Positions 1 to 64,000 of a stretch of 64,000 bases of DNA are shown piece by piece. Source of the DNA: Lysobacteraceae bacterium CU05-9 (GTDB taxonomy: Bacteria; Pseudomonadota; Gammaproteobacteria; Xanthomonadales; Xanthomonadaceae). The position numbers and the translations under genes are program-made. Under the pieces are notes generated by a model. It was not told where the DNA came from. It saw only the letters and a program-made list of their open reading frames with translations, and made no database searches. The DNA lies in NCBI GenBank assembly GCA_007556525.1, contig SWJS01000001.1, forward strand, positions 402,346 through 466,345. The letters are read 5' to 3'. The stretch's first letter is position 1. Every line of letters begins with the position of its first letter.

Positions 1-489
1 GCTCAAGCGGGCAATGATGGTCTGTTCGATTGGTTCCTGATTCCGTTGCTGCCGCTGTTCTTTATCTACGTGATTTCGGGCGTTGCAGAAACGAACCGTT
101 CGCCATTCGACGTTGTTGAAGGTGAGTCGGAAATCGTTGCAGGTCACATGGTTGAATATTCCGGTGCGGCGTTTGCACTGTTCTTCCTGGCCGAATACGC
201 GAACATGATTTTGATCAGCTTCCTGATCTCGATCTTCTTCCTCGGTGGTTGGTTGAGCCCATTCCAAGGCTGGAACATTCCATTCCTGTCGGCCAACGGC
301 TGGTGGTGGTTGTTCATCAAGACGGCGTTTTTCATGAGTAACTACATCTGGTTGCGTGCAACGTTCCCACGTTACCGCTATGACCACATCATGCGCCTGG
401 GTTGGAAGGTCTTCATTCCGCTGACGATCGCGTGGATCGTTGTTGTCGCCTTGATGGCGTACTACAAAGTCTTCGTGCCGGGAGTCTGA
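1..489 (+). CDS. nuoH: NADH-quinone oxidoreductase subunit H, 5' truncated by the window edge
   Basis: This is the C-terminal 162 residues of NuoH, the membrane subunit of respiratory complex I that joins the peripheral arm to the membrane arm and forms much of the quinone site. The reading frame is open from base 1, so the true start lies upstream. It contains the conserved loop motif [19 protein letters not shown] typical of NuoH, followed by several hydrophobic membrane segments. nuoI begins 8 bases after the stop, as expected in a nuo operon. Identification rests on the motif and on nuoI to nuoN following in order. Confidence 0.97.
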
Positions 490-497
490 TCAAGAAC

Positions 498-986
498 ATG
501 AGCAAGATTGTTTCCTATTTCAAAAGCCTCCTGATGATCGAGCTGTTCCAAGGGCTCGCTCTCACCGGCAGCTACTTGTTCAAGGACAAGTACTCGGTGA
601 TGTATCCGATGGAGAAGATTCCGCAATCCCCACGCTTCCGTGGCATTCACGCACTGCGCCGTTATCCGAATGGCGAAGAGCGCTGCATCGCGTGTAAGTT
701 GTGTGAGGCGGTTTGCCCGGCATTGGCCATTACGATCGACTCCGAAAAGCGTGAAGACGGCACCCGTCGCACGACTCGCTATGAGATCGATTTGTTCAAG
801 TGCATTTTCTGCGGTTTCTGCGAAGAGTCCTGCCCGGTCGATTCGATTGTTGAAACGCACATTCACGAATATCACTTCGATAAGCGCGGTCAGAACATTT
901 TGACAAAGCCGACGTTGCTCGCCATCGGCGACCGTCTCGAATCCGAAATCGCGGAACGTCGGGCAACCGACTCCACGTTCCGTTGA
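498..986 (+). CDS. nuoI: NADH-quinone oxidoreductase subunit I (2x[4Fe-4S] ferredoxin-like)
   Basis: NuoI carries the two tetranuclear clusters (N6a and N6b) that pass electrons towards cluster N2 in complex I. The 162-residue protein has two CxxCxxCxxxCP motifs, with cysteines at residues 63, 66, 69, 73 and 102, 105, 108, 112. The reading frame stays open back into nuoH, but I chose the ATG at 498 ([10 protein letters not shown]) because it follows the nuoH stop and gives the usual family length. nuoJ starts 7 bases downstream. Confidence 0.97.
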
Positions 987-993
987 TGGGGAA

Positions 994-1659
994 ATGAATA
1001 TGGATTTCGCAACAATTGCTTTTTACATCTTCGCCGCGATGGCCGCATGTGCCGCGTTGGCGGTGATCAGTGTCAAGAATCCGGTTCACGCCGTTTTGTC
1101 ACTGATTCTGACGTTCTTTTCGGTATCGTGCGTTTGGATTCTCGCAGGCGCTGAATTCCTCGGCGTCACCCTGATCCTGGTTTACGTTGGCGCGGTGATG
1201 GTCTTGCTGCTCTTCGTCGTGATGATGCTCGACGTGGACACGGTTCCGTTACGCGAAGGTTTCGTACGCTACATGCCAGTCGGCATGGCCGTCGCTTTCA
1301 TCATGCTTGCTGAAATGCTGGTCTTGGTGGGTGTCAAGTCGAAGGCCGCAACCGGTTTCCCGGCGCTGTCGCCCGAGGCTGATGCATCGAACGTGAAGTG
1401 GCTCGCATACCGCTTGTTCACCGATTTCCTGCTGCCGTTTGAAACTGCTGCGGTCATTTTGACGATTGCCGTGATTGCGGCAGTCATGCTCACGCTGCGT
1501 CGCCGCCATGGTGCGCGTCATCAGGATCCAGCACACCAATCGCGCGTCAAGTCCCGTGACCGTCTGCGCATGGTCAAGGTTGAGTCCGCGACTGCACGTC
1601 CATTGAATGAGCCGGTGGTTGAAGAGCCAGCCGCAACTACTGAAGGAGGCCAGCCATGA
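994..1659 (+). CDS. nuoJ: NADH-quinone oxidoreductase subunit J
   Basis: NuoJ is a membrane subunit of the complex I proton-pumping arm. The 221-residue protein has five hydrophobic segments, then a polar, arginine-rich and proline/glutamate-containing C-terminal tail from about residue 168. The conserved segment with [16 protein letters not shown] is visible around residues 68-84. A second in-frame ATG two codons later (1000) is an alternative start. The stop overlaps the nuoK start as ATGA (1656-1659), suggesting translational coupling. Confidence 0.96.
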
Positions 1660-1982
1660 TTCTTGCATCGGCCATGACCCTTTCGCTGGGCCATTACCTG
1701 GCACTCGGCGCAATCCTGTTTTGCATCAGCGTTGCAGGTATCTTCCTGAACCGCAAAAATGTCATCGTCCTCCTCATGTGCATCGAGCTGATGTTGCTCG
1801 CCGTGAACATCAACTTCGTCGGCTTCTCGCGTGAGTTGGGTGATGAGGCAGGGCAGCTGTTCGTTTTCTTTATCCTCACCGTGGCGGCTGCAGAAGCTGC
1901 AATCGGCTTGGCGATCCTGGTCACCTTGTTCCGTAACCGCGCGACGATCAACGTCGGCGAACTGGATTCGATGAAGGGCTAA
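1656..1982 (+). CDS. nuoK: NADH-quinone oxidoreductase subunit K
   Basis: NuoK is a small antiporter-like subunit (related to MrpC) of the complex I membrane arm. The 108-residue protein has three membrane segments. The two membrane glutamates expected in this family are at E44 (CIELMLL) and E80 (AAEAAIGLA), matching E36 and E72 of the E. coli protein with an offset of eight. It is slightly longer at the N-terminus than the common 101-residue form. Its start overlaps the nuoJ stop, and nuoL begins 6 bases after its stop. Confidence 0.96.
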
Positions 1983-1988
1983 TCACGA

Positions 1989-4037
1989 ATGACTCCTGTA
2001 CTCTCCAAATCCATTCTGATCGCCATCGTTCTCCTGCCGTTGCTGGGTGCGATCATCGCCGGTGTGTTCCGCAACGTCGTCGGACGCAAGGGCGCTGCTG
2101 GCGCGACAATCATTGGCGTTGTCCTGAGCTGTGCGCTGTCGATCAAGGTTCTTTTGGACCTGATGAACGGCGCGCCGGTTTTCAACGAAAATCTCTATAA
2201 CTTCTTCACCGTCGGCAATTATTCCGCCAACGTTGGCTTCATGGTCGATCAGTTGACCGCGATGATGATGGTTGTCGTGACGTTCGTGTCGGCACTCGTG
2301 CACATCTACACGATCGGCTACATGGCCGAAGACGATGGCTTCCAGCGCTTCTTCAGCTACATCTCGCTGTTTACGTTCTCGATGCTGATGCTCGTCATGA
2401 GCAACAACTTCATGCAACTGTTCTTCGGTTGGGAAGCTGTGGGTCTCGTGTCGTATTTGCTGATCGGTTTCTGGTTCAAAAAACCATCCGCCATCTTCGC
2501 AAACCTCAAGGCATTCCTGGTCAACCGCGTCGGTGACTTTGGCTTCATCCTCGGTATCGCAGGCGTCATGGCCTTGTCGGGATCGTTGGATTATGCGCAG
2601 GTTTTTGCATCGGCTCCTGAGTGGGTCGGCAAGACGTTTGAAGTGTTGCCAGGCACGTTCTGGAATGCGACGACGATGGTCTGCATCTGCTTGTTCATCG
2701 GTGCGATGGGTAAGTCCGCGCAGGTTCCGTTGCACGTGTGGTTGCCGGATTCGATGGAAGGTCCAACGCCAATTTCCGCGCTGATCCACGCCGCGACGAT
2801 GGTCACGGCCGGTATCTTCATGGTTGCGCGCATGTCGCCGCTGTTCAACATGTCGCCGACCGCGTTGGAGTTCGTGTTGTTCATCGGTGCGACGACGGCG
2901 TTCTGGACCGGCTTGATCGGTATGGTCCAAAATGACATCAAGCGCGTCGTTGCATACTCGACGCTGTCGCAGCTCGGCTACATGACGGTTGCCTTGGGTG
3001 TCGCGGCTTATAACGCTGCGGTCTATCACTTGATGACGCACGCATTCTTCAAGGCATTGCTGTTCTTGGCCGCAGGTTCGGTCATCATCGGTATGCACCA
3101 CGAACAAGACATGCGTCGCATGGGTGGCTTGCGCAAGTACATGCCAATCACGTTCTGGACGACGGTCATTGGTACATTGGCTCTGGTCGCGACGCCATTC
3201 TTCAGTGGTTTCTATTCGAAGGACACGATCATCGAAGTCGCGAAGGAAAATGCCATGCACCACGGTGGCTTCATCGCGAACTACGCTTACTGGGCAGTTC
3301 TGCTGGGTGCATTCGTGACGGCGTTCTATAGCTTCCGTTTGCTGTACTTGACGTACTTCGGCAAGGAACGTTTCCGCGACGTCGCACATCACGATGACCA
3401 CGCGCACGACGATCACGGTCGCCACGGCGTCCATGAGCCGCATGAGTCGCCTTGGGTTGTGACGTTGCCTCTGATTCTGCTGGCGATCCCATCGATCTTC
3501 ATCGGTTACTTCACCGCAAAGCCAATGTTGTTCGACAAGGCCGCAGGAAGTGAGATTCCGGGCAGCGCGTTCTTTGGTAATTCGATTCAAGTGCCAGTTG
3601 ACGGTGTGATGGCGAAGTTCGCCGAAGAATTCCATGGCGTTGCTGCGTTCGCGATGCATGCCATTGCAACACCGGCATTCTGGCTGACGGTTGCAGGTTT
3701 TGGCCTTGCAACGTTGATGTACATCATCAAGCCGGAACTGGCAGGCAAGGTTGCATCGACACTGAAGTTGCCGATCCGCATCCTCGAAGAGAAGTACGGT
3801 TTCGACAAACTCTGGATCGGCGGCTTGGCCGGCGGCAGCATGTTGCTGGCGAAACTTTCGCGTGCATTTGACTCCGAAGTCATCGACGGTGTTGCCGTCA
3901 ATGGCTCGGCAGCTGCAGTGAATCAAGTTGCTGGCGCTGCTCGTAAGGTGCAGACCGGTTATCTCTTCCACTATGCATTCGCAATGATTCTGGGGCTGAT
4001 CATCCTGCTCGCCCTGGTCCTGCGTTTTTGGCTTTAA
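1989..4037 (+). CDS. nuoL: NADH-quinone oxidoreductase subunit L
   Basis: NuoL is the distal antiporter-like proton-pumping subunit of complex I and carries the long lateral amphipathic helix. The 682-residue protein is highly hydrophobic. It includes the conserved GWEAVGLVSYLLIGFW motif near residue 145, HVWLPDSMEGPTPISALIHA near residue 248, and the lateral-helix and terminal membrane segment at the C-terminus. A histidine/aspartate-rich loop (HHDDHAHDDHGRHG) lies near residue 462, between membrane segments. The length is somewhat above the roughly 613 residues of E. coli NuoL. Confidence 0.96.
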   Translation: MTPVLSKSILIAIVLLPLLGAIIAGVFRNVVGRKGAAGATIIGVVLSCALSIKVLLDLMNGAPVFNENLYNFFTVGNYSANVGFMVDQLTAMMMVVVTFVSALVHIYTIGYMAEDDGFQRFFSYISLFTFSMLMLVMSNNFMQLFFGWEAVGLVSYLLIGFWFKKPSAIFANLKAFLVNRVGDFGFILGIAGVMALSGSLDYAQVFASAPEWVGKTFEVLPGTFWNATTMVCICLFIGAMGKSAQVPLHVWLPDSMEGPTPISALIHAATMVTAGIFMVARMSPLFNMSPTALEFVLFIGATTAFWTGLIGMVQNDIKRVVAYSTLSQLGYMTVALGVAAYNAAVYHLMTHAFFKALLFLAAGSVIIGMHHEQDMRRMGGLRKYMPITFWTTVIGTLALVATPFFSGFYSKDTIIEVAKENAMHHGGFIANYAYWAVLLGAFVTAFYSFRLLYLTYFGKERFRDVAHHDDHAHDDHGRHGVHEPHESPWVVTLPLILLAIPSIFIGYFTAKPMLFDKAAGSEIPGSAFFGNSIQVPVDGVMAKFAEEFHGVAAFAMHAIATPAFWLTVAGFGLATLMYIIKPELAGKVASTLKLPIRILEEKYGFDKLWIGGLAGGSMLLAKLSRAFDSEVIDGVAVNGSAAAVNQVAGAARKVQTGYLFHYAFAMILGLIILLALVLRFWL

Positions 4038-4055
4038 TTACAAGGACCTTTATCC

Positions 4056-5567
4056 GTGAATCAATGGCCCTTGCTTAGCATTCTGATCTGGCTGCCAATC
4101 CTCGGTGGTTTGGCCACGCTGGCTTTTGGTGACAAGCGTTCCACCTCATCGCGCTGGTTTGCAACCGGCATCGCTGCAGTGACGTTTGTACTTTCGCTCC
4201 TGCTGTTGAAGGACTTCGCGTTCGGCAACGGCTTGATGCAATTCGTCGAAAATCGCGACTGGATCACCAGCCTCAACATCCGTTATCACCTCGGTGCAGA
4301 CGGTATCGCCGTTCCGCTGATCGTACTGTCAACGTTTACTTCGTTGCTGGTTTTGATCGGTGCATGGACCTCCATCGAAAATCGCGTCTCGCAGTACTAC
4401 GCTTGCTTGTTGATCCTTGAAGGTCTGATGGTCGGCGTCTTCTCAGCGATGGACGCGATGCTGTTCTACGTCTTCTTCGAAGGCATGCTGATCCCGATGT
4501 TCCTGTTGATCGGTGTCTGGGGCGGACCACGTCGCGTTTATGCGTCGATCAAGTTCTTCCTTTACACGTTCCTCGGTTCGGTGTTCATGCTCATTGGCTT
4601 GATCTACCTGTACACGCAAGTCGGCAGCTGGGAACTTTCGGCGTTCTGGAACGCCAAGCTCTCGATGACGGAACAGACGTGGTTGTTCTTCGCGTTCCTG
4701 ATTGCATTCGCAGTCAAGGTTCCGATGTTCCCGGTGCACACCTGGTTGCCGGACGCTCACGTGGAAGCACCAACGGGTGGTTCGGTCATCCTGGCTGCAA
4801 TCATGCTGAAAATCGGTGGCTACGGTCTGCTGCGTTTCAACTTGCCAATCACGCCGGACGCATCGAGTGCTTATGCATGGATCGTCATTGCATTGAGCTT
4901 GATTGCGATCGTCTATGTCGGCATGGTTGCGCTCGCGCAAGACGACATGAAGAAGCTCGTTGCGTACTCTTCGGTCTCCCACATGGGTTTCGTGACGCTG
5001 GGTATCTTCATCGCGTTTGCTTTGGCGGCGAAGGCACCGAACACGTCGGCCGCTGAATTGGGCCTGCAAGGCGCCATGGTTCAGATGATTTCGCACGGTT
5101 TCATTTCCGGCGCGATGTTTAGCTCCATCGGTGTTCTTTATGATCGCCTGCACACGCGCCGCATTTCCGATTACGGCGGAGTTGCAAATGTCATGCCGTG
5201 GTTCGCTGCGTTCTATGTGCTGTTTGCGATGGCGAACTCGGGTCTGCCGGGCACGTCGGGCTTCGTGGGTGAGTTCATGGTGATTTTGGCCTCCTTCAAA
5301 AATGCACCGTGGATCGCATTCCTCGCCGCACTGACGTTGATCATCGGTGCTGGCTACACGTTGTACCTGACGAAGCGTGTGCTGTGGGGTGATATCGGCA
5401 ATGCAAACGTCGCGACAATGAAAGACATTAACTGGCGTGAAGCACTGGTGCTTGGTGCGTTTGCTGCCGGTGTTCTGTGGCTCGGTGTGAATCCGAAACC
5501 ACTCACTGACATGATGCAACCGACGATTGTTGAGTTGGTGAAGTACTTGGCTGCGACCAAGCTCTAA
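4056..5567 (+). CDS. nuoM: NADH-quinone oxidoreductase subunit M
   Basis: NuoM is a second antiporter-like proton-pumping subunit of complex I. The 503-residue protein starts with GTG at 4056, preceded by an AAGGACC ribosome-binding site. It holds the family motifs HTWLPDAHVEAPTGGSV (near residue 228) and KLVAYSSVSHMGFV (near residue 299), and about 14 hydrophobic segments. It lies 18 bases after nuoL and 19 bases before nuoN. Confidence 0.96.
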   Translation: MNQWPLLSILIWLPILGGLATLAFGDKRSTSSRWFATGIAAVTFVLSLLLLKDFAFGNGLMQFVENRDWITSLNIRYHLGADGIAVPLIVLSTFTSLLVLIGAWTSIENRVSQYYACLLILEGLMVGVFSAMDAMLFYVFFEGMLIPMFLLIGVWGGPRRVYASIKFFLYTFLGSVFMLIGLIYLYTQVGSWELSAFWNAKLSMTEQTWLFFAFLIAFAVKVPMFPVHTWLPDAHVEAPTGGSVILAAIMLKIGGYGLLRFNLPITPDASSAYAWIVIALSLIAIVYVGMVALAQDDMKKLVAYSSVSHMGFVTLGIFIAFALAAKAPNTSAAELGLQGAMVQMISHGFISGAMFSSIGVLYDRLHTRRISDYGGVANVMPWFAAFYVLFAMANSGLPGTSGFVGEFMVILASFKNAPWIAFLAALTLIIGAGYTLYLTKRVLWGDIGNANVATMKDINWREALVLGAFAAGVLWLGVNPKPLTDMMQPTIVELVKYLAATKL

Positions 5568-5586
5568 TGCACGGGAACGATTAAGA

Positions 5587-7035
5587 ATGAATGTACCTAA
5601 TATAACCATCGCTGATTTCCTGCCGTTGATTCCGGAGATCATCGTGTTGGTCGGCGCATTTGGCATCCTGATGCTGGACCTCTTCATCAACGAACGCAAT
5701 CGCGTCGTGACGCACGTGGCGTCTTTGGTAGTCCTCGCCATCGCGTTGTTCGCGCTTGTGACGGGTGTTGGCGGTCACGGAGCTGTCCTCAACAGCATGT
5801 TCATCCGCGACACCGCATCGGATGTGATGTCCGGATGGATTGTGGCGCTGACGGGTGTGGCGATGGTTTTTGCCTATCCGTATTTCCGCGCGAAGGGCAC
5901 TTATCAAGGTGAGATCTCGGTACTGATGTTGTTTGCGACGCTCGGCATGATGCTGTTGGTGTCGGCGGGCAACATGACGATGATCTATGTCGCGCTGGAA
6001 ATGCTGGCTCTGTGTTCGTATGCGCTGGTCGTGTGTGAGCGTGAATCGCCGCGTGGCTCGGAAGCGGGCATTAAGTATTTCGTCCTGGGTGCTTTGGCGT
6101 CGGGTCTGTTGCTGTACGGCATGTCGCTGATTTACGGTGGCACGGGTACGCTGGATCTCGCTGCGATTTCACAAGCGCTGACTTCGGGTGGTGCGAATGC
6201 GATGCTCGTCACGGGCATGGTGTTTGTCGTCGTCGGCATCGCGTTTAAGTTCGGCGCAGCTCCATTCCACATGTGGCTCCCAGACGTTTATGACGGTGCG
6301 CCAGCTCCGATTACTTTGTTCATTGGTTCGGCTCCGAAAATTGCGGCATTCGGTATGGCTTACCGCATGTTGGAGCAGGGCACGGGTCCGTTGGGTGATC
6401 ATTGGCAGTTGATTCTCGCAGCGTTGGCATGTCTGTCGCTCGCGATTGGTAACTTGTCGGCATTGCGTCAAACGAACATCAAGCGTCTGTTGGCTTACTC
6501 GACGGTTTCGCATGTCGGCTTCCTGTTCATCGGTCTCGCATCGGGTGGTCCGGAAGGTTACGCAGCGGCGCTTTTCTACGCGATCACATACGCCATCATG
6601 TCTGCGTGTGCATTCGGTGTCGTTGCCTATCTGTCGCGTCAGGGCTTCGAAGCGGATCAATTGAGCGATTACGCAGGTTTGAGCAAGCGTAAGCCTTGGG
6701 TCGCTTTCATGATGTTGATGGCAATGGCTTCGATGGCAGGCGTTCCACCATGGATGGGCTTTTGGGCGAAGTGGTCAGTGCTATGGTCGGCCGTTCACTC
6801 CGACATGGTGTGGTTGGCGATCGTTGGTATCGTCGCTGCGGTCATCGGTGCGTTCTACTATCTGAAAGTCATCAAGGTCATGTACTTTGACGACGTTCCG
6901 GAACATGCGGCGATCGAGTTGCGCGATGACGGTGTGTCGGAAGGCATGCTGACGGTGTTGGGCGTTTCGTTGCTTGTTTTGGGTCTTTTCTTCGATCCGA
7001 TCATGCAGTGGTGCCGTTGGGCATTCGGCGCTTAA
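5587..7035 (+). CDS. nuoN: NADH-quinone oxidoreductase subunit N
   Basis: NuoN is the third antiporter-like subunit of complex I and the last gene of the nuo operon. The 482-residue protein shows HMWLPDVYDGAPAPITLFI near residue 222 and KRLLAYSTVSHVGFL near residue 299, both diagnostic. No terminator is evident between nuoN and the following initiator tRNA, so the nuo transcript may read into the tRNA. The tRNA also has its own promoter. Confidence 0.96.
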   Translation: MNVPNITIADFLPLIPEIIVLVGAFGILMLDLFINERNRVVTHVASLVVLAIALFALVTGVGGHGAVLNSMFIRDTASDVMSGWIVALTGVAMVFAYPYFRAKGTYQGEISVLMLFATLGMMLLVSAGNMTMIYVALEMLALCSYALVVCERESPRGSEAGIKYFVLGALASGLLLYGMSLIYGGTGTLDLAAISQALTSGGANAMLVTGMVFVVVGIAFKFGAAPFHMWLPDVYDGAPAPITLFIGSAPKIAAFGMAYRMLEQGTGPLGDHWQLILAALACLSLAIGNLSALRQTNIKRLLAYSTVSHVGFLFIGLASGGPEGYAAALFYAITYAIMSACAFGVVAYLSRQGFEADQLSDYAGLSKRKPWVAFMMLMAMASMAGVPPWMGFWAKWSVLWSAVHSDMVWLAIVGIVAAVIGAFYYLKVIKVMYFDDVPEHAAIELRDDGVSEGMLTVLGVSLLVLGLFFDPIMQWCRWAFGA

Positions 7036-7044
7036 GATAAGGGC

Positions 7045-7073
7045 TTGCGTTTAACGGTCGAAGTCCGTACAAT
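7045..7073 (+). promoter_or_regulatory. Promoter for the initiator tRNA gene
   Basis: A -35 box TTGCGT (7045-7050) and a -10 box TACAAT (7068-7073) are separated by exactly 17 bases. Transcription would start near 7080, seven bases before the mature tRNA. This is a sigma-70 type prediction from sequence alone. Confidence 0.7.
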
Positions 7074-7086
7074 ATTTCTTCTCTGA

Positions 7087-7163
7087 TGCGGGGTGGAGCA
7101 GTCTGGCAGCTCGTCGGGCTCATAACCCGAAGGTCGCAGGTTCAAATCCTGCCCCCGCTACCA
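7087..7163 (+). tRNA. Initiator tRNA-fMet (anticodon CAT)
   Basis: The 77-base gene folds as a cloverleaf with anticodon CAT in the loop CTCATAA. Three consecutive G-C pairs in the anticodon stem (GGG/CCC) mark it as an initiator, not an elongator. The acceptor stem starts with T and has T at position 72, so the 1-72 pair is mismatched, as initiators require; E. coli uses C-A here. The T arm is GCAGG-TTCAAAT-CCTGC and CCA is encoded (7161-7163). Confidence 0.97.
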
Positions 7164-7205
7164 TTATTGCAATGGTCTATGCTCTGACGCATCAGAACCG
7201 AAAGG

Positions 7206-7238
7206 CAGCTCCGTAGATTCTACGGGGCTGTTTTTTTT
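7206..7238 (+). terminator. Rho-independent terminator after tRNA-fMet
   Basis: A near-perfect inverted repeat, CAGCTCCGTAGA against TCTACGGGGCTG (one G-T wobble), is followed by eight T residues. It closes the tRNA (and probably nuo) transcript and separates it from the pxp operon. Confidence 0.9.
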
Positions 7239-7276
7239 CGGTTTGAATTTGTGCCAAAACACAGCAGAATGTCTGC

Positions 7277-7933
7277 ATGTCCTTGAACTTACGAATTCAG
7301 CCGCTCAACGAGCATAGCTTTCTGATTGCCCCTGCATTCGCGTCGGACGTTGACATTGCCGACCGTGCCGCAGGAATCCATGAATTGACGGCGTTACTCG
7401 AATCATCACAGTTGGATGGCGTGATTGATCTCGTTCCGGCGTATGAAACGGTGGCATTGTTCTTCGTCGACATCGACTCACGGCACCGTGCGGAGAAGCA
7501 GCTTAAGTCGCTGGAGTTCGCAGCCGGCAAATCCGTTGCCGCGGCTTCGAGACTTCACGAAATTCCGGTGGTTTACGATGGCGTTGATTTGCACAGTGCT
7601 GCTTCCGAGTTGCAGATGAGCGTCGATGAACTAATCGCGTTGCATAGCGGAGCGGAGTATACGGTGGCGATGGTTGGATTTTTGCCGGGGTTTCCGTACT
7701 TACTTGGAATGGATCCGCGTCTGTCGTTGCCGCGGTTGGAAACACCGCGTCCAAGTGTTCCGAAGGGTAGCGTCGCAATCGGCGGTGCGCAGACTGGCAT
7801 CTATCCTGCGCAGAGCCCGGGTGGTTGGCGCTTGATTGGTGTCACGGATGTTGAGCTGTTTGATGCGTCACGCGCTGAGCCTTCGCTGTTGCGTGCGGGT
7901 GATCGTCTGCGTTTCGTGAGGGAATCTGACTGA
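7277..7933 (+). CDS. pxpB: 5-oxoprolinase subunit B (KipI-like)
   Basis: PxpB is one of three proteins of the ATP-dependent prokaryotic 5-oxoprolinase, which opens 5-oxoproline (pyroglutamate) to glutamate. The 218-residue protein belongs to the KipI/cyclophilin-like family; the segment MVGFLPGFPYLLGMDPRLS, followed by PRLETPRPSVPKGSVAIGG, is the family signature. Its stop and the pxpC start overlap as TGATG at 7931-7935. No ribosome-binding site is visible before the ATG. A weak TTGAAT / CAGAAT promoter (7243-7270) would place the transcript start at the ATG itself. Confidence 0.93.
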   Translation: MSLNLRIQPLNEHSFLIAPAFASDVDIADRAAGIHELTALLESSQLDGVIDLVPAYETVALFFVDIDSRHRAEKQLKSLEFAAGKSVAAASRLHEIPVVYDGVDLHSAASELQMSVDELIALHSGAEYTVAMVGFLPGFPYLLGMDPRLSLPRLETPRPSVPKGSVAIGGAQTGIYPAQSPGGWRLIGVTDVELFDASRAEPSLLRAGDRLRFVRESD

Positions 7934-8889
7934 TGGCGCGCGTGAAAGTTCTTAATGGTGGTTTCCTGTCGACCGTGCAGGATTACGGACGCGATGGCCT
8001 GCGGTCGATGGGCGTTGCGCGAAGTGGTGCGACGAACCGGCACGCGGCACGTATTGCGAATGCGTTGGTTGGGAATCATGGTGATGAAGCAGTCATGGAA
8101 TTTGCGCTGAAGGGCGCGACAATTTCGTTTGATAAGCCGATCTGCATCGCTGTGACTGGCGCGCCAATGAATCTGACTTGGGAAGATGGCAAAGGCAACA
8201 AAGTCGTACTGCCGATCTGTCGCCGCATCGAGCTTGCGCCAGGTACTTTGACGATGGGCAAAATCCGAATCGGCGCACGCAACTGGATGGCGTTTCGCGG
8301 TGGCGTTTCTGTGCCGTCGGTGATGGGCAGTCGAAGCACGGACTTGCGTGCCGGGTTCGGAGGCATGCACGGACGTACGCTGCAGAAAGGCGATGCGTTC
8401 ACCGTCGATTCGATTGCGTTCAAAGGTTTGCCGAAGTTTACGAAGTGGTGGGCGGATGCGTCCGTCGACGATTCTTTCGTGGGTGCCATTCGATACGTTC
8501 CACTCGGTGATGGGATTCGGATGAATGGTGAGTTTTTTCATGTGGATCCGCGGAGTAACCGACAGGGCATTCGCTTATTGCCGGAGGATGACCTGACGCT
8601 TGCCGATGCACCTGCAATTCAATATTCGGTTCCAGTTGCACCCGGCACGATTCAATGTCCACCGGACCAACATCCAATCATTCTCGGTGCAGATGCGCAG
8701 ACGGTTGGTGGATATCCCGTTCTTGGCTACGTGATTGAGCAAGATCTTGAGCGACTGTCGCAAGTGAAAGGACACGAGCGCATTCAACTCATGGCAATCT
8801 CGCAAGCGCATGCGGACCAGGAAGCTCAGCTTTATGCGCGCCGTCAGCAACGTTTGTTGCGCGCGATTGCAGACCGACTGGGTGACTGA
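7933..8889 (+). CDS. pxpC: 5-oxoprolinase subunit C (KipA-like)
   Basis: PxpC is the biotin-dependent-carboxylase-like (urea amidolyase AHS2-type) subunit of the 5-oxoprolinase. The 318-residue protein has the characteristic opening GGFLSTVQDYGRDGLRSMGV and the later signature DQHPIILGADAQTVGGYPVLG near residue 251. The gene overlaps pxpB by one base and is followed closely by pxpA, which fits a three-subunit complex made in equal amounts. Confidence 0.93.
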   Translation: MARVKVLNGGFLSTVQDYGRDGLRSMGVARSGATNRHAARIANALVGNHGDEAVMEFALKGATISFDKPICIAVTGAPMNLTWEDGKGNKVVLPICRRIELAPGTLTMGKIRIGARNWMAFRGGVSVPSVMGSRSTDLRAGFGGMHGRTLQKGDAFTVDSIAFKGLPKFTKWWADASVDDSFVGAIRYVPLGDGIRMNGEFFHVDPRSNRQGIRLLPEDDLTLADAPAIQYSVPVAPGTIQCPPDQHPIILGADAQTVGGYPVLGYVIEQDLERLSQVKGHERIQLMAISQAHADQEAQLYARRQQRLLRAIADRLGD

Positions 8890-8896
8890 TTTGACG

Positions 8897-9637
8897 ATGC
8901 GGACTTCGATTGATTTCAATTGTGATCTTGGAGAAGGCTGCGGCTCCGATGCCGACATCATTCCGTTGATTTCATCCGCGAGCATTGCGTGTGGTGGCCA
9001 TGCGGGTGAGGTCGTTTCGATGCGGGAGACTTTGCAGCTTTGCGCGGAGCATGGCGTGATCGCAGGTGCGCATCCTTCTTATCCGGATCGCGAAAATTTC
9101 GGTCGCGTGCCGATGGACATCGAGCATGCTGCTTTGCGTGATTCGCTCATTGAGCAGTTGCGGTCGTTGCAGGTCATCGCGAACGAGGTTGGCGTGACGT
9201 TGCGTCACATTAAACCACATGGTGCGTTGTATAACGATGCGGCGAAGGATGCTTTGCTTGCTGATGTTGTTTTGGATGCGGTCGAGCAAGTCGATCCCGC
9301 GTTGCAAGTGATGGGCTTGGCGGGATCCTTGCTGATTGAGCAAGCAAGTGCGCGAGGCTTCGGCGTCATCGAGGAAGCCTTCGTGGAGCGCGGCTATCAA
9401 GCGAATGGGCAGCTCGCGCCGCGTGGAACTCCGGGTGCAGTTTTGGAAACGATTGAAGCTTCATTGGCGCAACTGGATGACATTGTGCGCAACGGTGAAG
9501 TCACAGCGGTGAGCGGAGAGCGCATTGCGTTGAGGGCCGATACTGTTTGCCTGCACGGCGATCGAGAAGATGCGGCGGCGTTTGCGCGTGATTTACGAAA
9601 TCATTTGGACCAAATTGGAATTGAGGTGAAAGCATGA
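8897..9637 (+). CDS. pxpA: 5-oxoprolinase subunit A (LamB/YcsF family)
   Basis: PxpA is the LamB/YcsF-family subunit of the 5-oxoprolinase. The 246-residue protein begins MRTSIDFNCDLGEGCG and carries SIACGGHAG and HIKPHGALYN, both typical of the family. The frame is open upstream into pxpC, but the ATG at 8897 places the conserved DFNCDLGE motif at the normal position near the N-terminus; TTG at 8891 is an alternative. The stop overlaps the start of the next membrane-protein gene as ATGA. Confidence 0.94.
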   Translation: MRTSIDFNCDLGEGCGSDADIIPLISSASIACGGHAGEVVSMRETLQLCAEHGVIAGAHPSYPDRENFGRVPMDIEHAALRDSLIEQLRSLQVIANEVGVTLRHIKPHGALYNDAAKDALLADVVLDAVEQVDPALQVMGLAGSLLIEQASARGFGVIEEAFVERGYQANGQLAPRGTPGAVLETIEASLAQLDDIVRNGEVTAVSGERIALRADTVCLHGDREDAAAFARDLRNHLDQIGIEVKA

Positions 9638-10308
9638 GCGCATTGCCGTTACTGGGCGTGCTGGTTGTCGTCATAGGATTCGTCCTGCGCTTCAATCCGG
9701 TGTTGGTGGTTGTCGTTGCGGGATTGATCAGCGGATTGCTGGCGGGCATGTCGATCACCGAGTTGCTCGGATTGATCGGTGAATCGTTTGTGTCGAACCG
9801 GGCGTTGCTTTTGTTCCTCATTACCTTGCCAGCGATTGGCTTGCTGGAGCGTGCAGGTTTGCGTGAGCACGTGCATCAGTGGATCTTCAAGATGCAGAAG
9901 TTGACCCTGGCCAAAATGCTCACAGGTTATCTCGCTGCACGGCAATTGCTGAGCATGGTCGGGCTGACGCACGTCGGTGGACCAGTGCAAACGGTGCGAC
10001 CTTTGTTGGCGCCGATGAGTGAGGCGGCGGCGGAGAAGTCTTTTGGCAAGTTGAGTGAAGACGATCGTCAACGTTTGCTTGCATTTGATGCGGCGACGGA
10101 TAACGTCGGATTGTTCTTCGGCGAAGATGTGTTCGTTGCGATTGGTGCCGTGTTGTTGATTCAAGGCTTCTATGCGGAGAACGGCATCGTCCTGGAGCCA
10201 TTGCATATTGCGCTGTGGGCGATTCCAACGGCGATTGCTGCGTTCATCATTCATGGCTTCCGAATCCATCTCTTCCAGCGTGACCTCAAGAAGCGATACA
10301 CCCCATGA
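9634..10308 (+). CDS. DUF969-family membrane protein, candidate pyroglutamate transporter subunit
   Basis: The 224-residue protein has several hydrophobic segments (for example residues 2-40 and 45-70) and resembles the DUF969 family. Its start overlaps the pxpA stop and its end overlaps the next gene by ATGA, so it is embedded in the pyroglutamate operon. DUF969 and DUF979 proteins occur as neighbouring pairs, often beside pcp. I infer that the two form one transporter for pyroglutamate or pyroglutamyl peptides. No transport activity can be read from the sequence itself. Confidence 0.75.
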   Translation: MSALPLLGVLVVVIGFVLRFNPVLVVVVAGLISGLLAGMSITELLGLIGESFVSNRALLLFLITLPAIGLLERAGLREHVHQWIFKMQKLTLAKMLTGYLAARQLLSMVGLTHVGGPVQTVRPLLAPMSEAAAEKSFGKLSEDDRQRLLAFDAATDNVGLFFGEDVFVAIGAVLLIQGFYAENGIVLEPLHIALWAIPTAIAAFIIHGFRIHLFQRDLKKRYTP

Positions 10309-11267
10309 TTACGATGGCGAATTTTTATCAGATTCTTTCGTTGTTCCTGATCTACGCGGCGTACCGGAATTTCAAGAGTGGGCTGTGGGCGAATGGTGGG
10401 TTTTGGTTGATGGTTGGCATCATTGCGATCAGCGGTGACTATGCGTTGGCGCAATCGAAACTCGGTAACAAACTTCCAGTGCAAATCATTGGTGCGGGTG
10501 TCGTTGCACTTGGTTTGCTCGCAACGAAAATGCAAAAAGGCAAAACCCAGGAACTCGCCGTCGAGCGTCGACGTGAATTGGCTGCGATCTTGGGGCACAA
10601 GCTTTTCATTCCTGCGTTATTGATTCCGTTGGTTACTGTGCTCGTTGTGATCTTCGGTGACTTCCTCACGAAGGGTTCCTTCAAGTTTCTTGGTGAAGGC
10701 AGTTTGACGTTGATGGGTTTGTCGCTCGCCGGCATCGTCGCGTTGATTGCGGCGGCGATCGTGACAGGGCAGGGGCGTTATTCGTTCCAGGAAGGCTCGC
10801 GTCTGCTCGACTCCATGGGCTGGGCTGCATTGTTGCCATTGATCCTTGCGGTGTTGGGCGGTGTTTTTGCCAAAAGCGGTATCGGTCAAACCATTGCCGA
10901 CGGGATCTCGATGGTGATTCCAACGGACAGTAAGCTGGCGTGTGTGTTGGCGTATGGATTGGGCATGGTGATATTCACTGTGATCATGGGTAATGCGTTT
11001 GCAGCATTTCCGGTGATGACGGCGGGCATCGGTCTGCCGTTGTTGATCGGTAAGCATGGCGCGGATCCGGCGATCATGGGTGCGATCGGAATGCTGACGG
11101 GTTACTGCGGTACTTTGCTGACGCCGATGGCTGCGAACTTCAATCTTGTTCCTGCAGCGCTGCTGGAGTTGCGTGATCCCAATGGCGTCATTCGCCAACA
11201 GGTCGCGACATCAATTCCATTGATGATCGTGAATATCGCATTGATGTACTTCCTGATTTTCCGTTGA
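10305..11267 (+). CDS. DUF979-family membrane protein, candidate pyroglutamate transporter subunit
   Basis: The 320-residue protein is strongly hydrophobic with about eight membrane segments and resembles the DUF979 family. The C-terminal half has glycine-rich intramembrane stretches (AFPVMTAGIGLPLLIG, then MLTGYCGTLLTPMAANFN) of the sort seen in secondary carriers. It overlaps the DUF969 gene and lies 7 bases before pcp. As with its partner, a transport role is inferred from context and topology only. Confidence 0.75.
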   Translation: MITMANFYQILSLFLIYAAYRNFKSGLWANGGFWLMVGIIAISGDYALAQSKLGNKLPVQIIGAGVVALGLLATKMQKGKTQELAVERRRELAAILGHKLFIPALLIPLVTVLVVIFGDFLTKGSFKFLGEGSLTLMGLSLAGIVALIAAAIVTGQGRYSFQEGSRLLDSMGWAALLPLILAVLGGVFAKSGIGQTIADGISMVIPTDSKLACVLAYGLGMVIFTVIMGNAFAAFPVMTAGIGLPLLIGKHGADPAIMGAIGMLTGYCGTLLTPMAANFNLVPAALLELRDPNGVIRQQVATSIPLMIVNIALMYFLIFR

Positions 11268-11274
11268 GGATGCG

Positions 11275-11919
11275 ATGAGCAATATTCTTCTGACAGGCTT
11301 CGCACCGTTCGGCGGTGAATCGACCAATCCCAGTTGGGAAGCCGTCAAGCAACTGGACGGTGCGCGAATCAAGGGTCATCGCGTGCATGCACGTGAAATG
11401 TCGGTGGTGTTCGGTGTTGCGAATAAGGAGCTGCGCAAGTGGATTCGGGAGCTGAAACCTGCGTTGGTCATCTGCGTTGGACAAGCAGGTGGTCGCGCCA
11501 CGATGTCATTGGAGCGAGTTGCAATCAACGTCGATGATGCACGCATTCCCGATAACGGCGGACAGCAACCCATCGATGAAGTGATTGTTGCCGACGGACC
11601 GGATGCTTACTTCACTTCATTACCTATCAAGGCGATGTTACGTGACATGAAAGCGGCGGGCATTCCTGTGGCGATATCGCAAACGGCGGGGACGTTCGTG
11701 TGCAATCACGTTTTTTATGGGTTGATGCATACGATAAGAACCCGCAAAAAAATGCGCGGCGGCTTCATCCACATTCCGTTTTCGCCGGAACAGGCTGCGC
11801 AACATGCAGACGCACCATCACTCGCCATCGATACGATCGTGCACGGTTTGCGGATTGGCATTACGACTTGCTTGAAGACCGATAAGGACGTGGCGATCGT
11901 CGGCGGCGCGGAGCACTAA
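11275..11919 (+). CDS. pcp: Pyrrolidone-carboxylate peptidase (pyroglutamyl peptidase I)
   Basis: Pcp is a cytosolic cysteine peptidase (family C15) that removes N-terminal pyroglutamate from peptides. The 214-residue protein has the expected triad Glu80 (SLERVAIN), Cys143 (TAGTFVCNHVFYGL) and His166 (FIHIPF). Its product is the substrate of the PxpABC enzyme encoded upstream, so the operon makes a closed route from pyroglutamyl peptides to glutamate. The stop codon overlaps that of the convergent minus-strand gene (11916-11919). Confidence 0.96.
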   Translation: MSNILLTGFAPFGGESTNPSWEAVKQLDGARIKGHRVHAREMSVVFGVANKELRKWIRELKPALVICVGQAGGRATMSLERVAINVDDARIPDNGGQQPIDEVIVADGPDAYFTSLPIKAMLRDMKAAGIPVAISQTAGTFVCNHVFYGLMHTIRTRKKMRGGFIHIPFSPEQAAQHADAPSLAIDTIVHGLRIGITTCLKTDKDVAIVGGAEH

Positions 11920-12758
11920 GCTTTCGTTGCTACGAAGTCCAAGTCAAAAACACCCGCCGTCATCCTCACTTCCGGACCACCTTCAACGCGTTCGCCATCA
12001 ACGAGCAAACTGACGCCGTGACGCGGTGCGCGCACTTCCACGCATTGCTTAATGCCGAGATCTTCGTGCGGCCCGTTGCGGAAGTCTTTCATCAACCACG
12101 CAACGCCATGCTTGGCGAGATCACCCAGCGTTTGCGCTTCGAATGAAGTGACATGCAAGCCGTCGGAGTAGGGCTCGACGAACAGGGACGGCGTATCGTC
12201 CTCGATCAATTCGTTATCGCCATCGACGACTTCCGGTCGTTCGCCGTGTAACGTTTCGCGCAAGGCATTTTGGGAGTGCTCGACAACCGCAGCAAGGTCC
12301 CGCTCGCGCAACGCCTCACGGACATCGCTCCATGACGCGGTCGGTCCGGCAATGACGCCACAGAAGGAGACCAGATCGTTTAGATTGACGATGGGGAGTT
12401 TTTGCAAGGTGACTGGCTCACTCAAAGCGCGCCGCACGATCTTATCGCTGCCGAGGGTTTCGCCATGCAGGTTGCGCGCGACAAAATTCATCGTACCTCC
12501 AGGCAAAGCCAACACCGCTCCGTCCCATCCTTCCAGCCCACGCGCCAACGAGTTCAGTGTTCCGTCGCCGGTGTGATTCGCAATCCACTCCACATCAGCC
12601 GCCCGTAGGTCAGAAGGTGTGGGTAACTCGGATTCCGCCACATCGATCACGCGATCCAGCGACCAGCCGCTGTGCGAAGCGATCAATGCCAGACGCTCGG
12701 GTAGGTCCGGGTCGAAGCTACCGCTGCGGGAGTTCACGTTGAGCCAGAGCTTGCGCAT
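11916..12758 (-). CDS. Diacylglycerol kinase catalytic-domain protein (lipid kinase-like)
   Basis: The 280-residue protein starts MRKLWLNVNSRSG and carries the nucleotide-binding motif GDGTLNSLARGL and the following LPGGTMNFVARN. These are the hallmarks of the DAGK catalytic domain shared by diacylglycerol kinases, YegS and sphingosine-kinase-like enzymes. The usual GGDGT is TGDGT here. The substrate cannot be told. The ATG at 12758 was preferred over an upstream in-frame ATG because it starts directly at the conserved beta strand. The gene runs against the operons on either side. Confidence 0.8.
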   Translation of the reverse strand: MRKLWLNVNSRSGSFDPDLPERLALIASHSGWSLDRVIDVAESELPTPSDLRAADVEWIANHTGDGTLNSLARGLEGWDGAVLALPGGTMNFVARNLHGETLGSDKIVRRALSEPVTLQKLPIVNLNDLVSFCGVIAGPTASWSDVREALRERDLAAVVEHSQNALRETLHGERPEVVDGDNELIEDDTPSLFVEPYSDGLHVTSFEAQTLGDLAKHGVAWLMKDFRNGPHEDLGIKQCVEVRAPRHGVSLLVDGERVEGGPEVRMTAGVFDLDFVATKA

Positions 12759-12838
12759 GATGGAGGAAACCTTGGAAAGGCGGATTTCGGCTAGCATACG
12801 CAACTGAACCTAAACAGGACGTGCACAGCCCCGAGAGG

Positions 12839-12867
12839 TTGAAAAATCCCCCGTTTCTGCGTAAAAT
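12839..12867 (+). promoter_or_regulatory. Promoter of the rimP-nusA-infB operon
   Basis: TTGAAA (12839-12844) and TAAAAT (12862-12867) are spaced by 17 bases, a near-consensus sigma-70 promoter. The transcript would start near 12874, leaving an untranslated leader of about 218 bases before rimP. The 334-base stretch between 12759 and 13092 holds this promoter and the leader; I see no gene in it. Confidence 0.75.
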
Positions 12868-13028
12868 ATCGCTCTGAGACGAGTCAGGACTCCCTGTGAG
12901 GACGGCTCGGATTGTGACCAACACCGGTACGCATTATGAGGCGTTAAGGTCTTTGGGCCAGCTGCGGAAGCAACACGGAATGCCATTTTGGTTCCGACCC
13001 GCAGTCCGACATCCGTTATTCAGGACAA

Positions 13029-13056
13029 GGGGGCCACAGGGCCTTTCGTTGTTTTT
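13029..13056 (+). promoter_or_regulatory. Possible attenuator hairpin in the rimP leader
   Basis: GGGGGCC (13029-13035), loop ACAG and GGCCTTT (13040-13046) can pair with four G-C and three G-T pairs, followed shortly by a GTTTTTGG tract. This resembles a weak intrinsic terminator located in the leader about 40 bases before rimP. NusA, encoded in this operon, acts on such structures, so feedback attenuation is possible. The stem is weak and this is a tentative call. Confidence 0.35.
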
Positions 13057-13092
13057 GGCGTACTTAAACCCGAACCTGAAACAAGACGAGAC

Positions 13093-13713
13093 ATGTCCAC
13101 ACGAGCCAATTCCATTGAAGCGATCATCGCACCCTCGGTCGAAAGCCTGGGTCTCGAAGTCGTGGGAATCGAACAGCTGACCGCGCCAGGCGGTGTCTTG
13201 CTGCGCGTGTACATCGACTATCCAGCGGACCGTGATGCGGAATTGCCACCGGTCGGCATCGATGAATGCGAAGCGGCGAGCCGCGAAATTTCGGCGCAGC
13301 TGGACGTTGAAGATCCAATCACCAGCAACTACACGCTGGAAGTATCGACGCCAGGCATTGAGCGCCCGTTGTTTACGGCTGAGCAGTGCGCACGATTCAT
13401 TGGCGAAAATGCGAAGGTGACCCTGCGTATGCCAATCGAAGGACGCCGTCGCTTCACCGGCCGCATTGCGTCTGTCGAAGGCAACAATGTCACGTTTGAA
13501 ATTGATGGTGCGGCGCTGACGGTTGATTTTGGCAATGTAGATAAAGCCAAAATCGCACCCGATTGGGTCGCCCTCGGTCTTGCTCCTGCGAAGGGTAAGG
13601 ATGGCGCAGACCGCCGTCCCGGCAAGGCGAAGAAGAACAAACCAAATTCACGTAAATCCCATCCACTACATCCGCAATCGGCAGAAGAACTGTCGGATTC
13701 GGATCCAGAGTAA
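13093..13713 (+). CDS. rimP: Ribosome maturation factor RimP
   Basis: RimP assists maturation of the 30S ribosomal subunit. The 206-residue protein has the N-terminal domain segment SLGLEVVGIE, the motif YTLEVSTPGIERPLF near residue 78, and a C-terminal SH3-like fold. After about residue 155 it has a lysine-rich, polar extension absent from the 150-residue E. coli protein. The frame is open upstream, but the ATG at 13093 (MSTRANSIEA) matches the normal N-terminus. nusA follows after 8 bases. Confidence 0.94.
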   Translation: MSTRANSIEAIIAPSVESLGLEVVGIEQLTAPGGVLLRVYIDYPADRDAELPPVGIDECEAASREISAQLDVEDPITSNYTLEVSTPGIERPLFTAEQCARFIGENAKVTLRMPIEGRRRFTGRIASVEGNNVTFEIDGAALTVDFGNVDKAKIAPDWVALGLAPAKGKDGADRRPGKAKKNKPNSRKSHPLHPQSAEELSDSDPE

Positions 13714-13721
13714 TTCAAGAC

Positions 13722-15209
13722 ATGAGCAAGGAATTGTTGAGCACTGTTGAAGCTGTCGCGAACGAGAAAGGCGTTTCGCGCGAAATCATCATCGACGCAC
13801 TTGAAATCGCGTTGGCTACGGCCGCGAAGAAGAAATATCACGACGAAGACGTTGCTGTCCGCGTGAAGATCGATCCGAAGGACGGCTCGTACGAAACGTT
13901 CCGCACCATGGAAGTGGTGGCGGATGATTTCCGCATGGAATCGCCGGACCGTCAAATCCGTTTGATGGACGCACTGGACGAAGTCGGTGAAGTCGAAGTC
14001 GGTGACTTGATCGAAGAGAAGATCGAAAATCCGGAATTCGGCCGCATCACTGCGCAAACCGCGAAGCAAGTCATCATCACCAAGGTTCGCGAAGCCGAAC
14101 GTCAATTGGTTGTCGATGCTTGGAAGGATCGCGTTGGCGAACTCGTCATGGGTACCGTCAAGCGTCTGGACCGCGGCAACATCATGGTTGATCTCGGCAA
14201 CAACGCTGAAGGCATCATCCCGAAGGATAAGGGCATTCCACGTGACAACGTTCGCGTTGGTGACCGTATCCGCGGCCTGTTGACCGAAGTGAAGTCAGAA
14301 GCACGTGGTCCACAAATTCAAATCAGCCGCGCTGCTCCTGAGTTCATGATCGAGTTGTTCAAGCTCGAAGTGCCGGAAGTGTCGCAAGGCTTGGTGTCGA
14401 TCCGTGCAGCGGCTCGCGATCCAGGTGACCGCGCCAAAATCGCAGTGGAAGCCCACGATAACCGCACGGATCCAATCGGCGCGTGCATCGGTATGCGTGG
14501 CGCACGCGTACAAGCCGTGACGAATGAATTGAATGGCGAACGCGTGGATATCGTTTTGTGGTCGGATAACCCGGCGCAATTCGTCATCAACGCAATGGCG
14601 CCTGCGGAAGTGCAGTCGATCATCATGGACGAAGAGAAGCGTTCGATGGACCTCGCAGTCTCCGAAGAACTGCTCGCCAAGGCGATTGGTAAAGGCGGCC
14701 AAAATGTCCGTCTCGCCAGCAAGCTCACCAACTGGCAGCTCAACGTGATGACGCAGGATCAAGTCGCTGCGAAGTCGGAAGCTGAGCAGAAGGAAGCGAG
14801 CAAGCTGTTCCAGGACAAACTGCAAGTTGACGAAGAAATTGCGGACATCCTGGTTGCGGAAGGCTTCTCGTCCATTGAAGAAATTGCATACGTCCCGGTC
14901 GGCGAATTGCTCGCGATCGACGTGTTCGATGAAGAAGTGGTTGAAGAGCTGCGCAACCGTGCACAGGATGCATTGCTGACCCAGGCGTTGGCTGCAGAAG
15001 AAGAGATCGATGCACACCGTCCGGCGGATGATTTGCTGGCACTGGAAGGCATGGACGAAACGACCGCATTCGCTTTGGCGGAACGCGGAATTTATACGGC
15101 GGAAGATCTTGCCGACATGGCGACGGATGAATTGGAAGGCATTGAAGGTTTGGATGCCGAGCGCGCGGCTGCGCTGATCATCGAAGCACGTAAGCCATGG
15201 TTTGAATAA
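13722..15209 (+). CDS. nusA: Transcription termination/antitermination factor NusA
   Basis: NusA binds RNA polymerase and nascent RNA to modulate pausing, termination and antitermination. The 495-residue protein matches the E. coli length and architecture. It has an N-terminal polymerase-binding domain, an S1 domain near residues 135-200 (GTVKRLDRGNIMVDLG), KH domains (IGACIGMRGARVQAV near residue 252, and AIGKGGQNVRLAS near residue 322), and two acidic C-terminal repeats. It lies between rimP and infB, the classic order. Confidence 0.97.
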   Translation: MSKELLSTVEAVANEKGVSREIIIDALEIALATAAKKKYHDEDVAVRVKIDPKDGSYETFRTMEVVADDFRMESPDRQIRLMDALDEVGEVEVGDLIEEKIENPEFGRITAQTAKQVIITKVREAERQLVVDAWKDRVGELVMGTVKRLDRGNIMVDLGNNAEGIIPKDKGIPRDNVRVGDRIRGLLTEVKSEARGPQIQISRAAPEFMIELFKLEVPEVSQGLVSIRAAARDPGDRAKIAVEAHDNRTDPIGACIGMRGARVQAVTNELNGERVDIVLWSDNPAQFVINAMAPAEVQSIIMDEEKRSMDLAVSEELLAKAIGKGGQNVRLASKLTNWQLNVMTQDQVAAKSEAEQKEASKLFQDKLQVDEEIADILVAEGFSSIEEIAYVPVGELLAIDVFDEEVVEELRNRAQDALLTQALAAEEEIDAHRPADDLLALEGMDETTAFALAERGIYTAEDLADMATDELEGIEGLDAERAAALIIEARKPWFE

Positions 15210-15233
15210 TTTTTTAGGGATCATCAAAGACTG

Positions 15234-17822
15234 ATGTCACAACAAAACACAATCGCCAAACTTGCGGAACAACTCCGCATGTCGTCGCAGAAGTTGATCG
15301 AACAGTTCAACGCGGCGGGCATGGACTTCACGAGTGAAGACCAAACGATATCGAGTTCGCAGAAGTCGCAGTTGCTGGCTTACCTGCGTTCGTCGCATGG
15401 CAAACCTGCGGGTGAGAAGGCGCCGGAACTCAAGCGCGGCAAGATCGAATTGAACCGCACCGACAAGCAGGAAGTGAAGGTCGGCTCCGGTCGCACTTCG
15501 TCGACTGTTGGTGTCGTCGTGAAGAAGCGCGTCGTTCTTGCACCGGGTGCAGGTCAAGCGGCAGGTCGCGTTGACAAGGTTGACGACGAGCGCGCAGAAG
15601 CACTGCGCAAGCTTGAAGAGTCGCGTCGCCGTAACGAAGAAGAGCAACGTCAGTTGGCTGAAGCGGATCGTCAAGCACGCGAAGAGCGCGAGCGTGAAGA
15701 ACGCGAACAGCGTGAACGCCAAGAAGCTGCACGTGCCGAAGCCGAAGAAGCTGCGAAGGCCGCTAAGGGTGCGAAGACGGTCGCGAAGCCGGAAGCGCCT
15801 GCAGAAGAGCGTCCAGCCCGTCGCGCGACACCTGCACCAGCACGCGCACCTGCGCCATCACGTCCACCTGCAGGTGGCAACCGTCGCGGTGGTGGCGATC
15901 GCGAAGGTGGTGGTCGCTTCGACGGTCAGATCCATCTCTCGCCGGGTGAGCGCGCACGTCGCGGTGCCGGTGGTAAGGGACGTGATCGCGGTGGCAACCG
16001 CTCGCGTCAAACCGAACAATCACGCGTCGCAACCGGTCAGCATGGCTTTGAGAAGCCAACGGCACCGATCATTCGCGAAATCGCGATTGGCGATAGCATC
16101 AGCGTTGCAGATCTCGCGCAGAAGCTTGCTCTGAAGGGCGGCGAAGTCGTCAAGGCGTTGTTCAAGATGGGCGTCATGGTCACGATCACACAAACGATCG
16201 ACCACGATACGGCTGTTTTGGTGACGGAAGAACTGGGTCATAAGGCAACGCGCGCTGACGGTAATACGGCAGAAGACGAATTGCTGGCACACGTTGAAGA
16301 GCATCAAGGTGAAGCGGTTGCGCGTCCACCGGTCGTCACGATCATGGGTCACGTTGACCACGGTAAGACGTCGTTGCTCGACTACATCCGTCGCACGAAG
16401 ATTCAAACCGGTGAAGCCGGCGGCATTACGCAGCACATCGGCGCATACCACGTCGAAACTGACCGTGGCGTCATCAGTTTCCTCGATACACCGGGCCACG
16501 CCGCGTTCTCGCAGATGCGTGCACGTGGTGCGAAGCTGACGGACATCGTCGTGCTGGTCGTCGCTGCAGATGATGGCGTGAAGCCACAAACGCAGGAAGC
16601 GATTCAACACGCGAAGTCGGCAGGCGTTCCTTTGATCGTTGCGATCAACAAGATCGATAAGTCCGACGCGGATCCAATGCGCGTGAAGAACGAATTGCTC
16701 GCAGAAGAAGTCGTTGCCGAAGAGTTCGGTGGTGATACGCAGTTCGTCGAAATTTCGGCCAAGCAAGGCACGAACATCGACGGATTGTTGGATGCGATTT
16801 CGCTGCAAGCCGAAGTGCTTGAATTGAAGGCCGTTTCGGAAGGTCGTGCAACGGGTGTCGTCATTGAGTCCTCCCTCGATAAGGGTCGCGGTCCGGTTGC
16901 AACGGTTCTCGTGCAACAAGGTACGCTGAAGAAGGGCGACTACCTGGTGTGCGGCGTGCAGTATGGTCGCGTACGTGCATTGACGGACGAAACGGGTCAG
17001 CAAGTTGACGAAGCAACGCCATCGATTCCGGTGCAGTTGCTCGGCTTGTCCGGCGTGCCGGATGCAGGCGATGACTTCGTGGTTGTGGATGACGAGCGTT
17101 TGGCGAAGGACGTTGCGCAGCAGCGTGACGCGAAGCGCCGCGAATCCCGTTTGGCGAAGTCGTCGAATCGCATGGAAGATATTTTGGCGCAGATGGGTAC
17201 GGCCGATCAGCAAGTGTTGAACTTGGTGGTGAAGGCGGACGTGCAAGGTTCCGTGCAGGCATTGCGCGATGCGTTGACCTCGTTGTCAACGGATGCGATC
17301 CGCATCAACGTGATTGGTTCGGGCGTCGGTGGCATCACCGAATCCGATGCAACGTTGGCATCGACCTCGAAGGCAACCGTCATCGGCTTTAACGTCCGTG
17401 CGGATGCTTCGGCACGTCGCATCATCGAAACCAACGGCGTTGACCTGCGTTACTTCTCGATCATCTATGACGTGATCGATCAGGTGAAGCAAGTCGCCAG
17501 CGGTTTGCTGGGCATGGAAATCCGCGAAGAAATCATCGGCATCGCAGAAGTGCGCGATGTATTCCGTAGCTCGAAGTTCGGCGCTGTCGCCGGCTGCATG
17601 GTTGTGGAAGGTTCCGTGAAGAGCAGTAAGCCAATCCGTGTTTTGCGTGATAACACCGTGGTGTTTGAAGGTGAACTGGAATCGTTGCGTCGCTTCAAGG
17701 ACAATGTCGATGAAGTGAAGAGCGGTACCGAATGCGGTATCGGCGTTAAGGCGTACAACGACATTCAACCGGGCGACCAGATTGAATGCTTCGAACGCGT
17801 TGAGATTGCGAGGACTTTGTAA
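15234..17822 (+). CDS. infB: Translation initiation factor IF-2
   Basis: IF-2 is the GTPase that places initiator tRNA on the 30S subunit. The 862-residue protein has an N-terminal IF2 assembly domain, a long charged linker (about residues 120-270, rich in Arg, Glu and Ala, then Pro/Gly/Arg), and the G domain with GHVDHGKTS near residue 371, DTPGH and NKIDK. Domains II-IV follow. The stop is directly abutted by the rbfA start. The low-complexity linker is normal for proteobacterial IF-2. Confidence 0.97.
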
Positions 17823-18188
17823 ATGAGCCAGAAATCTTTTCATCGTACTGATCGTGTTGCTGCTCAACTCCGCCGTGAGTTGGGCACCCTGGTGCACCAG
17901 GCTGTCCGTGATAACGGATGGCCTTCCATCAGCGTCTCGGATGTCGAGCTGACCCGTGATATGGAGCATGCGAAGATTTTTTTTACGGCTTTGCAAAGTG
18001 ATCGTGCCGACGAAGCGCTGCAGGCACTGAACGAAAATGCCAAGGAAATCCGCTACGAACTCGCACATGCGATGAAGTTGCGTCACGTTCCGGAACTGCA
18101 TTTCCATTACGACAAGTCGCTTGATGAAGGCGAAAAGATCAACAATCTCCTCAAGGATCTCGAGGACGGAACTCCTTCGGAAGATTGA
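17823..18188 (+). CDS. rbfA: Ribosome-binding factor A
   Basis: RbfA is a KH-fold protein needed for late 16S rRNA processing and cold adaptation. The 121-residue protein includes the conserved DVELTRDMEHAKIFFTAL near residue 39 and LRHVPELHFHYDKSLDEG near residue 92, with the helix-kink KH arrangement. It begins immediately after the infB stop and its own stop overlaps the truB start (TGATG at 18186-18190). Confidence 0.96.
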   Translation: MSQKSFHRTDRVAAQLRRELGTLVHQAVRDNGWPSISVSDVELTRDMEHAKIFFTALQSDRADEALQALNENAKEIRYELAHAMKLRHVPELHFHYDKSLDEGEKINNLLKDLEDGTPSED

Positions 18189-19120
18189 TGTCGAAACCCA
18201 AACGCGAACGCGTCCAGCTGCGTCCATTGAACGGCATTGTTCTTTTGGATAAGGCATCGGGCGTCAGCTCAAATACCGCACTGCAAGAGGTGCGGTTTTT
18301 GTTTCGGGCGCAGAAAGCCGGGCACACCGGTGCGCTCGATCCCCTGGCGAGTGGCATGTTGCCGATTTGTTTCGGCGAAGCCAGTAAGGTTGCGGGCTAC
18401 TTGCTCGGTGAAGACAAAGCCTATGACGTCACAGCCAAACTCGGCGTCGTCACGGACACCGATGATTCCGATGGCGTCGCGATTCGCGAGCGTGGTGTTC
18501 CTGCGCTGACGTTCGAACAAGTGCAAGAAGCGTTGCAACCTTTCATCGGTCACATCGCACAAAGGGCGCCAATCTATTCGGCATTGAAGCAGGGCGGGGA
18601 ACCGTTGTATGCGAAGGCTCGACGTGGCGAAGTGGTGGAAGCGCCGGTACGTCAGGTTTTCGTGCGTAAGATCGCATTGCTCGACGTGTCAGGCGGCATG
18701 ATAAAAATGCGGATCGAATGCGGCTCGGGAACCTACATCCGTTCGATCGTGCGTGACTTAGGCGAAGCGCTGGGTTTTGGTGCGCACGTGACGGCATTGC
18801 GTCGTGTGTGGGTGACGCCGTTTGCTGAAGATCAAATGCTGACGGTGGAGCAGCTGAAGCAGGGCGCTGAGGGTGATGTGGGTGTTTTGCCACTGGAAGT
18901 TGCATTGGCGCATTGGCCGAAGATCACGTTGAGCGGAGACGAAGTCAGGGATCTCTCACACGGGAAGCGTGTGAAAGCGGCAACGGGGCTATCGCCGGAG
19001 ACGCGGTTGTTGCAGACCGCGGACGGCACGGCTCTGGGCTTCGTGGACATCACCGAAGAGGGCGAAATCAGGGGCAAGCGGATGTTTTCGTGGATCCAGG
19101 ATCCCAAGTTTCACGGATAA
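18188..19120 (+). CDS. truB: tRNA pseudouridine(55) synthase TruB
   Basis: TruB makes pseudouridine 55 in the T loop of tRNAs. The 310-residue protein has the motif GHTGALDPLASGMLPI with the catalytic aspartate at residue 51, followed by KAYDVTAKLG and the RSIVRDLGEALG region. A C-terminal PUA-like domain follows. The ATG at 18188 is used because it overlaps the rbfA stop; an in-frame TTG three bases earlier is less likely. It is the last gene before the separate rpsO promoter. Confidence 0.95.
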   Translation: MSKPKRERVQLRPLNGIVLLDKASGVSSNTALQEVRFLFRAQKAGHTGALDPLASGMLPICFGEASKVAGYLLGEDKAYDVTAKLGVVTDTDDSDGVAIRERGVPALTFEQVQEALQPFIGHIAQRAPIYSALKQGGEPLYAKARRGEVVEAPVRQVFVRKIALLDVSGGMIKMRIECGSGTYIRSIVRDLGEALGFGAHVTALRRVWVTPFAEDQMLTVEQLKQGAEGDVGVLPLEVALAHWPKITLSGDEVRDLSHGKRVKAATGLSPETRLLQTADGTALGFVDITEEGEIRGKRMFSWIQDPKFHG

Positions 19121-19126
19121 CTTTCC

Positions 19127-19155
19127 TTGTTGCGCCGCGCCAAATCGGGTATAAT
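19127..19155 (+). promoter_or_regulatory. Promoter of rpsO
   Basis: TTGTTG (19127-19132) and a perfect TATAAT (19150-19155) are 17 bases apart. The transcript would begin at about 19162, exactly where a hairpin-forming sequence starts, giving a leader of about 128 bases before rpsO. Confidence 0.75.
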
Positions 19156-19161
19156 TTTGCG

Positions 19162-19289
19162 CATCGGGTATTAGCCCGATGACTCGTTGGCGATCGGGGC
19201 ACATCCGTTCCATCGCCCTTTATTTGTTTCAGGCGGATCTAGCGGTACCTTTACGGTGTCTGCGGGTTTCGCGTCACAGGATATTTTTT
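19162..19289 (+). promoter_or_regulatory. Structured rpsO 5' leader, candidate S15 autoregulatory element
   Basis: The predicted transcript starts with CATCGGG, loop TATTAG, CCCGATG (19162-19181), a perfect 7-bp hairpin at the 5' end. It is followed by GGCGAT and ATCGCC, which can pair around a short loop. S15 is known to repress its own translation through structured leaders in several bacteria, and those leaders differ between lineages. That this one binds S15 is an inference. Confidence 0.45.
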
Positions 19290-19550
19290 ATGTCGATTGA
19301 CACCAGCAAGATCATTCAAGATAACGCGCGCGGCGCAAATGACACCGGTTCGCCGGAAGTTCAAGTTGCGTTGCTGACGGCTCGCATCAACCAGTTGACG
19401 GGCCACTTCAAGGAACACAAGCATGACCACCACTCGCGTCGTGGTTTGCTGATGATGGTTAACCGTCGTCGCAGCTTGCTCGACTACTTGAAGCGTAAGG
19501 ACAACGAACGCTATAAGGCGTTGATCGAGAAGTTGGGTCTGCGTCGCTAA
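19290..19550 (+). CDS. rpsO: 30S ribosomal protein S15
   Basis: S15 is a primary 16S rRNA-binding protein of the 30S subunit. The 86-residue protein has the conserved [20 protein letters not shown] and [20 protein letters not shown] segments. The frame is open upstream, but the ATG at 19290 gives the standard N-terminus ([10 protein letters not shown]) and length. The gene has its own promoter and is followed by a terminator before pnp. Confidence 0.97.
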
Positions 19551-19640
19551 TCGCGCCAAGGATTCATCGATCATGTTCAAAGCAGCCGACAATTCCAGTG
19601 CCTCACAGCAACGGATGGTCGACTGAGAGTTTTACCAATG

Positions 19641-19674
19641 CCGCGGTCCAGAAATGGTCCGCGGTTTTGTTTTT
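19641..19674 (+). terminator. Rho-independent terminator between rpsO and pnp
   Basis: CCGCGGTCC (19641-19649) pairs with GGTCCGCGG through eight of nine positions, with one T-T mismatch and loop AGAAAT. A TTTTGTTTTTG tract follows. Partial readthrough would allow rpsO-pnp cotranscription, as in E. coli. Confidence 0.8.
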
Positions 19675-19740
19675 GCAATAAACCATTTGGGCAGGGGCCC
19701 TTGTGGAATCATTTTTTAAGTATCAAAGGAATTACCCATC

Positions 19741-21846
19741 GTGGCCAAAATTACCAAGACCTTTCAGTACGGCAATCAAACCGTAACCCTCGAAACGGGC
19801 GAAATCGCACGTCAAGCCAGTGGTTCCGTGATTGTAAAGATGGACGACACCGTCGTTCTCGTCACCGCAGTTGCAGCGAAGTCCGCACGTGAAGGTCAGG
19901 ACTTCTTCCCATTGACTGTGGACTATCAAGAGAAGTTCTACGCAGGTGGCCGCATCCCGGGTGGCTTCTTCAAGCGCGAAGGTCGCGCGACTGAGAAGGA
20001 AACGTTGATCTCCCGTTTGATCGACCGTCCAATCCGTCCGTTGTTCCCGGAAGATTACAAGAACGAAGTGCAGATCATCGCCACGACGATCTCCTCGAAC
20101 CCTGAAATCGACGGTGACATTCCTGCACTGATCGGCGCATCCGCTGCGCTGGCGTTGGCAGGCACGCCATTCCAAGGTCCAATCGGCGCTGCGAAGGTTG
20201 GTTACAAGGATGGTCAATACATTTTGAATCCAACGGTTTCGCAACTGGTTGATTCCGATCTCGAACTCGTTGTCGCTGGTACTGCGAATGCTGTTTTGAT
20301 GGTGGAATCGGAAGCTAAGATGCTGTCCGAAGACGTCATGCTCGGCGCAGTGATGTTTGGTCACCGCGAAATGCAAGCGGTCATCAACGCCATCAACGAA
20401 TTGGTTGCCGAAGCCGGCACGCAAGCCAGCACGTGGGAAGCACCTGCACGCAACGACGTCATGATCGACGCGTTGAAGGCGTCGGTCGGTTCGCGTTTGG
20501 CGGAAGCATTCCAAATCCGTGAAAAGCTGGAACGCCGTGACGCGATCTCGACGATCCGTTCGGAAGTTCTCGCATCGCTGGAAGACCAGAAGCTCGCGAA
20601 CGAGTGGAAGGACGCCGACATGGCGAAGGAATTCGGTGAACTGGAATACCGCACGATGCGTGATTCGGTTCTCGACACGAAGATCCGCATCGATGGCCGC
20701 GCACTCGACACGGTCCGTCCAATTAATTCGCGCGTTGGTGTTTTGCCACGTACGCATGGTTCGTCGCTGTTTACGCGTGGCGAAACGCAGGCATTGGTCG
20801 TTGCTACGCTGGGTACCGCACGTGATGGTCAAGTCATTGATGCGATCAACGGGGAAACCAAGGACAACTTCCTTTTCCATTACAACTTCCCTCCGTATTC
20901 GGTCGGTGAAACGGGTCGCTTCGGTGCACCTAAGCGCCGCGAAATCGGCCACGGCCGTTTGGCGAAGCGTGGTGTTTTGGCAGTGATGCCAACGATGGAA
21001 GAATTCCCATACACCATCCGCGTTGTTTCGGAAATCACGGAATCCAACGGTTCGTCGTCGATGGCGTCGGTCTGTGGTTCGTCGCTTGCGTTGATGGACG
21101 CCGGTGTGCCAATCAAGGCTCCAGTTGCCGGTATCGCAATGGGTCTGGTGAAGGAAGATGATCGTTTCGTCGTTTTGAGCGACATCCTGGGTGACGAAGA
21201 TCACCTGGGCGACATGGACTTTAAGGTTGCAGGTACGACGGACGGTATCTCGGCATTGCAAATGGACATCAAGATCCAGGGCATCACCGAAGAAATCATG
21301 AAGGTCGCGCTGGAACAAGCGAAGGCCGGCCGTTTGCACATCCTTGGCGAAATGGCGAATGCGTTGAACACGCCACGCAGCGAATTGAGCGAATACGCTC
21401 CTCGCTTGCTGACGATCAAGATTCACCCGGATAAGATCCGTGAAGTGATTGGTAAGGGTGGTGCGACCATTCAAGCCATCACGAAGGAAACCGGTACGCA
21501 AATCGACATCCAGGACGATGGCACGATCGTGATCGCTTCGGTGAACGCGAAGGCTGCGCAAGATGCGAAGAACCGCATTGAGCAAATCACGTCGGACGTT
21601 GAGCCGGGCCGCATCTACGAAGGCAAGGTCGCGAAGATCATGGACTTCGGTGCGTTCGTGACGATTTTGCCAGGTAAGGACGGTTTGGTTCACGTCTCGC
21701 AAATTTCGAATGAGCGCGTCGAAAAGGTCTCCGACAAGCTGAAGGAAGGCGATGTCGTGATGGTCAAGGTTCTCGAAGTCGATAAGCAAGGCCGTATCCG
21801 CCTGTCGATGAAGGACCTGGACGCGCCGGCTGCGCCGGAAGCGTAA
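19741..21846 (+). CDS. pnp: Polyribonucleotide nucleotidyltransferase (PNPase)
   Basis: PNPase is a trimeric 3'-5' phosphorolytic exoribonuclease of the RNA degradosome. The 701-residue protein starts with GTG at 19741, after the ribosome-binding site AAAGGAA. It has two RNase PH domains (for example [20 protein letters not shown] near residue 58, and [16 protein letters not shown] near residue 485), a KH domain ([15 protein letters not shown] near residue 566) and a C-terminal S1 domain from about residue 625 ([18 protein letters not shown]). Length is close to the 711 residues of E. coli. Confidence 0.97.
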
Positions 21847-21871
21847 ATCTGAAATCTGAAATCTGAAATCA
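21845..21871 (+). repeat. Heptanucleotide tandem repeat (AAATCTG, 3.6 copies)
   Basis: Three exact AAATCTG units and a partial fourth begin in the pnp stop codon and end just before the terminator. Read on the minus strand the unit is GATTTCA, the same motif as the repeat at 60829-60856, which also lies beside a terminator. Confidence 0.85.
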
Positions 21872-21886
21872 GAGCGAAAGCAAAAG

Positions 21887-21917
21887 CGGCGGGGCCTGAG
21901 GGTTCCGCCGTTTTTTT
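21887..21917 (+). terminator. Rho-independent terminator after pnp
   Basis: CGGCGGGGCC (21887-21896), loop TGAG, and GGTTCCGCCG form a 10-bp stem (two G-T pairs) followed by seven T residues. Confidence 0.9.
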
Positions 21918-21956
21918 GTCATGGAGCTTAATGCAGTTGCTGGTAAAGTAGGGGTT

Positions 21957-22571
21957 ATGAAAAAACACTTCAGCATGATCCGCGAATTCCAGATGGCTGA
22001 TTGGTTCACTCTGGCGAATGCGTTCTGTGGGACGGGTGCGATTTTCGCAGCGATGCGATTCCTTCAGGATGGTAACGAACGCGATTTGATGATCGGCATG
22101 GCGCTGATCCCGTTGGCGTTTATTTTTGATGTGTTCGATGGCAACGTCGCGCGGTGGCGCAATGAATCGTCGATCCTTGGCCGTGAGTTGGATTCGCTCG
22201 CAGACGTGATTAGTTTCGGCGTCGCGCCCGCAGCGTTAGGTTATGCGTGCGGCATGCAAGGCGGTTGGGATTGGTTGATCCTGAGTTACTTCGTGTGCTG
22301 CGGTGTCAGTCGCTTGGCGCGCTTTAACGTCACGGCGGAATCGTTGACCGGTGACGAAGGTAAGGTCAAATACTTCGAAGGCACGCCGATTCCGTCAAGC
22401 TTGATTCTCGTGATCATTTTGTTCATTGCATTGTGGCTTGGGCACATCGGTGACTCGCTGTGGCTCGGCATGATCAAGATTGGTCCATGGCAGCTGCATC
22501 CGCTCGTGCTGATGTTCGCCTTGTCCGGCTCGCTGATGATCAGCAAAACCATCCACATTCCCAAACTCTAA
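21957..22571 (+). CDS. pssA: CDP-diacylglycerol-serine O-phosphatidyltransferase-like CDP-alcohol phosphatidyltransferase
   Basis: The 204-residue membrane protein has the CDP-alcohol phosphatidyltransferase signature DG-x2-AR-x8-G-x3-D-x3-D, seen as DGNVARW...G-RELDSLAD near residue 60. Length and the N-terminal segment ADWFTLANAFCGTGAIF fit the membrane-embedded type II phosphatidylserine synthases, which make the precursor of phosphatidylethanolamine. The ATG at 21957 (MKKHFSMIREF) has GGGG upstream; an in-frame ATG at 21921 is less likely. The alcohol substrate is assigned by family resemblance only. Confidence 0.8.
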   Translation: MKKHFSMIREFQMADWFTLANAFCGTGAIFAAMRFLQDGNERDLMIGMALIPLAFIFDVFDGNVARWRNESSILGRELDSLADVISFGVAPAALGYACGMQGGWDWLILSYFVCCGVSRLARFNVTAESLTGDEGKVKYFEGTPIPSSLILVIILFIALWLGHIGDSLWLGMIKIGPWQLHPLVLMFALSGSLMISKTIHIPKL

Positions 22572-22592
22572 TTTCATCCGGAGATTTCCCCC

Positions 22593-23801
22593 ATGTCTTC
22601 CAAAAACCCTTTCGAAGGTTTCGATCCTCAGCAAATGCTTGAGCAGTCCCGTGAATTTTGGGAGAACTGGCAAAAGCAAATGGCGCAGCTCGCGCAATCC
22701 GCGGGTGCACCTTCGCGCATGAATAATCCTTGGAATGTCGGCAACCCATTTGGTTCGTTCGGTGGTGGCAATGCGTTTGGCCAGATGCCGGATCCGTTTG
22801 GTTTCGCGTCCGCGTTCCAACCTCGCAATCCGATGCAAGATGCGATGGATCAAATGAATTCCACGAGCGCGCAATGGATGTCGAAGATGTCCGAACTCGC
22901 ATCGCACTTCATTGATCAAACACCTTCGTCGGCTGATGTCCGCAAGCAATGGGAAAGCATGTTCGGCGGTGCAGGGCAGGACGGTTTCAACCAAATGTTC
23001 AACGTCATGCAGAATGCCGGTCACCAGGACTTCTCTGCTTGGCTCGATCAAGTGCAACCATTCCTCGCGACGTTCCGCATTTCGCCGGATTCGTCGTTGG
23101 ACGTGCCTGCGTTTGGTTTGATGCGCGAACATCAGGAGCGCTGGCAACAGTTGACCAAGTGGGTTGAAGAATATCGCGAAGCTGCCGGCAAGTTCGCAAT
23201 GTTGCTCGGCGAGATCAATCGCGATGCGATGGGTCAATTCGAGAAAAATCTCGAAGACCGTCGCCTGCAAGGCAAGGTGATTGATTCGACGCGTGCACTG
23301 TTCGACGTCTGGGTCGACGCTGCGGAAACGGCGTATGAGAAGACAGCGTTGTCGGAAGATTACCGCAAGGCATACGGTGAGATGGTAAACGCGCAAATGC
23401 GTGTTCGTTTGGCTGTCCAAAATGAAATTGAACGGGTCACCGCCGCCATCGGCATTCCAGGTCGCAGCGAGATTGATGCGGCATATCGCAAGATCACGCA
23501 GCTCGATCGCGAAGTGCGTCGCTTGCGTGACGCCATGATGGAGCGTGCCGGTGATGCGATGAGTTCGTCGTTTGATTCGGTTGCGTCGTTCGTCGATGAA
23601 GTCGCTGCACCATCGAAGAAGAAGAAAGCAAAGAAGAAAGCCGCTGCAAAGAAGGCTGCTAAGAAAGCAACACGCGCTGCCGCCAAGAAGGCCACGAAGA
23701 AAGTTGCCAAGAAGGCTGCGGCGAAGAAAGCCGCCAAGAAAGTCACGCGCAACGTCGCCAAGAAAGCCACGAAGAAAGTTGCCAAGCGTAAGGGACGTTA
23801 A
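22593..23801 (+). CDS. phaE: Class III PHA synthase subunit PhaE with histone-H1-like lysine/alanine tail
   Basis: PhaE is the non-catalytic partner of the class III polyhydroxyalkanoate synthase. The 402-residue protein has the expected N-terminal helix-rich region (FEGFDPQQMLEQSREFWENW), a Gly/Asn/Met-rich stretch, and the C-terminal PhaE domain around residues 170-310. From about residue 340 it carries about 63 residues made almost only of Lys and Ala with Thr, Val and Arg (units like KKAAKKA). This resembles the DNA-binding tail of the phasin PhaF and of AlgP. phaC follows after 9 bases. Confidence 0.9.
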   Translation: MSSKNPFEGFDPQQMLEQSREFWENWQKQMAQLAQSAGAPSRMNNPWNVGNPFGSFGGGNAFGQMPDPFGFASAFQPRNPMQDAMDQMNSTSAQWMSKMSELASHFIDQTPSSADVRKQWESMFGGAGQDGFNQMFNVMQNAGHQDFSAWLDQVQPFLATFRISPDSSLDVPAFGLMREHQERWQQLTKWVEEYREAAGKFAMLLGEINRDAMGQFEKNLEDRRLQGKVIDSTRALFDVWVDAAETAYEKTALSEDYRKAYGEMVNAQMRVRLAVQNEIERVTAAIGIPGRSEIDAAYRKITQLDREVRRLRDAMMERAGDAMSSSFDSVASFVDEVAAPSKKKKAKKKAAAKKAAKKATRAAAKKATKKVAKKAAAKKAAKKVTRNVAKKATKKVAKRKGR

Positions 23802-23810
23802 TCGAACATC

Positions 23811-24896
23811 ATGACCGAACCAACTAACGACAACGTATCGCCGATACAGTTCACTGCGGAATCACTCGCTGCAGAGTTCCAAAATGTCAGCCAGAAATTC
23901 CAGGCGGCGGCGGAGACTTTTGCCAAGCTTCCCGAAGTGAATTACGGCGCGACCGAACGTGAAGAAGTGTGGCGTGATGGGAAGGTGGTTTTGTATCGAT
24001 TCAAGGGCGAGAAGCCATCGACCTCCAAAGTGCCGCTGTTGATCAGCTATGCATTGGTCAACCGTCCGTACATGGTCGATCTGCAAAGTGACAAGTCGCT
24101 CGTGCGCGGATTGCTGGAGCGCGGCGAAGATGTTTACGTCATCGACTGGGGCTACGCCGATCGTTCCGATCGCTATCTCGAGTTGGAAGATTATATCGAG
24201 CGCTATCTCGGTGGCGCGGTGGATTTCCTGCGTAAGAAGTCCGGCCAGAAGAAAATCAACTTGCTCGGCATCTGCCAGGGTGGTGCTTTTAGCCTTTGCT
24301 ACAGCGCGTTGAACCCGAACAAGATTCGCAATTTGATCACGATGGTCACGCCGGTCGACTTTCACACGTCGGACAACATGCTCTCGAATTGGACGCAAGG
24401 TTTGGATGCGGACTTGCTCGTCAATGCGGTGGGCAACGTGTCTGCGGACATGATGAACTTCACGTACCTCACGTTGAAGCCATGGCGCCTGTTCGTGCAG
24501 AAGTATGTCGGCATGGTCGATATTCTCGACGATGGCAAGGCGATGGAAGATTTCCTGCGCATGGAGAAGTGGATTTTTGATTCGCCGGATCAAGCGGGTG
24601 AGGCGTTCCGTCAGTTTACGGAGCAGTTTTTCCAGGGAAATGGTTTCATCAATGGCACGATCAAAATCGGCCGCCGCAACGTCGACCTCATGAACATCAC
24701 GATGCCGGTCTACAACATTTACGCCGAGCATGATCACCTGGTTCCGCCTGAAGCGTCGAAGGCACTCGGTGGTCTCGTCGGTACGGATGATTACTCGGAG
24801 ATGTCGTTCCGCGGTGGGCATATCGGCATTTACGTGTCGTCGCGTGCGCAGAAGGATGTCCCTGAAAACATCCACACCTGGCTGGGCCAACGCTAA
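23811..24896 (+). CDS. phaC: Class III poly(3-hydroxyalkanoate) synthase subunit PhaC
   Basis: PhaC polymerises hydroxyacyl-CoA into storage polyester on cytoplasmic granules. The 361-residue length and the partner PhaE mark class III. The lipase-like box GICQGG places the nucleophile at Cys155. The other triad members are Asp308 (AEHDHLVPP) and His337 (GGHIGIYVSSRA). The trailing small-protein gene starts at the base after the stop. Confidence 0.96.
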   Translation: MTEPTNDNVSPIQFTAESLAAEFQNVSQKFQAAAETFAKLPEVNYGATEREEVWRDGKVVLYRFKGEKPSTSKVPLLISYALVNRPYMVDLQSDKSLVRGLLERGEDVYVIDWGYADRSDRYLELEDYIERYLGGAVDFLRKKSGQKKINLLGICQGGAFSLCYSALNPNKIRNLITMVTPVDFHTSDNMLSNWTQGLDADLLVNAVGNVSADMMNFTYLTLKPWRLFVQKYVGMVDILDDGKAMEDFLRMEKWIFDSPDQAGEAFRQFTEQFFQGNGFINGTIKIGRRNVDLMNITMPVYNIYAEHDHLVPPEASKALGGLVGTDDYSEMSFRGGHIGIYVSSRAQKDVPENIHTWLGQR

Positions 24897-25382
24897 TTGA
24901 CGAGTAACATCGCGCCATCACGTACACGGCTTGCATTGCGTGCTTTGCAAGCCGTTGGCTTTGTGTGGACGGTGCCGAACACTTTGGTCGGCCTGATCGC
25001 CGGTGGCGTTGCGATGCTTCGCGGTGCACACGTGCATTGGCGTCGCAGCGATATGGCGTTGGTGTTCCATGACGTCCCTTGGGGGCCGGGTGGTGCGCTG
25101 ACGTTAGGGAATGTCATTCTCTACACTGGGCAGGATCTCGATTCGCATTGCATGACGTACGAACATCGTGCGGGGCGGCGAGAGGATCCGTTCATTGTTT
25201 TGTCCATGCATGAGCGTGCGCACGTGTATCAGTACATGGTGTTGGGACCGTTGTTTTTGCCACTGTATTTCCTGTGCGGCGGCGTGAGTTACCGCAATCC
25301 ATTTGAGCGCGCAGCCGACCACTACGCGATGAAAGGCGAGGGCTGGTGGCCATTCAAATTGGGCCGTCCTGAAATTCCTTGA
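24897..25382 (+). CDS. Uncharacterised membrane protein with HERAH (HExxH) motif
   Basis: I do not recognise a characterised function. The 161-residue frame begins with TTG directly after the phaC stop; no ATG or ribosome-binding site fits better, so coupling to phaC is likely. Residues about 12-40 form one or two hydrophobic segments. Then come the motif SMHERAHVYQYMVLGPLFLPLYF (shown here only in part: HERAHVYQY, then GPLFLP) and the sequence NPFERAADHYA. HERAH fits the zinc-binding HExxH pattern and the later glutamate could be a third ligand. It may be a membrane metallopeptidase or a degenerate relative. Confidence 0.6.
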   Translation: MTSNIAPSRTRLALRALQAVGFVWTVPNTLVGLIAGGVAMLRGAHVHWRRSDMALVFHDVPWGPGGALTLGNVILYTGQDLDSHCMTYEHRAGRREDPFIVLSMHERAHVYQYMVLGPLFLPLYFLCGGVSYRNPFERAADHYAMKGEGWWPFKLGRPEIP

Positions 25383-25391
25383 AAAAACCTC

Positions 25392-25419
25392 TTGCAAATC
25401 TCGCTCAGTCCCGTATAAT
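25392..25419 (+). promoter_or_regulatory. Promoter for tRNA-Leu
   Basis: TTGCAA (25392-25397) and a perfect TATAAT (25414-25419) lie 16 bases apart, with the mature tRNA beginning 14 bases downstream. Confidence 0.75.
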
Positions 25420-25432
25420 TCTCTGATTCCGT

Positions 25433-25518
25433 GCCGGTGTGGCGGAATGGTAGACGCGGTGGACTCAAAATCCACTGGCAGAGATGTCGTGTAGGTTCGA
25501 GTCCTATCGCCGGTACCA
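25433..25518 (+). tRNA. tRNA-Leu (anticodon CAA)
   Basis: An 86-base class II tRNA with a long variable arm. The anticodon loop CTCAAAA gives anticodon CAA, reading TTG. The acceptor stem GCCGGTG pairs with CGCCGGT using two G-T wobbles, one of them at the terminal 1-72 pair. The discriminator is A and CCA is encoded (25516-25518). Confidence 0.95.
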
Positions 25519-25534
25519 CGGAATGAAGCGAATG

Positions 25535-25559
25535 AGGTGGCAGAGATGCCGCCTTTTTT
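25535..25559 (+). terminator. Rho-independent terminator after tRNA-Leu
   Basis: AGGTGGCA (25535-25542), loop GAGA, and TGCCGCCT form an 8-bp stem with one wobble, followed by six T residues. Confidence 0.85.
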
Positions 25560-25586
25560 GTTGTCTGAAATTTGGGGCAAAGCCCA

Positions 25587-25622
25587 CAAAAAAAGCGACA
25601 ATGCCAAAGACACCATCGCTTT
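25587..25622 (-). terminator. Terminator for the minus-strand tRNA-Val
   Basis: Read on the minus strand, AAAGCGA and TCGCTTT pair around an inner stem rich in G-T wobbles, and a run of T residues follows. It lies just downstream of the tRNA-Val gene. The outer stem is solid and the inner one weak. Confidence 0.6.
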
Positions 25623-25634
25623 CATTCGGGATAT

Positions 25635-25709
25635 TGGTGCGCGGTGCAAGGTTCGAACTTGCGACCCCTGCCGTGTGAAGGCAGTGCTCTACCGCTGAGC
25701 TAACCGCGC
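25635..25709 (-). tRNA. tRNA-Val (anticodon CAC)
   Basis: On the minus strand this 75-base cloverleaf has acceptor GCGCGGT/ACCGCGC, D arm TTAGCTCAGCGGTAGAGC, and anticodon stem CTGCC/GGCAG with loop TTCACAC. The anticodon is CAC, reading GTG. CCA is encoded. It is convergent with tRNA-Leu. Confidence 0.95.
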
Positions 25710-25719
25710 GGAGTTGGAT

Positions 25720-25748
25720 ATTTTAGCGGTTTTTTGCGATCAATCCAA
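25720..25748 (-). promoter_or_regulatory. Promoter for tRNA-Val
   Basis: On the minus strand TTGGAT (25748-25743) and TAAAAT (25725-25720) are 17 bases apart, with the mature tRNA starting 11 bases after the -10 box. Confidence 0.7.
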
Positions 25749-25806
25749 GCACCTGAACAAGATTCGCACCACATTGGTAGAATTGGACGATCAATAAGGA
25801 TTGTCG

Positions 25807-26712
25807 ATGTCGAATACCCAAAGAATCCGCAAGGCCGTGTTCCCCGTTGCTGGGCTGGGCACGCGCTTTTTGCCCGCCACCAAGACCGTTCCCAAGGAAA
25901 TGATGCCGATCGTGGATCGCCCGCTGATCCAGTACGCGGTGGATGAAGCGATCGACGCCGGGTGCGATACGTTGATTTTCGTGACGAACCGTTACAAGCA
26001 TTCGGTCGCGGATTATTTCGACAAGGCGTATGAACTTGAGCAAAAACTCGAGAAGGCCGGCAAGACGAAGCAGCTCGAATTGGTGCGCGAAGTTTTGCCG
26101 CCACATGTACGCGCGGTGTTCGTGACGCAAGCGGAGGCGTTGGGGCTGGGGCATGCGGTTTTGTGCGCGAAGCCGATCGTCGGTGATGAACCGTTCGCCG
26201 TGATTTTGCCGGATGATTTGATCTGGAACCGCAACGGACCATCGGCATTGAAGCAGATGGCGGATCTCGCGGAGTCGTCAGGAAATTCGGTGATTGCCGT
26301 TGAAGACGTGCCGCATGAGATGACCGGCAGCTACGGCATCGTCGACGTCGCATCGTTTGACGAACGCCATGGTCGCATTGACGCGATCGTCGAGAAGCCA
26401 AAGCCCGAAGATGCACCGAGCGATCTTGCAGTGGTTGGGCGTTACATTTTGGACTCGCGGATTTTTGATCTGCTCGAAAACCAAAAGCCAGGCGCCGGCG
26501 GCGAAATCCAACTCACCGACGCGATTGCGGAACTCCTGAAAATCAAGGATGTTGAAGCGTATCGCTTCTTCGGCACGCGTTTCGATTGTGGCTCGCATTT
26601 GGGGTTGATTGAAGCGATCATCCGCTTCGCACTCGACAACGAATCGCTGACGGAAGGCGCACGCGATGCAATGGTGCGCGCACTCGATGAACTCGGTGTG
26701 CAGGAACGTTGA
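25807..26712 (+). CDS. galU: UTP-glucose-1-phosphate uridylyltransferase
   Basis: GalU makes UDP-glucose for surface polysaccharides. The 301-residue protein opens with the nucleotidyltransferase motif AVFPVAGLGTRFLPATK and continues with VPKEMMPIVDRPLIQY. ATG at 25807 is preferred because AAGGA (25796-25800) sits six bases upstream; TTG at 25801 would abut that site. The stop overlaps the start of the sugar dehydrogenase gene (TGATG), so the two are coupled. Confidence 0.94.
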   Translation: MSNTQRIRKAVFPVAGLGTRFLPATKTVPKEMMPIVDRPLIQYAVDEAIDAGCDTLIFVTNRYKHSVADYFDKAYELEQKLEKAGKTKQLELVREVLPPHVRAVFVTQAEALGLGHAVLCAKPIVGDEPFAVILPDDLIWNRNGPSALKQMADLAESSGNSVIAVEDVPHEMTGSYGIVDVASFDERHGRIDAIVEKPKPEDAPSDLAVVGRYILDSRIFDLLENQKPGAGGEIQLTDAIAELLKIKDVEAYRFFGTRFDCGSHLGLIEAIIRFALDNESLTEGARDAMVRALDELGVQER

Positions 26713-28001
26713 TGGCGACGTTACCGTCCTTCAATGAAGTCAAAATCGGCGTCATCGGCCTCGGCTATGTCGGCTTGCCGTTGGCGGTGGCGTTTGCGGA
26801 GTTTTCGCCGGTTGTTGGTTTCGACATCGATGAAACGCGGCTCACGCAATTGCGCGATGGCATTGATCGCAATGGCGAACTTGACGACGACGATCGTGCG
26901 CGGTTGAAGGATGCAAAGCTAACGTGGACGTCATCGAGCGATGCGTTAAAGGACTGCAACGTTTTCATCGTGACCGTGCCAACGCCGATCGACGAGTCAA
27001 ACAATCCGGATCTCGCGCCGCTGCGCAGTGCATGCAATATGCTCGGTGAAGTCTTGAAGAAGGGCGACACCGTCATTTTCGAAAGCACGGTTTACCCGAT
27101 GACCACGGAAGAAGTTTGCGTGCCGTTGCTGGAAGAGAAATCGGGACTGAAGTTCAACGAAGATTTTTTCGTGGGCTATTCGCCAGAACGCATCAATCCC
27201 GGTGATCGCAACCGTCGCCTGAAAGACATCGTGAAAGTGACGTCTGGTTCGACGACGGAAGTGGCAGAGTTCGTGGACGCGTTGTACCGCAAAATCATCA
27301 AAGTGGGCACGCACGCAGCGCCATCGATCCGTGTCGCCGAAGCGGCGAAGGTCGTTGAGAACATTCAGCGCGACGTCAACATCGCGCTGATGAATGAGTT
27401 GGCGATGATTTTTCATCAGATGGACATTGATACGCAGGATGTCCTCAGCGCCGCCAAAACCAAGTGGAACTTCCTCGACTTCAAGCCAGGCTTGGTCGGC
27501 GGGCATTGCATCAGCGTCGATCCGTATTACCTCACGCACAAAGCCACGTCGCTTGGTTATCATCCGGAACTGATTCTCGCATCGCGTCGAATCAACAACC
27601 GCATGGCAATTTTCGTGGCGGCCGATGTCATCAAAACGATGGCGCAAAAGGGCATCAGCGTCCTGAACTCGCGAATCCTCATTGCGGGCTTGGCCTTCAA
27701 GGAAAATACCAACGACCTGCGCAACACTAAGGTCATCGAAATCGCGGCAGAACTTCGCAAGGCCTTCGCGATGGTCGATATCTGGGATCCGATGGTCAAC
27801 GGCGATGAAGCACAGCATGAATTTGGCGTGACACTCATCGAACGGCCGAAGGCTGGTGATTATGATGCGGTTGTCGTTGCTGTGCCGCATGATGAAGTTT
27901 TGGGCGAAAAGGATCAATTCCACTCCTGGCTCAAATCCAAAGGCGTCCTTTACGACGTGAAAGGCGTTCTCGGACGTTCTGAATCCGACGGTCGATTGTA
28001 A
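26712..28001 (+). CDS. Nucleotide sugar dehydrogenase, WbpO/TviB type (UDP-N-acetylhexosamine 6-dehydrogenase)
   Basis: The 429-residue protein is an NAD-dependent four-electron UDP-sugar 6-dehydrogenase. It has the Rossmann motif VIGLGYVGLPLA at residues 14-25, VPTPIDESNNPDL, SPERINPGD, and the catalytic-cysteine motif GLVGGHCISVDPYY with Cys266. Length and the SPERINPGD/DPYYLTHKA pattern fit the TviB/VipA/WbpO group, which oxidise UDP-GlcNAc or UDP-GalNAc, better than the UDP-glucose dehydrogenases. The galU neighbour might suggest UDP-glucose, so the substrate remains open. Confidence 0.82.
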   Translation: MATLPSFNEVKIGVIGLGYVGLPLAVAFAEFSPVVGFDIDETRLTQLRDGIDRNGELDDDDRARLKDAKLTWTSSSDALKDCNVFIVTVPTPIDESNNPDLAPLRSACNMLGEVLKKGDTVIFESTVYPMTTEEVCVPLLEEKSGLKFNEDFFVGYSPERINPGDRNRRLKDIVKVTSGSTTEVAEFVDALYRKIIKVGTHAAPSIRVAEAAKVVENIQRDVNIALMNELAMIFHQMDIDTQDVLSAAKTKWNFLDFKPGLVGGHCISVDPYYLTHKATSLGYHPELILASRRINNRMAIFVAADVIKTMAQKGISVLNSRILIAGLAFKENTNDLRNTKVIEIAAELRKAFAMVDIWDPMVNGDEAQHEFGVTLIERPKAGDYDAVVVAVPHDEVLGEKDQFHSWLKSKGVLYDVKGVLGRSESDGRL

Positions 28002-28026
28002 AAAGTACTGTTCTGGGTTCAAATTT

Positions 28027-28056
28027 GTGACAAAATGCCGAAAATCACGCTATAAT
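28027..28056 (+). promoter_or_regulatory. Promoter predicting a leaderless transcript
   Basis: GTGACA (28027-28032) and a perfect TATAAT (28051-28056) are 18 bases apart. The expected start site at 28063 is the A of the ATG of the next gene, and no ribosome-binding site is present. Confidence 0.65.
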
Positions 28057-28062
28057 TATGTA

Positions 28063-28386
28063 ATGCAGCGCACACTTCGAGCATTTTCCATCACCGCACT
28101 AGTAGCTCTTGGCTTTACCGGCCAAGCATTCGCTGCTGGCGCCGTGATCTCCAAGCCAGCCTTGCAGGGTGCCTCGATGAAAGTGTCGACATCGAAGACC
28201 AAATATCCGCGCACACCCATTGGAACGGCAGCGGTCACGACGGTGGAGCGCCATTTGAATGCATCTGCGCTAATTCAGGGCAAGCCGAAGACGTACGCGG
28301 GTGCTGACGACGATAAGGCGAACAAAGGCGATGACACTGCGTACGACTTGAAGCTCAAGCTTCAGACGCGCAAGCCGAAGCAATAA
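28063..28386 (+). CDS. Small exported basic protein of unknown function
   Basis: I do not recognise this 107-residue protein. Residues 1-25 form a clear Sec signal peptide: a basic start MQRTLR, a hydrophobic core, and a likely cleavage after AFA. The mature part of about 82 residues is rich in Lys, Thr and Asp, has no cysteine and no visible domain. The ATG at 28063 is chosen because the signal peptide begins there and the upstream promoter points to it. It converges with the PHA-system gene, with 3 bases between the stops. Confidence 0.65.
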   Translation: MQRTLRAFSITALVALGFTGQAFAAGAVISKPALQGASMKVSTSKTKYPRTPIGTAAVTTVERHLNASALIQGKPKTYAGADDDKANKGDDTAYDLKLKLQTRKPKQ

Positions 28387-28389
28387 TCG

Positions 28390-28665
28390 CTAACCCAGCT
28401 GTTCGGACAGAACGCGCTTGATCTCGGACTCGATCGGTCCTTTCATCATTCCAAACATGAAGCCTAGGTCGGCATCCACCGATACGGCGTCGTCGTGAAC
28501 TGCGATTTTGCCTTCGATGCCACTGCCGGAGAATTGCAGCGAATCTCCGTCCCATTGCGTGTTCGCGCCAAAGCGGTCGCGTAATTTCCCCGCCAAAACA
28601 TCCACAGCTTGCCGAACTTCTTCGCGTGGAATGGAATAGGTTTGTGTAACGTGAATTTGGGACAT
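28390..28665 (-). CDS. Polyhydroxyalkanoic acid system family protein (PHA_gran_rgn)
   Basis: The 91-residue protein (MSQIHVTQTYSIPREEVRQA) resembles the putative PHA-system family found near PHA genes, with the central pattern WDGDSLQFSGSGIEGKI and an acidic/hydrophobic alternation. Its biochemical role is unknown. Here it lies about 3.5 kb from phaE-phaC, separated by two tRNAs and the nucleotide-sugar genes, so it is not in their operon but fits a genome that stores PHA. Confidence 0.75.
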   Translation of the reverse strand: MSQIHVTQTYSIPREEVRQAVDVLAGKLRDRFGANTQWDGDSLQFSGSGIEGKIAVHDDAVSVDADLGFMFGMMKGPIESEIKRVLSEQLG

Positions 28666-28726
28666 TGGTACAGGTCAGGATTAAACGCGTTTATTTTATC
28701 GCCTAATCCATGCTAAATTGCGGACA

Positions 28727-29530
28727 GTGAGCATTCTCGAATTGCAATTTGCCGACGCCAATGGCGAACCCCAAACGAAAGTCATCAGCGACGATCCGTT
28801 AGGCATCGGATTGAACGATGAAGGGCTCGCTCAATTCGCGCCCATATCCCAAGCAACAGCGACTGTGATCAGCACGCGGACGGGCACGTGGTTACGTGTT
28901 TTTGGTGAGCGAAACTCTGTGCATCTCAACGGGCGACCGATTCGTGAATTGGCGTGGTTGCGTGCGGGTGACCGGATTTTCCTGGATGGACATTCGTTTT
29001 TCGTGGTCGGGAAGCCCACGGGCGATGGTGGCGATGCTGCAGCGAACGAAGACGCGGTCCCTGCATTTGCATTACGCGGATTGAGTGGTGATCACTTCGG
29101 ACAAGCGATTAACATCGGTCATTCGTTGCGTGTCGGCACCGATACGCAAGCAGACTTGCGGTTGACGGAAGCCAGTGCACCGCATGAGATTGCGCGGCTC
29201 ACTGCGATGTCGGACGGCGTGCGTCTGGAGATGCTAGCCGATGACGTCACCTCACAAGTCAACGGCTTGAAAGTGCGCGATGGCATGCTGCATGCGGGCG
29301 ATCAGTGGGTGTTGAACGGGCGCCATCGCTTCGTGCTGGAATCACCGGGTGAATCGACGATCGTTCCTGCGGAGTTCGATGACGAATCGGATTTGCTGTT
29401 TGACGCAGAGGAGTTGGACGCCAAAACGCTCGAGCGCAAACAACTGCTGTCGCGCTTGGGTTGGATCATCGTAATTTGTGCGTTGATTTCTCTGCTGGTG
29501 ACCGGATTGATTGTTTACGGACCGCATTAG
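28727..29530 (+). CDS. Membrane-anchored protein with two FHA-like domains
   Basis: The 267-residue protein from GTG 28727 has a first FHA-like region near residues 40-95 (SVHLNGRPI, then LRAGDRIFLDG) and a second near residues 120-205 (LRVGTDTQADLRL, SAPHEIARL, then LHAGDQWVLNG). The second keeps the S-x-x-H element of phosphothreonine-binding FHA domains. A single hydrophobic helix near residues 244-265 anchors the C-terminus, so the FHA domains probably face the cytoplasm. Its partner kinase is not in the window. A TTG at 28718 is an alternative start. Confidence 0.7.
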   Translation: MSILELQFADANGEPQTKVISDDPLGIGLNDEGLAQFAPISQATATVISTRTGTWLRVFGERNSVHLNGRPIRELAWLRAGDRIFLDGHSFFVVGKPTGDGGDAAANEDAVPAFALRGLSGDHFGQAINIGHSLRVGTDTQADLRLTEASAPHEIARLTAMSDGVRLEMLADDVTSQVNGLKVRDGMLHAGDQWVLNGRHRFVLESPGESTIVPAEFDDESDLLFDAEELDAKTLERKQLLSRLGWIIVICALISLLVTGLIVYGPH

Positions 29531-30143
29531 TCCTTGCGCGACGCCACAGCCGCCAACCCAATAATGCTGCCGCAATGATCGCGTACAAAAGTGGTTCGCG
29601 AATATCCGACTTCACCAACCACCAGAAGTGCAACACCGCAAGGATTGCTGCCGCGTAAACGGCGCGATGCAAATACGTCCACCGTTTCGCTAACCGGCGT
29701 TGCCAACCACGTGTCGACGTGATCGCAAGAAGCAGCAAGATCACCCAAGCTGCAAAACCAACCGTAATGTAGGGACGCTTGATGATCTCTTCGACGATCT
29801 GCGACCAATAGGATTTCAGGTCCAGAAACAAAAACGCCGCAAAGTGAAATGACGCGTATGCGAACGCGTAGAGACCAAGCAAACGACGGTAGCGCAGTAT
29901 TTCACTGACACCTGTGAGCTGCTTCAACGGCGTGACCGCCAATGCAATCAGCAAAAACCGCAACGCCCAAATCCCCAGCTCGTGTTCAATCGTTGCAATG
30001 GGATCAGCGCCCAATGCTCCGTTGCCAAGCGTTTGTTCTTGCCATGCGAGATAGAAAAGCCACGCCAATGGCAGCAGGCACAACACGTGCACGAACGTCT
30101 TCATGATCACGCGTTGCATTGGTGTCACACGCGCTAGAACCAT
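29466..30143 (-). CDS. msrQ: Protein-methionine-sulfoxide reductase heme-binding subunit MsrQ
   Basis: MsrQ is a heme b membrane protein that passes electrons from the quinone pool to periplasmic MsrP. The 225-residue protein has about six membrane segments with conserved histidines (FHFAAFL and [17 protein letters not shown]). It starts inside the end of msrP (10-base overlap). Its last ~21 residues (polar, basic) are encoded antisense to the end of the FHA gene, a 65-base convergent overlap. Confidence 0.92.
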
Positions 30144-31105
30144 TTACGCAAATCCATTCCCTGATACAGCGCTGCAACTTGATCGGCGTAGCCGTTGAAC
30201 ATTTTGGTCGGGATACGATCGGCGAAAAGTTTGCCTTCGCTGCCGGAAATGCGTCGTTCTGATTTCTGCGACCAACGCGGATGATCGACATTCCGATTCA
30301 CATTCGAAAAAAATCCATACTCACTCGGTTGCAACTGATTCCACGAAGATGTCGGCGCCTTCTCGGTGAAGCGAATCGCAACAATCGATTTAATGCCCTT
30401 AAATCCATACTTCCACGGCACGATGAGGCGGAGTGGGGCGCCGTTCTGGTTGGGGAGTTTTTTGCCGTACATTCCATTCGCTAGGATAGTGAGTGGATGC
30501 ATCGCTTCATCAATTCGCAGTCCTTCGCGATAGGGCCATTTGATTGACGGATAACGCATGCCAACCATTGCATTCCGATCCGCCAACGTTTCGAAGGCGA
30601 CGTACTTCGCTTTCGATGTGGGCTTGAATGTCTTCAGCAGATCGCCGAGCGGAATGCCGAGCCAAGGAATGACCATCGACCAACCCTCAACGCAACGCAT
30701 GCGATAGACGCGTTCCTGATCACGGAACTTCCGTGCGATGTCGTCCATGTCGATGGTGCCGGGATTTTCGCATTCGCCCGAAACGGTGATCGTCCAAGGT
30801 GACGTCGTCATGCGGTGAGCGAACTTCGCGGGATCACCTTTGTTCGTGCCGAATTCGTAAAAATTGTTGTACGTCGTTGCGTCGCGTTCGAGCGTGCGTG
30901 TTTCATCCGTTACGAAGCCGGAGTTGAGCAAAGAAGGACTGATCGCGGCGAGGTTCACGGCACCAGGTGGTTCGGCCTTGCTGCAACCCGTTGCCAAGAT
31001 CGCCGGCGTCAACGCAAGCGCAGAAACAAATTGCCGCCGTTGCTGGTAAATCCATTCGTCGGTGATGTCGGCTGCAGGAATTTTGAGTGCGTCACGAATG
31101 CTCAT
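30134..31105 (-). CDS. msrP: Protein-methionine-sulfoxide reductase catalytic subunit MsrP
   Basis: MsrP is a periplasmic molybdopterin enzyme that reduces methionine sulfoxides in proteins damaged by oxidants such as hypochlorite. The 323-residue protein has the family N-terminus ([13 protein letters not shown]) with a twin-arginine signal. [20 protein letters not shown] supplies the molybdenum-ligating cysteine. Just after the signal helix is LATGC, which could serve as a lipobox. A strong GGAGG ribosome-binding site precedes the ATG. Confidence 0.94.
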
Positions 31106-31199
31106 GGAAACCTCCGGTCAATGATTCGAGTGTAAAACGGTTCTCTGCAATTCCCGTTAAATGCTTCATACTGAATGCTCATTGGAATCGAACAAAATC

Positions 31200-32291
31200 A
31201 TGTCGAGAATCTGGAATTTCAGCGCAGGACCATCTGCGTTGCCGTTATCGGTTTTGGAAAAGGCACAGTCCGAATTGCTGGATTGGAATGGCATCGGTGC
31301 GTCCGTCATGGAGATATCGCATCGCGGTGCCGAGTTCATGGCACTGGCTGAATCCATCGAGGCAGACTTCCGCCAACTGCTGGAGATTCCCGACGATTAT
31401 CACGTGTTGTTCACCACCGGCGGTGCGACGCTAGCGCAAGCGTTGATTCCCTTGAATATTGCTTCGTTTGGACAAGCCGCCGACTACGTCGTCACGGGTC
31501 ATTGGAGCAACACGGCGATCAAGCAAGCGAAGCCTTACGTCGATGTGCGCGAAGTCGCGTCTTCCGCGTCCGATGGCTTCCGCAGCGTGCCATCATCTGA
31601 CAATTGGAAGTGCTCTAACAATGCCGCGTATCTGCATTACACAGCGAATGAAACCATTCACGGCGTTGCGATTCGCCAAGTTCCTCAGTTGCCTGAGAAT
31701 GCCGCGCCGTTGGTTGTTGATTTTTCCTCATCCATTGCATCCGAGCCAATCGACGTTTCGCAATACGGAATTATCTATGCCGGCGCTCAGAAAAATCTCG
31801 GTCCCGTCGGTATCTCCGTCGTCATCATTCGCAAGGATTTGCTTGAGCGCGACGGGCAGACGCGCGCTGACATTCTTGATTACCGTTCGCAGGCGGCGAA
31901 GGATTCGATGCTCAACACGCCTCCGACTTTCAACTGGTATCTGCTCGGTTTGACGGTGCGATGGATGTTGGAGCAGGGCGGTACTGCTGAATTCAAGAAA
32001 CGAAACGAACTAAAAGCTGCCACGTTGTACGAAACGATTGATGTGTCGGGTGGTTTTTATCGAAATGAAGTTGCAGCGAGTGCACGTTCGATCATGAATG
32101 TTCCATTCTTCCTGGCAACGCCGGAGTTGGATGCGTTGTTCGTGAGCGAAAGCCGTAAGCAAAACATGCTGGGTTTGAAGGGTCACAAGGCGGTCGGCGG
32201 CATCCGTGCTTCGATCTATAACGCGATGCCTTTGGAAGGCGTTGAAGTGTTGACGGATTTCATGCGCGAATTCCAGCGCACGCACGGTTAG
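31200..32291 (+). CDS. serC: Phosphoserine aminotransferase
   Basis: SerC is a PLP enzyme of serine and pyridoxine biosynthesis. The 363-residue protein begins [20 protein letters not shown], contains [10 protein letters not shown], and has the PLP lysine at residue 198 in [12 protein letters not shown]. The frame extends upstream, but ATG 31200 gives the family N-terminus. There is no clear ribosome-binding site. It is followed after 6 bases by aroA. In Xanthomonas relatives pheA lies between serC and aroA; it is absent here. Confidence 0.95.
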
Positions 32292-32297
32292 TTCGTC

Positions 32298-33608
32298 GTG
32301 GATTGGATCGTTCGCAAGTCATCGGCGTTGCAAGATGAAGTCGTGCTTGATGTGCCCGGTGACAAATCGATTTCGCATCGTGCAGTGATGTTGGCGTCGA
32401 TTGCAAATGGTGTCAGTCGGATTGATGGTTTTCTGGATGGCGCTGACACGCGCGCAACCGTCAACATCATGCGACAGCTGGGTGCGAAAATCATCGAGCA
32501 TTCGCGAACTTCGCTGGAAGTGCACGGCGTCGGATTGCATGGCTTGCGCAAACCTTCGGCGGATTTGGATTGCGGTAACGCAGGAACTGGAATGCGTTTG
32601 CTCGCAGGTTTGCTATGCGGCCAAAACTTTCCTTCAACCCTCACCGGCGATGCTTCACTGAGCAAGCGTCCCATGCAGCGCATCATTCAACCGCTGCAGT
32701 TGATGGGTGCGCAGATCGACTCGGAGAATGAGCAACGTCCACCATTGAAAATTCAAGCCGTAGACGCGTTGCACGGAGTTTCCTATCGTCCCGCAGTTGC
32801 GAGCGCGCAGGTGAAGTCGGCGGTGCTTTTGGCGGGCTTGTATGCGAATGGAACGACGCGTGTTGACGAGATCGTTCCAACGCGCGATTACACGGAACAG
32901 CTTTTGCGCGAGATGGGATGGCCGATTGAGTTCGGCCCGGGCTTTGCTCAAGTACAAGGCAAAGCGGAATTGCGCGCCGTCGACATCAATGTGCCGGGAG
33001 ATTTTTCGTCAGCTGCGTTTGCGTTGGTGGCTGCGATCATTTCCGAAAACACAGTCACCAAAATCCGTAACGTCGGCCTCGCCAAAGCACGCATCGGTTT
33101 GTTTGAAGCGTTACGCCTCATGGGCGCGGATGTCAAAATCGAAAATCAACGCGATACATTCGCAGGTCCTGTCGGCGATGTCGTCGCTTCCTCATCCAAA
33201 TTGCATGCCATCGATCTGCCAACGGAACTCGTGGCGGACATGATTGATGAGATACCGATTTTTTGCGTTGCTGCTGCGCGAGCGAACGGCGTCACACGCA
33301 TTCGAGGTGCCGCAGAACTGCGCGTCAAGGAGTCGGATCGGATTCACGCGATTGCCAGCAATCTTGAACGCATGGGTGTCCGCGTAACGCAATTTGACGA
33401 TGGCATGGACATTGAAGGGGGATGCGAACTCAACGCCGCAGATTTACAGGCGTTTGACGATCACCGCATTGCGATGAGTCTCAGCGTGCTTGCAGGGCAG
33501 GTCGAAGCAGTGTCGCAGATTCGTGGCGTCGAGAATGTGGCGACATCGTTCCCGAAATTCGTGGAGACAATGTCGCGACTGGGTTACGCAATCGAAGTTA
33601 CAGCGTAA
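32298..33608 (+). CDS. aroA: 3-phosphoshikimate 1-carboxyvinyltransferase (EPSP synthase)
   Basis: AroA catalyses the sixth shikimate step. The 436-residue protein starts with GTG. It has GDKSISHRAVML, DCGNAGTGMRLLAGL, GDASLSKRPMQR, SAQVKSAVLLAGL and LRVKESDRIHAI. The SLSKRPMxR and SAQVKSAVLLAGL motifs are those of the CP4-like (class II) group, not the E. coli group. The residue that is alanine in the tolerant CP4 enzyme (GNAAT) is glycine here (GNAGT). It converges with the TonB-like gene, overlapping by 11 bases. Confidence 0.95.
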   Translation: MDWIVRKSSALQDEVVLDVPGDKSISHRAVMLASIANGVSRIDGFLDGADTRATVNIMRQLGAKIIEHSRTSLEVHGVGLHGLRKPSADLDCGNAGTGMRLLAGLLCGQNFPSTLTGDASLSKRPMQRIIQPLQLMGAQIDSENEQRPPLKIQAVDALHGVSYRPAVASAQVKSAVLLAGLYANGTTRVDEIVPTRDYTEQLLREMGWPIEFGPGFAQVQGKAELRAVDINVPGDFSSAAFALVAAIISENTVTKIRNVGLAKARIGLFEALRLMGADVKIENQRDTFAGPVGDVVASSSKLHAIDLPTELVADMIDEIPIFCVAAARANGVTRIRGAAELRVKESDRIHAIASNLERMGVRVTQFDDGMDIEGGCELNAADLQAFDDHRIAMSLSVLAGQVEAVSQIRGVENVATSFPKFVETMSRLGYAIEVTA

Positions 33609-34272
33609 ATTCCACCGGAACAATGGCATCGCTCTGAACCGCCTGACCATCGCGATACGCAGGTGTAAATTTCCAGTTGCGCACGGCATTGACGGCGGCG
33701 CGATCGAGCGCTTGAGACTGTGAGCTGACTTCCAGCTGCGAGTTAACAACGTCACCCTGTGGATTGATCGTCACGCGAACACGCACAGTACCACTTTCCT
33801 GATTGCGATACGCTTCGCGCGGATACTCGGGCAATGGCGATTGACCTGGTATAGCTTTCGGCAATGCGTTTCTAGGACCGGATGCAGTAGGCCCCGTTGC
33901 AATCGGCTGGACCGGTGCTGCAGGTTCAGGCGCGCGCTCGGCAGGCGCAGGTGCTGGTGGCGGATCATTGATGATGAAGGGTTGCGTGTCCGATGTCTTG
34001 CCAACAATCGCGCCGAGATCGATCGATGCATCCGGTGCAACTTCCGGCGCTTCGGTTCCAGGTCCAGGCAACGGCGCAAACTCGGGTCCGGAAGCAGTCG
34101 GCGCGACACCGTTTGGACTGGACTTATAAAAATCGTAGTCATTGTTTCCGCGCATCATCAAAATCGCGATGACGATGCCGACCACACAAGCCAAGGCTGC
34201 CCATATCCAGAGCGGTTTGCCTTGCGAGGCTGGCGCGGCGTGGTTACGTGGACGGGAAGTCGAGTTGGGCAT
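33598..34272 (-). CDS. TonB-family energy transducer-like protein
   Basis: The 224-residue protein has a short cytoplasmic N-terminus, one membrane helix (residues about 22-40, WIWAALACVVGIVIAIL), a proline/alanine-rich periplasmic linker (DPPPAPAPAERAPEPAAP) and a C-terminal TonB domain. The last has PEYPREAYRNQESGTVRVRV and ALDRAAVNAVRNWKFTPA. It probably energises an outer-membrane receptor, but no exbB/exbD or receptor gene is nearby. ATG 34272 is chosen because it directly precedes the helix. Confidence 0.85.
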   Translation of the reverse strand: MPNSTSRPRNHAAPASQGKPLWIWAALACVVGIVIAILMMRGNNDYDFYKSSPNGVAPTASGPEFAPLPGPGTEAPEVAPDASIDLGAIVGKTSDTQPFIINDPPPAPAPAERAPEPAAPVQPIATGPTASGPRNALPKAIPGQSPLPEYPREAYRNQESGTVRVRVTINPQGDVVNSQLEVSSQSQALDRAAVNAVRNWKFTPAYRDGQAVQSDAIVPVEFTL

Positions 34273-34375
34273 GGATCTGCTTTTGGTGGACCGAATTTCA
34301 GGATACTGGAATGAATAGGCGAATGCACCCAAAGTTGCGATAATGGGAGTTCACTCATTCACAGTTGCGATTTAA

Positions 34376-35671
<1,296 letters not shown>

Positions 35672-35677
35672 TTGATG

Positions 35678-36595
35678 ATGGAAGACCTCAGCGATTTTTA
35701 TTTTTTCGCTTTGGTTGTAGAGCATGGTGGTTACGCCGCAGCTGAGCGTGCCACCGGGATTTCCAAGTCGCGATTGAGCCGTCGCGTTGTCGAGCTCGAG
35801 GAGAAACTTGGCGCGCGCTTGATTCAACGCTCGACTCGCAAGTTCTCCGTGACGGACGTTGGTCAAGATGTTTACCGTCAAGCGCGACTGATTCTGGATC
35901 AAGCGCAAGCATTGCGTGATCGCGTCGAACAAGTGACATCGGTGCCACGTGGCATTGTGCGTGTTTCGGTGCCGGTGAGCATCGCGCAGATTCACATGGC
36001 GGATTTTCTGGAGCCTTTCCACAAGGCATATCCCGAAGTGCGCTTGCAGTTGATCGTCACAAATCGCCGTGTTGATTTGATCAACGAGAACATTGATCTT
36101 GCGTTGCGTGTGCGCACGAAGTTGGACAGTGACAGTGAGATGGTGGTGCGTCGTTTTGGCGCATCGAATGAATTACTTGTCGCAAGTCCAAGGTACTTGG
36201 CGGAGCATCCACCGTTAACGAAGCCATCGGATTTGACCGAGCACGCGACGTTGAGCAACAGCGCTGAAGAAAATCAACAGTTCTGGGAACTGCACGGCCC
36301 TGACAATGCTGTTGAACGCGTGAACTTGAAACCTGTGATCGCGGGATCGGATTTCTCGATGTTGTTGCGTCTTGCCAAACATGGCGTTGGCATCACGATG
36401 TTGCCCGAATCGGTTTGCCATGAAGCGGTGAACAGCGGTGAGTTGCAAGTTGTGTTGCCGGAGTGGAATTTGCCGCAAGGAATTTTCCATCTCGTGTACC
36501 CGTCGCGTAAGGGTGTGCTGCCGGCGGTGAGGGTGCTGATTGATTTTTTCGTGGAAGAAATGCCGAAATTGCTCGAGCGCCAGCGAATCAATTAA
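35678..36595 (+). CDS. LysR-family transcriptional regulator
   Basis: The 305-residue protein has a winged helix-turn-helix (residues about 3-60; FFALVVEHGGYAAAERATGISKSRLS is the recognition part, spanning residues 8-33) and a periplasmic-binding-like effector domain (residues about 90-295). It resembles the large group of LysR regulators that often act on divergently placed redox or efflux genes. None is adjacent: it is immediately downstream of serS, so its target is unknown. ATG at 35675 or 35678 are both possible starts. Confidence 0.85.
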   Translation: MEDLSDFYFFALVVEHGGYAAAERATGISKSRLSRRVVELEEKLGARLIQRSTRKFSVTDVGQDVYRQARLILDQAQALRDRVEQVTSVPRGIVRVSVPVSIAQIHMADFLEPFHKAYPEVRLQLIVTNRRVDLINENIDLALRVRTKLDSDSEMVVRRFGASNELLVASPRYLAEHPPLTKPSDLTEHATLSNSAEENQQFWELHGPDNAVERVNLKPVIAGSDFSMLLRLAKHGVGITMLPESVCHEAVNSGELQVVLPEWNLPQGIFHLVYPSRKGVLPAVRVLIDFFVEEMPKLLERQRIN

Positions 36596-36623
36596 GCCGT
36601 CGCTGTGGCATAATAATCCGCTT

Positions 36624-36713
36624 GGAAGTGTGGCCGAGCGGTTTAAGGCACCGGTCTTGAAAACCGGCGTAGGAGAGATCCTACCGTGAGTTCGAATCTC
36701 ACCGCTTCCGCCA
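36624..36713 (+). tRNA. tRNA-Ser (anticodon TGA)
   Basis: A 90-base class II tRNA with acceptor GGAAGTG/CGCTTCC (one wobble), anticodon stem CCGGT/ACCGG, loop CTTGAAA and anticodon TGA reading TCA. It has a long variable arm, discriminator G typical of tRNA-Ser, and encoded CCA (36711-36713). A CATAAT -10-like box lies at 36609-36614. Confidence 0.96.
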
Positions 36714-36721
36714 AATACACG

Positions 36722-36749
36722 AAAGCCCTGACTCGCGTCAGGGCTTTTT
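36722..36749 (+). terminator. Rho-independent terminator after tRNA-Ser
   Basis: AAAGCCCTGAC (36722-36732), loop TCGC and GTCAGGGCTTT form a perfect 11-bp stem running into five T residues. On the minus strand it lies just after rluB and could also act there, though with only three T residues. Confidence 0.9.
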
Positions 36750-36770
36750 GCGTTACATCATGCCGAAAAA

Positions 36771-38378
36771 TCAACGACCGCCATACGGTCCGCGATTACC
36801 GCCACCGCCACCGCCACCACGGGGACCGCCGCGACCTGGACCGCGATTGCCGCCGCCTGGTTTGCCAGCACCGCCGCGTGGACCGCCACGGCCTGGACCA
36901 CGGTTGTCACCGCGACCGGCATTGCGCTTCGGCGCGCCGTACGGAGAGTTTGGATTGCCACCGCCCGATGCGTAATCCGACGGGAATGTCGGAGCACTGT
37001 CAGGATGACCGTAAGGCAGGCGAGGGGACGCCGAACGGTTACCGCCGCCCGAAGACTTGTTGCCATACGGGTTGCCAGCATTGTCACGGCGAGGTGCGCC
37101 TGCACCCGGACCGCCACGGCGTTGACCGCCACCTGGACCCGCTGCGCCGCGAGGGCCACCTGGACCACCGCGACCCGGACCGCGACCGCCCGAAGGCTTG
37201 CCCGCTGCGCCGCCGCGTGGACCCGTTTCGACGCCATCTGGAACATACCAGCTGCGGAACGACGCTGGGCTACCTTCCGGCAACTTCGGACCTTTCTCGC
37301 GACGTTGCTTGAACGGCTTGTTCGATTGCTTCGCTGCGGCATCGCCGCTGACCGTCAAGCCGGTATTGGCACGACCGCCGCCACGAGGACCACCGCGACC
37401 ACGACCACCGCCACGCTCATCGCGGAAGTTGTCGAAACGACGCAATTCATTCGCTTCTTCAGCCGTTGCACGCGAACGGGGGCGACCTTCGTTTTCGAAC
37501 TTGATGACCGACTTCGTTGCCTTACGCTGACCGATGACGGATTGCAACGTCAACGCAGATGGTTGTGCATCTTCCAAGCCCAAGCTTTCGCGAAGAGCCT
37601 TCACTTGCTCAACCGGCAGTTCGACGCTGTGACCACGACGCAATTCGCGCGGCAGGGAAATGTTGCCGTAACGAACGCGCTTCAGGCGCGAGACTTGGCA
37701 ACCTTGCGATTCCCACAAACGACGCACTTCGCGATTGCGGCCTTCCTTGACGACGACCTGATACCAATCGTGCGAATCCGTGCCACCGATTGCTTCAACG
37801 CGCTCAAATTTCGCTGGACCATCATCGAGCGAAACGCCACGGCGCAAACGGTCAATCAAATTTTCCGGAACGTGATCTTCACCTTCAGGCGGACGGACGC
37901 GGCAAACATATTCACGCTCCACTTCATACGAGGGATGCATCATGCCATTCGCCAACTCACCGTCGGTCGTCAGCACCAGCAAACCGGTCGTGTTGATATC
38001 CAGGCGGCCGATCGAAATCCAGCGCGCACCTTTCAATGAAGGCAATGCTTCAAAAACCGTCGGACGTCCTTCCGGATCTTCGCGCGTCGTGACTTCACCT
38101 TCCGGCTTGTTATAAACCAAAACACGCGTCGGCTCATTCAATGCACTGCACACGAAATGGCGGCCGTCGATTTCAATTTTGTCACCGCTTTTGACACTTT
38201 GGCCAATCTGCGCGACTTCACCATTGACCTTGACCATGCCATCGGCGATGCGTTGTTCGAGCGAGCGGCGCGAACCCAGTCCTGCTTGTGCGAGAACTTT
38301 CTGGATGCGCTCTTCGAGCTTCGGTGCAGCTTCGGAAGTCGTCGACTTCAGGCTGAGTTTCTTGGGTGTTTCATTCAT
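36771..38378 (-). CDS. rluB: 23S rRNA pseudouridine synthase RluB-like with long RGG-rich tail
   Basis: RluB makes pseudouridine 2605 in 23S rRNA. The 535-residue protein has an S4 RNA-binding domain (residues about 21-75) and a RsuA/RluB catalytic domain with GRLDINTTGLLVL; the catalytic aspartate is residue 127. The enzyme proper ends near residue 285. The remaining ~250 residues are low-complexity, rich in Arg, Gly, Pro and Asn with many RGG and RG units. The start overlaps the scpB stop; ATG 38384 is an alternative. rluB-scpB-scpA form an operon. Confidence 0.92.
   Translation of the reverse strand: MNETPKKLSLKSTTSEAAPKLEERIQKVLAQAGLGSRRSLEQRIADGMVKVNGEVAQIGQSVKSGDKIEIDGRHFVCSALNEPTRVLVYNKPEGEVTTREDPEGRPTVFEALPSLKGARWISIGRLDINTTGLLVLTTDGELANGMMHPSYEVEREYVCRVRPPEGEDHVPENLIDRLRRGVSLDDGPAKFERVEAIGGTDSHDWYQVVVKEGRNREVRRLWESQGCQVSRLKRVRYGNISLPRELRRGHSVELPVEQVKALRESLGLEDAQPSALTLQSVIGQRKATKSVIKFENEGRPRSRATAEEANELRRFDNFRDERGGGRGRGGPRGGGRANTGLTVSGDAAAKQSNKPFKQRREKGPKLPEGSPASFRSWYVPDGVETGPRGGAAGKPSGGRGPGRGGPGGPRGAAGPGGGQRRGGPGAGAPRRDNAGNPYGNKSSGGGNRSASPRLPYGHPDSAPTFPSDYASGGGNPNSPYGAPKRNAGRGDNRGPGRGGPRGGAGKPGGGNRGPGRGGPRGGGGGGGNRGPYGGR
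36790..36905 (-). repeat. Imperfect repeats encoding the RGG tail of RluB
   Basis: Within the tail the block NRGPGRGGPRGG occurs twice in quick succession, and related RGG-coding blocks recur upstream. The DNA is a low-complexity mix of CCGCCACG-like units. This is coding repeat, not a CRISPR. Confidence 0.7.
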
Positions 38379-39279
38379 TGTCATTGTTCTCTGACGTGTC
38401 ATCTTCTGAATCCGACGAGGCGTCTGTAGGTTGTTGCGTTTCAGTATTCAAATCCGCATTGACTTCATCAGTCGACGCTTCAATTTCAGTATTCAAATCC
38501 GCATCGGCTTCATCAGCCGGTACTTCATCATTTGGTTGCGATTCTTCAGAAGCCGCAGCTTCCAAGGAGTCCGCATATTCCTGTGCATTGTCGGCAGCGA
38601 CCTTGTTCAAAGTCTCTTCGACATCCATTTTCAATTCCGGTTGCAGATCCGCGAAGTCCTTGATCTCACTCAACGGCGGAAGTTCATCGAGACGCTTCAA
38701 GCCAAAATAATCAAGGAACGTCTTGGTCGTGCCAAGCAGAGCAGGGCGACCCGGTACATCACGATGTCCAACGACACGGATCCAATCACGCTCTTCCAAC
38801 GCACGGATGATATTGCTGTTCACCGCAACGCCGCGGATCTGTTCGATCTCACCACGCGTAATCGGCTGACGGTAAGCAATCAATGCCAACGTCTCTAAGG
38901 TCACACGCGTGTACTTCGTTTGACGTTCGGTCCACAGACGCGACACCCAAGGATGCACATCCTTCTTCACCTGGAAGCGATAACCGCTCGCGACTTCAAT
39001 CAACTCAATGCCACGGTCCTGGCAATCATCCATCAAGGTATCCAGCGCACCGATGATGCGATCCTTGCCTGGTTGTTGGTCGAGCGGGAACAGGCTGTTG
39101 ATCTGCAACAACGTCAATGGTGCGTTCGCAGCCATCAACGCGGCTTCGAGAATACGCACCAAAAACTCATCACTGATATCACCCACAGGCACCACTGCAG
39201 GCGCACTGTTTTCGTTATCGATTAAACCCGCATCGCCCGGATTCTCTTCCGGTGCTACTTCGTTTTCGTCTTGAATCAT
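38371..39279 (-). CDS. scpB: Segregation and condensation protein B
   Basis: ScpB binds ScpA in the SMC-ScpAB condensin that organises the chromosome. The 302-residue protein has two winged-helix domains at about residues 35-195, with IEVASGYRFQVKKDVHPWVSRL and LETLALIAYRQPITRGEIEQIRGV. N- and C-terminal ends are acidic and probably disordered. The C-terminal tail contains a 15-residue duplication (DADLNTEIEASTDEV then NADLNTE). Its partner Smc is encoded 2.6 kb away on the other strand. Confidence 0.94.
   Translation of the reverse strand: MIQDENEVAPEENPGDAGLIDNENSAPAVVPVGDISDEFLVRILEAALMAANAPLTLLQINSLFPLDQQPGKDRIIGALDTLMDDCQDRGIELIEVASGYRFQVKKDVHPWVSRLWTERQTKYTRVTLETLALIAYRQPITRGEIEQIRGVAVNSNIIRALEERDWIRVVGHRDVPGRPALLGTTKTFLDYFGLKRLDELPPLSEIKDFADLQPELKMDVEETLNKVAADNAQEYADSLEAAASEESQPNDEVPADEADADLNTEIEASTDEVNADLNTETQQPTDASSDSEDDTSENNDNE
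38441..38521 (-). repeat. 45-base tandem duplication inside scpB
   Basis: TCAGTATTCAAATCCGCAT occurs at 38441 and again at 38486, and the similarity continues through CTTCATCAG. The 45-base period keeps the frame and adds 15 acidic residues to the ScpB tail. Confidence 0.8.
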
Positions 39280-39296
39280 GGATTGATCAAAAAATT

Positions 39297-40346
39297 TTAA
39301 TGTTGGGTCGATTCAACCGACGACTCATCGTCATCGTCAAACTCGCTACTTAATTCAATCGTGTCACTGTCGACTTGCATGATCGACTTGACGTAAATCG
39401 GTGCCATTGGCGCTTCCTGCACGATGTCAATCAGTTGTTCCTTCGCCAGCGTCAACAAGCCAAGCAACGTCACGACGACACCGAGCTTGCCTTCCTGCGC
39501 ATCGAATAAAGTCACGAAGCTGTGGAACGCGCCATCTTGCAAACGGTCCAGCAATTCCGACATGCGTTGACGCACACTCAGCGTATCGCGCTTGATTGCA
39601 TGTTCGGTGAACAGTTCCGCACGCTTCAAAACATCCTGCAACGCCAGCAGCATTTCCTTCAGGTCAACGGCAGGTGGTTCCTGCACCGTCGAACGCTTCG
39701 GCATCGCCACTTGCACCACCGCGGTATCACGATCCTGTCGTGGCAACTTGTCGAGATCTTCGGACGCTGTCTTGTACCGCTCATATTCCTGCAAGCGACG
39801 AACCAGTTCCGCACGCGGATCTTCTTCTTCGCCATCTTCCGTCACGACACGTGGCAACAACATGCGCGATTTAATTTCCGCAAGCATTGCAGCCATCAAC
39901 AGGTAATCCGCAGCCAACTCAAACCGCATGTCCTGCATCGTTTGAATGTAGGCAATGTACTGCTGCGTAATTTCAAACACCGGAATATCGAGAATGTCGA
40001 GATTCTGACGGCGGATCAAATACAGCAGCAAATCCAGCGGACCTTCAAACGCATCGAGAATGACTTCAAGCGCATCTGGTGGAATGTACAGATCCTGCGG
40101 AATTTGCAAAACCGGCTGACCATGCACAACCGCCAGCGGCATTTCCTGCTGCTGTGGTGTCACTTTGGCAAAAACCGATTTGGTCGCTTCAGCTTCCGGT
40201 GCCGATGCGTCGTCGTTCGAAACTTGGTCGTTCAAAAGGCAGGCACTCAAGTAGCCCGCTTCGCACCAATCACGCGGACACACCGCACGCTGGGGAAGCA
40301 AAAATTCATATCCTTCGATTAGCGAACCGCCAGAGAACCATGGCAT
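39297..40346 (-). CDS. scpA: Segregation and condensation protein A
   Basis: ScpA is the kleisin that bridges Smc heads. The recognisable protein starts near residue 85, where DAFEGPLDLLLYLIRRQNLDILDIP begins (only the core FEGPLDLLLYLIRRQ is quoted as the signature). It ends with a winged-helix Smc-binding region near residues 250-310. As annotated it is 349 residues. The first ~70 residues, including two CxxxxxC-like cysteines, are unusual, and TTG codons near residues 33 and 38 are alternative starts. It lies 17 bases before scpB. Confidence 0.88.
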   Translation of the reverse strand: MPWFSGGSLIEGYEFLLPQRAVCPRDWCEAGYLSACLLNDQVSNDDASAPEAEATKSVFAKVTPQQQEMPLAVVHGQPVLQIPQDLYIPPDALEVILDAFEGPLDLLLYLIRRQNLDILDIPVFEITQQYIAYIQTMQDMRFELAADYLLMAAMLAEIKSRMLLPRVVTEDGEEEDPRAELVRRLQEYERYKTASEDLDKLPRQDRDTAVVQVAMPKRSTVQEPPAVDLKEMLLALQDVLKRAELFTEHAIKRDTLSVRQRMSELLDRLQDGAFHSFVTLFDAQEGKLGVVVTLLGLLTLAKEQLIDIVQEAPMAPIYVKSIMQVDSDTIELSSEFDDDDESSVESTQH

Positions 40347-40403
40347 TCACTTCAATAGCGTCCAATGCTACTGTAAAACGGCATTCAACTCAAGGAATTT
40401 TCC

Positions 40404-40706
40404 ATGTGGTACATCCTCGAAGGCCAGTATGCCAAAGACATCGCCGCCCAGCGTGATGCCGCGCGTCCGGCGCATTTGTCCCGACTGCAGGAACTTCAGA
40501 ATGAGGGGAGGTTGCTTTTGGCAGGGCCGATTCCAGCGATTGATTCGGAAGATCCGGGTCCGGCGGGTTTCCTCGGTTCGCTGATCGTTGCATCTTTCGA
40601 GAGCCAAACCGCGGCGGAGCAATGGATTGCCGAAGATCCGTATCAAACGGGTGGGGTGTATACCAGTTTCAGTGTGCGTCCGTTCAAAAAGGTTCTACCC
40701 ACCTAA
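40404..40706 (+). CDS. yciI: YciI-family protein
   Basis: The 100-residue protein (MWYILEGQYAKD) is of the YciI family, a ferredoxin-like dimeric alpha+beta barrel fold. It has the typical R-x-x-HLxRLxxLxxEGRLLLAGP pattern near residue 21 and a mid-chain aspartate in EDPYQTGGVY. The in vivo function of the family is not settled. An AAGGAA ribosome-binding site precedes the ATG. It diverges from scpA. Confidence 0.9.
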   Translation: MWYILEGQYAKDIAAQRDAARPAHLSRLQELQNEGRLLLAGPIPAIDSEDPGPAGFLGSLIVASFESQTAAEQWIAEDPYQTGGVYTSFSVRPFKKVLPT

Positions 40707-40708
40707 CC

Positions 40709-40722
40709 TGAAAACGGTTACA
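40709..40722 (+). promoter_or_regulatory. LacI-family operator-like palindrome
   Basis: TGAAAACGGTTACA is a dyad of the form TGnAAnCGnTTnCA with a central CG, the pattern bound by LacI/GalR regulators. It lies 3 bases after the yciI stop and about 40 bases before the LacI-family gene, suggesting autoregulation. Confidence 0.6.
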
Positions 40723-40763
40723 GTCACAGTATTGAATATCTGTGCAGTTTTTGGGGGCGTTGT

Positions 40764-41795
40764 ATGGCTGTGCCACCTGTGACAATTCGGGACGTTGCCA
40801 AAGAGGCGGGCGTCTCTGTCGCAACCGTTTCGCGCGCGCTCAACAATCGGTCCAACGTTGCGCCTGAAGTCCGGACACACGTGGTCGCCATTGCGCGGGA
40901 ACTGAATTACGTACCTCATGCCGGTGCGAGCAGTCTCAGCTCGCGTCGTACCAACATGATTGGCGTCGTCCTCCCGGCGCTGCACGGTGAGTTCATTTCG
41001 GAATTCATCCGTGGGGTGGATACCGTGACGCGCGAGCGTGGTTTTCATTTATTGATTTCGAGCTATCACGAGAGTTTTGAAGATCAGTCCGCAGTGGTGC
41101 GGAACATTCTAAGTCGCGTGGACGGTGTGATTCTCATGTCGCCGTTTGATGAGCCTGCGGTGGCTTACCGCGAACTTGCGGACCTGAGCAAGCCCGTTGT
41201 GTTGATTAATGCTCAAGTTCCGGTTGTCGGAATGGTGCAGATCAGCGTTGATAATTTTGGTGGGTCCGTCGCGATGATGGAGCATCTCCAGTCAGAGGGT
41301 TATCGCAATATCGCGTTTGCGGCTGGTCCTGCGAATAATTCGGAAGCGAACGAACGGCTGCGTGGGTACCGCGAATTCATGGCGATGCATTTCCCTCACG
41401 CGCAGTTACAGGTTTTTGACGGTGACTTCAGCGAAGCATCGGGATTTCGAGTCGGCAATGAAATTCTCTCCTTAAACGAAAAGCTGCCGCAAGACCAGCG
41501 AATTGATGCCGTTTTTTGCGTATGCGACATGATGGCGCTCGGGGTCAACCGCGCCTTGGCCTCAGAGGGTGCGCATGGAATTGGAATATCGGGTTTCGAC
41601 GACATTCCGATGGCGGAGCATATGTTCGGCGGGCTGACTTCCATGGCGACGGATATTTTTGGCGTGGGTAAAAGGGCTTGCGAAGTCATTTGCCATATCA
41701 TCCGCGAGGGAGAGCGGCTGGTACCCGATGTCACGATTAGTCCCCGGCTGATCCCACGTCAATCGACCTCGAAAGCATCCAAGGCGGCGCCTTAA
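40764..41795 (+). CDS. LacI-family transcriptional regulator
   Basis: The 343-residue protein has the LacI helix-turn-helix at residues 6-27 (VTIRDVAKEAGVSVATVSRA) with hinge region LNYVPHAGASSLSSRRT, and a sugar-binding-like effector domain (MIGVVLPAL through FDDIPMAEHMFGGLTSMATD). GISGFDDIPMA is a canonical feature. No sugar catabolic or transport genes are adjacent, so the regulon is elsewhere. A matching operator lies upstream of its own start. Confidence 0.92.
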   Translation: MAVPPVTIRDVAKEAGVSVATVSRALNNRSNVAPEVRTHVVAIARELNYVPHAGASSLSSRRTNMIGVVLPALHGEFISEFIRGVDTVTRERGFHLLISSYHESFEDQSAVVRNILSRVDGVILMSPFDEPAVAYRELADLSKPVVLINAQVPVVGMVQISVDNFGGSVAMMEHLQSEGYRNIAFAAGPANNSEANERLRGYREFMAMHFPHAQLQVFDGDFSEASGFRVGNEILSLNEKLPQDQRIDAVFCVCDMMALGVNRALASEGAHGIGISGFDDIPMAEHMFGGLTSMATDIFGVGKRACEVICHIIREGERLVPDVTISPRLIPRQSTSKASKAAP

Positions 41796-41801
41796 TTCGT
41801 T

Positions 41802-41807
41802 TATAAT
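41802..41807 (+). promoter_or_regulatory. -10 box upstream of smc
   Basis: A perfect TATAAT is present at 41802-41807, but no good -35 box lies 16-18 bases upstream. If used, the transcript would start near 41814 and pass through the hairpin at 41825-41841 before smc. Confidence 0.4.
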
Positions 41808-41824
41808 CGAGGGTTATCCCAAAG

Positions 41825-41845
41825 TGGCGCGTAGGGCGCCATTTT
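41825..41845 (+). terminator. Terminator or leader hairpin between the LacI gene and smc
   Basis: TGGCGC (41825-41830), loop GTAGG, and GCGCCA form a perfect 6-bp GC-rich stem followed by TTTTGTTGTT. It most likely ends the LacI-gene transcript. If the TATAAT at 41802 is a promoter, it would instead be a leader hairpin for smc. Confidence 0.6.
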
Positions 41846-41910
41846 GTTGTTCAAAATCAATGCGTTACCGTCAGGCGGTGCGCGGAATTTTCGGTCAAGG
41901 TTGTCACTGA

Positions 41911-44900
41911 ATGCGTCTTTCCACGATTAAGCTGTCGGGCTTCAAGTCCTTTGTTGACCCAACAACGTTGAATTTGCCGAACAATATGACCGGCGTCGTG
42001 GGACCCAACGGGTGCGGTAAATCCAACATCATCGATGCTGTGCGCTGGGTCATGGGCGAAAGTTCAGCCAGCCGACTGCGTGGTGACTCGCTGACGGACG
42101 TCATTTTCGCAGGGTCATCGGCACGTAAGCCGGTGAATCAGGCGATGGTGGAGCTGATTTTTGATAACTCCGATCACACGATCACGGGTCAATACGGCGC
42201 CTTCGACGAAATCTCGGTCAAGCGTACCGTTAGCCTCGATGGTCAAAGCACGTACTACTTGAACGGCAGCAAGTGCCGTCGCCGTGATATTACCGATTTG
42301 TTCCTGGGAACGGGTCTGGGTCCGCGCAGTTATTCGATCATCGAACAGGGCATGATTTCGAACATCATCGAAGCGCGTCCGGAAGAGTTGCGTGTTTACC
42401 TCGAAGAAGCCGCGGGCATTTCGAAGTACAAGGAACGCCGCAAGGAAACTGAAACGCGCATCCGTCACACCAAAGAGAATTTGGATCGCCTCAACGACCT
42501 GCGCGATGAAGTCACCAAGCAGTTGGAGCACTTGAAGCGTCAGGCGCGTCAAGCGGAGCAGTACACGGCGTTACAAGCCGATCGCAAGATCAAGGATGCG
42601 CAACACAAGGCGCTGGAACATCGCGGTCTGGATGCAAAGCTCGCGTCGCATCGCGAGAAACTCGCAGCGTCCGAAACCAAACTCGAGCAAATCATTGCGG
42701 AAATGCGTGAAGCCGAGCGCGAAATTGAAACGCATCGCGTGAAGCGCGAAGAAGCCGCCACCGCATTGAATGCGAAGCAGGCCGCGAGCTACGAAGTGGG
42801 CGGTCAACTGGCACGCGTTGAACAACAGATCGAACACCAGCGTGAACTCTCGGATCGTTTGACCCGCGCACGTACGGAAGCGGAAACGCAGCTGTCCGAA
42901 ATTGTTTCGCACCTGAGTAATGATCAATCGCGTTTTGATGCGTTGACCGAAGCGATGGGTCGCGATGAGCCGCAGCTCGAAGTGTTGCGCAAGAGTGACG
43001 TTGAACAGCAAGAAGCGTTGCGCGTTGCCGAATTGGCAATGCAAGACTGGCAACAGAAGTGGGAGCAACTCAACAAGTCCTCCGCAGATGCGACGCGTAC
43101 TGCGGACGTTGAGCGCACTGCGATCGAACATTTGGAGCGCCAGATCCTCGAAGCCGAACGTCGCCACAACAGCTTGGCAGCCGAACGCGAATTGTTTGAT
43201 CTCACGCAATTGGCTGCTGCCATCGAAGAATTGACCGGCGAGCACACGAAGCTGAAAGCCTCGACGGACAGCATCAGCGCGAATGTTGATGAGCGCAAGG
43301 CATCGGTCACGCAACTGCAGGAAGCGCAGCGCGAATTGCAGAACAGCTTGAACGCAACTCGCCAAAAGAATCAGGCCGCCCGCGGTCGTCTTTCTTCGTT
43401 GGAGACCTTGCAGAACGCGGCGTTGGGCCAGGAGTCCGGCAGCGTCATGCGTTGGTTGAACGCGCAAGGCATCGGCAGTGCGAAACGCGTCGGCGAAGTG
43501 ATTCGTGTGGATGAAGGTTTTGAAACACCGGTTGAAGTTGCGTTGGGTCAGTTGATTGAAGGTGTTTTGGTGCAGTCGACGGATAATCTGTCGAAGCAAT
43601 TGTCAGCGCTGGAAGATGCGGGTGTGGCATTGGTGGAGGACGCCGCAGATGCGTCTGGTATCAATGTGCCGTCTTCGAGTTTGGCTGCGCGTGTTAAAGC
43701 ACCGGCATCGATCGTGCGCTTCCTTTCGCGTTTCCATTTCGCAACCGACATCGCTGAAGCGAATGCGTTGCTGAAATCGTTGGACGCGGGTGATCTCGTC
43801 GTGACGGCGAACGGTGAGCGTGTCGGTGATGGCTGGATCAGTATTTTGAAAGCGGGTGCCGTGCAGAAGGGTGCATTGCTTCGCGAGAAGGAAATTCAAA
43901 CGCTCCGCAAGGATATTGAGGCGCTGGTCGAGAGCGAGAAGTCGCTGGAAGCCGATATCCAGAAGGGCAAGGATACGTTGCTGACCGCCGAACAGGAGCG
44001 CGAATCATTGCAACGCGATCTCGTGGTTGCGCATCGTTCGGTGTCCGAAATGGCTTCGAAGATTCAATCGCAGCAAACGCGTCTTGAGCATGCCAATCAG
44101 CGCATCGCGAACATCGACGCGGAAATGCAGCAGTGGGTTGAATCGCAGAAGACGGCCCAGGACAAGATCCAAGGCGCCCGTCAACGCCAGGAAGAAGCAG
44201 TGAGTGCAATGGCGGAGTTGCAGGACCACCGCAACGCACTGGAAATTCAACGCAAGGATGTCACTGAGACTCGCGATAACGCCCGCATTGCTGCGCGTGA
44301 AGCGCGCGATGCCGCGCATGCGTTGTCACTCACCGTCGAGTCGAACCGTGCGCAGTTGCGTGGTTTGACGCAGGCGCTGGAGCGTATGTCCGGTCAACGT
44401 GGTCAATTGGATTCGCGCTTGAGTGAACTTGTTTCGCAGTTGGCGGAAGGGGATTCACCGGTTGCGGCACTGCATACGCAGCGTCAAACGATTTTGGATC
44501 AACGTGTTGTAGCAGAGCAGGAGCTCGCTCAGGCACGTGCCGCATTGGATGGCGTCGATCACGACTTGCGTCAGTTCGAAACGACGCGTCAGCAGCGCAA
44601 CGATCAATCGATCCAGCAGCGCGAGACGATTGGACAGGCACGTTTGCAGCAACAGGCGTTTGTGTTGAAGGCTGAGCAACTGGTTGAGGAAATCGAGAAG
44701 GGCGGCTTTACGCTCGAAGATGTCCGCAATCAGCTGACTGACGACATGGAAGTTGCGGCATGGGGTCAAGCAGTCATCGATATCAATGCGAAAATGCGTC
44801 GCCTCGAACCCGTCAACCTCGCCGCCATTCAAGAACACGCGGAAGCTGAGCAGCGCAAGATTTATCTTGATGCGCAGAACGACGATCTGACCTCAGCGCT

Positions 44901-45420
44901 CGAAACGTTGGAAGATGCGATCCGTAAGATCGATCGCGAAACGCGTGGTCGCTTCAAGGAAACGTTTGATCGCGTCAATGCCGGTGTGCAGGAACTGTAT
45001 CCACGTCTGTTCGGTGGTGGTCATGCGTATCTGGAATTGACGGGCGATGATCTGCTCGATACGGGCGTGTCGATCATGGCGCGACCACCGGGCAAGCGCG
45101 TGTCGAATATTTCGCTGCTGTCGGGTGGTGAAAAGGCAATGACCGCGGTCGCGTTGGTCTTTGCGATTTTCCGCTTGAATCCGGCACCGTTCTGTCTGCT
45201 CGACGAAGTCGACGCGCCCCTCGATGAAGCGAACGTTGGCCGTTTGGCTGCGATGGTGCAGGAGATGAGTGAGCAGGTGCAGTTTTTGTTCGTGACCCAT
45301 AACAAGGCGACGATGGAAGCGGCTGAGCAATTGGCCGGCGTTACAATGCGCGAACCGGGCGTCAGCCGTCTCGTTTCGGTCGATCTGGCAGAAGCGACGC
45401 GTCTGGCTGGTGTAGCATAA
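41911..45420 (+). CDS. smc: Chromosome segregation protein SMC
   Basis: Smc is the ATPase of the condensin whose ScpA and ScpB subunits are encoded nearby. The 1169-residue protein has the Walker A GPNGCGKSNI at residues 31-40, two very long coiled coils (about 165-500 and 660-1000), a hinge near residues 510-640, and the C-terminal signature LLSGGEKAMTAVALV followed by Walker B CLLDEVDAPLDEAN near residue 1095. Presence of SMC-ScpAB, not MukBEF, fits Xanthomonadales. Confidence 0.97.
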   Translation: MRLSTIKLSGFKSFVDPTTLNLPNNMTGVVGPNGCGKSNIIDAVRWVMGESSASRLRGDSLTDVIFAGSSARKPVNQAMVELIFDNSDHTITGQYGAFDEISVKRTVSLDGQSTYYLNGSKCRRRDITDLFLGTGLGPRSYSIIEQGMISNIIEARPEELRVYLEEAAGISKYKERRKETETRIRHTKENLDRLNDLRDEVTKQLEHLKRQARQAEQYTALQADRKIKDAQHKALEHRGLDAKLASHREKLAASETKLEQIIAEMREAEREIETHRVKREEAATALNAKQAASYEVGGQLARVEQQIEHQRELSDRLTRARTEAETQLSEIVSHLSNDQSRFDALTEAMGRDEPQLEVLRKSDVEQQEALRVAELAMQDWQQKWEQLNKSSADATRTADVERTAIEHLERQILEAERRHNSLAAERELFDLTQLAAAIEELTGEHTKLKASTDSISANVDERKASVTQLQEAQRELQNSLNATRQKNQAARGRLSSLETLQNAALGQESGSVMRWLNAQGIGSAKRVGEVIRVDEGFETPVEVALGQLIEGVLVQSTDNLSKQLSALEDAGVALVEDAADASGINVPSSSLAARVKAPASIVRFLSRFHFATDIAEANALLKSLDAGDLVVTANGERVGDGWISILKAGAVQKGALLREKEIQTLRKDIEALVESEKSLEADIQKGKDTLLTAEQERESLQRDLVVAHRSVSEMASKIQSQQTRLEHANQRIANIDAEMQQWVESQKTAQDKIQGARQRQEEAVSAMAELQDHRNALEIQRKDVTETRDNARIAAREARDAAHALSLTVESNRAQLRGLTQALERMSGQRGQLDSRLSELVSQLAEGDSPVAALHTQRQTILDQRVVAEQELAQARAALDGVDHDLRQFETTRQQRNDQSIQQRETIGQARLQQQAFVLKAEQLVEEIEKGGFTLEDVRNQLTDDMEVAAWGQAVIDINAKMRRLEPVNLAAIQEHAEAEQRKIYLDAQNDDLTSALETLEDAIRKIDRETRGRFKETFDRVNAGVQELYPRLFGGGHAYLELTGDDLLDTGVSIMARPPGKRVSNISLLSGGEKAMTAVALVFAIFRLNPAPFCLLDEVDAPLDEANVGRLAAMVQEMSEQVQFLFVTHNKATMEAAEQLAGVTMREPGVSRLVSVDLAEATRLAGVA

Positions 45421-45454
45421 GGGCAACTGCGGAATTCTTTGAGAAAGCCAAAAC

Positions 45455-46213
45455 ATGAGTGAAGAAACCATTCTCCGATTGGGCATCATCGTCGCCGGTG
45501 TTTTGTTGATGGCGTTGATTTTCTGGTTTGGCCGCCCAAGCGCGAAGACGCAAGGCGTCCGCCGCGAACGCAACGATCGCGAACCGGCGTTGCACGATGA
45601 CGCCGCGGCGAGTGAATCCACAGGCGATCATGCGGCAGATCCTGATCGTGACCTGCATGCACCGGTGACGAATGCGTTGACGGATGCAGAAGCTGGTGGC
45701 GAAAGCGGTGACCTCGAGTTTGGCACCGATATCGGTCGCCGTCGTACGGAGCGCATGGACAAAGTCGTGAAGCTTTATGTGGCTGCGCGTGCGGGTCACC
45801 AATTTGATGGTTCGGATGTCGTGGTTGCCGCTGAAAAGATCGGGACCGTCTTCGGTTACGGCAACGCTTTCCATCGTCTGGTGGAACGCAAGCCTTCGAT
45901 GGATCCGATTTACACGGTCGCGAACGTCCAGAATCAAGGCAGTTTGGATATCAACACGATTGCGAATATGCAAACTCCGGCGATTGCTTTTTATCTGATG
46001 CTGCCGGCACCAACGCCTGCGTTGGAAGCGTTCGACATGATGTTGCCGGCTGCAAAGCGAGCGACGGAATTGCTCAATGGTGTTTTGCTGGATGATCAGC
46101 AAAATGTGGTGAGCCGCCAGACCATCGCGCATATCCGTGAAGAATTGCGTCAGTACGACCGTGCGCATGAAATCAGCGAGACGAATGCCGGCAAGGGTTC
46201 GCGCTGGTCCTGA
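45455..46213 (+). CDS. zipA: Cell division protein ZipA
   Basis: ZipA tethers FtsZ to the inner membrane. The 252-residue protein has an N-terminal membrane anchor (residues about 7-26, LGIIVAGVLLMALIFWFG), a charged linker to about residue 105, and a C-terminal FtsZ-binding domain (VVKLYVAARAGHQFDGSDV onward). It lies 34 bases after smc and 6 before ligA, the conserved smc-zipA-ligA arrangement. The sequence is divergent, as usual for ZipA, so the linker carries little information. Confidence 0.9.
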   Translation: MSEETILRLGIIVAGVLLMALIFWFGRPSAKTQGVRRERNDREPALHDDAAASESTGDHAADPDRDLHAPVTNALTDAEAGGESGDLEFGTDIGRRRTERMDKVVKLYVAARAGHQFDGSDVVVAAEKIGTVFGYGNAFHRLVERKPSMDPIYTVANVQNQGSLDINTIANMQTPAIAFYLMLPAPTPALEAFDMMLPAAKRATELLNGVLLDDQQNVVSRQTIAHIREELRQYDRAHEISETNAGKGSRWS

Positions 46214-49514
<3,301 letters not shown>

Positions 49515-49567
49515 ACAGTCGAATAAGGCTAGGCTAACGGTGGGTTAATGGGATTTTGACTTTACCT

Positions 49568-49581
49568 TGCATTCGAATGCA
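49568..49581 (+). promoter_or_regulatory. Perfect 14-bp palindrome upstream of the DUF3011 gene
   Basis: TGCATTCGAATGCA is its own reverse complement. It follows a TTGACT box (49556-49561) and lies about 44 bases before the next ATG, so it may be a repressor operator overlapping a promoter. Confidence 0.5.
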
Positions 49582-49624
49582 GTTTCGGTAATTTGGAATC
49601 AGGACCCACAGGGAGATTACCGAA

Positions 49625-50242
49625 ATGACCCGTTTCCAAGCACTTTCCGCTTCCTTGCTTGCAGGAGCCATGGCGATTCCGCTGATGGGTTTCGCCGGCA
49701 ACGCAAACGCTCAGTACTACGGCAACAATTACAACAACTACGCGAACCAGGAACGCCTGCGTTGCGATTCACGAGATGGCCGCCAAAATGTATGCCGACC
49801 ACAAATCCAAGCCAACCAAATCCAGTTGGTCCGTAAATTCTCGAAGGCGCAGTGCATTGAGAACCGTACGTTTGGGTTGACGCGTGATGGCATGGTCTGG
49901 GTGAGCAACGGCTGCCGTGCAGACTTCGTCGTCTCGCAAACCAATAACCGTTGGGGCCGTAATGTCCCACGCGGTAATGCCTACGGCTACGGTCGCAACA
50001 ATGGCAACAGCCAGGGTAATGGCTACGGCGCAAACGGCGGTTATGCCTACGGTCAAACTTTCCGTTGCGAATCGACCAACGGTCGCGAAAACTTCTGTAA
50101 CGTCGATACCCGCGCCGGCATCCAGATGATTCGTCAGCTGTCCAGTGCTGCTTGCATCAATGGCCGCACCTTCGGCGTCCAGAACAATGGCGTTTGGGTG
50201 ACCAACGGTTGCCGTGCCGAGTTTGCGATCGGTCGTTACTAA
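49625..50242 (+). CDS. Secreted DUF3011-domain protein (two repeats)
   Basis: The 205-residue protein has a Sec signal peptide ([20 protein letters not shown], cleavage after ANA near residue 29) and two copies of a cysteine-containing repeat of DUF3011 type. Copy one is near residues 45-102, copy two near 146-203. Each runs C-x-S-x2-GR-x2-C ... C-x4-FG ... WV-x-NGCRA-x-F. A Gly/Asn/Tyr-rich spacer joins them. The function of the family is unknown. GGGAG about 10 bases before the ATG acts as ribosome-binding site. Confidence 0.82.
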
Positions 50243-50267
50243 TCGCAAGTCACAATTCAACGCTTGA

Positions 50268-50273
50268 TACAAT
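50268..50273 (+). promoter_or_regulatory. -10 box of mtnA, placing the transcript start at the ATG
   Basis: TACAAT differs from consensus at one base. The expected start site is 50280, one base before the ATG at 50281. The -35 region is not well matched. Confidence 0.45.
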
Positions 50274-50280
50274 GGCGGAC

Positions 50281-51357
50281 ATGGATAACATGGCCGCCAT
50301 TGATTTTGACCGATACGATCGCATCCGTCCCATCCGTTGGGAAGGCGATCATCTGCAACTGCTGGATCAGCGCAAGCTTCCGTTTGCGACGGAATACGTC
50401 GAGTGTCGAACGTATCAGGATGTGGCGCAGGCGATTTTTGATCTGACTGTCCGTGGCGCACCGGCGATCGGTATCTCTGCGGCATACGGTGTCGTGCTGG
50501 CATCGTTTGATGTCAACGCGGCTGATGGTGTGGAAGCGCTCGCGAAACTCGAGCCAGCGATGCAGGTTTTGCATGATGCACGGCCGACGGCTGTGAACCT
50601 GGCGTGGGCGTTGGAACAGCTGCGTCATACGTTTCGTGCGAGTGGTGCCGATTGGAAAAACAAACTACTCGACCGCGCCAACGACATTGCCAAAGAAGAC
50701 CTCGCAGCGAACCGCAGTATGGGCATTGCAGGCGCAGAACTCATTGCACCGAACTCGCGCGTCATGACTCACTGCAATACGGGCTCATTGGCGACGGCGG
50801 GATTCGGCACGGCACTTGGCGTTATTCGAGCCGGTGTCGCGATGGGACGCATCAACAAGGTATTTGCGGGCGAGACTCGACCATGGATGCAGGGCGCGCG
50901 TTTGACGGCGTGGGAGCTGCAGGAAGATGGCATTGAGCCAACGTTGGTCGGTGACAGTGCGGCGGCTCACTTGATGAAGACTGGCGCGATCGATTGGGTC
51001 ATCGTTGGTGCCGATCGCATCTGTGCGAATGGCGATACCGCGAACAAAATCGGTACCTATGCACTCGCCATTGCTGCGAAACATCACGGACTGAAATTCA
51101 TGGTCGTGGCACCGGAATCGACGGTCGACATGGGCACAGCGAACGGTGATTTGATTCACATCGAAGAGCGCGATCCGCAGGAATTGCTCGGTATCGGTGG
51201 AGTGCGAACGGCGGCTCCGGGCATCAATGCGTGGAACCCTGTTTTTGACGTAACGCCTTCCGAATTGATCGACGCCATCGTGACCGAAAAGGGTGTGATC
51301 GAACATCCAAACGCGGAAAAAATGCGGGCTGTCTTCGGACAGATGTCAAGCACGTAA
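50281..51357 (+). CDS. mtnA: S-methyl-5-thioribose-1-phosphate isomerase
   Basis: MtnA isomerises methylthioribose-1-phosphate to methylthioribulose-1-phosphate in methionine salvage. The 358-residue protein has the family motifs [51 protein letters not shown] and [21 protein letters not shown]. Methionine codons at 50272, 50281 and 50290 all come before the conserved region; 50281 fits the predicted transcript start. It sits before gyrA, an order known from Xanthomonas. Confidence 0.93.
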
Positions 51358-51415
51358 AATCAGTGATTTCCTAGGGGTTTATGGGCTTTTTGCCTATAAG
51401 GGAAGGGGTCATTCA

Positions 51416-51424
51416 TGCTATAAT
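51416..51424 (+). promoter_or_regulatory. Extended -10 promoter of gyrA
   Basis: TGCTATAAT is an extended -10 (TGn followed by a perfect TATAAT). No convincing -35 is seen, which extended -10 promoters tolerate. The leader would be about 30 bases. Confidence 0.7.
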
Positions 51425-51461
51425 TGTGGATTGATTTACACCATCATGAAGCAGAGTCTGA

Positions 51462-54164
51462 ATGACCGATTTAGCCAAGGAAATTATCCCAATTAACCTT
51501 GAAGACGAGATGCGCCGTAGTTACCTCGACTACGCCATGAGCGTCATCATTGGACGGGCACTCCCAGACGCACGAGACGGTCTGAAGCCGGTCCATCGCC
51601 GCGCACTTTTTGCGATGAATGAGCTGGGTGCTCATTCGAATAAACCTTATTACAAGTCTGCCCGTATCGTCGGTGACGTCATCGGTAAGTATCACCCGCA
51701 TGGTGACTCCGCCGTTTACGACACGTTGGTCCGTATGGCGCAGCCTTTCTCGTTGCGTTACTTGCTCGTTGACGGTCAAGGTAACTTCGGCAGCGTCGAC
51801 GGCGATCCGGCTGCAGCGATGCGTTACACCGAAGCGCGCATGTCGAAGCTCGCGCATGAGCTGATGGCTGACATCGACAAGGATACGGTCGACTTCCATC
51901 CGAACTACGACGAGAAGGAACTCGAACCTGACGTCCTGCCAACGCGCGTCCCGAACTTGCTGGTCAATGGTTCGAGTGGTATCGCCGTGGGTATGGCGAC
52001 AAACATTCCGCCGCACAACATGCGCGAAGTGATCGATGCGACGTTGGCGCTGATTGATCAGCCGGACCTGACGGTCGACGGTTTGATGGAATACATTCCA
52101 GGACCTGACTTCCCAACCGGTGGCATCATCAACGGAACGGCAGGTATCATCGCCGGCTACCGTACCGGTCGTGGTCGCGTGCGCATGCGTGCCCGCGCAG
52201 AAATTGAAGTGGCAGCAAACGGTCGCGAAGCGATTGCGATTAGCGAGATTCCTTACCAGGTCAACAAGGCGCGTTTGATTGAACGCATTGCTGAGTTGGT
52301 GAAAGAGAAGAAGCTCGAAGGCATCAGTGAGTTGCGTGATGAGTCCGATAAGGACGGCATGCGCATCTACATCGAGATCAAGCGCGGTGAATCTGCGGAA
52401 GTGGTTTTGAATAACCTCTATCAGCAGACCCAGATGGAATCGACGTTCGGCATCAACATGGTCGCGATCGTGGATGGACGTCCACGCACGTTGAACTTGA
52501 AGGAGCTGCTGGAGATTTTCCTCCGTCACCGCCGTGAAGTGGTGACCCGTCGCACGGTGTTTGAACTGCGCAAGGCGCGTCAACGTGCACACATCCTTGA
52601 AGGCTTGACGGTTGCGTTGGCGAACATCGACGAGATGATCGAGTTGATCAAGTCGTCGGCGAATGCGAACGAAGCGCGTGAGCGCATGGTTGCGCGTACG
52701 TGGGATGCGTCGGTTGTGAAGTCCTTGCTGAAAGCAGCCGGTAACTCCGCAGACGCCTCGCGTCCGGATGATTTGCCGAAGGGTTGTGGTATCACCGAGA
52801 GCGGTCAGTACCAGCTGTCAGAAGAACAAGCACAAGCGATTCTGGAAATGCGTTTGCACCGTTTGACGGGTCTTGAACAAGACAAGCTGACGGAAGAGTA
52901 CAAGCAACTGCTGGTTGAGATTCAACGTTTGATTTTGATTTTGACCGATCCAAGCGAACTGTTGAATGTCATTCGCGAAGAGTTGAATAAGGTTCGTGAT
53001 GATTTTGGCGATGACCGTCGTTCGGAAATCCGTGAGTCCGAAGAAGATCTGGATGTCCTGGATCTGATTGCACCGGAAGAAGTCGTTGTGACATTCTCCA
53101 ATGCGGGTTACGTCAAGCGTCAATCGCCGGATGTCTATCGTTCGCAACGTCGTGGTGGTCGTGGTCGTAACGCAGCCAGCACGAAGGACGAAGATTCGAT
53201 CGATCAGTTGTGGCTGGTGAATACGCACGATACCTTGCTGACGTTTACGAGCAAGGGCAAGGTGTTCTGGATGCCGGTTTACAAGTTGCCGGAAGCGGGC
53301 CCGAATGCGTTGGGTCGTCCGATCGTGAATTGGATCTCGCTGGAAGAAGGTGAGAAGGTTCAGGCGGTTTTGCCGATCCGTGAGTACGAAGAAGGCAAGT
53401 TTGTGTTCTTCGCAACGCGTAAGGGCACGGTCAAGAAGACGCCGTTGAAGGAATTTGAATATCAACTGGCTCGTGGCAAGATTGCGATCAAGCTGGATGA
53501 TGACGATTCCTTGGTGAACGTTGCACTGACCAACGGTGAGCGTGACATCATGTTGTTCGCGTCGAATGGTAAGGCGGTTCGTTTCGACGAATCGACCGTG
53601 CGTTCGATGGGCCGTACAGCAGCGGGTGTCCGTGGCATTCGATTGGCGCAGGGCGAAGAAGACATCGACGTCGAAGAAATCGAAGTCGAAGACGGTGCAG
53701 ATGTCGCTGAAGTCGACGCAACGGAGAACAACGGCGACGCACGTGTGGTGAGTTTGATCGTGGTGCGCGGCGATGGCGATATTTTGACGGCATCAGAGCA
53801 CGGCTACGGCAAGCGCACGACGTTGGATTCGTATCCGAAGCGTGGTCGTGGTTCGAAGGGCGTTATCGCGTTGAAAACCTCGAGGCGTAACGGTGAGATG
53901 GTCGGTGCGATTCAGTTGACCGACGATCAGGATGTTTTGTTGATCTCTGACGGCGGTACGTTGGTGCGCACGCCATCGACTTCGATCTCGCAAGTCGGCC
54001 GTAACACGCAAGGCGTAACGCTGATCAAGCTGGCAGACGGTGAACGCCTGCAAGCCATCGAATGTTTGGATGCCTATCTGGACGGTGAAGCGGAAGATGC
54101 TGAAGTCGTAGCGGACGCAGCCGAAACAACAGCACCGGAAACCCCGGAAACACCCGCTGAGTAA
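51462..54164 (+). CDS. gyrA: DNA gyrase subunit A
   Basis: GyrA cuts and rejoins DNA in negative supercoiling. The 900-residue protein has the active tyrosine Tyr122 ([11 protein letters not shown]). The quinolone-resistance region reads [17 protein letters not shown] with Ser83 and Asp87, the wild-type residues in E. coli numbering. The C-terminal beta-pinwheel has the GyrA box QRRGGRGR near residue 560. An acidic insertion ([20 protein letters not shown] and on, near residues 729-755) and an acidic C-terminal tail are lineage features. Confidence 0.97.
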
Positions 54165-54187
54165 TCAGCGGCGCTTAGAAACACGGG

Positions 54188-54215
54188 AAAGCACCAGTTT
54201 TACTGGTGCTTTTTT
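54188..54215 (+). terminator. Rho-independent terminator after gyrA
   Basis: AAAGCACCAG and CTGGTGCTTT flank the loop TTTTA, followed by further T residues. The minus-strand peroxiredoxin stop codon (54200-54202) is located in the loop, so the right arm is also coding sequence. Confidence 0.9.
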
Positions 54216-54700
54216 CGTTCCTGGAGCTGCTCGAGGACGTGTTCGGCGGAAGAGACGCGGAATTCGCCAGGCGCTTCCACGTTGACGATTTGAGCGACGC
54301 CATCTTCGACGTACAAAGCGAAGCGCTTCGAGCGCAGTCCCATCCCGTAAGCGGACGCATCACGCTCGAGACCCAGTTCGCGCGTAAAAACTGCATTGCC
54401 ATCCGCAAGCAAGCGGAGATCTTCGGGTGCGCCCTGTATTTTGGCCCAGGCATCCATCACGTAGGCATCGTTCACCGCGATGCCGATCACATCCACGCCC
54501 AGCGCACGAAACGCGTCCATGTGCTGAATGTAGCCAGGCAAATGGGCTTCGGAGCAGGTTGGGGTAAACGCGCCGGGGACAGCGAACAAAACCACCTTAC
54601 GCCCGTCAAACAGTTCCGCCGTCGATACCTCCTGAACGGTATCGTTGTGAATGTGCTGCAGATTCGCGAGTGGAATCGTTTGTCCGGTTTCGATGGTCAT
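54200..54700 (-). CDS. Peroxiredoxin (Prx5-type)
   Basis: The 166-residue protein belongs to the Prx5 thiol peroxidase group, with the peroxidatic cysteine Cys49 in VPGAFTPTCSEAHLPGY. A typical resolving cysteine is not present elsewhere in the chain, consistent with 1-Cys or glutathione/glutaredoxin-dependent members. The ATG at 54700 is chosen over an in-frame TTG at 54709, with AAGAG about 10 bases upstream. It diverges from the DnaJ-like gene and converges with gyrA. Confidence 0.92.
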   Translation of the reverse strand: MTIETGQTIPLANLQHIHNDTVQEVSTAELFDGRKVVLFAVPGAFTPTCSEAHLPGYIQHMDAFRALGVDVIGIAVNDAYVMDAWAKIQGAPEDLRLLADGNAVFTRELGLERDASAYGMGLRSKRFALYVEDGVAQIVNVEAPGEFRVSSAEHVLEQLQERKKHQ

Positions 54701-54767
54701 GGGGTTCAACTCTTAACGTGGTTCGGTTTATTCTAGAGGTTCAATTGTTTAACTGGTGTTTTTGGGA

Positions 54768-55727
54768 ATGCAATTCAAGGATTACTATCAGATTCTGGGT
54801 GTGGAACCGACTGCGGGTGAGGCGGAAATCAAAACGGCATTCCGTCGTTTGGCGCGCAAATTCCATCCCGACGTGAGCAAGGAACCTGATGCCGAGGACC
54901 GATTCAAGGACATCAACGAAGCGTATGAAGCGCTGCGTGATCCCGAAAAGCGAAAGGCCTACGATCAACTACGCGCGCAAGGTTACCGTCCGGGTGAAGA
55001 GATTAATCCCGGATTTGGTGGCGGCTATGGAGCGCCGAGTGGATTCGGGGATGTGGATTTCGAGGAGATTTTTGCAGGACGTGGTGGACCGTCCGGCAAT
55101 GACGACTTCAGTGATTTCTTTGAGCAGATTTTCCGTTCCCAGCGCGGTGGCTACCGCGGCGGCGGTGGTGGCTTCGACGGGTTCGAAGGCTTCGGCGGTG
55201 GCGGACCGCAACCGGGTCGTTCCACCCAACCGCGCCCACCATCACGCGTCAAGCTGGCCGTGAGCCTCGAACAAGTTTACGAAGGACAGACCGTCCGCAT
55301 CAGTGTCAACAACAAGACCATCGACCTGAAGATTCCTAAGGGCATCGGCGTTGGCCAGAGCATCCGGCTAGCAGGGCAGGGGCAGGGTGGCTCGGACCTG
55401 ATGATCGAAATTGATTACGCGGCGCATCCGAAGTTTGAAGTGGATGGACGGAATATTTTTTATACGGCGGAAATCACGCCTTGGGATGCCGCACTCGGCA
55501 CGAAGATGAATGTCCCAACCCTCGGCGGCGATGTCACCATCACGATCCCGCCGAATTCAGAATCCGGCAAAAAACTCCGCCTCCGCGGCCGCGGCATTCC
55601 AGCACCAGCAAGCGGTAAATTCCCGCCAGGCGATGAGATTGTCGAGTTGGAAGTCGTCGCACCGAAGGCAACGACGGAAGAGCAGAAAGAAGCTTACCGC
55701 AAGCTCAAGGAAGCGTTCGAAGCGTAA
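54768..55727 (+). CDS. cbpA: DnaJ-like curved-DNA-binding chaperone (CbpA type)
   Basis: The 319-residue protein has an N-terminal J domain with HPD at residues 33-35, a Gly/Phe-rich linker (residues about 75-155), and the DnaJ C-terminal substrate-binding domains, but no zinc-finger region, so it is CbpA-like and not DnaJ itself. It should stimulate DnaK ATPase. The ATG at 54768 (MQFKDYYQILGV) matches the family N-terminus. CbpA also binds curved DNA in E. coli; that cannot be judged here. No cbpM follows. Confidence 0.9.
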   Translation: MQFKDYYQILGVEPTAGEAEIKTAFRRLARKFHPDVSKEPDAEDRFKDINEAYEALRDPEKRKAYDQLRAQGYRPGEEINPGFGGGYGAPSGFGDVDFEEIFAGRGGPSGNDDFSDFFEQIFRSQRGGYRGGGGGFDGFEGFGGGGPQPGRSTQPRPPSRVKLAVSLEQVYEGQTVRISVNNKTIDLKIPKGIGVGQSIRLAGQGQGGSDLMIEIDYAAHPKFEVDGRNIFYTAEITPWDAALGTKMNVPTLGGDVTITIPPNSESGKKLRLRGRGIPAPASGKFPPGDEIVELEVVAPKATTEEQKEAYRKLKEAFEA

Positions 55728-56339
55728 TTACAGCGCTTCGATCGCAGCCAGCATGGCGCGGCGACGGATCAGGAAATCCCATAACGTCCCGCCCATTTGA
55801 CGCCACAGAACAGCAGCACGCAACGCGCCGAGCAGCATCGCACGGATTTCGGCAACGACATCCGGACGGTTGAGATATTGCGGATTGCCTTGCACCATGA
55901 CGTTCGGCTTCAACTTCGAAATCGTGTTCGAATACAAATCACCGAGCTTGCGCAACGTATCCGGATCATTGTATTCTCCGTTGTGCGCTTCACGTTGCAA
56001 GGTGCGGATACCATTTTGGACAGCATCAATCGTTGACGGCTCATCCATGAAACGACGCTCGAGCTGAAAGACCGTCACGGCCATCTTGCTCAGCGTCTCG
56101 TCCTTGTCCTCATCCTGCAAATAGGATTTCAATAACGACAAACCACGCGCCACTGCATGGCGGTTGCCATAAACGGCAGTCACCGAAGCAGAATCAATGC
56201 GAAAAATCGAATCCGCAATCGGACGCACCCGCGCATCTTCGGCAGTGCCGGTTTCTGCCAGCTGGCGGACTTGCGTCAACGCCTGCAGCAAACCTGCCAA
56301 AGCCAAAACGCGACCCGTCATCGAATCGTTGTTGCTCAT
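55728..56339 (-). CDS. hflD: High frequency lysogenization protein HflD homolog
   Basis: HflD is a helical, membrane-associated protein that binds the lambda CII factor in E. coli; its normal role is unclear. The 203-residue protein matches family length and has LAGLLQALTQVRQLAETGTA near residue 14 and GNPQYLNRPDVVAEIRAMLLGALRAAVLW (core NRPDVVAEIRAMLLGALR) near residue 150. It follows mnmA on the same strand after 40 bases, the same nudJ-mnmA-hflD order as in E. coli. Confidence 0.92.
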   Translation of the reverse strand: MSNNDSMTGRVLALAGLLQALTQVRQLAETGTAEDARVRPIADSIFRIDSASVTAVYGNRHAVARGLSLLKSYLQDEDKDETLSKMAVTVFQLERRFMDEPSTIDAVQNGIRTLQREAHNGEYNDPDTLRKLGDLYSNTISKLKPNVMVQGNPQYLNRPDVVAEIRAMLLGALRAAVLWRQMGGTLWDFLIRRRAMLAAIEAL

Positions 56340-56379
56340 GCGATGTAAATTCCTTGCTTCATAACGTTTGATCTATGGT

Positions 56380-57489
56380 CTATGCAGCCAATTTCAATTC
56401 AAGCGGTGCGTTCGTTGATTCAATCACTGCGCCACCCAAACACACATCACCATCGTATAGAACCAACGATTGACCCGGAGTCACCGCGCGTTGCGGCGTC
56501 GCAAACTCAACGTGCAGCGAACCATCGTCCTGCAGGGTCACATTCGCTTCGCTCGGCGTCTGGCGATACAACGTTTGCGCAAGACACGTGAAAGATTGCG
56601 AAGGCGCGACACCACGCACCCAATGCATCGGCTCCGACCGCAATTCCGTCGACTGCAGGAACGGCTCGCCGAGACATTGATCCACATAAAGAATATTGTT
56701 CGGCACATCCTTGCCCACCACAAACCACGGCGCCTGCGGGAAATCACGCATGCCACCGATGTGCAGACCTTCGCGCTGACCCAAGGTATAGAAGAAAACA
56801 CCTTGATGCTGGCCAATCACGCGACCCGACGGCGTTTGCATTTCACCTTCGCGGACCGGCAGATACTGCGATAGGAACGTGCGGAAATCACGCTCACCGA
56901 TGAAACAAATGCCGGTCGAATCCTTCTTCGCCGCCGTCGCCAACTCATGCTCCGACGCAATCTCACGCACACGCGTCTTCAACATCTCGCCCAACGGAAA
57001 CTTCGTCGCGGACAACTGCGCCTGACCAAGCTGATGCAAAAAATACGTCTGATCCTTCGACCGATCCGCAGCACGCAACAACTGGAATTCACCATCCACT
57101 TCACGCACTCGCGCGTAATGACCCGTCGCAATATGCGATGCACCTAACTCACGCGCAGCATCGAGAAAATACTTGAACTTGATTTCGCGGTTACACAAGA
57201 TGTCCGGATTCGGCGTGCGACCCCGCGCATACTCCGCCAGAAAGTGCTCAAAAACACCTTCCCAATACTGTCCCGAGAAATTCCGGAAGTGAATTGGGAT
57301 GCCCAACTTGCCAGCCACCGCAACGGCATCACGGCGATCATCTTCCGCACGGCAATCACCGGAACCATCGTCTTCCCAGTTCTGCATGAAGAGACCGGCG
57401 ATGCTTTCGCCTTGACGCAACAGCTCAATGGCAGCGACCGAAGAGTCGACGCCACCGGACAATCCAACAATGGTTTGCGGCTTGCTCAT
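56380..57489 (-). CDS. mnmA: tRNA-specific 2-thiouridylase MnmA
   Basis: MnmA puts sulfur on U34 of tRNA-Lys, Glu and Gln. The 369-residue protein starts [17 protein letters not shown], with the PP-loop ATP site at residues 10-17, the catalytic Cys99 in [12 protein letters not shown] and Cys195 in [10 protein letters not shown]. The frame extends upstream, but ATG 57489 overlaps the stop of the NudJ gene as ATGA, the normal bacterial arrangement. Confidence 0.96.
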
Positions 57490-57971
57490 GTCAGCTGAGC
57501 GAGCATGTCCAACGGAAAACGGCGGCCTTCCCAATAATGTTCCAACACGCGCAAAACCAACGGCGAACGCAAGCGAGACGACTCCGCAACGATCTCATCG
57601 CGCGTCAACCACACTGCTTGCTCAATTCCGGAATCCAACGGCAACGACGGATCATGCGACACCGCATCACCGATGAACGCAAACCGCAGATACTGCTTGC
57701 CACTGCCACCTTCTTCAACCGATGGCGCCGTCCACTGATACGCACCGAGGAACGCCTTCAATTGCACAGTCCAGCCGGTCTCTTCCAAAGTCTCACGCAA
57801 CGCCGCGTCGAGAATGGATTCATTCGGCTCCAGATGACCCGCGGGCTGGTTGATCACCAAGCGCCCCTGGCTCGAACTCATTTCTTCAACCATGAGAAAA
57901 CGACCGTCGCGCTCCACAATCGTCGCCACAGTCACATCCGGTTGCCAGAATCGGCCTTCTTTATAGCTCAA
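57486..57971 (-). CDS. nudJ: Nudix hydrolase, NudJ type (phosphatase)
   Basis: The 161-residue protein has a complete Nudix box at residues 45-67 ([16 protein letters not shown], then TLEETGW). NudJ of E. coli hydrolyses nucleoside and thiamine pyrophosphates; the substrate here is inferred from family and from its place upstream of mnmA and hflD. The start codon faces clpS across a 92-base divergent region. Confidence 0.9.
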
Positions 57972-58026
57972 AAAACGACTCCAAGTCGCAAGGTTAACTG
58001 TCTATTTTAGACCGTAATTGACCTAT

Positions 58027-58056
58027 TTCACGGGTCTGGCGGCGCTGGCTTATAAT
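58027..58056 (+). promoter_or_regulatory. Promoter of clpS, predicting a near-leaderless mRNA
   Basis: TTCACG (58027-58032) and a perfect TATAAT (58051-58056) are 18 bases apart. The expected start site is 58063, one base before the clpS ATG, and there is no ribosome-binding site. Confidence 0.65.
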
Positions 58057-58063
58057 ATTGCCC

Positions 58064-58381
58064 ATGCCAAATAATGAACATGAGCGCGATCACGGCACCA
58101 TCGTCGTGCCGGACAAGCCCGACGTTGCCAAACCGCCGCTGTACACGGTGCTGCTGCTGAATGACGATTACACCCCAATGGAGTTTGTGGTGGAGGTGCT
58201 GACGCGGTTTTTTGACTTGGATGTGGAGCGTGCAACGCAGATCATGTTGCATGTCCATACGCGTGGCCGTGGCGTCTGCGGTGTCTACACGCGCGAAATT
58301 GCGGAAGCGAAAGTGGCGATGGTCAACGACTATGCCCGCAGCAATCAACATCCGTTGATGTGCACGATGGAGCAAGCCTAA
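58064..58381 (+). CDS. clpS: ATP-dependent Clp protease adaptor ClpS
   Basis: ClpS delivers proteins with N-degron residues (Leu, Phe, Tyr, Trp) to ClpAP. The 105-residue protein has the conserved core [20 protein letters not shown] (near residue 28) and the pattern [21 protein letters not shown]. The ATG at 58064 gives the usual N-terminus; an in-frame TTG lies 6 bases upstream. clpA follows 91 bases later, with its own ribosome-binding site. Confidence 0.96.
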
Positions 58382-58472
58382 ACGCAGGTTAACGGGGTTT
58401 TGCGCAGGATTGCATTTATTGCGCAGGAGCCCCACATTGATAGCTAGATCGATTTTTTAAGGACGACTGTCC

Positions 58473-60779
58473 ATGTTTGACCACGATTTAGAACTCACTA
58501 TCAACCAGGCGTATCAGCACGCGACGAGCCAGCGTCATGAATTCATGACCATCGAGCACCTCATGCTGGCGTTGCTGGAGAACCCGTCGGCGCTTGCGGC
58601 ATTGCATGCGAACGACGTCAACTTGAATCAACTGCGGACGGATTTGACGAGTGCGTTGAATGCGTCTGTCGGCGTGCTCCCATTCGACACCGACCGCGAA
58701 ACGCAACCGACGTTGGGCTTCCAGCGCGTGTTGCAACGTGCCGTTTATCACCTGCAAAGCTCCGGTAAATCGGAAGCGATTGGGGCGGATGTGTTGGTGG
58801 CGATTTTTTCGGAGAAGGATTCGCTCGCCGTTTACTACATGCAGCAGCAAGGTCTGTCGCGTCTCGATATCGTCAATTACATGGCGCACGGTATCGGCCG
58901 AAAGGATGACGAAGAATCTTCGGATGATGACGAAGAGGAAGCGGAAGGTCCGTCCGCCGGCCCTGAAGGTGAATCACAATCCAAGGATCCGCTGAAGGCG
59001 TACACGAACAACCTCAACGAAGCGGCGCTGAAGGGGAAGATCGATCCGTTGGTCGGTCGCGCTGAAGAACTCGAACGCACGATTCAAATCCTCTGCCGCC
59101 GTCGCAAGAACAACCCACTGTTAGTCGGCGAAGCCGGCGTCGGCAAGACGGCCATTGCCGAAGGTTTGGCGAAGCGCATCGTGGAAGATGATGTGCCGGA
59201 AGTTTTGAAAGATGCCACGATTTATGCGTTGGATCTCGGTGCGTTGATTGCGGGCACGAAGTTCCGCGGTGATTTCGAGAAGCGCTTGAAGGCGGTCTTG
59301 AAGAAGCTCAAGGACATTCCGAATGCGATCCTCTTCATCGACGAAATCCATACGATCATCGGCGCGGGTTCCGCATCCGGTGGCACGATGGACGTGGGCA
59401 ACTTGATCAAGCCAGCGTTGTCTTCGGGTGAACTGCGTTGCATCGGTTCAACGACGTTTCAGGAGTACCGGGGGATTTTTGAGAAGGACCGTGCTTTGGC
59501 ACGCCGCTTCCAGAAGATCGACATCGTCGAACCCACCATCTCCGAATCCATCGAAATTCTGCAAGGCCTCAAGCCGAAATACGAATCGCATCATGGCGTG
59601 ACGTATACCGACGAAGCGATCCATGCTGCCGTTGATTTGAGCGTGAAGCACATCAATGACCGTCTGTTGCCCGACAAGGCGATTGACGTCATTGACGAAG
59701 CCGGTGCACGTCAACGTGTGCTGCCGGTCGAGAAGCGCAAGGAAATCATCGATCAGGAAGAGATCGAAACGATCATTGCGAAAATGGCGCGCATTCCGCC
59801 CAAGCAAGTCAATACGAGCGACAAGGATGTGTTGAAGCACCTCGACCGCAACTTGAAGATGGTGATCTACGGACAGGATGAAGCGATTTCGACGCTGACG
59901 TCTGCGATCCGTTTGTCGCGCTCAGGTCTGGGCAATCCGGACAAGCCAATTGGTTCGTTCCTGTTCGCAGGTCCAACAGGCGTGGGCAAAACCGAAGTCA
60001 CGAAGCAACTCGCCCTGCAACTGGGCATTGAGCTCGTGCGTTTCGACATGTCGGAATACATGGAAGCGCATTCGGTGTCGCGTTTGATTGGTGCGCCTCC
60101 GGGCTACGTTGGTTTCGATCAAGGCGGTTTGCTCACCGAGAAAATCACCAAGACCCCACATTGCGTCCTGTTGCTCGATGAAGTCGAAAAGGCGCATCCG
60201 GACATCTTCAACATTCTGTTGCAGGTGATGGACCGTGGCGTTTTGACAGATACCAATGGTCGCGAAGCGAACTTCAAGAACGTGATCTTGATCATGACGA
60301 CCAACGCCGGTGCCGCTCAAGCATCGCGCCGTTCGATTGGCTTCACGCAGCAAGATCATTCGACTGATGCGATGGAAGTCATCCGCAAGAGTTTCGCGCC
60401 GGAGTTCCGCAACCGTCTCGATGCGATCGTGCAGTTCCAGCCGCTGGTCATGAAGAACATCCTCATGGTCGTCGACAAGTTCCTGTTCGAACTCGAAACG
60501 CAATTGCAGGACAAAAATGTCAGCATCACCGTCACCACCGCCGCTCGCGAATGGCTTGCGCAGAATGGTTTTGATCCGCTGATGGGTGCACGACCGATGA
60601 CCCGCGTCATCCAGGACAAGATCAAGCGTCCATTGGCCGATGAACTGCTGTTCGGCAAGTTGGTCGACGGCGGTTCCGTGGAAGTCGACTTGGTCGATGA
60701 TCAGTTGAAGATCAGCGTCCAGTCGGAGGAGGGTGATTCCAGTGATCGCCCGAAGAAGGAACCCGTAACGGTCGAGTGA
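58473..60779 (+). CDS. clpA: ATP-dependent Clp protease ATP-binding subunit ClpA
   Basis: ClpA is the AAA+ unfoldase that feeds substrates to ClpP. The 768-residue protein has an N-terminal double Clp repeat (residues about 1-145), an acidic linker ([13 protein letters not shown]), the first AAA+ module with [13 protein letters not shown] near residue 218, and the second with [13 protein letters not shown] near residue 500. No M-domain is present, which separates it from ClpB. An AAGGACG site precedes the ATG. Confidence 0.97.
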
Positions 60780-60796
60780 TCTGACGCCACGCCACG

Positions 60797-60823
60797 AAAA
60801 AGCCCTGCAATGCAGGGCTTTTT
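60797..60823. terminator. Bidirectional terminator between clpA and infA
   Basis: AAAAAGCCCTGCA and TGCAGGGCTTTTT form a near-perfect symmetrical hairpin with A and T tracts on both sides. It can stop clpA on the plus strand and infA on the minus strand. Confidence 0.9.
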
Positions 60824-60828
60824 CATTT

Positions 60829-60856
60829 GATTTCCGATTTCCGATTTCAGATTTCT
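60829..60856. repeat. Heptanucleotide tandem repeat (GATTTCn, 4 copies)
   Basis: Four units run GATTTCC, GATTTCC, GATTTCA, GATTTCT, directly after the terminator and before the infA stop. The unit is the reverse complement of that at 21845-21871. Confidence 0.85.
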
Positions 60857-60873
60857 GAAGTCCGATCTCGCGA

Positions 60874-61092
60874 TTATTTCATCCGGTACGTGATGCGTCC
60901 CTTCGACAAGTCGTAAGGCGTCATTTCGACCTTGACCTTGTCACCCGTAAGGATACGGATATAGTTCTTGCGCATCCGGCCAGAAATGTGCGCGATGATC
61001 TCGTGACCATTTTCAAGCGTCACGCGGAACATGGTGTTCGGAAGGGTTTCCGCCACCGTGCCCTCAAATTCGATCACATCATCTTTAGCCAT
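60874..61092 (-). CDS. infA: Translation initiation factor IF-1
   Basis: IF-1 is the small OB-fold factor that occupies the ribosomal A site during initiation. The 72-residue protein ([20 protein letters not shown]) is the standard length, with the conserved [26 protein letters not shown] before the ATG is a good ribosome-binding site. The leader contains the 13-base dyad GGCGCATTGCGCC (61117-61129), which can form a hairpin. Confidence 0.97.
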
Positions 61093-61142
61093 AAATTCCT
61101 GTCTACAAATAAAATCGGCGCATTGCGCCAGGTTAGTTCTCC

Positions 61143-61151
61143 ATTATCGCA
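61143..61151 (-). promoter_or_regulatory. Extended -10 promoter of infA
   Basis: On the minus strand TGCGATAAT is an extended -10 with one mismatch to consensus, about 50 bases before the infA ATG. It lies in the short gap after aat. Confidence 0.5.
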
Positions 61152-61181
61152 TATTTCCGCCGCTGACGAGGCGTTTGAGCC

Positions 61182-61916
61182 TTAACGGAAGTCTGCCACC
61201 GGAATTTCGCCAAAACGATCCACCCAGGAGACGTGACCCAGCTCCGCCTCGCCGGAGCCGTGCAAATAGCGGATGAATTTGTCTCGCGGGCATTCCACGC
61301 CACCCAACGATCGCAGATAAGGATTCGGAAGCTGGCCGTCAATCCATTCCACGCCGTTTTCCCGCAGGAACTGGCACAGCCCGGCGAACGCGACCTTCGA
61401 GGCGCCACTTTCCAGACTGAACATGCTGTCGCCGCAGAACATGCCGCGCACGAACAAGCCGTACAAACCGCCGACCAACGATCCGTCCTCGCTGCGACGC
61501 ACCTCGACGCTGTGTGAGATGCCTTCTGCGTGAAGGATTCTGTAGGCGTCGCGCATGTCTGCGTTGATCCACGTACCGTTTTGTCCGGGTCTCACGACCT
61601 CAGCGCAGTGTCGCATGACTTCGTTGAAGTCCCGGTCGGCAGTGAGATACCAATTGCGATCGACTAACGACTTCCGGAAACGACGGCCAAGCGGATTCTC
61701 CGAAGTCGGCAAAATCATCCTCACCGGCGGCGAATACCATGCGATCGGTTCTCCTTCGTTATACCAAGGGAAAATCCCGGACCGATACGCATTGAAGATC
61801 CGCGCAGGGTGCAAATCCGCGGTGACTGCGAGCAAACCTTCATGCTCATCAAGCGCTTCGCTCAACGGAGGAAACGGCCCATAGGGATCCGCATCGAGAA
61901 AATACGGACCCGTCAT
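61182..61916 (-). CDS. aat: Leucyl/phenylalanyl-tRNA-protein transferase
   Basis: Aat adds Leu or Phe to proteins with N-terminal Arg or Lys, creating N-degrons recognised by ClpS. The 244-residue protein has GIFPWYNEGEPIAWYSPPVR near residue 47 and GLYGLFVRGMFCGDSMFS near residue 150, both diagnostic. It is encoded close to clpS-clpA, so writer, reader and unfoldase of the pathway are neighbours. Its start overlaps the stop of the upstream FemAB-like gene (ATGA). Confidence 0.96.
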   Translation of the reverse strand: MTGPYFLDADPYGPFPPLSEALDEHEGLLAVTADLHPARIFNAYRSGIFPWYNEGEPIAWYSPPVRMILPTSENPLGRRFRKSLVDRNWYLTADRDFNEVMRHCAEVVRPGQNGTWINADMRDAYRILHAEGISHSVEVRRSEDGSLVGGLYGLFVRGMFCGDSMFSLESGASKVAFAGLCQFLRENGVEWIDGQLPNPYLRSLGGVECPRDKFIRYLHGSGEAELGHVSWVDRFGEIPVADFR

Positions 61917-63028
61917 TTGAACGGACTCCGCTTCATCAACGCCACCGTGTGATCACGCATTTCATCATTTGCTTCCTTGCACCAGTTCGCCAGTGCGCCA
62001 CGGAATGCCTCGTCATTGATCCAATGCACCGAATGGGTGGAAGTCGGCAAAAAGCCCCTCGCAATTTTATGCACACCTTGAGCACCGGGTTCAAACACTT
62101 TCAAGCCATTGCTCAAGCAGTATTCGATGCCTTGGTAATAGCACGTCTCGAAATGCAACCCCGCAACGTCCACATGCGATCCCCAATAACGTCCATACAA
62201 CGTGTCATCCGAACGCAAGCAAACCGCTCCCGCAATCACTTCTTCGCCATGTTGCGCAAGAATCAACACCAACGACTCCGCTGCATGCTCGCGAAGATAC
62301 TCAAAAAACTCAAACGTCAGCGCCGGATAGTTTCCATATTCCGCGAAGGTCTGCAGATAGAACTCGTACGCATGCTCGATGTCCGAATGAGTAATCGCAT
62401 CACCTGACACAACACGGCACATAATGCCGGCGTCGGAAACTTTGCGGCGTTCCTGGCGGATGTTTTTGCGGTGTTTGTGATCCATCGACGCGAGGAAGTC
62501 GTCGAACGAAGACCAAGCGGGATCGCGATGCCAGTGGTATTGGATGTCGACGCGATGAAGCCACGTCGAGGGGTAAAAGGTAAGGGCTGATGCTTCGAGG
62601 AAATTCACGTGTGTCGATGAAACACCGCGGATGTCTTGCATCGCGGCGAGAAGAACGTCGAGCGAATCCGAAGAAGAAGCGAACCAGCGCGGACCGGTGA
62701 CAGGCGAGTAGGGGATCGCGAACAACTGCTTCGGATAATACTCGCGACCGTAACGCTCATACGCGTGCGCCCACGCGTGATCGAACACGAACTCACCGTG
62801 CGAATTCAACTTGATGTAGCCGGGTGCTGCGGCGACGAGCGATGAACCCTCCCACACACCGAGATGATGCGCAATCCAGCCGAGGTCTTGGCGGATGGAG
62901 TTCGTTTTTTCGAGGCCGTTTAGAAATGCATAACTCAAAAAAGGGTTGCGATCTTCCGAACGCAACCCTTCCCATGCAGTCTCCGGGAAGTCACTGAACT
63001 GCGAATGCCAGCGGACTTCTAACGTCAT
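61913..63028 (-). CDS. FemAB-like GNAT-fold protein (PF04339-type peptidogalycan family)
   Basis: The 371-residue protein resembles the FemAB-like acyltransferases once labelled DUF482. It opens with a segment containing NPFLSYAFLNGLE, has HKHRKNIRQERRKV near residue 192, and ends with GAQGVHKIARGFLP and the pattern THSVHWI. Such proteins have the GNAT fold, but substrates are unknown in most bacteria. It is coupled to aat and follows trxB by 6 bases, a conserved group in Xanthomonadales. Confidence 0.82.
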   Translation of the reverse strand: MTLEVRWHSQFSDFPETAWEGLRSEDRNPFLSYAFLNGLEKTNSIRQDLGWIAHHLGVWEGSSLVAAAPGYIKLNSHGEFVFDHAWAHAYERYGREYYPKQLFAIPYSPVTGPRWFASSSDSLDVLLAAMQDIRGVSSTHVNFLEASALTFYPSTWLHRVDIQYHWHRDPAWSSFDDFLASMDHKHRKNIRQERRKVSDAGIMCRVVSGDAITHSDIEHAYEFYLQTFAEYGNYPALTFEFFEYLREHAAESLVLILAQHGEEVIAGAVCLRSDDTLYGRYWGSHVDVAGLHFETCYYQGIEYCLSNGLKVFEPGAQGVHKIARGFLPTSTHSVHWINDEAFRGALANWCKEANDEMRDHTVALMKRSPFK

Positions 63029-63034
63029 CGACTA

Positions 63035-64000
<966 letters not shown>

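Follow-up and report, generated by a model that had tools for sequence, protein, structure and literature searches.

What do two membrane proteins of the families DUF969 and DUF979 contribute to an operon that otherwise encodes 5-oxoprolinase and pyroglutamyl-peptidase? The operon lies in the window, by which we mean the whole analysed stretch of 64,000 nucleotides from Lysobacteraceae bacterium CU05-9, and comprises six genes on the plus strand at positions 7277–11919 in the order pxpB, pxpC, pxpA, DUF969, DUF979 and pcp. On the basis of the genes, their order and conservation, the statistics of their partners and a fold resemblance of the DUF979 model, we consider it very probable that the operon serves to salvage pyroglutamate (5-oxo-L-proline) and includes a two-subunit DUF969/DUF979 carrier that imports its substrate here. 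The idea of a DUF969/DUF979 carrier for 5-oxoproline is not new and is already in print, and the operon in the window is an ordinary example of an already known arrangement; the gene surveys reported here sharpen the carrier's substrate and raise the question of its direction. The six genes and a hairpin upstream of them are:

7200–7236, plus strand: terminator-like hairpin and T-run, 3′ of tRNA-Met (7087–7163)
7277–7933, plus strand: pxpB, 5-oxoprolinase subunit B (PF02682, CT_C_D, 8.7e-63; TIGR00370; YbgJ 5dud_B, E 8.2e-36)
7933–8889, plus strand: pxpC, 5-oxoprolinase subunit C, divergent (PF02626, CT_A_B, 1.4e-60; YbgK 5dud_A, E 1.3e-35)
8897–9637, plus strand: pxpA, 5-oxoprolinase subunit A (PF03746, LamB_YcsF, 7.6e-83; NF003814; YbgL 1xw8_A, E 1.6e-68)
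9634–10308, plus strand: DUF969 membrane protein, candidate half of a 5-oxoproline carrier (PF06149, 1.2e-81; 5 hydropathy peaks)
10305–11267, plus strand: DUF979 membrane protein, the carrier's second candidate half, with a model resembling ion-transporter-superfamily carriers (PF06166, 3.9e-98; 9 hydropathy peaks)
11275–11919, plus strand: pcp, pyroglutamyl-peptidase I (PF01470, Peptidase_C15, 2.9e-77; TIGR00504; 3lac_A, E 5.4e-70)

Open reading frames at these positions, each with a Pfam match above the cut-off, bear out the earlier note's description of tightly packed genes for PxpB, PxpC, PxpA, two membrane proteins and Pcp. The subunits PxpA, PxpB and PxpC of 5-oxoprolinase are adjacent. 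PxpB exceeds the NCBIfam cut-off of TIGR00370, Pcp that of TIGR00504 (pyroglutamyl-peptidase I), and PxpA those of two subfamily models (NF003814 and NF003816), with three equivalog cut-offs above its score. PxpC exceeds no NCBIfam cut-off (NF045499, 177 bits vs 500; TIGR00724, 205 vs 230.2), so that its identity rests on Pfam, on operon position and on the match to E. coli YbgK; DUF969 and DUF979 have no NCBIfam match. Pcp belongs to family C15 and retains its Glu-Cys-His residues as E80, C143 and H166, which we take to be catalytic, within the motifs ERVAIN, GTFVCNH and GGFIHIPF. The activities of Pcp and PxpABC are established for their families and are assigned to the present proteins by family membership.

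The pxpB/pxpC junction is a TGATG overlap, the pxpA/DUF969 and DUF969/DUF979 junctions are ATGA overlaps, and 7 bases separate pxpC from pxpA as well as DUF979 from pcp. Tight junctions had been claimed everywhere except at pcp; the tightness holds, and pcp is no exception. The start of pxpA was placed at the ATG at 8897 by family matches; its frame is also open from an upstream ATG at 8810. Because the identical six-gene order on a single strand recurs in 15 of 26 regions from relatives, it is not a product of chance. The hairpin at 7200–7236 has the longest stem among the terminator-like sites listed (10 found in 6 kb vs 8.7 expected from shuffles) and would cut the operon off from nuoN and the tRNA. 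A promoter is therefore expected between the hairpin and position 7277, an interval in which a sigma-70 scan gave no promoter match.

In the proposed mechanism, Pcp would strip N-terminal pyroglutamate off peptides in the cytoplasm, PxpABC would open 5-oxoproline to glutamate at the expense of ATP, and DUF969 and DUF979 would join as the two subunits of a single secondary carrier that moves 5-oxoproline, each supplying part of a fold like that of the ion transporter superfamily. We infer the formation of this complex, its substrate, its direction, which in this organism would most likely be import of 5-oxoproline, and its coupling ion. Pyroglutamate arises spontaneously from glutamine and glutamate (PMC13274462), and a widespread carrier for it therefore matters for nitrogen supply.

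We modelled DUF969 and DUF979 from 15-row alignments, where deeper alignments might have served better, and obtained pLDDT values of 79.2 and 78.6, respectively. In VIA-align the DUF979 model gave Z 9.4 with Pho90, 9.3 with a bacterial dicarboxylate/sodium symporter and 9.0 with NaDC3. Its first 20 rows (Z 9.4 to 6.2), which we take to be ion-transporter-superfamily carriers, are followed by ABCG2 at 6.1, and all of them lie under the Z 13 advised for helical proteins. By this resemblance of a predicted model we tentatively place DUF979 near the carriers of the superfamily. The DUF969 model pointed to no clear family, with SiaQM and NaDC1 (Z 7.4) amid unrelated helical proteins of up to Z 8.5. 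Foldseek returned no match at E ≤0.001 for either model (best for DUF979, E 0.77), a PDB sequence search none for DUF969 or for the single DUF979 sequence, and a DUF979 profile match to KcsA (E 0.012, 67 positions) was judged to be chance. Profile homology between the two proteins was not seen (hhalign probability 0.15%, both alignments being shallow at Neff 2.5), nor was a DUF969–DUF979 fusion among 128 DUF969 and 130 DUF979 ORFs.

Transport of 5-oxoproline by DUF969/DUF979 was suggested by Niehaus in 2017, as cited in PMC11467057 and PMC12795558. For C. difficile, PMC11467057 reports a predicted DUF969/DUF979 heterodimer; it also links the pair to the ion transporter superfamily through its Pfam clan and describes DASS/INDY-type symporters and kindred carriers, to which the DUF979 model aligns, as single chains with two repeats, whereas the window has two genes. 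The putative 5-oxoproline transporter cj0552-4 of C. jejuni consists of the same two Pfam families, adjacent and tied to 5-oxoproline metabolism (PMC12795558). Its operon is given as DUF969, DUF979 and DUF2891; the pair in the window is flanked instead by pxpBCA and pcp, and a profile search of the source genome found no DUF2891 match. According to the same 2026 report, the cj0552-4 mutant, which loses all three genes together, can no longer use 5-oxoproline in a growth test called preliminary. A membrane carrier gene within a pxp operon, as in the window, is also described for PxpT/YcsG of C. glutamicum and B. subtilis, where it is required for growth on 5-oxoproline (PMC13274462). The 5-oxoproline transporter PxpT is a single-gene carrier of the Nramp family according to that source, whereas DUF969 and DUF979 match their own Pfam families only; at one surveyed locus (L157) an Nramp-family gene lies between DUF2891 and pxpABC, in the position expected for the pair. 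The TRAP-type receptors DctP6 and DctP7 of Bordetella bind 5-oxoproline and are encoded near 5-oxoprolinase (PMC13274462); TRAP systems require a periplasmic receptor, and none is found among the six genes of the operon.

What is expected of such a carrier, namely adjacent DUF969 and DUF979 genes with a genomic link to 5-oxoprolinase or Pcp, is found in the window, and the earlier note had regarded pairs lying mostly away from pcp and pxp as evidence against it. We surveyed 106 DUF979 loci with a view of at most about 10 kb on each side, and the pairs do not lie away: pcp or pxp is in view at 90 loci. DUF969 adjoins DUF979 in 105 loci; in the remaining one (L065), the sequence starts 151 bases ahead of DUF979. 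Two draws that were not led by similarity comprised (i) 199 Pseudomonadota and (ii) 199 genomes of the phylum of a Paenibacillus locus (Bacillota), and the DUF979 cut-off was exceeded in 15 and 9 of them, respectively. Among these 24 drawn genomes (the window, L044, L098, L134–L146 and L147–L154), 19 carry pcp or pxp beside the pair (10/15 Pseudomonadota, 9/9 Bacillota).

Across the 106 loci, pxpA or pxpB is in view at 81, pcp at 71, DUF2891 at 15 and an OplAH-type oxoprolinase (Hydantoinase A/B), unrelated to PxpABC, at 6. The 16 loci without pcp or pxp divide into 6 with an OplAH-type oxoprolinase, 9 with DUF2891 only and one with nothing (L032), whose contig stops 1.0 kb downstream. All five drawn genomes without pcp or pxp at the pair have DUF2891, three of them together with OplAH. 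In every drawn genome (24/24) pcp or DUF2891 lies ≤1 kb downstream of DUF979; as a universal partner, pcp or DUF2891 was rejected because 18 of the 106 loci, some on short contigs, have pxp with neither in view.

Among the 199 Pseudomonadota, Fisher tests that count related genomes as independent associated the pair with any pcp match (10/15 pair genomes vs 19/184 others; p 1.7e-6), with pcp above 200 bits, a threshold chosen after the list was seen (10/15 vs 4/184; p 1.3e-10), with DUF2891 (7/15 vs 6/184; p 4e-6) and weakly with pxpA (10/15 vs 61/184; p 0.011); the pair is absent from 61 of the 71 pxpA genomes. On a DUF979 tree built by a quick method, from which rows without either label were omitted, the pcp/DUF2891 label changes twice and the pxp/OplAH label once (10 and 11 changes with 'none' as a state). 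The partner evidence therefore rests on few independent events, and many independent partner switches are unsupported.

With the survey, the vague notion of a transporter narrows to two sharp questions, (i) why 5 of the 24 drawn genomes retain the pair and Pcp with no known 5-oxoprolinase and (ii) which role DUF2891 plays in Pcp-less genomes. The five genomes (G070, G438, G310, G334 and G440) have no match to PxpA or Hydantoinase_B, carry pcp directly beside the pair and misfit an importer feeding PxpABC. Import looks futile without a 5-oxoprolinase, and export of the Pcp product, or a second substrate, is therefore a live possibility. We entertain, as a less probable reading, a two-way 5-oxoproline carrier whose direction would be set by its enzyme partner (import with PxpABC or OplAH, export of the Pcp product without 5-oxoprolinase). 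In this reading DUF2891 would be a so far overlooked enzyme acting on pyroglutamate metabolism and would fill the role of Pcp, or an adjacent step, in Pcp-less genomes.

It seems unlikely to us that the pair exports 5-oxoproline in at least some hosts, where it would be released by Pcp from imported peptides and expelled if unusable. The five genomes and the ability of secondary carriers to run in either direction speak for such export; PxpABC, however, shares the operon in the window, so that export would waste substrate, and the five genomes may hold some third 5-oxoprolinase (both draws asked for a completeness of 90, and among the five a figure is given for G070 only, at 100). The phenotype reported for C. 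jejuni is a loss of 5-oxoproline use (PMC12795558), and a literature search on 5-oxoproline export found no paper.

For the salvage unit with an importing carrier, the earlier note had left the choice between pyroglutamate and a pyroglutamyl peptide. The former is favoured because 5-oxoproline, as product of Pcp and substrate of oxoprolinase, is the only compound common to genomes that combine the pair with Pcp alone and to genomes that combine it with an oxoprolinase and no Pcp. The latter class comprises 5 of the 24 drawn genomes and 14 of 20 further genomes selected for no pcp beside the pair (20 of the 35 loci without pcp in view), and its existence disfavours the peptide. Import of pyroglutamyl dipeptides for cytoplasmic Pcp, in place of free pyroglutamate, is thus very improbable. 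Such import would explain why pcp is so common a companion, present in 19 of the 24 drawn genomes and the sole pathway enzyme found in five, but a whole-genome Pcp match is missing from 5 of the 24 drawn and 19 of the 20 chosen genomes; ten of these belong to Paraburkholderia, Caballeronia or Trinickia and have pxpBCA next to the pair. The C. jejuni mutant phenotype, as reported, likewise concerns free 5-oxoproline (PMC12795558). Gene-cluster evidence alone is unable to fix a substrate, but we can hardly credit that the two proteins are unrelated to 5-oxoproline transport, be it as regulators or scaffolds of PxpABC or as carriers of a cation or glutamate, since the pair accompanies two unrelated 5-oxoprolinases and, without either, Pcp, is replaced once by an Nramp-family gene, and includes in DUF979 a predicted likeness to ion-transporter-superfamily carriers.

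DUF2891 often occupies the place of pcp where pcp is absent, and both are in view together at 0 of the 106 loci. Solved structures exist (8ieu and 8iev), and a literature search found no paper naming either. Simple replacement of pcp by DUF2891 as a rule is ruled out by L135 (order pxpBCA-969-979-DUF2891-pcp), by a Streptomyces plasmid (L156, pcp then DUF2891) and by G217, in which pcp lies beside the pair and DUF2891 elsewhere in the genome. We also rejected the idea that DUF2891 is dedicated to the pair, since of the 13 drawn Pseudomonadota genomes with DUF2891, 6 have no pair above the cut-off.

In all 24 pair-bearing genomes of two draws not led by similarity, DUF979 is followed within 1 kb by pcp or DUF2891; this carries out the neighbourhood survey proposed for the adjacent DUF969–DUF979 pair. 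The first draw comprised 199 Pseudomonadota (16 DUF979 matches, 15 over the cut-off, G174 left out at 21 bits), the second 199 Bacillota, the phylum of a Paenibacillus locus (10 matches, 9 over the cut-off, G343 left out at 22.8 bits). The downstream partner is pcp in 10 and DUF2891 in 6 of the 15 Pseudomonadota, one of them having both, and pcp in 9/9 Bacillota, once at 894 bases from DUF979. An oxoprolinase adjoins the pair in 12/15 Pseudomonadota (pxp in 9, with locus L142 showing pxpA alone; OplAH in 3) and is encoded elsewhere in genomes G229 (PxpA) and G171 (Hydantoinase_B); a genome-wide PxpA and Hydantoinase_B search of G070 found none. In Bacillota, pxp adjoins the pair in L098 and L154, lies ~7 kb away in L151 and L152 and elsewhere in G263, and was not found in 4/9 pair genomes. 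Within the 199 Pseudomonadota, with related genomes treated as independent, Fisher tests associate the pair with any pcp (p = 1.7e-6), with pcp above 200 bits (p = 1.3e-10, a threshold chosen after seeing the list), with DUF2891 (p = 4e-6) and with pxpA (p = 0.011).

These genomes bear on the substrate, for which the earlier note had allowed pyroglutamate (5-oxoproline) or a pyroglutamyl peptide; we prefer the former. Genome-wide searches gave no Pcp match in 5/24 drawn pair genomes (G229, G171, G176, G238 and G197), all of which carry DUF2891 beside the pair and PxpA or Hydantoinase_B. Likewise, Pcp had no genome-wide match in 19 of 20 pair genomes chosen from 35 loci without adjoining pcp: 14 have pxp near the pair, 5 have DUF2891 adjoining it (the oxoprolinase search there covered less than the genome), and the last, G022, has pcp elsewhere. 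Judged from gene content, a peptide importer would not explain such genomes. Conversely, 5/24 (G070, G438, G310, G334 and G440) combine pair and Pcp with neither PxpA nor Hydantoinase_B, which a 5-oxoproline importer feeding PxpABC would not explain. 5-Oxoproline is the product of Pcp and the substrate of both oxoprolinases, and is the compound common to both genome classes. The class without known oxoprolinase may reflect export, peptide import there, or an unrecognised oxoprolinase.

The carrier reading of the pair is sound and is not new, having been proposed and partly supported in print. PMC11467057 credits the operon link to Niehaus 2017, mentions that transport has been suggested and gives a predicted DUF969/DUF979 heterodimer for C. 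difficile (ipTM ~0.9); a B. megaterium metabolic model uses the pair as the transporter (PMC6904757); and a cj0552-4 mutant, also without DUF2891, lost 5-oxoproline use in what PMC12795558 presents as a preliminary growth experiment. We add the survey, reasons to favour pyroglutamate rather than peptide as the substrate, the class of pair genomes without known 5-oxoprolinase and the DUF2891 pattern.

In the window, the six-gene operon described in the earlier note is borne out:

5587–7035, upstream ORF (ORF call), presumably nuoN
7087–7163, tRNA-Met, upstream of the operon
7200–7236, terminator-like hairpin of 17 pairs, upstream of the operon
7277–11919, + strand (all six genes), pxpB-pxpC-pxpA-DUF969-DUF979-pcp (ORF calls, Pfam, NCBIfam)
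11916–12803, − strand, weak DAGK_cat ORF, diacylglycerol-kinase-like (PF00781, 24.7 bits)

Its junctions are three overlaps (TGATG, ATGA, ATGA) and two gaps of 7 bases. A scan for sigma-70-like promoters detected none before 7277, yet its whole yield over 6 kb was just 1, against 2.6 in shuffles. The DAGK_cat ORF is convergent with pcp, overlapping its last 4 bases at the stop, and rimP comes next. Operon G+C, 54.7% versus 54.9% for the window, gives no sign of recent foreign origin. The source genome (2.35 Mb) contains one DUF979 copy and no match to DUF2891 or Hydantoinase_B. The operon is placed between tRNA-Met and rimP (7037–13100), a site that may be peculiar to this lineage, since the window's nuoN, rimP and nusA had no match in the stretches, several on short contigs, fetched around 45 DUF979 loci (26 relatives and 19 nearest named matches).

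The DUF979 model (pLDDT 78.6, pTM 0.65) gave nothing significant with Foldseek (best YdaH, E 0.77). VIA-align, run on Foldseek's candidates, matched it to Pho90 (Z 9.4, rmsd 4.9, 204 aligned), the bacterial dicarboxylate/sodium symporter 4f35 (Z 9.3, 9.8, 185), NaDC3 (Z 9.0, 4.4, 196) and SiaQM (Z 8.9, 3.7, 137). The top 20 rows, which we take to be ion-transporter-superfamily carriers, reach down to Z 6.2, with ABCG2 next at 6.1. The modelled fold fits, short of proof, the clan assignment made in PMC11467057. The DUF969 model (pLDDT 79.2) had no usable match by either method.

Of 60 genomes (the source genome plus 59 from the same family or order), 27 have DUF979. We take that order to be Lysobacterales, since the closest matches that carry a name are Lysobacter maris, arvi and soli (60–61% identity). 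In stretches fetched from the other 26 DUF979 genomes, the exact gene order pxpB-pxpC-pxpA-969-979-pcp on one strand recurs in 15, and the remaining 11 lack at least one operon gene in view, L031, L032 and L042 lying on contigs <8 kb. Adding the best 80 by similarity of at least 599 confirmed candidates, which lean to the query's kin and may repeat a species, gave 106 loci; in the stretches in view, 81 of them show pxpA or pxpB, 71 show pcp, 15 show DUF2891 and 6 show OplAH, and one (L032) shows none of these. The 18/106 loci that show pxp with neither pcp nor DUF2891 in view speak against pcp/DUF2891 as a rule.

OplAH, which is unrelated to PxpABC, precedes DUF969 in L029, L092, L100, L103, L110 and L123 (Pfam-confirmed in L029 and L123, the others matching a profile built from those two) and in L143–L145. 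On a quick-method tree of 130 DUF979 sequences, leaving out rows with neither label, the pcp/DUF2891 label requires two changes and the pxp/OplAH label one; therefore, partner switches are few old events rather than many. DUF2891 is found repeatedly in pyroglutamate operons, whether or not they include the pair (L135, L138, L143–L146, L155, L156, L157, L159): L159 has OplAH then DUF2891 and no pair, and in L157 the consecutive genes are DUF2891, one of the Nramp type and pxpABC. An Nramp-type PxpT is described as needed for C. glutamicum growth on 5-oxoproline in PMC13274462, and clusters 113, 115, 116 and 117 as tabulated in PMC10040529 (Hydantoinase B, DUF969, DUF979, DUF2891) are in keeping with L123-like loci. 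Thirteen DUF2891 sequences share ~50 invariant residues and show no obvious signal peptide by eye; solved structures are 8ieu and 8iev. A Kosakonia plasmid typed as conjugative (L155) carries DUF969-DUF979-DUF2891, and DUF979 was matched in 69/72,556 plasmid records, 39 of them Klebsiella.

A DUF885 gene lies between pxpC and pxpA in L035, L047, L048, L050, L057 and L119, that is, in 6/6 loci whose pxpC–pxpA gap exceeds 1.8 kb. The HExxH motif was not found in any of the six proteins; with N-termini that, as called, resemble lipoprotein signal peptides in 5/6, they look like an exported additional operon member in some relatives.
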